This document shows, in pieces, positions 1-32,750 of a DNA stretch of 32,750 nt. The position numbers and the translations under genes were made by a program. The number at the start of each line of letters is the position of its first letter. Position 1 is the stretch's first letter. Source of the stretch: Alphaproteobacteria bacterium (GTDB lineage: Bacteria > Pseudomonadota > Alphaproteobacteria > Caulobacterales > Parvularculaceae); the NCBI GenBank assembly GCA_013151255.1, contig JAADIQ010000124.1, positions 1 through 32,750 on the forward strand, read 5' to 3'. The notes under the pieces were generated by a model, which was not told the DNA's origin, made no database searches, and worked only from the letters and a program-made list of their open reading frames with translations.

Positions 1-114
1 CTGGAACAGGCGTTTGCGCCCGGCGACGCGCCGGTGTTGCAGCTTCAGTTCGAAAATGCGCCGGCGATGGAGGTTGCGCTAGAAGTGCGCAGCATCACCG
101 ATCAGGGACGCTAG
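1..114 (+). CDS. C-terminus of a possible PCuAC-type copper chaperone (partial)
   Basis: An open frame enters from the left edge and stops at TAG 112-114, giving the last 37 residues of a protein. The fragment has a leucine, a Gly-Asp turn, the alternating stretch VLQLQF and then a beta-like run ending VALEVRS. This pattern resembles the last strands of periplasmic PCu(A)C copper chaperones, where a 'L..p...Gd...l.l.Fe.a......v.V' string closes the cupredoxin-like fold. The metal-binding histidines and methionines would lie outside the window, so the assignment is only an inference from a short tail. The gene ends one base before the stop codon of the next gene on the opposite strand. Confidence 0.35.
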   Translation: MEQAFAPGDAPVLQLQFENAPAMEVALEVRSITDQGR

Positions 115-1335
115 CTACTCAATTCGGTTGCGGTCGCGGAAGGTGACAATCTGAAGTTTGTCCTCGCCCACATGATCGCGGATGGTGCGGTCGAGACTGA
201 TAATATGAAACCGGCTCCATTCGTTGGATTCAAGCACGCCGAACATCATCCCCGTCGCCCGCGCAGTAATCGCGCCCGCCGCCACAAGATAAGCGCCCGC
301 CGCCGCCACGAAGGCGCCGATCACAAATAATTGCGCGCCGGTGACAACCAGATAAGCGCCAATCCCGGTAAACGCCATCACGCTGAGGGTCATGCCCCCG
401 ACCCAGTATAGCGTTGTATTGCGCCGCACCTGGTAGAATTTATTGCGCAGCATGGTCTCGCATAAGAATAGTCTTGACGCGAACCAGTGATAGGAAAGCG
501 TCCAGGCGCCGGCCTCGTCTTTTAAAGCTTCGCGTTCTGACATTCGTTTGTCACGCTCAACATTGAGCGCGCGGCGTTTGGCGACTTGAAAATTATTGTT
601 TATGCGGGCGAATTTTGAGGTGACGTAATTGTCGAGATTCATCAAATTGCGTTGCTGCACGACTTTATAGGGCCAACTATAGACCAGAAATGTCAGCGCC
701 GCGCCAATCAATGCGGCGCCGCCATAAAGGAAACCAGCCTGCGCCTCCGGGCCGCCCATATCGGCAATCAAGGCGATGGGCGCGAAAATTATCGCCGCAG
801 CAAATGCAAGCACGCCAAGCGCCGGCGCCCAATAAAGCAGCATCCGCCTTGTGTTGGCGTTGAGCGTTTTGCGGAACAGCGTTGTGACTTCGATAAACCG
901 CCGGTCAATGCTCTGCTCATCAAAGCCGAGCGCGGCGTTTAAATACTCTTCTTCAATCTCTTCATAGAAAAAATCCCCGCGCGGGAATAGTGGGAAGTTA
1001 TAGTCGTAAAAGCGCTGCGCCTGCTCGGCGTAACTATGTGCCTGTTCAATTGTAAGGTCAGAGGCTGATTTTTCGGTGAGGCGCGGGCGCGGCAATTGCG
1101 TGAACATCGCCGCCTCAATACCGCTCGGCGGCGTATCGCGATATTCCGTATCCAGAACGGCTGTCTCGTCCGCATTGGCGCCGGCTTTTTTAGCAATCGC
1201 CGAACCGCTGGTTTTAGCAGCCGTCCGCGAGACCGCCGCTGAGCCGCGCGGCCCCGCTTTTGCGCCGCGCATAAACAACTTTAATATAGCCCTGAATGGC
1301 CAGCTTATAATGCGTCCAAGATTTTTGAGTATCAT
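115..1335 (-). CDS. four-helix membrane protein of unknown function
   Basis: A 406-residue protein I do not recognise. The N-terminus is basic and amphipathic, followed by an Ala/Lys-rich low-complexity stretch (about residues 25-55). A soluble acidic segment (about 95-150) contains a tyrosine-rich patch. Hydrophobic helices lie at about 166-190 and 200-222. A basic linker of about 85 residues (223-308) separates these from a second helical pair at about 309-331 and 334-358, giving a two-plus-two layout with both ends probably cytoplasmic. The ATG at 1335 is preceded by GGAGG four bases upstream, which supports this start. It is transcribed away from the secreted NTF2-like gene across a 233-base region. 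No catalytic motif is visible. Confidence 0.75.
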   Translation of the reverse strand: MILKNLGRIISWPFRAILKLFMRGAKAGPRGSAAVSRTAAKTSGSAIAKKAGANADETAVLDTEYRDTPPSGIEAAMFTQLPRPRLTEKSASDLTIEQAHSYAEQAQRFYDYNFPLFPRGDFFYEEIEEEYLNAALGFDEQSIDRRFIEVTTLFRKTLNANTRRMLLYWAPALGVLAFAAAIIFAPIALIADMGGPEAQAGFLYGGAALIGAALTFLVYSWPYKVVQQRNLMNLDNYVTSKFARINNNFQVAKRRALNVERDKRMSEREALKDEAGAWTLSYHWFASRLFLCETMLRNKFYQVRRNTTLYWVGGMTLSVMAFTGIGAYLVVTGAQLFVIGAFVAAAGAYLVAAGAITARATGMMFGVLESNEWSRFHIISLDRTIRDHVGEDKLQIVTFRDRNRIE

Positions 1336-1480
1336 CCGCCCTCCGCTTATGGCGTTAAGATGGGGCGCATTTGCGCAAAATCAAGAGCCTAATAAGGAAA
1401 CCAGCTGTAGTTTCACAAAATCTTCGTAAGGATTTTACGCCGCTGCGAAAATATTGCATAAATGATTCATCGGTTTATTC

Positions 1481-1510
1481 ACCGCTTATAGTTCAATTAC
1501 TATCAGCGGT
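1481..1510. promoter_or_regulatory. 12-bp-arm inverted repeat, candidate operator or attenuator
   Basis: Arms ACCGCTTATAGT (1481-1492) and ACTATCAGCGGT (1499-1510) are inverted repeats with one mismatch (T opposite C) around a six-base spacer. The right arm overlaps a weak candidate promoter: TTACTA at 1497-1502, a 17-base spacer and TATGCT at 1520-1525, about 45 bases before the next start codon. The arm is followed by only four T residues, so it could be a repressor site or a weak hairpin terminator. It lies in the 1336-1568 region between divergent genes, where I see nothing else clear. Confidence 0.4.
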
Positions 1511-1568
1511 TTTAGTGCGTATGCTATCTGCAGTATTACGCGCACGACAACGCAGGAGCCACGACACC

Positions 1569-2612
1569 ATGACCAGCTTTGCTAATTCAAAAATACTGAT
1601 CGCCTGCGCCATTACACTTTTGCCGGCGAGCGCATTTGCATCGGATGCTTGCTCCACGCGCATGATTTCCACTACCGCAGATGTCGTCACGTCATACGGC
1701 GCAACCTACCAGACGCGTTCTACCTATCGCGCGACTAATGCAGCGGTAATAGAAATCATTCGTGATGCTGCATCGGCAACCGCCGTTGAAGGCCCCTATG
1801 CATGGACAAAGAACCGCGAGGGTGAAAAGCTTTCAAGCGCCACGATGAAATCATTCGCGCTCGGCCACCAGTTTCATGCCTTCCTTCTCTATTTTAACGA
1901 TATCGCCAGAAATATTCACCCATTCACCGGCGTAGATTTCCAGGGGCGAACGCTGGACGGCATCACAGGCGATTTCCCCTATGGCGGAAAAGCTCTTCTG
2001 TTTGGCAAGAGCTCCCAACCTACGGGATTGCGGTTTGAGTTTCCCGATACCCCGCCAATCGACATTTCATTTCTCGATTGGCGCAAACAGGCTGGGGCGA
2101 CCCTGCCGCATCACATCCACATCAACGATGGCGCTAGCGAGTTTGATTACCGTTATTCCAAAATCGATATCACCGAGCGCTCGCCTCTGTGGTTTTTCGA
2201 CGCCATCCCGGCGCCGGCGATAGATGAGGTGCAAATCTATCGGCTACACAGGAAACTGCTTGCCGCGCACTGCCTTGGCGACGCAGACCTTATGGCCAAG
2301 CTCACCGCACCGCAGATCGTGATCGCCAGCCGCGGAGACCTGTTCCAATCCTCGGACGAAGAAACGCGTACTCGCTTTACAAGTGTTTTCAAAAGCGTCG
2401 ACTATACCGGCTATTATGATCTTGCCGAACCGATAATCGAGGTCGCTGAAAGCGGAGATCTTGGCTGGGCTGGCGTCAATGTCCGCGCAGTTGGCGCCGA
2501 TAAGGCGAATGGCGAGGCCTTCGACGACCAATGGGCATGGGTAATGCTCGCACGGAAAATTGACGGCGTCTGGCGCAATGCCGGCAACGCATCCAACCTA
2601 AAACAGAAATAG
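1569..2612 (+). CDS. secreted protein with C-terminal NTF2/SnoaL-like domain
   Basis: A 347-residue protein, starting at ATG 1569 with AGGAG ten bases upstream. A longer open frame reaches 1371, but its extension has no leader or ribosome site. Residues 1-24 form a classical signal peptide (basic start, ILIACAITLLP core, ASAFA end), so the mature protein should be periplasmic or secreted. The final part (about residues 225-345) has the helix, beta-sheet and 'W.....R..GVWRNAGNAS' ending typical of NTF2/SnoaL-fold proteins, which bind small ligands or catalyse isomerisation and hydrolysis. The middle (about 60-220) is not recognised. Function is unknown; the fold call is an inference from sequence pattern. 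Confidence 0.7.
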   Translation: MTSFANSKILIACAITLLPASAFASDACSTRMISTTADVVTSYGATYQTRSTYRATNAAVIEIIRDAASATAVEGPYAWTKNREGEKLSSATMKSFALGHQFHAFLLYFNDIARNIHPFTGVDFQGRTLDGITGDFPYGGKALLFGKSSQPTGLRFEFPDTPPIDISFLDWRKQAGATLPHHIHINDGASEFDYRYSKIDITERSPLWFFDAIPAPAIDEVQIYRLHRKLLAAHCLGDADLMAKLTAPQIVIASRGDLFQSSDEETRTRFTSVFKSVDYTGYYDLAEPIIEVAESGDLGWAGVNVRAVGADKANGEAFDDQWAWVMLARKIDGVWRNAGNASNLKQK

Positions 2613-2675
2613 TTGCTGAAATTTTGCTAACATGACTTTCGGCCGCGCAGCGTCTCGGTTAGAACCCCCGCCACC

Positions 2676-4565
2676 ATGCTGCATATAAACGATCTATCCT
2701 ATAGTATTGGAGGCCGCGCCCTGTTTGATCAGGCGACGGCGGCGATATCGGCTGGCTGGAAGGTGGGGTTTATCGGCCGTAATGGCTCGGGCAAATCTAC
2801 GCTGTTGAAAATCATCAAGGGCGAGACTTTCGCCGGGAGTGATGAAATCTCCCTGCGCAAGGGCGCGCGCATTGGCGGCGTCGACCAGGAGGCGCCGGCA
2901 AGTGAGAAAAGCCTGCTCAACACGGTGCTGGAGCAGGATGAGGAGCGCACCGCCCTGCTGGCTGAGGCCGAGACCGCGAGCGATCCGGCCCGGATTGCTG
3001 AAATCCAGATCCGGCTGGTCGATATTGACGCCCATTCGGCTGAGGCACGCGCTGGCGCGATCCTGGCCGGTCTTGGCTTCCCGGCTGCTGAGCAACTGCG
3101 GCCATGTTCAGAGTTCTCCGGCGGCTGGCGCATGCGCGTGGCGCTCGCCGGCGTGTTGTTCTCAGCGCCCGATCTGTTGCTGCTCGACGAGCCGACAAAC
3201 TATCTCGATCTTGAGGGTGCGGTGTGGCTGGAGAATTATCTCAAGCGTTATCCGTATACGGCGTTAATCGTCAGCCATGACCGCGACCTTCTGAACGATG
3301 CAGTCACCCACATTATGGCGCTCGAAAACGGCAAGCTCACCATTCACCCGGGCGGATACGATACCTATGAGCGCAAACGCGCCGAGGCCCGCGCCAACGC
3401 CGCGTCTTTCGCCGCACGCCAGGATGCGCGGCGCAAACATATGCAAGCCTTTGTTGACCGGTTCCGTTACAAAGCCTCAAAGGCCAAACAGGCGCAAAGC
3501 CGGTTGAAGGCGCTCGAACGCATGCAGATGGTCGCCCCGCCCTTGTCGGAGCGGACGCAACCTTTCATCTTTCCGAACCCAAAACCCATGGCCCCGCCAA
3601 TCGTTCGCATCGTCGAGGCTGACCTTGGTTATGAGGAAGGTAAGCCCGTTTTGCGCAAGGTCAATTTGCGCCTCGATCAGGATGATCGCATCGCCATTCT
3701 CGGGCCCAATGGAGAGGGCAAATCAACGCTGGTGAAATCGATTTCCGGGCGCCTGGCGGCGCTATCGGGCAATGTCTACAAGCATAAAAAACTTCAGATC
3801 GCCTATTTTGCTCAGCACCAGATTGACGAGTTGAAACCCAAAGAGTCGGCCTACGATCATGTCCGCGCGCTTATTCCCGATGCGACAGAAGCGCAAAAGC
3901 GAGCCGCGACCGCGCGGCTTGGATTTGGACCCGACAAAGCCAACACCTTGGTTGAAAAGCTTTCCGGCGGCGAAAAAGCACGGCTTCTGCTCGGGCTTAT
4001 AACCTATCATGGCGCGCATCTTCTGGTGCTGGATGAGCCGACGAACCATCTCGACATTCAGGCGCGCGAGGCGCTGGTCGATGCGCTCAACGAATTTAAA
4101 GGCGCCGTTTTAATCATCACCCATGACGCGCATCTGGCGGCCTCAATCGCTGACCGTTTATGGCTGGTGAACGGCGGCAAGGCCGAGCCTTATGACGGCG
4201 ATCTTACCGACTATCGCAAGCTGGTAATCGCCGCCAGCAAAACCCCGTCGCAAGGCGGCGCAAAAAAAGCCAAGCCGAACGGCAAGCGCATAGCGCGCCA
4301 ATCCGCCGCCATCGGCCGCTCGTCGATCCACCCGCTCAAACAATCGGCTGATGACGCAGAGCGCAAGCTGGCGCAACTGAACAGCGTCCTCACCCGGCTG
4401 GATGCAGCGCTTGCAGAACCCGGGCTCTTTCGCAACAATCGCGCGCGTGCGACAAAGCTCCAGAAAGAGCGCGCCGCCCTTATCGACGCCATCGACCGGT
4501 CAGAGACCAAATGGCTCGCAGCGCTGGAAAAATATGAAAAAGCGCAGGCCGGGGCTAGCGGGTAG
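2676..4565 (+). CDS. ABC-F family duplicated ATPase (Uup/YheS-like)
   Basis: A 629-residue soluble protein with two ATP-binding cassettes and no membrane segments, as in the ABC-F translation-factor family. Cassette 1 has Walker A GRNGSGKST (34-42), signature FSGGW (147-151) and Walker B LLLLDEPTN (about 167-175). Cassette 2 has GPNGEGKST (343-351), signature LSGGE (429-433) and LLVLDEPTNHLD (about 449-460). Between them is a basic linker helix (about 235-290) matching the P-site-tRNA-interaction motif region, and the C-terminus (about 545-629) is a predicted coiled coil. ABC-F proteins act on ribosomes, relieving stalling or resisting ribosome-targeting antibiotics; which applies here cannot be told. 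The small gene downstream starts 12 bases after its stop and shares its stop region as ribosome site. Confidence 0.93.
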   Translation: MLHINDLSYSIGGRALFDQATAAISAGWKVGFIGRNGSGKSTLLKIIKGETFAGSDEISLRKGARIGGVDQEAPASEKSLLNTVLEQDEERTALLAEAETASDPARIAEIQIRLVDIDAHSAEARAGAILAGLGFPAAEQLRPCSEFSGGWRMRVALAGVLFSAPDLLLLDEPTNYLDLEGAVWLENYLKRYPYTALIVSHDRDLLNDAVTHIMALENGKLTIHPGGYDTYERKRAEARANAASFAARQDARRKHMQAFVDRFRYKASKAKQAQSRLKALERMQMVAPPLSERTQPFIFPNPKPMAPPIVRIVEADLGYEEGKPVLRKVNLRLDQDDRIAILGPNGEGKSTLVKSISGRLAALSGNVYKHKKLQIAYFAQHQIDELKPKESAYDHVRALIPDATEAQKRAATARLGFGPDKANTLVEKLSGGEKARLLLGLITYHGAHLLVLDEPTNHLDIQAREALVDALNEFKGAVLIITHDAHLAASIADRLWLVNGGKAEPYDGDLTDYRKLVIAASKTPSQGGAKKAKPNGKRIARQSAAIGRSSIHPLKQSADDAERKLAQLNSVLTRLDAALAEPGLFRNNRARATKLQKERAALIDAIDRSETKWLAALEKYEKAQAGASG

Positions 4566-4577
4566 AGGAGAATTCAA

Positions 4578-4721
4578 GTGAGCAGACACGACCAGGAAGA
4601 ACCATCAGACAGCGATGACGCCGGCCATGAAGAAAACCGCAGCGGCAATCTATTGCTGATCGTTTCGATGTTGAGCGCTGGCCTTTTGGTGTTGTTGGCG
4701 CTGTTATACTTCGCCTACTGA
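4578..4721 (+). CDS. 47-residue single-pass membrane peptide
   Basis: A GTG-started small gene. A strong ribosome site, GAGGAG at 4565-4570, overlaps the stop of the ABC-F gene and sits seven bases from the GTG. The product has an acidic, polar first half (about residues 5-21, many Asp and Glu) and one hydrophobic helix (about 25-45) rich in Leu and Val, ending in Tyr-Phe-Ala-Tyr. The negative N-terminus suggests N-out topology. It ends 15 bases before the convergent accA stop. I recognise no family. Its support is the ribosome site, the compact placement and the clean charged/hydrophobic layout. Confidence 0.6.
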   Translation: MSRHDQEEPSDSDDAGHEENRSGNLLLIVSMLSAGLLVLLALLYFAY

Positions 4722-4736
4722 ACGATCGGCGCCGCC

Positions 4737-5708
4737 TTAAGATAGTCCGGTGCGGCCGATGGCGATAAATTTCTCGCGCCGCTGCGCGCGCAATTCCTCC
4801 GGCGACAGGTTTTCCAATTCGCGGATTGCCGTTTCCACAGCATCCCCCAGTCTTTCTATGGTCGCATCGGGATCACGATGGGCGCCGCCGACGGGCTCTG
4901 ACACAATCGTGTCGATAACCCCCATCTCCATCAGGTCCTGCGCGGAAATTTTCATCGCCTCGGCCGCTTCCGGCGCCTTGTTCTCGCCCTTGCCTGCTGC
5001 GTCTTTCCATAAAATCGAGGCGCACCCTTCTGGCGAAATAACCGAATAGACCGAATGCTCAAGCATCAAGACCCGGTTCGCCGCCGCCAGCGCAATGGCG
5101 CCGCCGGACCCGCCTTCCCCGGCAATCACCGAAACTAGCGGCGTGCCGAGGCCGAGGCATTTTTCCGTGCAGCTGGCAATCGCTTCAGCCTGTCCGCGTT
5201 CTTCCGCGCCGCGCCCGGGATAGGCGCCGGGCGTGTCGATCAGCGTCACCACCGGCAGGTTAAACCGTTCGGCAAGATCCATCAGCCGCATCGCCTTACG
5301 ATAGCCTTCCGGTCGCGCCATGCCGAAATTGTGCTTCACTCTTGCCGCCGTATCAGAGCCTTTCTCATGGCCGATCAAGACGATGGAACGGCCGCGAAAC
5401 CGCGCCGGCCCGCCGACAATAGCGGTATCCTCTCCAAACGCGCGATCACCGGAAAGCGGCGTAAAATCCTCAACCAGGCGCGCGACATAGTCGGAGAAAT
5501 GCGGCCGGCTTGCATGGCGCGCCACAAGCGTCTTTTGCCAGCGGGTTAACTTGCCGTAAGCGTCCAATAAAAGCTGGTCGGCCTTGCCCTGAAGTTTTTC
5601 TATTTCCTCGCCGACATTAACATCGACGGCGCCATTGGTCTGGCGAAGGTCTTCAATCCGGCCTTCAAGCTCGGCGATGGGTTTTTCAAAATCGAGATAT
5701 GTGCGCAT
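4737..5708 (-). CDS. accA: acetyl-CoA carboxylase carboxyltransferase subunit alpha
   Basis: A 323-residue AccA. It pairs with AccD to move the carboxyl group from carboxybiotin on AccB to acetyl-CoA, making malonyl-CoA for fatty-acid synthesis in the cytoplasm. The N-terminal helical region begins with the family-typical [12 protein letters not shown]. The crotonase-like core contains [28 protein letters not shown] and GEGGSGGA, the last two being the oxyanion and CoA-binding loops. [12 protein letters not shown] follows near the end. The length matches the usual 317-325 residues. It lies 66 bases downstream of xerD on the same strand and probably belongs to that transcript, although the gap could hold its own promoter. 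Confidence 0.97.
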
Positions 5709-5774
5709 GGGTCCAACTATGAATACGAAACAACAATCAGTTTACTGTCGACAAGGATAAAGTTCAAACCGATC

Positions 5775-6740
5775 TTAATCGCCTTTTTCCTGTTTTTTTG
5801 CTAAAGGATGCTTTGAAAACACCAGATCTTTTAGCCGGTCCTGGGCGATATGGGTATAAATTTCGGTGGTGGTGATGTCGGCATGGCCCAGCATCTGTTG
5901 CAGCGAGCGCAAATCCACCCCGCCCTCCAACAAATGAGTTGCAAAAGCGTGGCGCAAGACGTGCGGCGAGACCCGCGAGGGCTCTATGCCGGCGATAACG
6001 GCGAGGCCTTTGAGCAGCTGCGCAAAGCGTGCCGCCGAGATATGACCGGATTTACCACGCGAGGGGAAAAGCCACGGCGAGGCGGCGCCGGCGTTCTTTT
6101 TGGGCAGAAATTCTTTGCGCTGCTTCAGGTAAGCGCCGGCCGCATCAATAGCGCGCTGGGTCAAGGGCGCCATGCGTTCCTTGCCGCCCTTGCCGCGCAC
6201 CAGCACCATCCGCTCGCCGCGCCTAATCGCCGCCAGTGGCAGAGCCACCAGCTCCGATACGCGCAGGCCCGCCGCATAAATAATCTCCAGCATCGCCATC
6301 AGGCGCAGACCCGCAGCGCCTTTGGTTTTTGCCGCCGCCTCAAACAAAGCCTCAACCTCCTGGCTGGTCAGAACCTTCGGCAGCGGACGGCGGGTTTTGG
6401 GGCGCTCAATAATCGCGCTGGGGTCATCGGCGCGGGCGCCCTCCGCGTACAGGAATTGAAAGAACTGCCTCAACGCGGAAACTTTTAAAGCCGCGGTTGA
6501 GGCGCCGATACCATCCGCTTCCAGAACCACAAGCCAGGCGGCGATATCTTCCGCGCCGGCGGTCTCAAGTGTTTCACCGCGGGTCAACGCAAAGCCCGCA
6601 AAGCGTTCAAGATCGCGGCCATAGTTTTTCAGCGTGCTGGCCGCAGCAGCGCGCTCCACCGCCATCATTTCAAGGAAAGTTTCAATCAGGCGTGCATTTA
6701 TGGTGGACAAAGATTGTTTGGACGCGGACTTCGCCGTCAT
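5775..6740 (-). CDS. xerD: tyrosine recombinase XerD
   Basis: A 321-residue site-specific recombinase. XerD works with XerC at dif to resolve chromosome dimers, activated by FtsK. The N-terminal SAM-like core-binding domain spans about 12-103. The catalytic domain has all expected residues: Arg160 in AGLRVSEL, Lys184 in RGKGGKE, His260 and Arg263 in HVLRHAFATHLL, His286 in LGHADITTTEIY and nucleophile Tyr295. The location next to accA and aroK/aroB, a common arrangement in alphaproteobacteria, supports XerD over XerC or a phage integrase. No attachment site or phage genes are near. Its start ATG overlaps the upstream gene's stop by four bases (ATGA), implying translational coupling. Confidence 0.93.
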   Translation of the reverse strand: MTAKSASKQSLSTINARLIETFLEMMAVERAAAASTLKNYGRDLERFAGFALTRGETLETAGAEDIAAWLVVLEADGIGASTAALKVSALRQFFQFLYAEGARADDPSAIIERPKTRRPLPKVLTSQEVEALFEAAAKTKGAAGLRLMAMLEIIYAAGLRVSELVALPLAAIRRGERMVLVRGKGGKERMAPLTQRAIDAAGAYLKQRKEFLPKKNAGAASPWLFPSRGKSGHISAARFAQLLKGLAVIAGIEPSRVSPHVLRHAFATHLLEGGVDLRSLQQMLGHADITTTEIYTHIAQDRLKDLVFSKHPLAKKQEKGD

Positions 6741-8425
6741 TGCCCACGGCGCGGTTTCAAACGCGGCGTAAAGCCGTCATCATCGTGGCTGGCGACCGCT
6801 TCGGTTGACGCCGCCGCATCTTCCACCGTCAGAAATGACGACGCCCATTTGCGCTCAAACTCGTGACGCCGCTGTAAATCGCCCAGCCCGGCCGTGCGCA
6901 AAGATTGGCCAACCAACACTGCCTCAATTTGCCCGCCAGGCGCAGCGCCGTTTGATGCTGCAAGCGCGGCCAGCGCCGCCTGGCCTTTTTTACCGTCGAG
7001 CGCGGCATCAAAGGCCGCTTCGAGAATACGCGCGGTGACGGCGGGATCGGCATAGGCGCCTGCCGCAACCGGCGGCGCCTCGCCGCCATCCAGCAAGGCG
7101 ACATCGGCGGCGCCGGCAATCTGCGTCGCGGTTTGCGGGTCAAGCACCGACAATAAATTCACCAGATCGATAAACGCCATTGCCTGTTCTTCCGGCAATG
7201 CCGCGACAGTGGCGTTAACGCCAATCATCGCCGACAACCATCCACCGGCGCCAACGCTATCGCCAACCGCCATCCGCGCCAGCGCAAAACTCGCCGCCTC
7301 ATCGGGAGACAACAGTGCGCCTTCAAGCGCTGCGATTTCATCGGCGTAAACTAAGGACAACGCATAGGCGCGGTGAAAACTATCAGCAAGGCTAAGGCCA
7401 AGCGCGATGCGTTTGGCCTTGTCGCGGAGGAATTCAGGCGCGCTCATGGTGTTTACAGATTGAAATATCACCGCATCGGTCAGCGGATCATGCGGCAATT
7501 CCTGCGCCCGGATAACCGCAGAGCCAATCTCTGCAATATCGAGTTCCACATTCGCCATCAGGCCCGACAATATCGCCGGCGCCATCACGCCCATGGCGAC
7601 GGCGCGCTCACCCGCAGCGATGCGGGTTGCGGGATTGACGGTTTCATCGACGGCGACAGCGGCGAGAACCCCGCCGCCGGCTTTTTCAAGTAGTCCGGAC
7701 CCCAACGGTATGCCCAATTGCTTGGCGGTTGCATATTGCAACGGCGTCTGCGCTGCCGGCGGTATCTTTGGCGCCGCGCCGGTAGTTGCTGCGGTCAAAA
7801 ACGCTGCATCGGCCTCACTCAACGCGCCGCGATCACGCAACACGCCAAGGGTGAGATCAGCGGCGTCGCGCTCGCCCGCTTGCGCATAACATAAAACCCG
7901 AAGCTTAACCCAGAACAGCTCGTCCCTGCCCGATGTCAGCCCGGCGCTACGACGGCAGGCGGCGGCAATATTACCGCCCAGAAGATCGGCCACCGCCTGG
8001 GCCTGGCCCGACCACGGATCGCCGCGCGGCGCCGTGGAAAGGCTCGCAACCGTGCGCGCTTCTTCGGCAAATCCAGCGCGGGCGAGCGCCAGCAATTTCT
8101 TGCCGCCAAGCGAAGGCGCAGCTTCGCGCGGCGCTGTTCCCGACGACAGCAATGTCCGCTTCAACACCTCGCCAAGGCTCGGCGTTGCGGGCCGTGTCGG
8201 CATATGCGTCAACAGATATTCAAGCGTTTGCGCATCCGAACCGCGCCACAGCGTTTCCGGCAGCGCGCCGCTCGCGCCATCAAGCGTCCCGGTGGAGAAT
8301 GCGTCTTTGGAAATGGGCGTGGCTTCAACTGCCGGCGGCAAGGAGACCTGTGCGACAGCAGCGCCGGCGGCGACAATCAGTCCTGTTGCGGCGAAGATCA
8401 TTCGCAAGGGCGGTTTATTCGCCAT
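6737..8425 (-). CDS. exported alanine-rich protein of unknown function
   Basis: A 562-residue protein from ATG 8425. An open frame reaching 8485 adds only an Arg/Lys-rich stretch from another reading of the upstream gene. Residues 1-26 form a signal peptide (basic start, IFAATGLIVAAGAAVAQ). The rest is a helix-rich, Ala/Gly/Leu-rich chain without recognisable catalytic motifs and may form helical repeats similar to TPR-like solenoids. A gene of this kind between aroK and xerD recurs in alphaproteobacteria, usually annotated hypothetical. It overlaps the small membrane-peptide gene upstream by 11 bases and xerD downstream by 4, so the three are probably made together. An envelope role is an inference from the signal sequence only. 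Confidence 0.8.
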   Translation of the reverse strand: MANKPPLRMIFAATGLIVAAGAAVAQVSLPPAVEATPISKDAFSTGTLDGASGALPETLWRGSDAQTLEYLLTHMPTRPATPSLGEVLKRTLLSSGTAPREAAPSLGGKKLLALARAGFAEEARTVASLSTAPRGDPWSGQAQAVADLLGGNIAAACRRSAGLTSGRDELFWVKLRVLCYAQAGERDAADLTLGVLRDRGALSEADAAFLTAATTGAAPKIPPAAQTPLQYATAKQLGIPLGSGLLEKAGGGVLAAVAVDETVNPATRIAAGERAVAMGVMAPAILSGLMANVELDIAEIGSAVIRAQELPHDPLTDAVIFQSVNTMSAPEFLRDKAKRIALGLSLADSFHRAYALSLVYADEIAALEGALLSPDEAASFALARMAVGDSVGAGGWLSAMIGVNATVAALPEEQAMAFIDLVNLLSVLDPQTATQIAGAADVALLDGGEAPPVAAGAYADPAVTARILEAAFDAALDGKKGQAALAALAASNGAAPGGQIEAVLVGQSLRTAGLGDLQRRHEFERKWASSFLTVEDAAASTEAVASHDDDGFTPRLKPRRGQ

Positions 8426-8540
8426 GCGGCGCCGCCTCTTGCGTAATCGTTTGCGTTTCAGCTTCAAGCATTTGCCCATAGACAAACAACCCGCCCATCG
8501 CCGCCGCCACTAGCAGCAACAAAATCAATACCAATCGCAC
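8415..8540 (-). CDS. 41-residue single-pass membrane peptide
   Basis: A GTG-started small gene. The minus strand has GGAG about seven bases before GTG at 8540, and the stop TAA lies at 8415-8417, inside the first codons of the exported protein gene (11-base overlap). The peptide begins Met-Arg, then an uninterrupted hydrophobic helix (residues 3-21, LVLILLLLVAAAMGGLFVY), then a polar Glu/Thr/Gln-rich tail to residue 41. The short basic start suggests N-in topology or a signal anchor. No family is recognised. The tight overlap suggests translational coupling with the downstream exported protein, and it may be its membrane partner. Confidence 0.6.
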   Translation of the reverse strand: MRLVLILLLLVAAAMGGLFVYGQMLEAETQTITQEAAPHGE

Positions 8541-8659
8541 CTATCGTCTCCGTGTGTTGTTAGAAAATACCCCGAACCAATCCCCGTAATGCAGATTACC
8601 AGCCTGCGCGCGCCTTGTCGTCTAGCGCTTGCCGCCGCACTCGCCTACATCTAACCATC

Positions 8660-9244
8660 ATGGAGCATAGCCGCAAACAACCAGATTTCCAGTGCGATAA
8701 AACCATTGTCCTGGTCGGCATGATGGGAGCCGGGAAAACCACTGTCGGGCGACGCTTGGCGCCCCGGATCGGGCTGCCGTTTTTTGACGCCGACAGCGAA
8801 ATTGAACAAGCAGCAGGAATGTCAGTTTCCGAGCTTTTTCAACGGCATGGAGAGGAAAGCTTCCGCGAGGGTGAAGCCCGGGTGATCGCCCGGTTGCTCG
8901 ACGGCCCGGCCCATGTTCTGGCCACCGGCGGCGGCGCCCTGACGCACCCGGAAACCCGCCAGCTGATCGCAGACAAATCGGTCGCCATCTGGCTCAAGGC
9001 GGACACCGACGTCCTGGCGCGGCGAGCGACCCGGCGCGGCACCCGGCCGCTGCTCGCCACTGGCGACCCTGAGGAGACGCTGACGCGGCTGATGGAGGCG
9101 CGCGAGGCCTACTATGCTGCGGCCGATATCCATATTGAAAGCCAACCGGGACCGCATGCGCTGACCGTCAATCTGATCGTGGACACTCTTGCGGCATATC
9201 TTGGCGTCGCGCCCCAACAGCGAAAGATACTTGATGATGGTTGA
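8660..9244 (+). CDS. aroK: shikimate kinase
   Basis: A 194-residue enzyme from ATG 8660; a TTG at 8615 in the same frame gives a non-homologous extension. It phosphorylates shikimate at the 3-hydroxyl with ATP in the chorismate pathway. Visible motifs are Walker A GMMGAGKTT (20-28), the shikimate-binding DAD at 43-45, a FREGE motif, the glycine triplet in LATGGGAL, and the lid arginines in RRGTRPLL. Its stop overlaps the start of aroB by 8-11 bases, a common alphaproteobacterial aroKB arrangement. The 119-base region upstream, divergent from the 41-residue peptide gene, shows no clear promoter. Confidence 0.96.
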   Translation: MEHSRKQPDFQCDKTIVLVGMMGAGKTTVGRRLAPRIGLPFFDADSEIEQAAGMSVSELFQRHGEESFREGEARVIARLLDGPAHVLATGGGALTHPETRQLIADKSVAIWLKADTDVLARRATRRGTRPLLATGDPEETLTRLMEAREAYYAAADIHIESQPGPHALTVNLIVDTLAAYLGVAPQQRKILDDG

Positions 9245-10352
9245 AGTGGTGCCGGTGCGGCTGGGTGCACGCAGCTACGATATCCATATTGGCCCGTCGC
9301 TGCTTGAAAATGCCGGCGCGCTGTTGAAGCCTTTCTTGGCCAGGCCGCGCATTGCGGTTGTTACTGATGAAAATGTTTTCGCCGCCCAAGCAGACCGCTT
9401 GAAAGACGGGCTGAAAAAGGCCGGCGTCGATTTCGATTTTATCACACTGGCGCCTGGCGAGGGGACAAAGTCGTTCGCGCAACTTGAAATTTTAACCGGG
9501 CGCCTGCTCGATCTCGGCATTGAACGCGGTGATATGATTGTCGCATTTGGCGGCGGCGTTGTCGGCGACATTACCGGCTTTGCAGCGGCCATCTTGCGGC
9601 GCGGCTGTGGGTTTGCGCAAATCCCCACAAGCCTTCTCGCGCAAGTGGACAGCGCCGTCGGCGGCAAAACGGCGATTAATGCGCCGCAGGGCAAAAACCT
9701 GATCGGCGCCTTCCACCAGCCGGCCATTGTGCTTGCCGATACGACATCGCTCAATACGCTTTCACCGCGGGAGTTGCGCGCGGGCTATGCGGAAATTGTT
9801 AAATACGGGCTGATTTCCGACCCGGCTTTTTTTGACTGGCTTGAAAAAAACGCCAGCCAGCTTTTGTCGTCCGGCGGAGCAGAAGAGCGACAATATGCGG
9901 TAAAGACATCTTGCGAAGCCAAGGCCGCTCTGGTTAGCGCCGACGAACGCGAAGAGGGCGCACGCGCGCTGCTCAATCTCGGGCACACATTCGGCCACGC
10001 TTTTGAGGCCGCCTATGGCTATGACGGCGCCCTCCTCCACGGCGAGGCTATCGGGCTCGGCATGGTTCTGGCGTTTGAGTATTCGGCAAGGCTGGGCATG
10101 TGCTCGGCCGCAGAGGCGGGGCGGGTTAAAGCGCATATTGCAGCGTCCGGATTGCCGGCGTCGATTGGCGAGCTTCCGGACAATGACAAAATCACGGCGG
10201 ACAATCTTACCACGCTGATGCTGCAGGATAAGAAAGTGCAAGATGGTAAGCTCACGCTTATCCTTGCAGATGCGATTGGCGGCGCGCGCATTGTTAAGAA
10301 CGCATCGGTTGACGATGTTCGGTTATTTCTGAAAGAAAAAATCGCCCGCTAA
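9234..10352 (+). CDS. aroB: 3-dehydroquinate synthase
   Basis: A 372-residue enzyme from ATG 9234 (a second in-frame ATG follows at 9237). It converts DAHP to 3-dehydroquinate with NAD and a divalent metal, the second step of the shikimate pathway. Visible signatures are the NAD-binding FGGGVVGDITGF segment, QIPTSLLAQVDSAVGGKTAIN, GKNLIGAFHQP, the metal-ligand ELRAGYAEIVKYGLI, and the metal-binding histidines in NLGHTFGHAFE and LLHGEAIGLGM. The length suits the usual 355-385. It is translationally coupled to aroK by overlap. A hairpin overlapping its stop codon is described separately. Confidence 0.97.
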   Translation: MMVEVVPVRLGARSYDIHIGPSLLENAGALLKPFLARPRIAVVTDENVFAAQADRLKDGLKKAGVDFDFITLAPGEGTKSFAQLEILTGRLLDLGIERGDMIVAFGGGVVGDITGFAAAILRRGCGFAQIPTSLLAQVDSAVGGKTAINAPQGKNLIGAFHQPAIVLADTTSLNTLSPRELRAGYAEIVKYGLISDPAFFDWLEKNASQLLSSGGAEERQYAVKTSCEAKAALVSADEREEGARALLNLGHTFGHAFEAAYGYDGALLHGEAIGLGMVLAFEYSARLGMCSAAEAGRVKAHIAASGLPASIGELPDNDKITADNLTTLMLQDKKVQDGKLTLILADAIGGARIVKNASVDDVRLFLKEKIAR

Positions 10353-10358
10353 CGGGCG
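10329..10358 (-). terminator. minus-strand hairpin plus T-run at the aroB stop codon
   Basis: Arms CGCCCG (10343-10348) and CGGGCG (10353-10358) form a six-base-pair stem with a CTAA loop. On the minus strand the stem is followed by ATTTTTTCTTTC, the pattern of an intrinsic terminator. On the plus strand it has no T-run. It would therefore act against antisense transcription entering aroB, not against the aro operon. The stem is short, so the call is tentative. Confidence 0.4.
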
Positions 10359-10374
10359 CAAAGGCGATACTATC

Positions 10375-11667
10375 ATGAGCGAACTCGATCCATCCCTCCT
10401 CATACCGGTCGGGGTCATCTTATTTCTTCTCCTGCTTTCGGCGTTTTTTTCCGGTTCCGAAACCGCGCTCACCGCTGTCTCGAAGGCGCGCATGCACAAG
10501 CTCGCGTCAGACGGCGACAAGCGCGCGCGCCGGGTCAATTTTCTTATTCGCGACCGTGAGCGGCTGATTGGCGCCATTTTGCTGGGCAATAACCTCGTCA
10601 ATATTCTTGCGACCTCGCTGGCGACCAGCGTCTTCATTTCCATATTCGGCCCAACCGGCGTCGCAACCGTAACCGCCACCGCCACCATGACGATTATGGT
10701 CCTGGTGTTCGCCGAAGTAACGCCGAAGACCGCCGCCATCGCGCGGTCTGACGCTTTCGCCATGCTGGTCGCGCCGGTGATGCGCTGGGTGGTTTATCTG
10801 TTTGCGCCGATAACCCGTGTGGTGCAGCTTTTGGTGCGCGGGGTTTTGCGGATATTCGGGCTCGATGTTTCCAAACACAGCGCCGTCTTATCGGCTCAAG
10901 ACGAACTCCGCGGCGCCATCGACCTCCATCACTCCGAAGGCCGCGTCGACAAAGAGGCGCGCGATTTAATTCGCGGCGCGCTGGAGCTTGATGAGTTGCG
11001 CGTGGAAGAAATCATGATCCACCGCAAATCGATTGAGATGCTGGACCTCGACCGAAAAAATGATGAAATCATTCGCCAGGCGCTCAAGAGCACACACACG
11101 CGCCTGCCGCTCTATCGGGAGAACCCGGACAACATTATCGGCATTTTGCACGCCAAGGATTTGTTGCGCGCTTTATGGAGCGCCAATGGCGACGCGAGCG
11201 CGATCAACTTTGAGGAGATCGCCCGCCGGCCCTATTTTGTGCCCGAGACCACAACGCTGCAGGAACAACTTGCCGCCTTCAAACTCAAGCAAGAGCATTT
11301 TGCGCTGGTGGTCGATGAATATGGCGCGATCATGGGGCTGGTTACCATGGAAGATATTCTCGAAGAGATCGTCGGCGAAATTGAAGATGAATATGACAGC
11401 CCGGTGCAGGGCGTCAGGCCGCAATCGGACGGCTCCATCAATGTCGACGGTAATGTCACCATCCGCGATCTCAACCGCGCCATGGACTGGAACCTGCCCG
11501 ACGATGAGGCTGTCACCGTCGCCGGGCTGGTCATCCATGAAGGCCAGTGTATTCCAGAGGTCGGACAGACATTTTCATTCCACGGGTTTCGCTTTACCAT
11601 CCTGCGTAGACGACGAAACCAGATTACCGCCCTCAAGATCACCCCCATCGCCCAGCCGAGCGTATAA
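10375..11667 (+). CDS. CNNM/CorC family transporter-like protein (DUF21-CBS-CorC_HlyC)
   Basis: A 430-residue membrane protein with the three-part layout of the CNNM/CorB family. An N-terminal DUF21 domain (about 5-185) has several helices, including the polar 'AFFSGSETALTAVSKARMHKL' helix region. A CBS-domain pair follows (about 205-335; RLPLYRE and LVVDEYGAIMGLVTMEDILEEIVGEIEDE). A CorC_HlyC domain (about 345-425) closes it. Such proteins are linked to magnesium or cobalt efflux and are often mislabelled hemolysins. AAAGG upstream of ATG 10375 is a fair ribosome site, and the gene begins 22 bases after aroB. It is probably co-transcribed with the aro genes, as seen in many alphaproteobacteria. 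Confidence 0.92.
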   Translation: MSELDPSLLIPVGVILFLLLLSAFFSGSETALTAVSKARMHKLASDGDKRARRVNFLIRDRERLIGAILLGNNLVNILATSLATSVFISIFGPTGVATVTATATMTIMVLVFAEVTPKTAAIARSDAFAMLVAPVMRWVVYLFAPITRVVQLLVRGVLRIFGLDVSKHSAVLSAQDELRGAIDLHHSEGRVDKEARDLIRGALELDELRVEEIMIHRKSIEMLDLDRKNDEIIRQALKSTHTRLPLYRENPDNIIGILHAKDLLRALWSANGDASAINFEEIARRPYFVPETTTLQEQLAAFKLKQEHFALVVDEYGAIMGLVTMEDILEEIVGEIEDEYDSPVQGVRPQSDGSINVDGNVTIRDLNRAMDWNLPDDEAVTVAGLVIHEGQCIPEVGQTFSFHGFRFTILRRRRNQITALKITPIAQPSV

Positions 11668-11699
11668 AGCGCCGCACCCGGCCAGTTGAAAGTTTATTC

Positions 11700-12986
11700 A
11701 TGGCGAAATCGCCCGGCAGGTTTGCGCTTGTCTTCATCTTCTTGACGGTCATGCTCAACATGATCGGGCTTGGCGTCATCATGCCGGTGATGCCGCAATT
11801 GATTATGGATGTGACCGGAGAAGGCCTCGATCAGGCGGCAAAGTGGGGCGGCTATCTCACTTTCGTTTATGCGCTGATGCAATTCATCATGATGCCGATT
11901 ATCGGCGGTCTGTCTGACCGGTTTGGGCGCAGACCGGTCTTGCTGGTCTCCATGGCGGCTTATGCGTTTGATTTTCTGGTGATGGCGGTGGCGCCAATTA
12001 TCGGCATTATTGTCGTTGCAAGACTTCTCGCCGGCGCCTTCGCTGCAACATTTTCAACCGCCAACGCCTATATCGCCGATATCACGCCGCCGGAAAAGCG
12101 CGCGGCTAATTTCGGGCTCATGGGCGCGGCTTTTGGCTTGGGTTTCATTATCGGGCCCGGCATTGGCGGTCTTCTTGGCGACCAGATAGGCCCGCGGGCG
12201 CCATTTTATTTTGTTGCAGCGCTTGGGGCGGCAAATTTCTGCTTTGGTCTGTTTGTGCTTCCAGAAACCCACAGGCTAGAGAACCGACGGCCGTTCGACT
12301 GGCGGCGCGCCAACGCCTTTGGCAACTTTAAACAGTTCCGCCAATATCCGGTGATGCTGCCGATCGCCGGGGCGATTTTTCTTTATCAGCTGGCGCATTG
12401 GACCTTTCCGTCAGTGTGGTCTTATTACGCGATAGAAAAATTCCAATGGTCGGCGAGCATGATTGGCGCGTCACTGATGTTTGTCGGCCTGATGGCGGCG
12501 ATTGTTCAGGGCGGGCTGACGCGGGTCATCATCCCCAAGATTGGCGAGCGCGCCGCCGCGCTTACCGGCGCCTTCATCGCCGCCGTCACCTACCTCGCGT
12601 TTGCTTTCGCCGATGCGGAATGGATGATCTATGCGTTGATCGCCATATCATCGCTTGCCGGCATCACCGGGCCGGCCCTGCAAGGAATTATGTCGCGCAC
12701 TATGCCGCCGGATGCGCAAGGCGAATTGCAAGGCGCCATCGCCGCCATCGCCAGCCTGTCGATGATTATCGGACCGCCGCTGATGACCCAGACCTTCGCG
12801 GCATTTTCAGCCCCCGGAACGCCTGTTGCGATTGCCGGCATAACTATTTTGGAAACTGGTGCGAGCTTTTATTTCCCGGGCGCGCCGTTCATCCTCGCCA
12901 GCGTTTTGACATTTCTCGCGTTCATCCCGCTCGCAATCGCCTATCGCCGCATCGGTCGCCCGCGGAAGCAAGAAACAGAGGCTTAG
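11700..12986 (+). CDS. Tet-type MFS multidrug exporter
   Basis: A 428-residue, 12-helix major facilitator. Helix 1 carries [14 protein letters not shown], as in the TetA/Bcr group. The cytoplasmic loop between helices 2 and 3 has motif [13 protein letters not shown] (69-80). The helix-5 antiporter motif C appears as [14 protein letters not shown]. These mark a proton-coupled drug:H+ antiporter family, but the substrate cannot be read from sequence. It follows the CNNM gene by 32 bases and is probably the last gene of the plus-strand cluster. No TetR-type regulator is adjacent. It ends at TAG 12984-12986, just before a set of palindromes. Confidence 0.88.
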
Positions 12987-13002
12987 AGTCTGACTCAAAA
13001 TT

Positions 13003-13020
13003 AGGTGTTTGAAAACACCT
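13003..13020. terminator. 8-bp hairpin after the MFS gene, possible weak terminator
   Basis: AGGTGTTT (13003-13010) and AAACACCT (13013-13020) pair with a two-base spacer, or six pairs with a six-base loop. It lies 17 bases after the MFS stop codon. There is no T-run, so it may need Rho, act as an RNA-stability hairpin, or belong to the larger repeat that follows. Confidence 0.3.
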
Positions 13021-13028
13021 CTCACAAG

Positions 13029-13117
13029 GTGTCATCACCGGATTTATTCCGGTGATCCAGGCTCGAAAGTGAGGCGCTTGCCTCACTGGATTGCCGGAAC
13101 AAGTCCGGCAATGACAC
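13029..13117. repeat. cloverleaf-like palindromic intergenic repeat
   Basis: Three back-to-back hairpins are enclosed by a closing stem. Hairpin 1 is ATCACCGGA/TCCGGTGAT (13034-13042, 13048-13056). Hairpin 2 is GTGAGGC/GCCTCAC (13069-13075, 13080-13086). Hairpin 3 is ATTGCCGGA/TCCGGCAAT (13090-13098, 13104-13112). The outer arms GTGTCAT (13029-13035) and ATGACAC (13111-13117) also pair. The hairpin-3 arm with its CAAG loop resembles a dispersed palindromic element common in alphaproteobacterial genomes. It fills the gap between two convergent genes, where it could also stop transcription or protect message ends. Confidence 0.75.
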
Positions 13118-13184
13118 AAGGGAGGTTTCATCGGCGCTAACGGATTGAAATGACTCAGTTCGTTATGGAACAGGCTCTTAGGCG

Positions 13185-13535
13185 TTATTCGCCGGACTTA
13201 GCGCGTTTTACAGATTTTAAGATGAGTTTCAGGCGGCCGTTGGCGCGTTTGAGCGCGGCTTCAAGCGAGGCGACGGCGGCGGCCAGCTCTTCGCGCTCTT
13301 CGCTCTCGGCATGGAGCATGACTTTGGCGTTTTTGATTTCCGCAGCAAGCGCTTCCAGCTTTGCGCTCGCAGATACAGCGTCTGGAACGAATTTGGTTTG
13401 TTGGTCAGGCGTCATGGCGGTCTCCCCTGGTTCTGGGTTCGAATGGTCGCTGCGGCGCGCGCGCCAGGCAAACCACCCGGTGAGCAAGCCCAGCAAATAG
13501 GCCCCGCCGACGAATATCGAGCCGATAAAAGACAT
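13185..13535 (-). CDS. small membrane-anchored coiled-coil protein
   Basis: A 116-residue protein from ATG 13535; a TTG at 13589 would add 18 non-homologous residues. One N-terminal helix (about 3-22, FIGSIFVGGAYLLGLLTGWFAW) is followed by basic residues, predicting a cytoplasmic body. A polar linker leads to a long heptad-like helix (about 55-110) rich in Ala, Leu, Glu and Lys, ending in a basic tail. The layout resembles small anchored coiled-coil proteins such as LapA-domain or YhcB-like proteins, but I cannot assign a family. It lies downstream of infC, separated by a strong terminator, so it should have its own promoter. It ends next to the palindromic repeat. Confidence 0.6.
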   Translation of the reverse strand: MSFIGSIFVGGAYLLGLLTGWFAWRARRSDHSNPEPGETAMTPDQQTKFVPDAVSASAKLEALAAEIKNAKVMLHAESEEREELAAAVASLEAALKRANGRLKLILKSVKRAKSGE

Positions 13536-13643
13536 ATCCGGTCCAGCGTTCTCCCGTTTCCCCGCAAATTTGGCGCCATCCTGGTACAAACCAGCACGCC
13601 CGAGCCGCGTACGCAGTTATGGTAAAGCAAATCATACGCCAGC

Positions 13644-13682
13644 AAAAAACCGCCTCAAGCGGCTAGCGCGAGGCGGTTTTTT
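13644..13682. terminator. strong bidirectional intrinsic terminator downstream of infC
   Basis: AAAAAACCGCCTC (13644-13656) and GAGGCGGTTTTTT (13670-13682) form a perfect 13-bp stem with a 13-base loop that holds a small inner pairing. Both strands show a G/C stem followed by six T residues, so it should stop transcription from either direction. It lies 26 bases beyond the infC stop and is the natural end of the infC message. Confidence 0.9.
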
Positions 13683-13708
13683 GGAAAGGCATTTGGTTAA
13701 GTCTGGCC

Positions 13709-14248
13709 CTATCGCGGCGCCAGCACCATCATGATTTGGCGGCCTTCTTTTTTCGGAAACTGCTCAACTTTTGCAATCTCCTCAAAATCGTCCTGCACGC
13801 GCTTTAACAAATCAGAGCCGCGCTCCTGGTGGGCCATTTCCCGGCCGCGAAACCGCAACGTGACCTTAACCTTGTCGCCGTCCTCAAAGAAACGCTTCAT
13901 CGCTTTGACCTTAACGCCATAATCATGGTCATCGATATTCGGGCGCATTTTGATCTCTTTGATCTCAACGACCTTCTGCTTCTTTTTGGCCTCGGCGCGT
14001 TTTTTCTGCTGCTGGTATTTGTATTTTCCGTAATCAAGAATTTTGCAAACAGGCGGCTGTGTATTGGGCGATACTTCGACCAGATCCAAACCGGCGCCTT
14101 CGGCAATCTCAATTGCGTCTTCTGTTTTTACAACGCCGCGCTTTTCACCTTCATGATCGATCAAAAGGACTTGCGGGACGCTGATTTCTTCATTCACGCG
14201 CGGGCCGGTGTTTTTCGGCGCTACGGGTGCGAAAGGTTTGCGTGCTAT
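13709..14248 (-). CDS. infC: translation initiation factor IF-3, non-canonical ATA start
   Basis: IF-3 binds the 30S subunit, prevents subunit joining and checks start-codon pairing. From ATA 14248 the frame gives 179 residues, the normal IF-3 length. The N-terminus reads [21 protein letters not shown], fitting alphaproteobacterial IF-3. The N-domain includes [13 protein letters not shown] and [17 protein letters not shown]. The C-domain includes [17 protein letters not shown] and [20 protein letters not shown] at 14257-14260 lies eight bases before ATA. The first conventional start, GTG at 14197, has no ribosome site and loses 17 residues. Rare start codons on infC are established (AUU in E. 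coli) and give autoregulation by IF-3's own discrimination. The exact ATA is my inference. Confidence 0.93.
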
Positions 14249-14260
14249 GAACTTCTCTCC
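14246..14260 (-). promoter_or_regulatory. ribosome binding site that decides the infC start
   Basis: The minus strand reads GGAGAGAAGTTC then ATA. GGAG at 14257-14260 is the only good Shine-Dalgarno sequence upstream of the IF-3 coding region, with eight-base spacing to ATA (14246-14248). No ATG, GTG or TTG lies in frame between it and GTG 14197. Confidence 0.7.
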
Positions 14261-14340
14261 TTTGGTTGCTAACGGTTATTCACTGAGCGCAATTGCGTGA
14301 CAAACCCTTAATGGCGTCACGGTTACGGTCAGAAGCGGCG

Positions 14341-14369
14341 ATATATAGGGGTTTGGCGTCACATATCAA
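14341..14369 (-). promoter_or_regulatory. candidate sigma-70-type promoter for infC
   Basis: On the minus strand TTGATA (14364-14369) is followed after 16 bases by TATATA (14342-14347), part of a TATATAT run. It would start transcription near 14335 and leave a leader of about 85 bases before infC. The -35 element overlaps the stop codon of the upstream glycosyltransferase gene, so infC can be expressed independently of it. Confidence 0.5.
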
Positions 14370-15346
14370 CGGGCGGCGGCGGAACGGAGCGCATCATCGG
14401 GCGTGGCGATCAATCCCATATTAGAAAGCGTGCGCCAGACAAAGGCGGCGTCCACCGCGCCAAGCCCGGCATCGGACGTCAAAGTGACCACATGGCGGCT
14501 GTCATGCACGGAGGCTGGCGATTTTGCGTTGACAATCAACACCCCCTGGCAGCCGACGCTAACGGCGAGATCGACTTCCTCGGCGTCGTCGCTGACAAAG
14601 AACGCCGCCTCATGGGCGAGCGCGGCGAGCTGTAGATGGTCAGTCTTGCCGGTCAGGTCCACCAGCTGCGGCGCCTGATCGGCGACGTCATCGCCGAAAT
14701 GGTGCAACTCTTTTGAGCCGGTGAGCACCGGCATAAAACCGGTCGTGGCCATAATCGAGGCAAGCCCGGCATAGCCCGAGGCGGTCCAGCGTTTGTCCTC
14801 ATCATCGCCCGGCAGGAAGAGACCGAAAGCGCCTGATATCCCGTACCAGGACGGCTTCATATTGGCCGAATCCTTGCGCGCCGACAGCGCCCAGCTAAAG
14901 TCCGGCGAGCGCGACGGCGCTTCAACGCCGGCGTCGCTAAACATCTTTTCAAAACTTGGCAGGCCAGAGGCGCTCTGACCTTTACGCGCCCGGCGCGGGG
15001 CCGGCGTCGCACAATGCCATTTCGGGCGGAACGGGCCCATGGCGCTATAGAGTTTTTTGCCCGCCTCATCGGAGGCAAGGTCGTAGACGGTTGCAAATTT
15101 GGCGGACTTTAGCTGTTGAATAAATTCCTTGCGGGCGTCGCCATCACGAAAATTCGGTATCCCCGCCACCTGGTCGAAATAGGGCGATGCGCGTGCAACG
15201 CGCTGTAGTGGCGAAATGGTCAGCAGGCTGATTTTTGCATCCGGATGCGCCTGGCGAATAGCTTCAAAGGCCGGCTCAGCAGCGACAAAGCCCGCTAAGC
15301 TATCGGTCTTGATGACAAGGATATTTTCTTTTTTTCGACCGAACAT
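14366..15346 (-). CDS. glycosyltransferase family 9 (heptosyltransferase-like)
   Basis: A 326-residue soluble protein resembling ADP-heptose:LPS heptosyltransferases. The N-terminus, ILVIKTDSLAGFVAAEPAFEAIRQAHPDAKISLLT, matches the usual 'iLiir...lGD......i..lr...P.a.i..l' opening, but the canonical GD is replaced by AG. The C-domain has FLPGDDEDKRWTASGYAGLA and a segment ending LTGKTDHLQLAALAHEAAFFVSDDAE, close to the family's 'tG.t.l.el.ali..a...v..DsG' pattern. The role is probably lipopolysaccharide or other envelope glycan assembly; donor and acceptor are unknown, and the motif changes leave activity open. It starts nine bases after the GT4 gene stop and is surely co-transcribed with it. 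Confidence 0.8.
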   Translation of the reverse strand: MFGRKKENILVIKTDSLAGFVAAEPAFEAIRQAHPDAKISLLTISPLQRVARASPYFDQVAGIPNFRDGDARKEFIQQLKSAKFATVYDLASDEAGKKLYSAMGPFRPKWHCATPAPRRARKGQSASGLPSFEKMFSDAGVEAPSRSPDFSWALSARKDSANMKPSWYGISGAFGLFLPGDDEDKRWTASGYAGLASIMATTGFMPVLTGSKELHHFGDDVADQAPQLVDLTGKTDHLQLAALAHEAAFFVSDDAEEVDLAVSVGCQGVLIVNAKSPASVHDSRHVVTLTSDAGLGAVDAAFVWRTLSNMGLIATPDDALRSAAAR

Positions 15347-15355
15347 GAACCCGTA

Positions 15356-16528
15356 CTACTCCCCGCCCGCTAAAAGATCGTCATAAACCCGCAATGTCGC
15401 ATCACACATCGCTGCCGCCGAATAAAGACTGGTCGCGCGCGCGCGCGCATTGCCGCCATAGATAGCGCGCTCTTCAACGGTCATATTTTTTAACCGCTCA
15501 ATCGCGTCCGACAAATCGCGCGCATCGCCGGGGCGGATCAGAATGCCGGTCTCGCCGTCGATGATGGTTTCAAGCGCGCCGCCATGAGCGGATGCGACCA
15601 CGGGCTTGCCCATCGCGCCCGCCTCAACCGCGATCCGGCCAAAGGCTTCGGGCCGCGTTGACGGCGCAATAACGATGTCCGCCCAGCGGTAAGCCGCCGG
15701 CATGTCAGCGCAATCGCCGACCACATGAACCATCTCGCCCACCCCACACTCGACTATCTTCGCACGCAAAAACGCTTCGTATTTAGAATTGCCTTGCGCG
15801 CCCCCGCAAAAAACTAGCGTCAAATCGGGATCATTGCCAGTGCCGGACAGGGATTTATGGCGCGCCGCCGCCTCAATCGCGTCCGAATGCCCCTTCCAGT
15901 CGGTTAACCGGCCGGCAAGGAGGACCTTAAAGCCAGTATTTTCCCCAGCCACGCCCCATTCGGCGGCAAGTTGGTTAACGCGGCTATCGTCGACTTTCGC
16001 CGGGTCAAACAGGAGGGTGTCGACGCCGCGCGGAATAACCCGGAGGCGGCGCGGCTCAATTTTATAGGCCGCTGCGATTGCCTCTGCGGTAAAGCGCGAA
16101 TTGGCGATCACACAATCGCTGCGGGTGAGCGAGGAGTTGTACCATCGCTTAAGCGGAGCATCAGTTTTGTGGGCGCCGTGATAAGTCGTTACCAGCTTCA
16201 CGCCGGTTCGCCGGGCAGCGAACAGCGCGCTCCATGCTGGCGCGCGCGAACGCGCATGAACCAGGTCAACGCCGCGCGCGCGGATCAGCCGGGTGAGCCG
16301 CCCGGCATTCAACCACATCATCGCCGGGTTCTTGGAATGCACAGGCATATCAATGACCTCGCCGCCGGCCTTGATAATATCGTTCGCCAGCCGCCCGCCG
16401 GATGAGACCACCAGCGCGCGACTGCCGGCCCGCGCAATGGCGCCGGCGATTTCCAGCGTGGTGCGCTCCGCGCCGCCGCTATCCAGCCGCGGCACAACCT
16501 GAAGGATGGTATGATGGCGCCGGGTCAT
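15356..16528 (-). CDS. glycosyltransferase family 4
   Basis: A 390-residue GT-B enzyme from ATG 16528; the open frame extends to 16852 but that part is unrelated and overlaps the divergent gene. The N-terminal Rossmann domain opens with ILQVVPRLDSGGAERTTLEIA, the 'GGaEr' motif of GT4. The C-domain contains FKVLLAGRLTDWKGH and the EX7E motif in RPEAFGRIAVEAGAMGKPVVAS (first Glu in PEAF, second in VEAG). It transfers an activated sugar to a lipid or glycan acceptor with retention. Together with the adjacent GT9 gene it suggests lipopolysaccharide core or surface glycan synthesis. Specific donor and acceptor are not readable. No strong ribosome site is visible. Confidence 0.9.
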   Translation of the reverse strand: MTRRHHTILQVVPRLDSGGAERTTLEIAGAIARAGSRALVVSSGGRLANDIIKAGGEVIDMPVHSKNPAMMWLNAGRLTRLIRARGVDLVHARSRAPAWSALFAARRTGVKLVTTYHGAHKTDAPLKRWYNSSLTRSDCVIANSRFTAEAIAAAYKIEPRRLRVIPRGVDTLLFDPAKVDDSRVNQLAAEWGVAGENTGFKVLLAGRLTDWKGHSDAIEAAARHKSLSGTGNDPDLTLVFCGGAQGNSKYEAFLRAKIVECGVGEMVHVVGDCADMPAAYRWADIVIAPSTRPEAFGRIAVEAGAMGKPVVASAHGGALETIIDGETGILIRPGDARDLSDAIERLKNMTVEERAIYGGNARARATSLYSAAAMCDATLRVYDDLLAGGE

Positions 16529-16632
16529 GAGACGCGACCGAACCCGGCGCGCATATGCGGATTTTCGAGCGCACAAGGGGATGCAAATGTCGGCGATTCG
16601 GTGTCTTCCATACTTGCGATAGTAAGCACGAA

Positions 16633-17388
16633 ATGGTCGATAACCGCATGGAAAATCAGCCTCCCGACATGATCGACGGCCCGCATGGGCAGATCGCCTA
16701 TCGCCGCCGTGAAGGCGGCGGGCCGGGAATCGTTTGGCTTGGCGGGTTTCGCTCCGACATGCTTGGAACCAAAGCCGGATTTCTCGACCAATGGGCGCAA
16801 CGCCGCACCCGCGCATTTTTGCGGTTTGACTATTCCGGCCATGGAGAATCATCCGGCCGGTTTGAAGACGGCTGCATCGGCGAATGGGCCGCAGACGCGC
16901 TCACCGCTTTCGACGCGCTGACCGACGGCGCGCAAATCCTTGTGGGCTCGTCGATGGGCGCATGGGTGGCTGCGTTGCTCGCACTCCAAAGACCGGCGCG
17001 CATTGCCGGCATCGTCTTCATCGCCCCGGCCCCGGATTTTACCGAGAAGCTTATGCGGCCGAATTTCTCCGAGGAGCAGAGCCAGACAATCGAGCGCGAG
17101 GGACGGCTGGAACTTCCGGGCGACTATGACGAGCCGGAAATCATCACCAAAAAACTGCTCGATGACGGCCACCGCCATCTGGTTATGACTGGGCCCATCG
17201 CGATTGCCTGCCCGGTGCACATCCTTCAGGGCATGCAGGACGCGTCGGTGCCATGGCGGCACGCGGTTGAATTTGCCGAGCTGATGGCCTCCGACAATAT
17301 CGACATCACCCTCACCAAAGCCGGCGACCACCGCCTGTCGACCCCGGCGGATCTGGAGCGATTGGCCGGCGCTCTGGAGCGGATTTAA
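16633..17388 (+). CDS. alpha/beta hydrolase, ABHD10-like
   Basis: A 251-residue hydrolase if ATG 16633 is used; ATG 16648 is equally possible and neither has a strong ribosome site. The frame opens at 16555, but the Cys/Arg-rich extension overlaps the divergent GT4 promoter area. The core has the oxyanion segment VWLGGFRSDMLGTKA, FDYSGHGESSG, nucleophile elbow GSSMGAW (Ser107), acid LQGMQDASVPW (Asp203) and base AGDHRLSTP (His233), a complete triad. The pattern resembles bacterial relatives of mitochondrial ABHD10, a thioesterase/acyl-glucuronide esterase. Substrate is unknown. No signal peptide is seen, so it is cytoplasmic. Confidence 0.85.
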   Translation: MVDNRMENQPPDMIDGPHGQIAYRRREGGGPGIVWLGGFRSDMLGTKAGFLDQWAQRRTRAFLRFDYSGHGESSGRFEDGCIGEWAADALTAFDALTDGAQILVGSSMGAWVAALLALQRPARIAGIVFIAPAPDFTEKLMRPNFSEEQSQTIEREGRLELPGDYDEPEIITKKLLDDGHRHLVMTGPIAIACPVHILQGMQDASVPWRHAVEFAELMASDNIDITLTKAGDHRLSTPADLERLAGALERI

Positions 17389-17471
17389 CGGCAATCACTG
17401 TCTCCATCAGGGCGGCTCATCGCGCAAACCGTTCGCTCGGTCGCTTTGCGGGTCTGATTGCGCCGCGGCTC

Positions 17472-17515
17472 TTGCTACAGCTGTCGCATTAGGGTAGTTT
17501 TGCGACAGTTGTAAC
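17472..17515 (+). promoter_or_regulatory. twin BlaI-type operators over a candidate promoter
   Basis: TACAGCTGTC (17476-17485) and GACAGTTGTA (17504-17513) each match the BlaI/MecI dyad TACANNTGTA at all but one defined position, with centres 28 bases apart. The wider arms GCTACAGCTGTCGCA (17474-17488) and TGCGACAGTTGTAAC (17501-17515) are inverted repeats with 13 of 15 matches. A possible promoter, TTGCTA (17472-17477) and TAGTTT (17495-17500) with 17-base spacing, is overlapped by the left dyad and abutted by the right. The site lies 58 bases before the BlaI-like gene, as expected for autorepression. Confidence 0.65.
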
Positions 17516-17572
17516 AGGGGGTCGGCCAGCTGGCTATTCGCCGCCCCGCTAAACCAATGGCTGGATGCTGCG

Positions 17573-17950
17573 ATGGGCGAGCGAATTTCTGATAATCCGA
17601 CAAAACCGGAATTGGCGATTTTAAAACTGCTATGGCGATCAACTGATTTGAGCGCCCGGCAAATCCACACCGATATCACCGAACAGTTTGACTGGTCCTA
17701 CTCAACGGTGCGCACCGTTCTGGAGCGCATGACCGATAAGGGGCTGGTTTCCAAAACGCCGATTGACGGGGTGAATATTTATGAGGCGGAGGTCGGCAAG
17801 GTCGCATTGCTTGGCCGCATGATCTCGGACTTTTCCAAACGCGTGCTTGAACTCGACGGCGCGCCAACGGCGGCTTTTTTTGCAAACTCCAAACTGCTTT
17901 CCGAAGACGAGCTACTCGAAACCGCGCTCAGCAAATGGGAGGATGAATGA
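17573..17950 (+). CDS. BlaI/MecI/CopY-family transcriptional repressor
   Basis: A 125-residue winged-helix protein. Residues about 10-80 form the DNA-binding domain: PTKPELAILKLLWRSTDLSARQI, a recognition helix around SYSTVRTVLERMTDKGLV, and a wing ending VNIYEAEV. The C-terminal part (about 82-125) is helical and would make the dimer, as in BlaI and MecI, which are inactivated by proteolysis after a membrane metallopeptidase senses beta-lactam. The stop overlaps the start of the M56-M23 gene by four bases (ATGA), so repressor and putative sensor-protease are made together. Two BlaI-type dyads lie upstream. No beta-lactamase gene is adjacent, so the regulon is unknown. Confidence 0.93.
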   Translation: MGERISDNPTKPELAILKLLWRSTDLSARQIHTDITEQFDWSYSTVRTVLERMTDKGLVSKTPIDGVNIYEAEVGKVALLGRMISDFSKRVLELDGAPTAAFFANSKLLSEDELLETALSKWEDE

Positions 17951-20115
17951 TGGCGTCGCTGATTGAACCGTTTTTCTACTGCCTGCTTGCATCAGTCGTC
18001 TGGGCGCCAATCGTCTTTCTGATTGCTTCCCGGTTTCATAACAACGACGCATCGTCGATGGCTGGCGCGCTCTGGCCCAGCGCGCTTTTGATTGCTGCGC
18101 TTCCAGCTTTATTGGCGCCGGTCGCCGCCGCGTTCGGCCTGTCATTACGAAACCCGGCGCCGCTGCCGCCGATGAACGCCCCGTCAATTGCCGCAAATTA
18201 TGCCCCCGCCACGCCAATAACCACTACGCTCGCGCAACAAAGCCCGGCGATGAGCCTCACAGAAATTCTCACCACTGTAGCCGGCCTCTATTTTTACGGG
18301 TTTATTCTATTCGCTATGCTCGGCGCGGTCAGGTTGATCTGGTTTTCATACCGCGTGCGTTTTGCCTATGAAGTCGATGAGCCCGATATTGATGCAGGCT
18401 TTGAGCAATGGCGCCAACGCATGGGGCTCGTCCGCACGCCGCGCTATGCATTCACCGATGCGGTCAGTTCAGTCTGCGTCCACGGCTTCTTCCGACCTGT
18501 CATCTTAATGCCGATGTCGTTGCTGGACCGCGTGAGCGTCAAGGACGCCATTCTTATGGGCGCACACGAGATGGCGCATATCAAACGCGGCGACACTTGG
18601 CTGTTTGCCTTTATTACAATCGTCAAAGCGGTGTTCTGGTTTAACCCGTTCGTTCACCACATCGCCGCGCGCGCTAATCTCGCCGCTGAACAGGCCGCCG
18701 ATGCGCTGGTGATTTCCCGCGGCGCCAATCGGCGTCAATATGCGCAATGCTTCGTTGAGGGCCTGCGCTTTGCCGCCGGCGCGCCGCGCGGCGACCACGC
18801 ACTGGTGCCATCGTTCACGCCGTTCGATAAACGCTCACGGCGCGAACGCCTTAACGCCATCCTGTCAAAAACCGGCGGCGCGCCATTGCTTGGCGCAGCG
18901 AACAAAACCGGCCTTGTGCTGAGCATTGTTGCAGCAACCGGGCTCGCCTTCGCCCAAGCCGCACTTGCGGTGGCGCCCAAACCGCCGGAAGAAGCGCTGC
19001 CGCAGTCGCCGCTAGACGGTGAAGTCACGTTTGAATTTGGCAAGAAGAGCAAGCTTCTCGGCGGCGAGCGCAAAACCCATGAAGGCGTTGACATCAAAGC
19101 CCCGCGCGGCACGAAAATTCGTGCAGCAGGCGGCGGCAAAGTCGTCGCGGCTACAAAGCGCTATAAAGGACAAACCTCCTGGGGCAACGTCGTTGTCATT
19201 GACCATGGCCACGGTCTGGTCACTCGCTACGCTCATCTTGACGGCTATGTTGTTAAAAAAGGCGACCGCGTCGATGCGGGCGACGTGATTGGAACTGTCG
19301 GCTCCACAGGCAAATCATCCGGCCCGCATTTGCACTTTGAGGTGTTGCAGGATGGTCTCAATATCGACCCCGCCCCAGTTATTGCCACGGCGCCTCTGCC
19401 GGCGCCAAAGCCGCACGCCGCATTGAAGCCCTCTCGCAAAGTCATGGTGTCGCCAGCGCCGGCGATCATCGCACAGCCGCCTCGGCTAGTATCACCAAAC
19501 GAGACTGCGCCTTATGTCGTCCGCGTTCGCGCCAACCACAATCACAGCCTGGATGAAAAACTGGAAAAAAGGCTCGCCGGCAAGCGTGCGAAAATAGAAG
19601 AACGCCTTCGCGAACAATTTCAGGAATTCCGAGCCCTTTCCACATCAGGCGAGTTCGATTTTGACTTCGATGAATTAGAGTCTGACGCCCAAACGGTGTT
19701 TGAAGACTTTGCAGACACCATTGGCGATTTGGATTTTCAATTCGCCGGCCTTGATGAATTGAACATTGTGATGCCTGAAATCGCGTCTCTCGGCGAGGCT
19801 TTTAAGCTGAGCGACAAAGACCGCGCAGAAATCCGCCGAATTAAGGAAGAGGTCATTCGCGAAACCGCCCGTGCGAAACGGGAGATAAAAATAGAAATCA
19901 AACGCGCCCGGAACGTACGTAAACGCGAGATGCGCGAAGTTGAACGTGAGCGCGCCGAAGCGATGAAAGATGCTCGTTTCGACCGCGAAGAAATGCTGGC
20001 GCTTCGCGAGCAGGCGCTGGAGGAAGCTCAAATTGCGCTCGAACAAGAACGTGTAGAGATAGAACGCATGCGCGCCGAATTGAAGCGTCAAAAACGAGAT
20101 CAAAAGAGCAAATAG
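17947..20115 (+). CDS. BlaR1-like M56 metallopeptidase fused to an M23 peptidoglycan endopeptidase and charged helical tail
   Basis: A 722-residue multi-domain protein. The N-terminal M56 part has helices at about 8-28, 41-63 and 108-134, then zinc motif HEMAH (207-211) with a likely third ligand Glu248 in NLAAEQAADAL, and a helix at about 217-236. A last helix at about 322-342 leads to the periplasm. Residues about 358-475 form an M23/LytM domain with every catalytic residue: His378 and Asp382 (HEGVD), His430 (RYAHL), His461 and His463 (HLHFE). A proline-rich linker (476-525) precedes an extremely charged Glu/Arg/Lys helix (about 535-555 and 620-722), probably a coiled coil or single alpha-helix. 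In BlaR1 a penicillin-binding sensor occupies the place of the M23 domain. NCBI-style labels such as M23/M56 family exist, but I know of no functional study. Confidence 0.92.
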   Translation: MMASLIEPFFYCLLASVVWAPIVFLIASRFHNNDASSMAGALWPSALLIAALPALLAPVAAAFGLSLRNPAPLPPMNAPSIAANYAPATPITTTLAQQSPAMSLTEILTTVAGLYFYGFILFAMLGAVRLIWFSYRVRFAYEVDEPDIDAGFEQWRQRMGLVRTPRYAFTDAVSSVCVHGFFRPVILMPMSLLDRVSVKDAILMGAHEMAHIKRGDTWLFAFITIVKAVFWFNPFVHHIAARANLAAEQAADALVISRGANRRQYAQCFVEGLRFAAGAPRGDHALVPSFTPFDKRSRRERLNAILSKTGGAPLLGAANKTGLVLSIVAATGLAFAQAALAVAPKPPEEALPQSPLDGEVTFEFGKKSKLLGGERKTHEGVDIKAPRGTKIRAAGGGKVVAATKRYKGQTSWGNVVVIDHGHGLVTRYAHLDGYVVKKGDRVDAGDVIGTVGSTGKSSGPHLHFEVLQDGLNIDPAPVIATAPLPAPKPHAALKPSRKVMVSPAPAIIAQPPRLVSPNETAPYVVRVRANHNHSLDEKLEKRLAGKRAKIEERLREQFQEFRALSTSGEFDFDFDELESDAQTVFEDFADTIGDLDFQFAGLDELNIVMPEIASLGEAFKLSDKDRAEIRRIKEEVIRETARAKREIKIEIKRARNVRKREMREVERERAEAMKDARFDREEMLALREQALEEAQIALEQERVEIERMRAELKRQKRDQKSK

Positions 20116-20128
20116 GCCATTGCGAGAC

Positions 20129-20410
20129 TTATTCGCGTTCGCCGAAACGGTCCTCAATCAGCTTGACCAGTGAATTAACCGCTTCGCTTGCTTGCGGGCC
20201 GGTGGCCGATATTTCAAGAACCGTGCCCTCGTTCGCCAACAACATTAACAAATCGAGTTGAGAATCGCCCGCCGCCATGCGGCCTTGATTGCGGACAGTG
20301 ACGATGGCGTCCCACGACCTTACCAGTGATGAAAAATGCCGCGACGGGCGGATATGAAGGCCGAGCTTGTTGATGATTTTAGCGCTGGCTGTCGCCGTTT
20401 GTTCGCTCAC
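20129..20410 (-). CDS. ptsH: phosphocarrier protein HPr
   Basis: A 93-residue HPr. It relays phosphate from Enzyme I to EIIA through His19 in NKLGLHIRPS; the usual HARPA is altered to HIRPS but His and Arg remain. Ser50 in AAGDSQLDLLML matches the regulatory serine phosphorylated by HPr kinase in other bacteria. The LMLLANEGTVLEISATG segment is typical of the family. The gene follows EIIA by nine bases. No sugar permease genes are near, so it belongs to the regulatory, permease-less PTS of alphaproteobacteria. It converges with the M56-M23 gene across 13 bases. Confidence 0.92.
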   Translation of the reverse strand: MSEQTATASAKIINKLGLHIRPSRHFSSLVRSWDAIVTVRNQGRMAAGDSQLDLLMLLANEGTVLEISATGPQASEAVNSLVKLIEDRFGERE

Positions 20411-20419
20411 CTCTGGTTC

Positions 20420-20830
20420 CTAATCCGGTGTTTCGCCGGAAAGAACCCACGAGGCGACATTGATATATTTGCGCCCGGCATCATGCGCCGCTTTGACCGC
20501 CTCATCGAGATCACCATCGGCCCGAACCGTTGCCAGCTTTATCAGCATCGGCAGATTAACCCCGGCGACAACCTCAGCATTGGCTTTCTCCATCACCGCA
20601 ATCGCCAGATTGGACGGCGTGCCGCCAAACATATCGGTAAGGATGATAACCCCCTCGCCGCTATCGACCTCCTTCGCGGCGTCAAGAATATCCTGGCGGC
20701 GCTTTTCCATATCGTCATCGGGCCCGATGGAAACGGCTCTGACCATTTCCTGCGGGCCGACGACATGTTCCGCCGCGGAGAGGAATTCCTCTGCGAGCCG
20801 TCCATGGGTGACAACGACCAGTCCAATCAT
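20420..20830 (-). CDS. PTS EIIA component, mannose family
   Basis: A 136-residue EIIA(Man)-type protein. The N-terminal IGLVVVTHGRLAEEFL contains the phosphorylated His9. LTDMFGGTPSNLA and NLPMLIKLA are the other family signatures. It accepts phosphate from HPr; in alphaproteobacteria this EIIA has no dedicated transporter and serves regulation. The gene lies 74 bases downstream of chvG, a gap that in many relatives holds hprK and rapZ. A perfect TATAAT in that gap may give it a separate promoter. Confidence 0.93.
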   Translation of the reverse strand: MIGLVVVTHGRLAEEFLSAAEHVVGPQEMVRAVSIGPDDDMEKRRQDILDAAKEVDSGEGVIILTDMFGGTPSNLAIAVMEKANAEVVAGVNLPMLIKLATVRADGDLDEAVKAAHDAGRKYINVASWVLSGETPD

Positions 20831-20874
20831 TCAACAATCCCGAATCAACACCGCTCATCTTATCGTGCGGTTGT

Positions 20875-20880
20875 ATTATA
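20875..20880 (-). promoter_or_regulatory. perfect -10 element between chvG and EIIA
   Basis: The minus strand reads TATAAT at 20875-20880, inside an AT-rich patch 45 bases before the EIIA start. No good -35 element lies at the right distance, so this is a weak promoter candidate. It would allow the EIIA-HPr pair to be expressed apart from chvI-chvG. Confidence 0.35.
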
Positions 20881-20904
20881 ATATGTCTACTAAAATCAGC
20901 GGAT

Positions 20905-22629
20905 TCAATCCGTAGGCAGCTCGACGATGAACCGCGCGCCGCGGCGCGGGCCGGCAGTAGGATCGCCCGGGTTTTCCAGCCGGTTTTCCGCATAGACACG
21001 CCCGCCATGGGAATTAATGATCTGCCGGGAGATCGACAGCCCAAGGCCGGAATTATTACCAAAAACCGCGCCTTTCGGGCGTTTGGTGTAAAATCGCTTG
21101 AAAACAGATTCGATATTATCCGGCGGGATGCCCGGCCCGTCGTCCTCGACAATGATGCGGGTCAAATGCTCGCGCTGGGTCGGCGCTTCGAGGATGACCC
21201 GCACCACGCCTTCCGGCGGACTGAAGGAGCGCGCATTATCAATCAGGTTGCGCACCACCTGGCTGAGCGCGGTCGGGTTGCCAAGCACATAGACCGCCTG
21301 AATGGGGTCGCGAAACTCGACTTTGGCTGTACCCGGTTTTGCGGTCTCGCCATACATCGCCGTGATATCGCCGATCAGCCGCGTCAAATCCACCGCCTCG
21401 CGGGTCTCGCGCGCAAGCTCAGCGTCTAGCCGCGAGGCGTTGGAAATATCGGTAATCAGCCGGTCCATTCTGGCGACATCGTTCTGGATGATTTGCATCA
21501 ACTTGGCCTGCTGCTCCGGCGTTTTGGCAAATTCAAGCGTCTCCGAGGCGCTGCGAATGGAGGTCAGCGGGTTCTTTAATTCATGCGCCACATCGGCAGC
21601 GAAACTCTCAATCGCGTCAATGCGCGCATAAATCGCCGCCGTCATCGACTTTAGCGAGCCGGAGAGTTCGCCGATTTCGTCGCGGCGTTTTGTAAAGTCA
21701 GGAATGCGCACGCGCCCCGTCGCGGCAATCCCTTCGCGAACTTTGTCAGCGGCAATCGCCAATTGACGAATGGGTTGGGCGATCATCGCGGTCAGCAACA
21801 GTGAAGACAAAATCGCCGCAGCAACGCCCAAGCCGAAAAACGGTAAGATAGCGACGCGCGCATCCTCAACCAGCGTGTCGATGCCGCCGCTTTCGGCCGT
21901 CACCATGCCGTAAATCGCCTGCACCCGGCGGATCGGCACCGTCACCGAGACAACCAGCTCGCCTTCTTCATTGACACGAACCGAGGCGGCGCCGCGGTCT
22001 TCGGCAAAGGGCGAGGATGACAAGGCTTGGTTGAGTTCCGCTTCTATCGTGCGCCGCGACGCCTGATCACGGTAATCCCTGGAGAAAAACCGTACAATCG
22101 AATACCCAACCCCATCCATACTGAACGAGCGTCGCTGTCCCTTCTGATCAATCGGCGGCAGCTCTTCGGTGACGATTTTATCTTCGCGCAAGACAACATC
22201 TTCGATCAGCAGGGCATCGGCATCCGAGACCGGCGGGTCTTCAAAGGTCTGCGGTGCATTGAAAATCCGCACCCGGCCTTCAAAGCTGTCCCACACCCGG
22301 TTGAACACCTCGCGCACATCGGTCTGGCTGAGCGCCAGCGAGCACAGGGCGGTTTCTTCACCAAGGCGGGCAATGTCGGCTTCATCGACCGGCTGGCAGG
22401 AGCTTTCGTCAATCGCTACCTGCGCCAGAACGTCGGCGATGATTTGCGCCTGCGCGCGCACGCCTTCGAGCTTGGCCTGAACCAGCCCGTCGCGATATTG
22501 CGTCAGCGCGAACGAGCCGATTAGCAAGATCACCAGGCCGATAAGATTGGCGAAGACGATGGTGACCGTCAGCCGTGACAACGCCACTCTTGCGCGGCGT
22601 TTGCGCACCTTGCCGCCCTCTCCGGTCAT
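20905..22629 (-). CDS. chvG: sensor histidine kinase ChvG
   Basis: A 574-residue membrane kinase. Helix 1 spans about 21-43 and helix 2 about 259-281, enclosing a periplasmic sensor of about 210 residues with cysteines at 78 and 96 that could form a disulfide. HAMP follows (about 282-335). The dimerisation and phospho-acceptor box FAADVAHELKNPLTSIRS has His349. The ATPase has N-box NLIDNARSFSPP (461-472), DDGPG (496-500) and GLGLS (528-532). ChvG/ExoS kinases respond to acid or cell-envelope stress and phosphorylate ChvI. It starts six bases after the chvI stop. Domain content and neighbours make the ChvG name strong, although the signal in this species is unknown. Confidence 0.92.
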   Translation of the reverse strand: MTGEGGKVRKRRARVALSRLTVTIVFANLIGLVILLIGSFALTQYRDGLVQAKLEGVRAQAQIIADVLAQVAIDESSCQPVDEADIARLGEETALCSLALSQTDVREVFNRVWDSFEGRVRIFNAPQTFEDPPVSDADALLIEDVVLREDKIVTEELPPIDQKGQRRSFSMDGVGYSIVRFFSRDYRDQASRRTIEAELNQALSSSPFAEDRGAASVRVNEEGELVVSVTVPIRRVQAIYGMVTAESGGIDTLVEDARVAILPFFGLGVAAAILSSLLLTAMIAQPIRQLAIAADKVREGIAATGRVRIPDFTKRRDEIGELSGSLKSMTAAIYARIDAIESFAADVAHELKNPLTSIRSASETLEFAKTPEQQAKLMQIIQNDVARMDRLITDISNASRLDAELARETREAVDLTRLIGDITAMYGETAKPGTAKVEFRDPIQAVYVLGNPTALSQVVRNLIDNARSFSPPEGVVRVILEAPTQREHLTRIIVEDDGPGIPPDNIESVFKRFYTKRPKGAVFGNNSGLGLSISRQIINSHGGRVYAENRLENPGDPTAGPRRGARFIVELPTD

Positions 22630-22635
22630 GGCCGA

Positions 22636-23331
22636 TTAGTCTTCCTTGTATTTATACCCGACGCCATAAAGCGTTTCGACGGCGTTGAACTCCTTGTCGA
22701 CAACACGAAACTTCTTCCGTACGCGTTTAATATGACTGTCGATGGTGCGGTCGTCCACATAAACCTGATCGTCATAGGCCGCATCCATCAGCTGGTCGCG
22801 GCTTTTCACAAAACCGGGCCGCTGCGCCAGGGCGTGCAGGATTAGAAATTCCGTTACCGTCAGGATAACGGCCTGGTCTTTCCACACACATGAGTGCCGC
22901 ATCGGGTCCAGCACCAGATTGCCGCGCCGGAGAATTTTCTTTTCTTCCTCCGCAGACGGCGTTTCGTCCGCCTGAGCGCGGCGCAGAAGGGTTTTCACCC
23001 GCTGCATCAACAAGCGTTGCGAAAACGGTTTTTTAACATAATCGTCAGCGCCCATGGTGAGGCCCAGCACCTCGTCAATTTCCTCGTCCTTCGAGGTGAG
23101 GAAAATCAACGGCAGGTTCGAGGTCTGACGGACCCGGCGAAGCAGCTCCATCCCGTCCATGGTCGGCATTTTAATATCCGAGACAATCAGATCAGGCGGC
23201 GTTGCATTGATATAATCAAGGGCGGCGGCGCCGTCCTCAAAGGTTTTTACAATATGTCCCTCGCTCTCCAGCGCCATAGAGATGGAGGTCAGGATATTTT
23301 CGTCATCATCGACCAGTGCGATCGTCGCCAT
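22636..23331 (-). CDS. chvI: response regulator ChvI
   Basis: A 231-residue OmpR-type regulator from ATG 23331, with GAGGG about seven bases upstream; a TTG two codons earlier is less likely. The receiver has acidic DDD (8-10), phospho-acceptor Asp52 in [13 protein letters not shown], Thr in FLTSKDEE and Lys in VKKPFS. The C-terminal winged helix contains [27 protein letters not shown] and ends [17 protein letters not shown]...VGYKYKED, the usual ChvI close. With ChvG it should control envelope, exopolysaccharide and acid-response genes. The pckA gene that often precedes chvI is absent here; phhB takes its place 102 bases upstream. Confidence 0.94.
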
Positions 23332-23433
23332 TTTCAACCCTCGTGTGATTTCAATTTCTTACTATGCATTGCGCCGGGCGCATAGAAGGCGCCGCCGGGG
23401 CCGGAATGTGGCAATTCGTCGTTAAGGCCCAGC

Positions 23434-23730
23434 TTAGGCGCCATTTGCGGCCTTTTCGATGAAATCAGCAAGCGCAACGTCGCGCTCTGTAAGCCCGCCA
23501 GCGTCATGGGTGGCGAGTGTGATGTCCACCTTGTTGTAGACATTGGACCATTCCGGGTGATGGTCGGCCTTTTCGGCGGCGATGGCGACCCGCGTCATAA
23601 ACCCGAAGGCGGCGTTGAAATCGGCAAATTTGAAGGTCTTTGCTGCGGCATCGCGTCCTTCGACGGCAGTCCAGCCGGGGTGGTCCGCAAAAAATCGGGC
23701 CCGCGCCTCTGTGCTCAGTTTTCCGGACAT
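23434..23730 (-). CDS. phhB: 4a-hydroxytetrahydrobiopterin dehydratase (PCD)
   Basis: A 98-residue pterin-4a-carbinolamine dehydratase. It removes water from 4a-hydroxytetrahydropterin, regenerating the pterin cofactor of aromatic amino acid hydroxylases. The signature [30 protein letters not shown] gives the paired histidines, the HPEW segment and the later THDAGG histidine of the active site. Length is normal. No phenylalanine hydroxylase gene is in the window; single PCD genes are common and may serve molybdopterin-linked or moonlighting roles. It is transcribed away from the TonB receptor across 223 bases, which carry two Fur-like boxes. Confidence 0.93.
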
Positions 23731-23868
23731 TTTGCGCCCTTTCCAGTCGCCTTGATGCGGATGTAATCCTGTTGAGCGCCAATGTCATCGGGCGCGGACA
23801 AGCAAAGGGATAAACCTAAAAGGCGTCGGCCAGAGGTTCAGTATTCCTCCCTGCGGCAAAACTGCAAT

Positions 23869-23883
23869 TGACAGTCATTCTCA
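23869..23883. promoter_or_regulatory. Fur-like box 1 upstream of the TonB receptor
   Basis: TGACAGTCATTCTCA is an imperfect 7-1-7 dyad (5 of 7 pairs) centred at 23876. It matches the iron-box pattern TGAGAATNATTCTCA at 12 of 14 defined positions. It lies 85 bases before the receptor start and is repeated 37 bases downstream. Confidence 0.5.
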
Positions 23884-23904
23884 CTATCGCTAGCAAAGCT
23901 GTAA

Positions 23905-23921
23905 TTGCAAATCATTCGCAA
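23905..23921. promoter_or_regulatory. Fur-like box 2 upstream of the TonB receptor
   Basis: TTGCAAATCATTCGCAA is an 8-1-8 dyad with 7 of 8 matches, centred at 23913. It resembles the TGCAAATNATTTGCA sites bound by Fur/Mur proteins in alphaproteobacteria. It shares AATTG...TCATTC.CA with box 1 as a direct repeat. Its position 32 bases before the ATG fits repression under iron sufficiency. Confidence 0.6.
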
Positions 23922-23953
23922 CTAACGCGACGAACGTCCGGTGAGAAAAAGGC

Positions 23954-26194
23954 ATGTTGAGAACACACTATCCTGGCGTAGCGAGCCTTGTTGCTTTGAT
24001 GGCGGCGCTCAGCCCCGCCCGAGGCGAGGACGCTGAACAGAAGTTCGACATCGCCTTTTCGGTGATTGACGAAATCACGGTTTTCGGGTCCGCCGGCGGG
24101 CTCAACGAAGTGCCGGGGGCGATCACCTATATCGACGCGGCAACGCTCGAAAAACAGTCCTATACGGATATTTTAAGAACGCTGCGCCGGGCGCCGGGCC
24201 TCAACATTCAAGAAGAGGACGGTTATGGGCTGCGGCCGAATATCGGCCTTCGCGGTTCCGGTTCAGATCGCTCCGCGCGGATTAGCATTATGGAGGACGG
24301 CGTTCCGATTGCGCCGGCGCCATATGCTGCGCCCTCGGCCTATTACTTCCCCTATACCGGCCGCATCAACGCTGTTGAGGTGACCAAGGGCACGGGCGTT
24401 GTAAAATACGGGCCGCGCACAACCGGCGGCGCAATCAACCTTTTCTCCACGCCAATCCCCGAGGAATGGTCAGCAAAGGCGCAGCTTCTTTATGGCAGCA
24501 ACGATGGCCGGCGCCTGCATGCATGGACTGGCGGGCGCGGCGATGCGGGCGCCTTCGACGCCGGCATTCTAATTGAGACATTTCAGTACCGAAGCGACGG
24601 CTTTAAAGAAATCGACGCCGGCGGGGCTACCGGTTTTGATATTTCCGATTATGTGATCAAGGCGGGCCTGTTTACCAAAGACGGCGCCGCCTTTCCGCAA
24701 AGCCTGGAATTTAAATATCAGTATTCCGATCAAACATCGAATGAAACCTACCTTGGCCTTACCCGCGCGGACTTCGCCGCCAATCCTACTCGCCGCTATA
24801 ACGCCTCCCAGGAAGATGTTTTCAACAGCAAGCATGAAACGTTTCAGCTTAGCTATTCGGCGGAATTCACGCCCAGCCTGACGCTTGACGTCATCGCCTA
24901 TCGTACGGAATTTGAGCGGAACTGGTTCAAGCTTGAGCGCGTGTTGGGCGTATCAATCTCAACGGTGCTCGCCGACCCGGCTATGTTCGCGGCGGAGTTT
25001 GAAAATCTGGTCGGCGCGCCCGGTTTCATCGGCCCCGACGATGCGCTCGCCATACGTAACAATGCGCGCCAATATTATGCCAACGGCGTACAGGGCACCT
25101 TGACCTACCAGACCAAAACCGGCGCCATCGATCACACGCTCGAGGCCAGCGTGCGCTGGCATAAGGATGAGGTTGACCGGTTCCAGAATTTCGAGAACTT
25201 TCGCGCTGACAATAGCGCGTTGATCCGCACCAGCATTAACCCGCCGGGCTCAGATTCCAACCGTATTCAAACCGGCGAAGCCGTTGCGATTTTCGTGCAG
25301 GACAATCTCGACTGGAACCGGCTCCACGCCACCATTGGCGTGCGGATTGAAGCGATCGACCTTGAGCGCCGCGACTTTGGAACAAACGACCCGGCCCGGA
25401 CCGGCGCAAACCTTTCAACGCGCGAGAATTCCCTGACCGCCGTCTCACCGGCGGTGGGCGTCGTCTATGACCTCACCGATCAACTATCCGTGCTCGGCGG
25501 CGTCTATAAGGGCTTCGCCCCGCCATCGCCCGGCAACGCCCAATCGAGCGAGGAAAAATCAACCAATTGGGAAGGCGGATTTCGCTGGGCGAATGGGCCT
25601 GCAAGCGTTGAAGCGATTGGGTTTTACAACAATTATCAAAATCTGCTCGGCACCTGCACCGATTCCACCGGCGGCAATTGCCTTATCGGCGATCAGTTCG
25701 ACGGCGGCGCGGTTGATGTTTATGGGCTGGAGCTGGTCGCCAAAACCGACGCGAGCGCCTGGATCGACACGCCGTTCAACATCCCCTTATCAGCGGTTTA
25801 CACGCTCACCGACGCGGAGTTTAAAACTTCGTTCAATTCCACATTCGGCCCCTGGGACGATGTCATTGCCGGCGATGAGCTCCCTTATGTGGCGCGGCAT
25901 CAGCTGTTTTTAACCGCCGGCCTCGAAGACGAAAATTGGGGCGGCGAGATCGCCATGTTTTACCAATCGCAGCGGCGCACCGTCGCCGGGCAAGGCGCAA
26001 TCGCCGCCAGTGACCGGCTTGATGCGCATACGGTTTTTGATTTCTCCGGATATGTGGAAATTTTTGACGGCGTAAAACTTCGCGGCAAAGTCGAAAACCT
26101 TTTCAACGAAGTCTATATCGCCGCCGACCAACCCGCCGGATTGCGGCCGGGACTGCCGCGGACTTTCTGGGTTGGCGTCGACGTCGCGCTTTAA
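23954..26194 (+). CDS. TonB-dependent outer-membrane receptor, FecA-like
   Basis: A 746-residue receptor with a signal peptide (about 1-24), then a TonB box-like DEITVFGS (39-46) and a plug domain (about 50-160: VPGAITYIDAATLEKQ, LRTLRRAPGLNIQEEDGYGLRPNIGLRGSG, VEVTKGTGVVKYGPRTTGGAINLFS). The rest is a beta-barrel ending in the aromatic/hydrophobic strand FWVGVDVAL. The plug is closest to FecA-type ferric-citrate receptors. The N-terminal signalling (STN) extension of E. coli FecA is missing and no fecI/fecR genes are near, so control is more likely through the two Fur-like boxes upstream. The ligand is presumed to be a ferric chelate; citrate is only a guess. It converges with anmK across 18 bases. 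Confidence 0.9.
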   Translation: MLRTHYPGVASLVALMAALSPARGEDAEQKFDIAFSVIDEITVFGSAGGLNEVPGAITYIDAATLEKQSYTDILRTLRRAPGLNIQEEDGYGLRPNIGLRGSGSDRSARISIMEDGVPIAPAPYAAPSAYYFPYTGRINAVEVTKGTGVVKYGPRTTGGAINLFSTPIPEEWSAKAQLLYGSNDGRRLHAWTGGRGDAGAFDAGILIETFQYRSDGFKEIDAGGATGFDISDYVIKAGLFTKDGAAFPQSLEFKYQYSDQTSNETYLGLTRADFAANPTRRYNASQEDVFNSKHETFQLSYSAEFTPSLTLDVIAYRTEFERNWFKLERVLGVSISTVLADPAMFAAEFENLVGAPGFIGPDDALAIRNNARQYYANGVQGTLTYQTKTGAIDHTLEASVRWHKDEVDRFQNFENFRADNSALIRTSINPPGSDSNRIQTGEAVAIFVQDNLDWNRLHATIGVRIEAIDLERRDFGTNDPARTGANLSTRENSLTAVSPAVGVVYDLTDQLSVLGGVYKGFAPPSPGNAQSSEEKSTNWEGGFRWANGPASVEAIGFYNNYQNLLGTCTDSTGGNCLIGDQFDGGAVDVYGLELVAKTDASAWIDTPFNIPLSAVYTLTDAEFKTSFNSTFGPWDDVIAGDELPYVARHQLFLTAGLEDENWGGEIAMFYQSQRRTVAGQGAIAASDRLDAHTVFDFSGYVEIFDGVKLRGKVENLFNEVYIAADQPAGLRPGLPRTFWVGVDVAL

Positions 26195-26212
26195 CAAACA
26201 GAGGCCCGTTTA

Positions 26213-27346
26213 TCAGATGGGCGAACGATAAAAAACGCCGCCGCGCATCGGCGCTGGTGCGCGCGTGGTGTTTGGAAAGCTCAGCGGCAGCTTTTTTAAG
26301 CTGCGCACAGCGAGGTAAGCAAAACACTCCGCCTCAAGATCGTCACCGCGCCAGCCCACGTCTTCGGCTGACTTCACCGGCGCGCGAAGCTGCTCGCCAA
26401 GCGCGGCCATCATCGCCGGATTGTGCCGTCCGCCGCCGCAGACAACCCATTCGCCAACCGGTTCCGGCAAAAACCGCTCCGACTTTTCAATGCAGGCCGC
26501 GGTAAACGCCGTCAGCGTCGCCGCGCCGTCTTCCGGCGTTAGCTTCATCACCAAGTCTAGTTTAAAGTCATAGCGGTCGAGAGATTTGGGCGGGTGGCGG
26601 CGCAAATAGGGCGCGAGCAACATCATCCGCAGCACTTCGTCATTCACTTCGCCGGCGCTGGCGAGCTTGCCGCCTTCGTCCATCGCCTCACCGGTTTTTA
26701 ACTCGACCCATTCATCGACAAGCCCGTTGCCGGGCCCGCAATCAAAAGCCACAAGATCAATCCCGCGCGCGCCGCGCGGCACATAGGTGATGTTGGAAAC
26801 GCCGCCGAGATTTATAACGCCGACCGCGTGATGGCGCGGCGGCGCCATCGCCGCCACCAGCGCGCGATGATAGATCGGCGCAAACGGCGCGCCCTCCCCG
26901 CCGGCGGCGACATCGGCTTTGCGAAAATCACCGACGACATCGATACGGGTCTCATCAGCCAGCACCCGGCCATCGCCGAGCTGCCACGTCCGCCCGAGAC
27001 TGCCGCCATTGCGCGGCGGACGATGGAGGATGGTCTGGCCATGAAAACCGATGACATCGATATTCTGCCGCGTGAGCCCGGCCTGTTCCAACAGCGCCGC
27101 CACCGCGCTGACATGCGCGTAGGTCACCTCGCCCGCGGCCTTGCCAATCTCCGCCGCACCGTCGCGCCCTTCCAGCGCCGCCTTGATCGCCCGCCGGACC
27201 CAGATTTTGAGATCGCGGCTGTAAGGTTGGTGCATCACCGCGCCGGTCTCGACTATATTCTCGCCATCGGTGGTGATAATCGCCGCATCAATGCCGTCCA
27301 GCGAGGTGCCGCTCATCAGTCCAATTGCAGTCAAAGTTTCAGTCAT
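26213..27346 (-). CDS. anmK: anhydro-N-acetylmuramic acid kinase
   Basis: A 377-residue kinase from ATG 27346; the frame extends to 27385 without homology. AnmK opens and phosphorylates 1,6-anhydro-MurNAc from peptidoglycan turnover to give MurNAc-6-phosphate. The N-terminal ATP site is AIGLMSGTSLDGIDAAI. Further signatures are VIGFHGQTILHRP, the catalytic-region WQLGDGRVLADETRIDVVGDFRKAD, NLGGVSNITY, DCGPGNGLVDEW and WVVCGGGRHNPAMM. Length matches the family (about 365-380). It is divergent from tyrS, a pairing seen in many alphaproteobacteria. The 134 bases between them should hold both promoters, but none stands out. Confidence 0.96.
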   Translation of the reverse strand: MTETLTAIGLMSGTSLDGIDAAIITTDGENIVETGAVMHQPYSRDLKIWVRRAIKAALEGRDGAAEIGKAAGEVTYAHVSAVAALLEQAGLTRQNIDVIGFHGQTILHRPPRNGGSLGRTWQLGDGRVLADETRIDVVGDFRKADVAAGGEGAPFAPIYHRALVAAMAPPRHHAVGVINLGGVSNITYVPRGARGIDLVAFDCGPGNGLVDEWVELKTGEAMDEGGKLASAGEVNDEVLRMMLLAPYLRRHPPKSLDRYDFKLDLVMKLTPEDGAATLTAFTAACIEKSERFLPEPVGEWVVCGGGRHNPAMMAALGEQLRAPVKSAEDVGWRGDDLEAECFAYLAVRSLKKLPLSFPNTTRAPAPMRGGVFYRSPI

Positions 27347-27519
27347 CGGCAGGGTCCACAAGTTAGGCTCGAATTTGCATACCAAGAGTCGCGAAATTGT
27401 CTGAAGGCTTTTTTAACGCAAACCGTAAGCTTCCCATCACCGCATGAAGAATTGGAAATCCGCGCACGCCATGCTAGACGCGGGCAAGGCCTCATTCGCA
27501 CCCAAACCAAGCCAGGCAA

Positions 27520-28764
27520 ATGTCTTTCAAATCTGAATTCCTGAACACGCTGGACCAGCGCGGCTTTATCGCGCAAGGCACCAACCTTGAAGGCCTTGAC
27601 GAGAAGGCCGCCGCCAGCGTTCTCACCGGTTATATCGGGTTTGATGCGACCGCCAAAAGCCTCCATGCCGGCAGCCTGATCCAGATTATGCTACTCTACT
27701 GGCTGCAACAGACCGGGCACCGGCCGATTGCGCTGATGGGCGGCGGCACCACCAAGGTTGGCGATCCGTCGGGCAAGGATACGCAGCGCACATTGCTATC
27801 GGATGCGGAGATTGACGAAAATATCGCCTCAATCAAAGGCGTGTTCGAGCAGTTTTTGAACTTCGGCGACGGCCCGCAAGAAGCGATGATGGTCAATAAT
27901 GACGATTGGCTGTCTAAGCTCGGCTATGTTGAGTTCCTGCGCGATTACGGGGTTCACTTTACCATCAACCGCATGCTGACTTTCGACAGCGTCAAACTGC
28001 GCCTCGACCGCGAGAGCCCGCTGACATTTCTTGAATTCAACTACATGCTGATGCAAGCCTATGACTTTCACGCGCTCTACAACCGCATCGGCTGCACGCT
28101 GCAACTCGGCGGCTCTGACCAGTGGGGCAATATTGTCAACGGGGTTGAACTGTGCCGGCGCAAAGACAGGGTTGAGGTGTTCGGTCTGACAACGCCGCTC
28201 TTGACGACGGCGTCGGGCAAGAAGATGGGCAAGACCGAAGCCGGCGCCGTGTGGCTCAACGCAGATATGTTTTCGCCATATGATTACTGGCAATATTGGC
28301 GCAATGTCGAAGACGCCGATGTGGCGACCATGCTGGCGCGGTTTACAACCATGCCGATGGACGAAGTGCGCCGGCTTGGCGCGCTTGAGGGTGCGGAAAT
28401 CAACGACGCAAAGAAAATCCTGGCGAGCGAGGCGACCGCGATGTTGCATGGCCGCGAGGCCGCTGCGCGGGCAGCCGCGACTGCGCAGGAGACATTTGAA
28501 AAAGGCGGGGCTGGCGGCGACTTGCCGACCATTCAGCTCAGCGGCGCGGATATCAAAGCCGGCGCGGCTATTATCGACCAGTTTTTGACCGCAGGCCTGT
28601 GCGCCTCAAAAGGCGAAGCGCGCCGGCACATTAAAGCGGGCGCCTTGAAGATAAACGATCAGCCGGTTGGCGAGGAGCGCACCCTCGCGCCCGGCGACAT
28701 AATCGACGGGGCCGTCAAGCTTTCCATCGGCAAGAAAAAACACGCGATCATCAACATCGTCTGA
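27520..28764 (+). CDS. tyrS: tyrosyl-tRNA synthetase
   Basis: A 414-residue class I synthetase that charges tRNA-Tyr. The HIGH equivalent is HAGSL (49-53) after GYIGFDATAKSL. Tyrosine-binding segments include NYMLMQAYDFHAL and LGGSDQWGNIVNG. The KMSKS equivalent is KKMGKT (234-239). The C-terminal S4-like tRNA-binding domain covers about 350-410 (GLCASKGEARRHIKAGALKINDQPV). Length and motifs are complete. Its stop codon is directly followed by the stop of the convergent AsmA-like gene, with no spacer, so neither message can have a dedicated terminator there. Confidence 0.97.
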   Translation: MSFKSEFLNTLDQRGFIAQGTNLEGLDEKAAASVLTGYIGFDATAKSLHAGSLIQIMLLYWLQQTGHRPIALMGGGTTKVGDPSGKDTQRTLLSDAEIDENIASIKGVFEQFLNFGDGPQEAMMVNNDDWLSKLGYVEFLRDYGVHFTINRMLTFDSVKLRLDRESPLTFLEFNYMLMQAYDFHALYNRIGCTLQLGGSDQWGNIVNGVELCRRKDRVEVFGLTTPLLTTASGKKMGKTEAGAVWLNADMFSPYDYWQYWRNVEDADVATMLARFTTMPMDEVRRLGALEGAEINDAKKILASEATAMLHGREAAARAAATAQETFEKGGAGGDLPTIQLSGADIKAGAAIIDQFLTAGLCASKGEARRHIKAGALKINDQPVGEERTLAPGDIIDGAVKLSIGKKKHAIINIV

Positions 28765-31700
28765 TTACGGATTGGATGTTGCGTCCGCAGGCAGCGGATC
28801 GCCATCGTCAGCAGGCGATTGTTCAGATTGCGACACCGGCGCATTATCGTTTGCCGGCCGCTGCGGTCCAAACAGGTTGCGGAAGATACCCGGCGTCAGC
28901 GCCGAAAGCGGGTTCACAAACACGTCCGGAGCCGAGCGATCGCCGGAGATGCTGTAAGACAGAGCAAGCACGCCCTCGCCTTTCTTGCCGACAAACAGAT
29001 CGCCAATAATTGGCGTGTTCCCTAAAATGGAATTAATCTGGTAAACCGGCGCAACAGCGCCATTAAGTTTCACCGCGCCGCCATCATAGATTTCAATGTC
29101 GCCGGCCGCCGTAAACCCTACCGACGAACCGGTGGCGCGAAATTTATCGATGGAAAGAACATTGTCGGTTAAATCGAACTCGCCATAGACGTTGGACAAA
29201 TCGATGCCTTCGCCATTGAGCAAATCGGCGAGGCCTTCAAAGGACCCGACCGAGAATAATCTTGCTAGTAAAGGCGCATCAACGACATGAAGGTTTTGCG
29301 CTTCGATCACGCCAAACAATCCGTCGCGGCCGGGCGCGGCGAATCCGATCTGCATCGAGCCCTCACCGCCGCTAATCGATTTATAACCGAACACCGCTCT
29401 TAGCATTTCGCCCAACGCACTGGTGCGCGCCTCAATCGACTGGCCCGGCCCCTCGTCTTCGCCGGTGTGCGACAGCACCACCTTCAACGGCGCGCCGCCA
29501 GCGGAGAACGCAGTCAAGTCCAACGCTTGCAGCGTCGTTGCGTCGCGCCAAAGATCGAGGCTAACATTATTGTAGTCGACATTCTCGCGCATGCGCATCT
29601 TGTCGATGCGCGCGGTGAGGAACAATCCCGGCCCCCAATTCAGCGCAGCGCCATCGTCATTTGCTCCGCCGGCATTGGCGCCGCCGCTGGCGCCGCCAAC
29701 CAGCTGCTCCAATATCGGCGCCGCCAGCAAGAAGTCGCCGATCGCCGTCACAGCAAACTCGCCCGTGGGTTTGCGTTCGGCGGAAAGGTTGAGGCTGGCG
29801 GCGTCTTTCAGTTCAAATTGCGGAAACGCCGCACTCGCCAACGCGCCGTCTTTGAATTGAAGACTGCCGGCGATAGCAACGCCGTCGCCATTCAGTTCGA
29901 TGTTTTCGATATCAACGCCCCCGTCTGAAAACTTTGCGCGAACCGCCCCGATGGCCGGCGCGCCCTCAGGTTTGCGCCAATCCAGCGCATCAATTGTCAA
30001 AACCGCATTCGCAAAATCCGCCGTCGCCTCAAGGGTTTCAAAATTTCCAATTTTACCAAGCGCGTTTGCCGTAAAGGTTACGGGCCCGCGAATATATTGG
30101 CGCGAGGAAATACCGAACAGATCGCCGGTCGAGGAATCCACCGTTCCGGCAATCGAAAAACTTGACGGGCCATCCTCTTCAAAGAAATTCTGCCGCCAGA
30201 CGATATCAATCGGGGCGTCCGAAAGCCGCGCCTCGGCGGTGATCATCACCGAGCGCGGTTTCAGATCAATGCGGCCCTTCGCATCGGTAAGCTCTGCGTC
30301 TCCGCTAATCCCGGTAATCCGCATCGCCTCAAAGCTCGCCTTGCCGCTATAGCGATAATCTTGCGTCGGGACATCGCGCTTATTGGGCCGCATGATTTCG
30401 ATGCGCGCACGCGCCTTGCCATGAAACTGATCCGGTTTGAGGTTGATTTTCGACATCAGACGCATCGGCTCCTGGTCAAGCACGCCGAGCATGTCTTCAG
30501 ACTTTCCCGTCGCCAGAAAACGAATATAAGTCGGCTGCCATTTTGGCGTGAACACAGGAAACTCAACTTCCGCCTCAGAAATAGCCACCGCGCCAACCCG
30601 CCCGCTGGTTGCTTTCAATAGAAAACTGTTCCCGCGCAAAACGCCGCTGCCGACGCCGACAGTAAGCGGTGTCATTTGTTTGACGAAATACGCCTTGGCG
30701 CCATGAATATCAAAGCTAACTGTCAACGCTTCGTCAGGAACCGGGCGGCCTTTAACCACAGCGCCCTCGGCCAGCGCCATTTCAGCGTTGATGTTTTCAA
30801 TCACCGCCGCTTCCATACGGTCTTCAACCCAGTCGCGCGCGCCCATCGCCATGCCCAACGGCCACAGCTTTAGCAAACGCTCAGGGTCCAGCGCGCCGTC
30901 AATTTTGATTGCCGCATCAACGCCGGGCGATGGCATGGCGCCGCTTTCGTCCGCACGCGGAAATGACATGGAGAAGTTCCCGCCTGCCGTAACATCCAGC
31001 AAGGACAGCGCAATATCGCTAAGGTCAAGACGCCTTTCGGCAACATGATAGCCGCCCGAGACCGCTGCATTGTCAATCAATAGCGGCGCGCGCATTCGGC
31101 TCGGAATATTGAGCGTCACCGCCTCGCCCTTAAGGTCAAACCCAACCCATTCGGGCTTGCGAACATCATCGCCGAACTGGAGGTTAACCGCCCCGTTAAG
31201 CGCGCCGCTGCTGCCATTCACATCAAACGCGAAACGCTCGATAATAAATTCGTTCTTTGCCGGATCAAATTGCGATTCCCATTCGATGAATTTGACCGGT
31301 GTCGGCGTCGGCCCCAGCCGTAAATACCCCCCCTCCAGCCGCGCGACAAAATTTGACGCCAAAACATCGCCGCTCTCCGTCAGGGAAATCACCGCGGCGC
31401 CGGAAACCGGCGCATCAATAATGGCGGCGTGCTCACCGTAGAACATGCTCAAAATATCGCCGATGGGAAAATTAGCGCCGTCTATATCCAGCGTAATCAC
31501 GCCGCTGTTTTCGCTATAATCCGCGTTGACGGTGATGGATGCCGGCGCGCCGCCGGTCTCAATAGCGCCGCCGATAGTTGCTGATAATCCACCAGCCTGT
31601 CTTGTGATCACAACGCTGGCATCGCGCGTCATCCAGGAACGGCCCGATGCGATATCAACGAATGTGATCTCTGCATCGGTCATTTCTGCATTTTCAAATG

Positions 31701-32196
31701 CGTGGTTGAAGATGCTGCGATCAAGCAATGAGGAAAGACGCGAAAACAGAGATTTTCTGGCGCCGCTGCGCACCGCTGGCAATTCCACATTTTGCTCAGC
31801 GTTTCTAATAACGCGAAATTTCGCGCCGCTGGCGACAATCATGCGCGGGCCAACTTCCCCGGTAAAAAAATCGCCCAGCGCAAAGGTCAAACCAACTTCG
31901 GATGCGCTGGCCGCCTCATTGGCCTCATCGTCAATAATCTGTATACCGCTCAGGCGGATAACATAAGCGCCCTTGCCTTCCTGGCGGGCAAGCTTGATCG
32001 TCCCAACCTCGCAGCGATAGCCTTCCGGCAGGCGGGCCTGAACGGCAAACTCAATGCTTGGTTTGAAAATCGACAGAGAAACGGGACCGCTCTCCAGCCG
32101 CCAGAACAGAAAGGCGGCGCCAGCGGCAACAACGGCGATTGCGATAGCGGCGACCTCGATAACAATGAGACCGGCTTTCGCAGCGCGTTTTCTCAT
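28765..32196 (-). CDS. AsmA/YhdP-like envelope protein
   Basis: A 1143-residue protein with one N-terminal membrane anchor (about 9-33, VIEVAAIAIAVVAAGAAFLFW) and a very long, beta-rich periplasmic body. The middle (about 270-560) resembles DUF3971, and the C-terminal part (about 850-1100) resembles AsmA-like C-terminal regions, including GGEGSMQIGF and the run LFSVGSFEGLADLLNGEGIDLSNVYGEFDL. In E. coli, YhdP and related AsmA-like proteins form bridges that carry phospholipids to the outer membrane. The tail (about 1105-1143) is acidic, polar and probably disordered. The family call rests on overall layout and these segments. The gene is monocistronic, with the palindromic repeat in its upstream region. 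Confidence 0.85.
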   Translation of the reverse strand: MRKRAAKAGLIVIEVAAIAIAVVAAGAAFLFWRLESGPVSLSIFKPSIEFAVQARLPEGYRCEVGTIKLARQEGKGAYVIRLSGIQIIDDEANEAASASEVGLTFALGDFFTGEVGPRMIVASGAKFRVIRNAEQNVELPAVRSGARKSLFSRLSSLLDRSIFNHAFENAEMTDAEITFVDIASGRSWMTRDASVVITRQAGGLSATIGGAIETGGAPASITVNADYSENSGVITLDIDGANFPIGDILSMFYGEHAAIIDAPVSGAAVISLTESGDVLASNFVARLEGGYLRLGPTPTPVKFIEWESQFDPAKNEFIIERFAFDVNGSSGALNGAVNLQFGDDVRKPEWVGFDLKGEAVTLNIPSRMRAPLLIDNAAVSGGYHVAERRLDLSDIALSLLDVTAGGNFSMSFPRADESGAMPSPGVDAAIKIDGALDPERLLKLWPLGMAMGARDWVEDRMEAAVIENINAEMALAEGAVVKGRPVPDEALTVSFDIHGAKAYFVKQMTPLTVGVGSGVLRGNSFLLKATSGRVGAVAISEAEVEFPVFTPKWQPTYIRFLATGKSEDMLGVLDQEPMRLMSKINLKPDQFHGKARARIEIMRPNKRDVPTQDYRYSGKASFEAMRITGISGDAELTDAKGRIDLKPRSVMITAEARLSDAPIDIVWRQNFFEEDGPSSFSIAGTVDSSTGDLFGISSRQYIRGPVTFTANALGKIGNFETLEATADFANAVLTIDALDWRKPEGAPAIGAVRAKFSDGGVDIENIELNGDGVAIAGSLQFKDGALASAAFPQFELKDAASLNLSAERKPTGEFAVTAIGDFLLAAPILEQLVGGASGGANAGGANDDGAALNWGPGLFLTARIDKMRMRENVDYNNVSLDLWRDATTLQALDLTAFSAGGAPLKVVLSHTGEDEGPGQSIEARTSALGEMLRAVFGYKSISGGEGSMQIGFAAPGRDGLFGVIEAQNLHVVDAPLLARLFSVGSFEGLADLLNGEGIDLSNVYGEFDLTDNVLSIDKFRATGSSVGFTAAGDIEIYDGGAVKLNGAVAPVYQINSILGNTPIIGDLFVGKKGEGVLALSYSISGDRSAPDVFVNPLSALTPGIFRNLFGPQRPANDNAPVSQSEQSPADDGDPLPADATSNP

Positions 32197-32310
32197 ATCG
32201 ATACCAGGCCGTTGCCGGCCGCCCTGTTACTGCACCCAAATATACCTAGACGCCCGCCCCCTCAAAAACGTCCGAGCCCATAGGCGTACCTACCAAATTG
32301 ACTTGCTGCA

Positions 32311-32429
32311 AGAGCAGCGCCGCTCTGGAGCATTTTCCGACCAAGTGGATACCGGTTGGGCGCAGAAAATGCGACCAACTGAGATTCTAGAGCAAACATC
32401 CCGACCGGAACGGTCGGATTTTGCTCTAG
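32311..32429. repeat. nested palindromic intergenic repeat
   Basis: The 292-base gap 32197-32488 contains three stem structures. AGAGC/GCTCT lies at 32311-32326. GCATTTTC (32330-32337) pairs with GAAAATGC (32365-32372) around an inner CCAA/TTGG. CTAGAGCAAA (32387-32396) pairs with TTTGCTCTAG (32420-32429) around CCGACCG-GAA-CGGTCGG (32401-32417). The combination resembles short palindromic repeats seen many times in Rhizobiales genomes. The rest of the gap shows no gene. It separates divergent genes, so it may also carry their promoters. Confidence 0.7.
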
Positions 32430-32488
32430 TGGAATTTCGAAAGCCGGATATTGTGCGCTGCTCAAATTCAATTTTTCAAGGACACCCT

Positions 32489-32750
32489 ATGGCCAAAAAT
32501 CTCGAACCCGGCGCCAGAGCGCCGGCTTTTTCGATGGAAACCGGCGACGGCGATAAAATCGCATCTAAAGACCTTAAGGGCAAAAAAGTCGTGCTTTATT
32601 TCTACCCCAAGGACGACACGCCCGGCTGCACAAAAGAGGCGATCGGCTTTTCTGAAGGCATCGCAAAGTTTAAACGCGCCGGCGCCGTTGTCGTTGGCGT
32701 GTCCAAAGATACGCCCGCTAAGCATCAGAAATTTAAGGACAAACACGGGC
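32489..32750 (+). CDS. bcp: Bcp/PrxQ-type thiol peroxidase (partial, right edge)
   Basis: The first 87 residues of a peroxiredoxin; the frame runs off the window. ATG 32489 has AAGGA (32478-32482) six bases upstream. The thioredoxin-fold start shows GARAPAFSMETGDG, LKGKKVVLYFYPKDDTPGCTKEA with peroxidatic Cys47, and VVVGVSKDTPAKHQKF. Bcp enzymes reduce hydrogen and organic peroxides with thioredoxin. The resolving cysteine found five residues after the peroxidatic one in E. coli Bcp is replaced by Ile52, so it is either a 1-Cys form or uses a cysteine beyond the window. Confidence 0.93.
   Translation, partial: MAKNLEPGARAPAFSMETGDGDKIASKDLKGKKVVLYFYPKDDTPGCTKEAIGFSEGIAKFKRAGAVVVGVSKDTPAKHQKFKDKHG

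Follow-up and report, generated by a model that had tools for sequence, protein, structure and literature searches.

The window, a stretch of 32,750 nucleotides from a Marinicaulis-like genome of a marine bacterial group, contains a gene for a BlaI/MecI-type repressor followed by a gene for an M56-M23 fusion protein. With a probability of roughly 0.55, the pair is a BlaR1/BlaI-type switch in which a peptidoglycan-facing M23 domain replaces the penicillin sensor and which controls outer-membrane transport and, in relatives, drug efflux. The locus comprises:

17473..17488, no strand: predicted BlaI operator 1, TGCTACAGCTGTCGCA (exact pattern match; conserved in relatives' blaI promoters; score 24.5 with a PWM built from 37 sites, both window operators among them)
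17501..17516, no strand: predicted BlaI operator 2, TGCGACAGTTGTAACA (conserved in relatives; score 24.0 with the same PWM)
17573..17950, + strand: BlaI/MecI-type repressor, 125 aa (PF03965, E 1.2e-18)
17876..17881, + strand: BlaI F102-F103, counterpart of the S. aureus BlaI N101/F102 cleavage site (MecI alignment; published site)
17947..20115, + strand: M56-M23 fusion protein, 722 aa (ORF, Pfam, residue conservation, structure model)
17986..18759, + strand: M56 domain, residues 14-271, with H207EMAH211, D216 and E248QAAD252 (PF05569, invariant residues, Foldseek)
18811..18816, + strand: S289-F290, counterpart of the BlaR1 autocleavage site S283/F284 (alignment, +6 offset)
18895..18966, + strand: last transmembrane helix, residues 317-340, predicted (hydropathy and structure model)
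19075..19371, + strand: M23 domain, residues 377-475, with H378, D382, H430, H461 and H463 (PF01551, conservation, structure matches)
19813..20109, + strand: charged C-terminal helix, residues 623-721, predicted, 99 residues (structure model)

Domains and conservation of the fusion

Both domains of the fusion lie above the curated Pfam cut-offs, M56 with E 1.2e-29 and M23 with E 1.5e-32, and the M23 domain also matches M23 structures, a Foldseek search with the predicted model being among the bases. The first-pass annotation had described a BlaR1-like M56 body with HEMAH at residues 207-211, a complete M23 catalytic set, and a Glu/Arg/Lys-rich helix of about 100 residues. All three are recovered: the motif and E248 accompany the M56 match, the five M23 residues are all found, and besides the predicted helix, D/E/K/R make up 55% of the last 110 residues. 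Residues 681-722 are the best conserved stretch of this charged tail.

The intact fusion occurs in 23 of 28 genus genomes, and Marinicaulis flavus SY-3-19, which has an isolate record, carries it at locus L043. A class-wide survey of 385 genomes, scoring up to four candidates per genome, has one match spanning M56 and M23 only in the window genome and in G036 among the matches listed. The window genome has one M56 above the cut-off. Conservation of the same fusion across many genomes rules out the M23 part as a product of chance or a fusion artefact.

Residues were counted in 29 homologues, 25 of the Marinicaulis type and four more distant. In the assembly of genome G027, two separate frames encode the fusion of L026/L047; it is excluded from these 29 rows, and its BlaI and operators are retained in their counts. 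H207, E208, H211, E248, H378, D382, H461, and H463 are invariant, the M23 zinc ligands and the H-x3-D and HxH motifs are kept throughout, and the M23 domain is as conserved as the catalytic part of M56 (0.74 each). H430 is the counterpart of LytM His260, the third active-site histidine, whose role is given in PMC9662197. It is replaced by Gln in 9/29 homologues (5/25 Marinicaulis-type, 4/4 more distant). The loss of M23 catalytic residues in homologues, named beforehand as an argument against the model, is therefore found for H430 only, whereas the zinc ligands and H461 are kept. The tail beyond the M23 domain has 233-359 residues in the Marinicaulis-type proteins and 5-54 in the distant ones.

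The BlaR1 residues H201EXXH, D210, and E242XXXD, and its autocleavage site S283/F284, are described in PMC9834060. With a single offset of 6 they fall on H207, D216, E248/D252, and S289/F290, which are invariant in 19 alignment rows; F290 is present in all 29 homologues. By alignment, S289-F290 is the equivalent of the autocleavage site, and cleavage there is predicted. Homology to BlaR1 was found by profile, and the counterpart fold by Foldseek with the predicted model as query (BlaR1 8exq_A, E 8e-7). The structure prediction suggested earlier yields a BlaR1 fold match, but confidence in the model is modest, with a mean pLDDT of 61.7, and as a whole it superposes poorly on BlaR1 (rmsd 18 Å; TM-score 0.29 when normalised to the query length). 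A four-helix, BlaR1-like arrangement is suggested by hydropathy, this model, and its match to BlaR1 cryo-EM structures, the orientation being taken from homology only. As in BlaR1 topology, the M23 domain is predicted to lie opposite the M56 site across the membrane. Profile searches find no penicillin-binding (class D beta-lactamase-like) sensor domain in the fusion, and M23 stands there instead. For this reason the protein is classed as an M56 relative and not as a BlaR1, and it may work in a BlaR1-like manner.

The BlaR1/MecR1-BlaI/MecI systems of staphylococci and bacilli (MEROPS M56) share with this locus the M56 body, the HEXXH and EXXXD motifs, the linked BlaI, the predicted topology, the conserved autocleavage and repressor-cleavage positions, and BlaI-type dyads at the blaI promoter. 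In contrast, the fusion has a C-terminal M23 domain in place of the sensor and a long charged tail, and its predicted targets are envelope transport and efflux rather than beta-lactamase or PBP2a. The M23 endopeptidases MepM, ShyA, DipM, Csd3, and LytM have the same H-x3-D and HxH motifs and fold, and the third histidine is present in the window protein. Unlike them, the domain is tethered to an M56 protease, and its third histidine varies among homologues. In the M23 review PMC9662197, M56 is one of the additional catalytic domains found alongside M23, jointly in <1% of hits; its passages on this architecture contain the same domain pair, but no function, partner repressor, or regulon. The literature searched for this fusion or for a BlaI-TonB link yielded nothing on either; the matches in PMC12578637 fall on unrelated text, and the relevant passages of PMC2405808, PMC10470040, and PMC2529317 list such genes only.

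The BlaI repressor and its predicted operators and regulon

A coupled BlaI repressor had been postulated, and the blaI gene indeed overlaps the start of the fusion by 4 bases; in the genome survey proposed for this linkage, a blaI-type gene is adjacent in 30/30 loci examined. The window BlaI has the Penicillinase_R fold, with winged helix and dimer region, by its PF03965 match and aligns gaplessly to MecI 11-115, and the P1' Phe (Phe103) is present in 30/30 homologues. PF03965 has a single match in the window genome and more than one in 17/28 genus genomes.

The BlaI/MecI operator consensus is a TACA-NN-TGTA-type palindrome. Dyads of the form [TG]ACA-NN-TGT[AC], taken as predicted operators, occur at blaI in 25/25 loci with upstream DNA; these include L047, omit L004/L033, which have no upstream DNA, and differ from the 25 of the residue count. 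The second window operator sits 28 bp from the first, a spacing repeated in 19/25 loci. Across 194,847 bp, made up of the window, 13 fusion loci longer than 8 kb, and two more, sites of at least 13.5 are all at blaI promoters except two just before RND pumps. Sigma-70 scanning gave promoters at shuffle level, and terminator scanning gave 8 terminator-like sites where shuffles average 4.9 (sd 2.2). At the sequence level, the motifs, cleavage positions, linkage, and operators support the M56-to-BlaI half of the model well. The proposed signalling through M56 to BlaI is supported to this extent, and the part of M23 in it is one that we infer.

The operator read from blaI promoters recurs upstream of a TonB gene in 23/23 orthologues and in 0/8 distant homologues; the 23 share the same gene neighbours of tonB, which the eight do not have. 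In the window genome, the tonB site lies 130 bp upstream. It is also found before a TonB-dependent receptor gene in 8/8 close against 0/7 distant homologues. This count merges two scans, and three of the eight (G008, G012, G021) were originally found by pattern search. The first scan, with extrapolated start codons, has sites in 5/15 loci (L133, L135-L138); the second, up to the first aligned residue, is positive for L134-L140 and loses L133, because the query itself starts at the operator there. A DUF2807 gene has the site in 22/28 genomes at the lax cut-off of at least 10, in 19 at 13.5 or above, and lacks it in 6/28. Its scan covers 30 loci, reduced to 28 genomes by removing the second copies L207 (G022) and L208 (G005), and the window genome's DUF2807 gene was chosen by its site. 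G023, the genome matching M. flavus SY-3-19, has sites at both its tonB-like gene (L119) and its DUF2807 gene (L199). Shuffles in the tonB, DUF2807, and receptor scans preserve base composition only. A lipoprotein gene also has the operator upstream, its sites all having been found via pattern search. An RND efflux pump follows the fusion in 21/24 genus loci, though not in the window; a site of at least 13 stands just before the pump in only 3 of these 21.

Many of the tonB and DUF2807 sites have cores unlike that of blaI (TACT..TGTA, TACA..CGTC); BlaI may bind them more weakly, or a different regulator may act there. Both sites are kept in G006, G007, and G010, genomes of 84-85% completeness in which no close fusion was found; G006 also has no PF03965 hit. 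From the conserved operators, the output is predicted to be an envelope-transport and efflux regulon, a set that the first-pass annotation did not foresee. In Caulobacter, the envelope-stress network (YjbI/UzcSR) also controls the RND pump AcrAB-NodT jointly with TonB-dependent receptors (PMC12864828), but it does so through two-component systems and TipR rather than BlaI and M56.

Other operator-like sites were set aside. One, rejected as a regulon member, occurs in nine genus genomes; in the seven whose loci were read (all but G014 and G016), it falls within the coding frame for homologues of a single MoxR-like ATPase, an identity assigned by eye. The same 16-mer or its complement is present in eight genomes and a variant in G019, and coding constraint may explain this conservation. 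Sites in a response-regulator frame (L094, L075) are likewise within coding sequence. Among other single pattern matches, one precedes an esterase gene (PF00756) in G006.

Proposed mechanism and role of the M23 domain

In the resting state, BlaI would occupy the operators of blaI-m56m23 and of the tonB-like, DUF2807, and lipoprotein genes, and in relatives also those of the TonB-dependent receptor and post-fusion RND pump genes. The M23 domain, on a Pro-rich linker beside the charged helix, would engage peptidoglycan. At a rise of 0.15 nm per residue, the 99 residues would give a helix about 15 nm long, which could reach across much of the periplasm. The last membrane helix would relay a wall change or altered envelope spacing to the M56 site in the cytoplasm, and M56 would then cut both its own chain, at S289/F290, and BlaI, at F102/F103. 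Once BlaI is lost, the envelope-transport and efflux response would switch on; blaI-m56m23 would be autoregulated. The domains, catalytic motifs, conserved cleavage positions, and operators support this scheme; its inferred steps are operator binding, cleavage, the role of M23 as input, and the kind of signal. A more specific version is put forward tentatively: an enzymatically active M23, next to a charged arm that spans the periplasm, would cut or grip peptidoglycan, and this engagement would determine how far BlaI is proteolysed. The state of the wall would then directly control TonB energy coupling, a TonB-dependent receptor, and RND efflux in Parvularculaceae.

Besides sensing, M23 may cut or scaffold. 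An effector role is unlikely: here M23 would be an endopeptidase tethered to the membrane, its amount would follow from BlaI autoregulation, and M56 self-cleavage might release or activate it. It would loosen the wall at the spots where large envelope machines such as TonB complexes or RND pumps are placed. The full catalytic set in the window protein, the zinc ligands in 29/29 homologues, the conserved autocleavage-like site, and the envelope transport proteins among the predicted targets suit it. The Gln at 430 in 9/29 homologues does not. In BlaR1 this place holds the sensor, and if M23 were not the sensor, no other domain would be an evident input. That same Gln favours a domain that binds without cutting, an EnvC/NlpD-type peptidoglycan- or protein-binding scaffold that would fix the sensor in place or bring in a partner; PMC9662197 describes M23 proteins that act as scaffolds. 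The degenerate M23 proteins of that review lack catalytic residues and/or zinc, whereas here all 29 homologues keep H461 and the zinc ligands, and a scaffold is improbable.

Very unlikely is a direct action of peptidoglycan fragments on BlaI. M23 would alter how the wall is turned over, and a dipeptide from the wall would weaken the hold of BlaI on DNA, a release proposed for Bacillus licheniformis in PMC3305447. This reading would suit fusion to a wall hydrolase, and binding of gamma-D-Glu-mA2pm to BlaI and of a related dipeptide to MecI has been published, but the published half-effect is at about 2 mM, and this reading alone does not require the invariant M56 catalytic and cleavage-position residues. 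An ordinary beta-lactam sensor controlling a beta-lactamase or penicillin-binding protein has a negligible chance and is rejected as the default, as BlaR1/BlaI homology alone favours it, the fusion lacks the penicillin-binding domain, and no beta-lactamase or PBP is among the predicted target proteins scanned against Pfam.

Significance of the proposed switch

The M23 and M56 domain pair is already noted in PMC9662197, and the regulon prediction from conserved operators is new in this analysis. The fusion has an isolate record (M. flavus SY-3-19), and operators, cleavage positions, and target genes are named for the proposed switch, which makes peptidoglycan reading across the membrane testable. 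BlaR1/BlaI is chiefly known for switching beta-lactam resistance. The same protease-repressor core, joined to another periplasmic domain and to a predicted envelope-transport and efflux regulon, suggests a modular signalling family.

The fusion protein and its distribution

The protein and the recognised domains within it are as follows.

17947-20115, + strand: open reading frame of the M56-M23 fusion, 722 residues
Fusion residues 14-271: Peptidase_M56 (Pfam, E 1.2e-29, above the curated cut-off)
Fusion residues 377-475: Peptidase_M23 (Pfam, E 1.5e-32, above the curated cut-off)

The M56 part contains H207, E208, H211 and E248, and the M23 part contains H378, D382, H430, H461 and H463. With all of these residues present and both domains above cut-off, the first-pass annotation of an M56 protease fused to an M23 domain with a complete catalytic set is borne out. 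The first-pass annotation gives the family label as 'M23/M56'. Below threshold, NCBIfam matches the generic BlaR1 model and also MepM, ShyA, DipM and similar M23 endopeptidases. Hydropathy gives helix candidates at residues 9-27, 47-65, 107-137 and 324-342, with a further two, less pronounced, at 175-193 and 218-236. The AlphaFold2 model is of modest confidence (mean pLDDT 61.7, pTM 0.44) and has helices at 3-33, 39-62, 104-137 and 317-340, M23 strands within 359-468, a low-confidence linker, and a predicted C-terminal helix at 623-721, in line with the charged helix annotated earlier. M23 structures are among the Foldseek matches of the model; S. aureus BlaR1 (8exq_A) comes at rank 36 (E 8e-7, probability 1.00), with an overlay TM-score of only 0.29 by query length and an rmsd of 18 A.

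The nearest named records are from Marinicaulis and Parvularculaceae. Both domains are matched without a break in 23 of the 28 Marinicaulis-like genus genomes (G000-G027), G027 has a fusion split across two frames, and a close copy was not found in G006, G007, G010 and G015 (each 84-86% complete). The assembly containing the window, G000, comprises 3.12 Mb in 131 contigs and is 92% complete. Tailed fusions also occur in the sister genera G032 and G029, and fusions lacking the long tail in G028 (same family) and in G036, G040 and G056 (same order). When 385 genomes were drawn from across the class, G000 and G036 were the only ones with a both-domain match among the matches listed. Each of the 30 loci examined (L003-L032) has BlaI adjoining the fusion. 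A divergent M56-M23-like match with two internal stop codons, possibly a broken copy, lies beside a BlaI-family match in G007 (C5, near 17392-19151).

Conservation of the protease and M23 parts

The BlaR1 cryo-EM study (PMC9834060) gives H201EXXH, E242XXXD and D210, a protease site facing the cytoplasm, an N-out/C-out topology, spontaneous autocleavage at S283/F284, and cleavage of BlaI at N101/F102. The S. aureus BlaR1 NCBIfam model matches the fusion weakly (E 0.0024, offset 6 residues); for the MecR1 model the offset is 3 (E 0.00057). At offset 6, the counterparts are H207/H211, D216, E248/D252 and S289-F290, all invariant in a 19-row alignment, and F290 is kept in 29/29 rows of the wider set. 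The window BlaI aligns with MecI without gaps, which places F103 at the position of F102; Phe occupies this position in 30/30 homologues, and the preceding residue is variable. As judged from alignment, the conserved S289-F290 and BlaI Phe are consistent with the cleavage chemistry of BlaR1 having been retained. The M56-BlaI half of the system should act as in BlaR1, with a probability of about 0.85.

In the M23 domain, H378, D382 and H463 are the zinc ligands, H461 is the proposed water-activating residue, and H430 is the counterpart of LytM His260 (roles from PMC9662197). Loss of M23 catalytic residues is not seen for the zinc ligands or H461, which are present in 29/29 homologues; H430 varies, being Gln in 9/29 (5/25 Marinicaulis-type and 4/4 distant fusions). 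Over 25 rows, the mean top-residue frequency is 0.74 in M23 residues 359-476, the same in M56-part residues 141-316, and 0.33-0.52 in the tail. From this conservation, the M23 domain is under constraint and probably binds zinc.

Predicted BlaI operators and regulon

A dyad resembling TGC[TG]ACANNTGT[CA][GA]CA lies upstream of blaI. Upstream DNA is available for 25 loci, from 23 genus genomes plus G032 and G029; the dyad is at most 260 bp from the aligned start in 24 of them and about 420 bp upstream in the remaining one (L038). A second site (score at least 13) is exactly 28 bp away in 19/25. The following sites are predicted.

17473-17488, window: predicted BlaI operator 1
17501-17516, window: predicted BlaI operator 2
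C23:15036-15599 of G000, - strand: tonB-like gene, with TGTTACGTATGTAGCA 130 bp upstream

Across 27 genus genomes there are 49 matches to the strict pattern, blaI promoters counted, versus 3 for the reversed control. A weight matrix built from 37 blaI-promoter sites was applied to other genes; in 194,847 bp of background (loci above 8 kb and the window), all sites of at least 13.5 are at blaI promoters or just before RND pumps.

A gene encoding a TonB_C protein (PF03544 in both G000 and G024) has a site at 23/23 orthologous loci, one per genome, scoring 15.5-25.0 and each matched by 0/200 shuffles. Seven of these sites were first found by pattern search, the G000 site is also a two-mismatch pattern match, and the other 15 are independent. 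All 23 loci keep at least one of two common neighbours: a gene that by eye is ahcY-like (21/23, one via a weak match) or a sensor-type gene (21/23). Eight more distant TonB homologues have neither neighbour and no site above 6.9; a close orthologue was not found in 5/28 genomes (G005, G009, G011, G014, G015). A TonB-dependent receptor has the site in 8/8 homologues of at least 55% identity, three of them found via the pattern, and in 0/7 at 33-39% identity; G000 has no receptor of this type at E 1e-60. The DUF2807 gene (PF10988, E 7e-31 in G000), taken as best copy per genome, has a site of at least 10 in 22/28 and at least 13.5 in 19/28, and is clearly without one in 6/28. G000 and G004 share a lipoprotein-like gene, to which a gene in G032 is 35% identical; all three carry sites, each discovered through pattern search, and a 26%-identical protein in G017 has none. 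A possible further regulon member is a 103-aa frame that by eye resembles a secreted, EF-hand-like protein; a strong site (20.3), at L170:1500-1515 (G029:C11), stands about 125 bp before it.

An AcrB-type RND pump (PF00873 in G032 and G029) lies directly 3' of the fusion in 21/24 genus loci; the other three are the window and its sister locus L033, where HPr follows instead, and L020, which is cut by the contig end. At E 1e-100, no such pump is found in G000. Since the pump follows the fusion so widely, it seems to have been lost or relocated in the window clade. Convergent to the fusion, window positions 20129-23337 hold one HPr-like and one EIIA-like gene together with a histidine kinase/response regulator pair, presumably ChvG/ChvI-like. 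A site of at least 13 precedes the pump in 3/21 genus loci (L046, L047 and L013; 13.6-15.7), and also in G032 (19.3) and G029 (23.2). At L046:7418-11458 (13.6) and L047:4217-8200 (15.7), a membrane-fusion-protein-like gene (by eye) comes after the pump; this arrangement suggests an older blaI-m56m23-RND-MFP unit.

G000 encodes one PF03965 protein and one M56 protein above cut-off. The operator likely belongs to the fusion-linked BlaI, because the tonB site is present in all seven genomes with this BlaI as sole PF03965 protein and a tonB orthologue (G000, G002, G020, G021, G024, G025, G026). Another regulator could contribute, as the core is changed in many of the tonB and DUF2807 sites (e.g. 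TACT..TGTA, TACA..CGTC) and further PF03965 matches occur in 17/28 genomes. The incomplete assemblies G006, G007 and G010 keep tonB/DUF2807 sites where a close fusion was not found; either the assemblies have gaps there or the regulon has outlasted its regulator. The five genomes lacking a close tonB orthologue also count against the assignment; one of them, G014, has the fusion and lacks the DUF2807 site as well. An operator-like palindrome at G000:C25:3064-3079, recurring in eight other genus genomes, is inside a MoxR-like ATPase frame in the seven of these nine genomes that were checked and is probably a coding coincidence, but it persists with different sequence in G019.

Input and output of the system

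The first-pass annotation proposed that the fusion reads peptidoglycan directly and signals through M56 to BlaI. This proposal is partly supported. The M56-BlaI half has good support from sequence, with its invariant motifs and adjoining BlaI, and the assignment of the regulon is likely; the peptidoglycan input is the weak point. BlaR1 has its sensor domain where the fusion has M23. Peptidoglycan reading by M23 is favoured because the domain takes the sensor's place, equals the protease part in conservation, and is the one periplasmic domain that could be recognised in all fusions examined. The domain may instead be an effector, or may be a scaffold. PMC9662197 mentions the M23+M56 architecture without function, and no literature on the fusion's function or a BlaI-TonB/RND regulon was recognised among the open-access journal papers searched.

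The predicted output is more concrete than that proposed earlier, and would be envelope transport and, in relatives, efflux. In Caulobacter envelope stress, TonB-dependent receptors and an RND pump are co-controlled (PMC12864828); joint control of both by the fusion system would have a precedent there.
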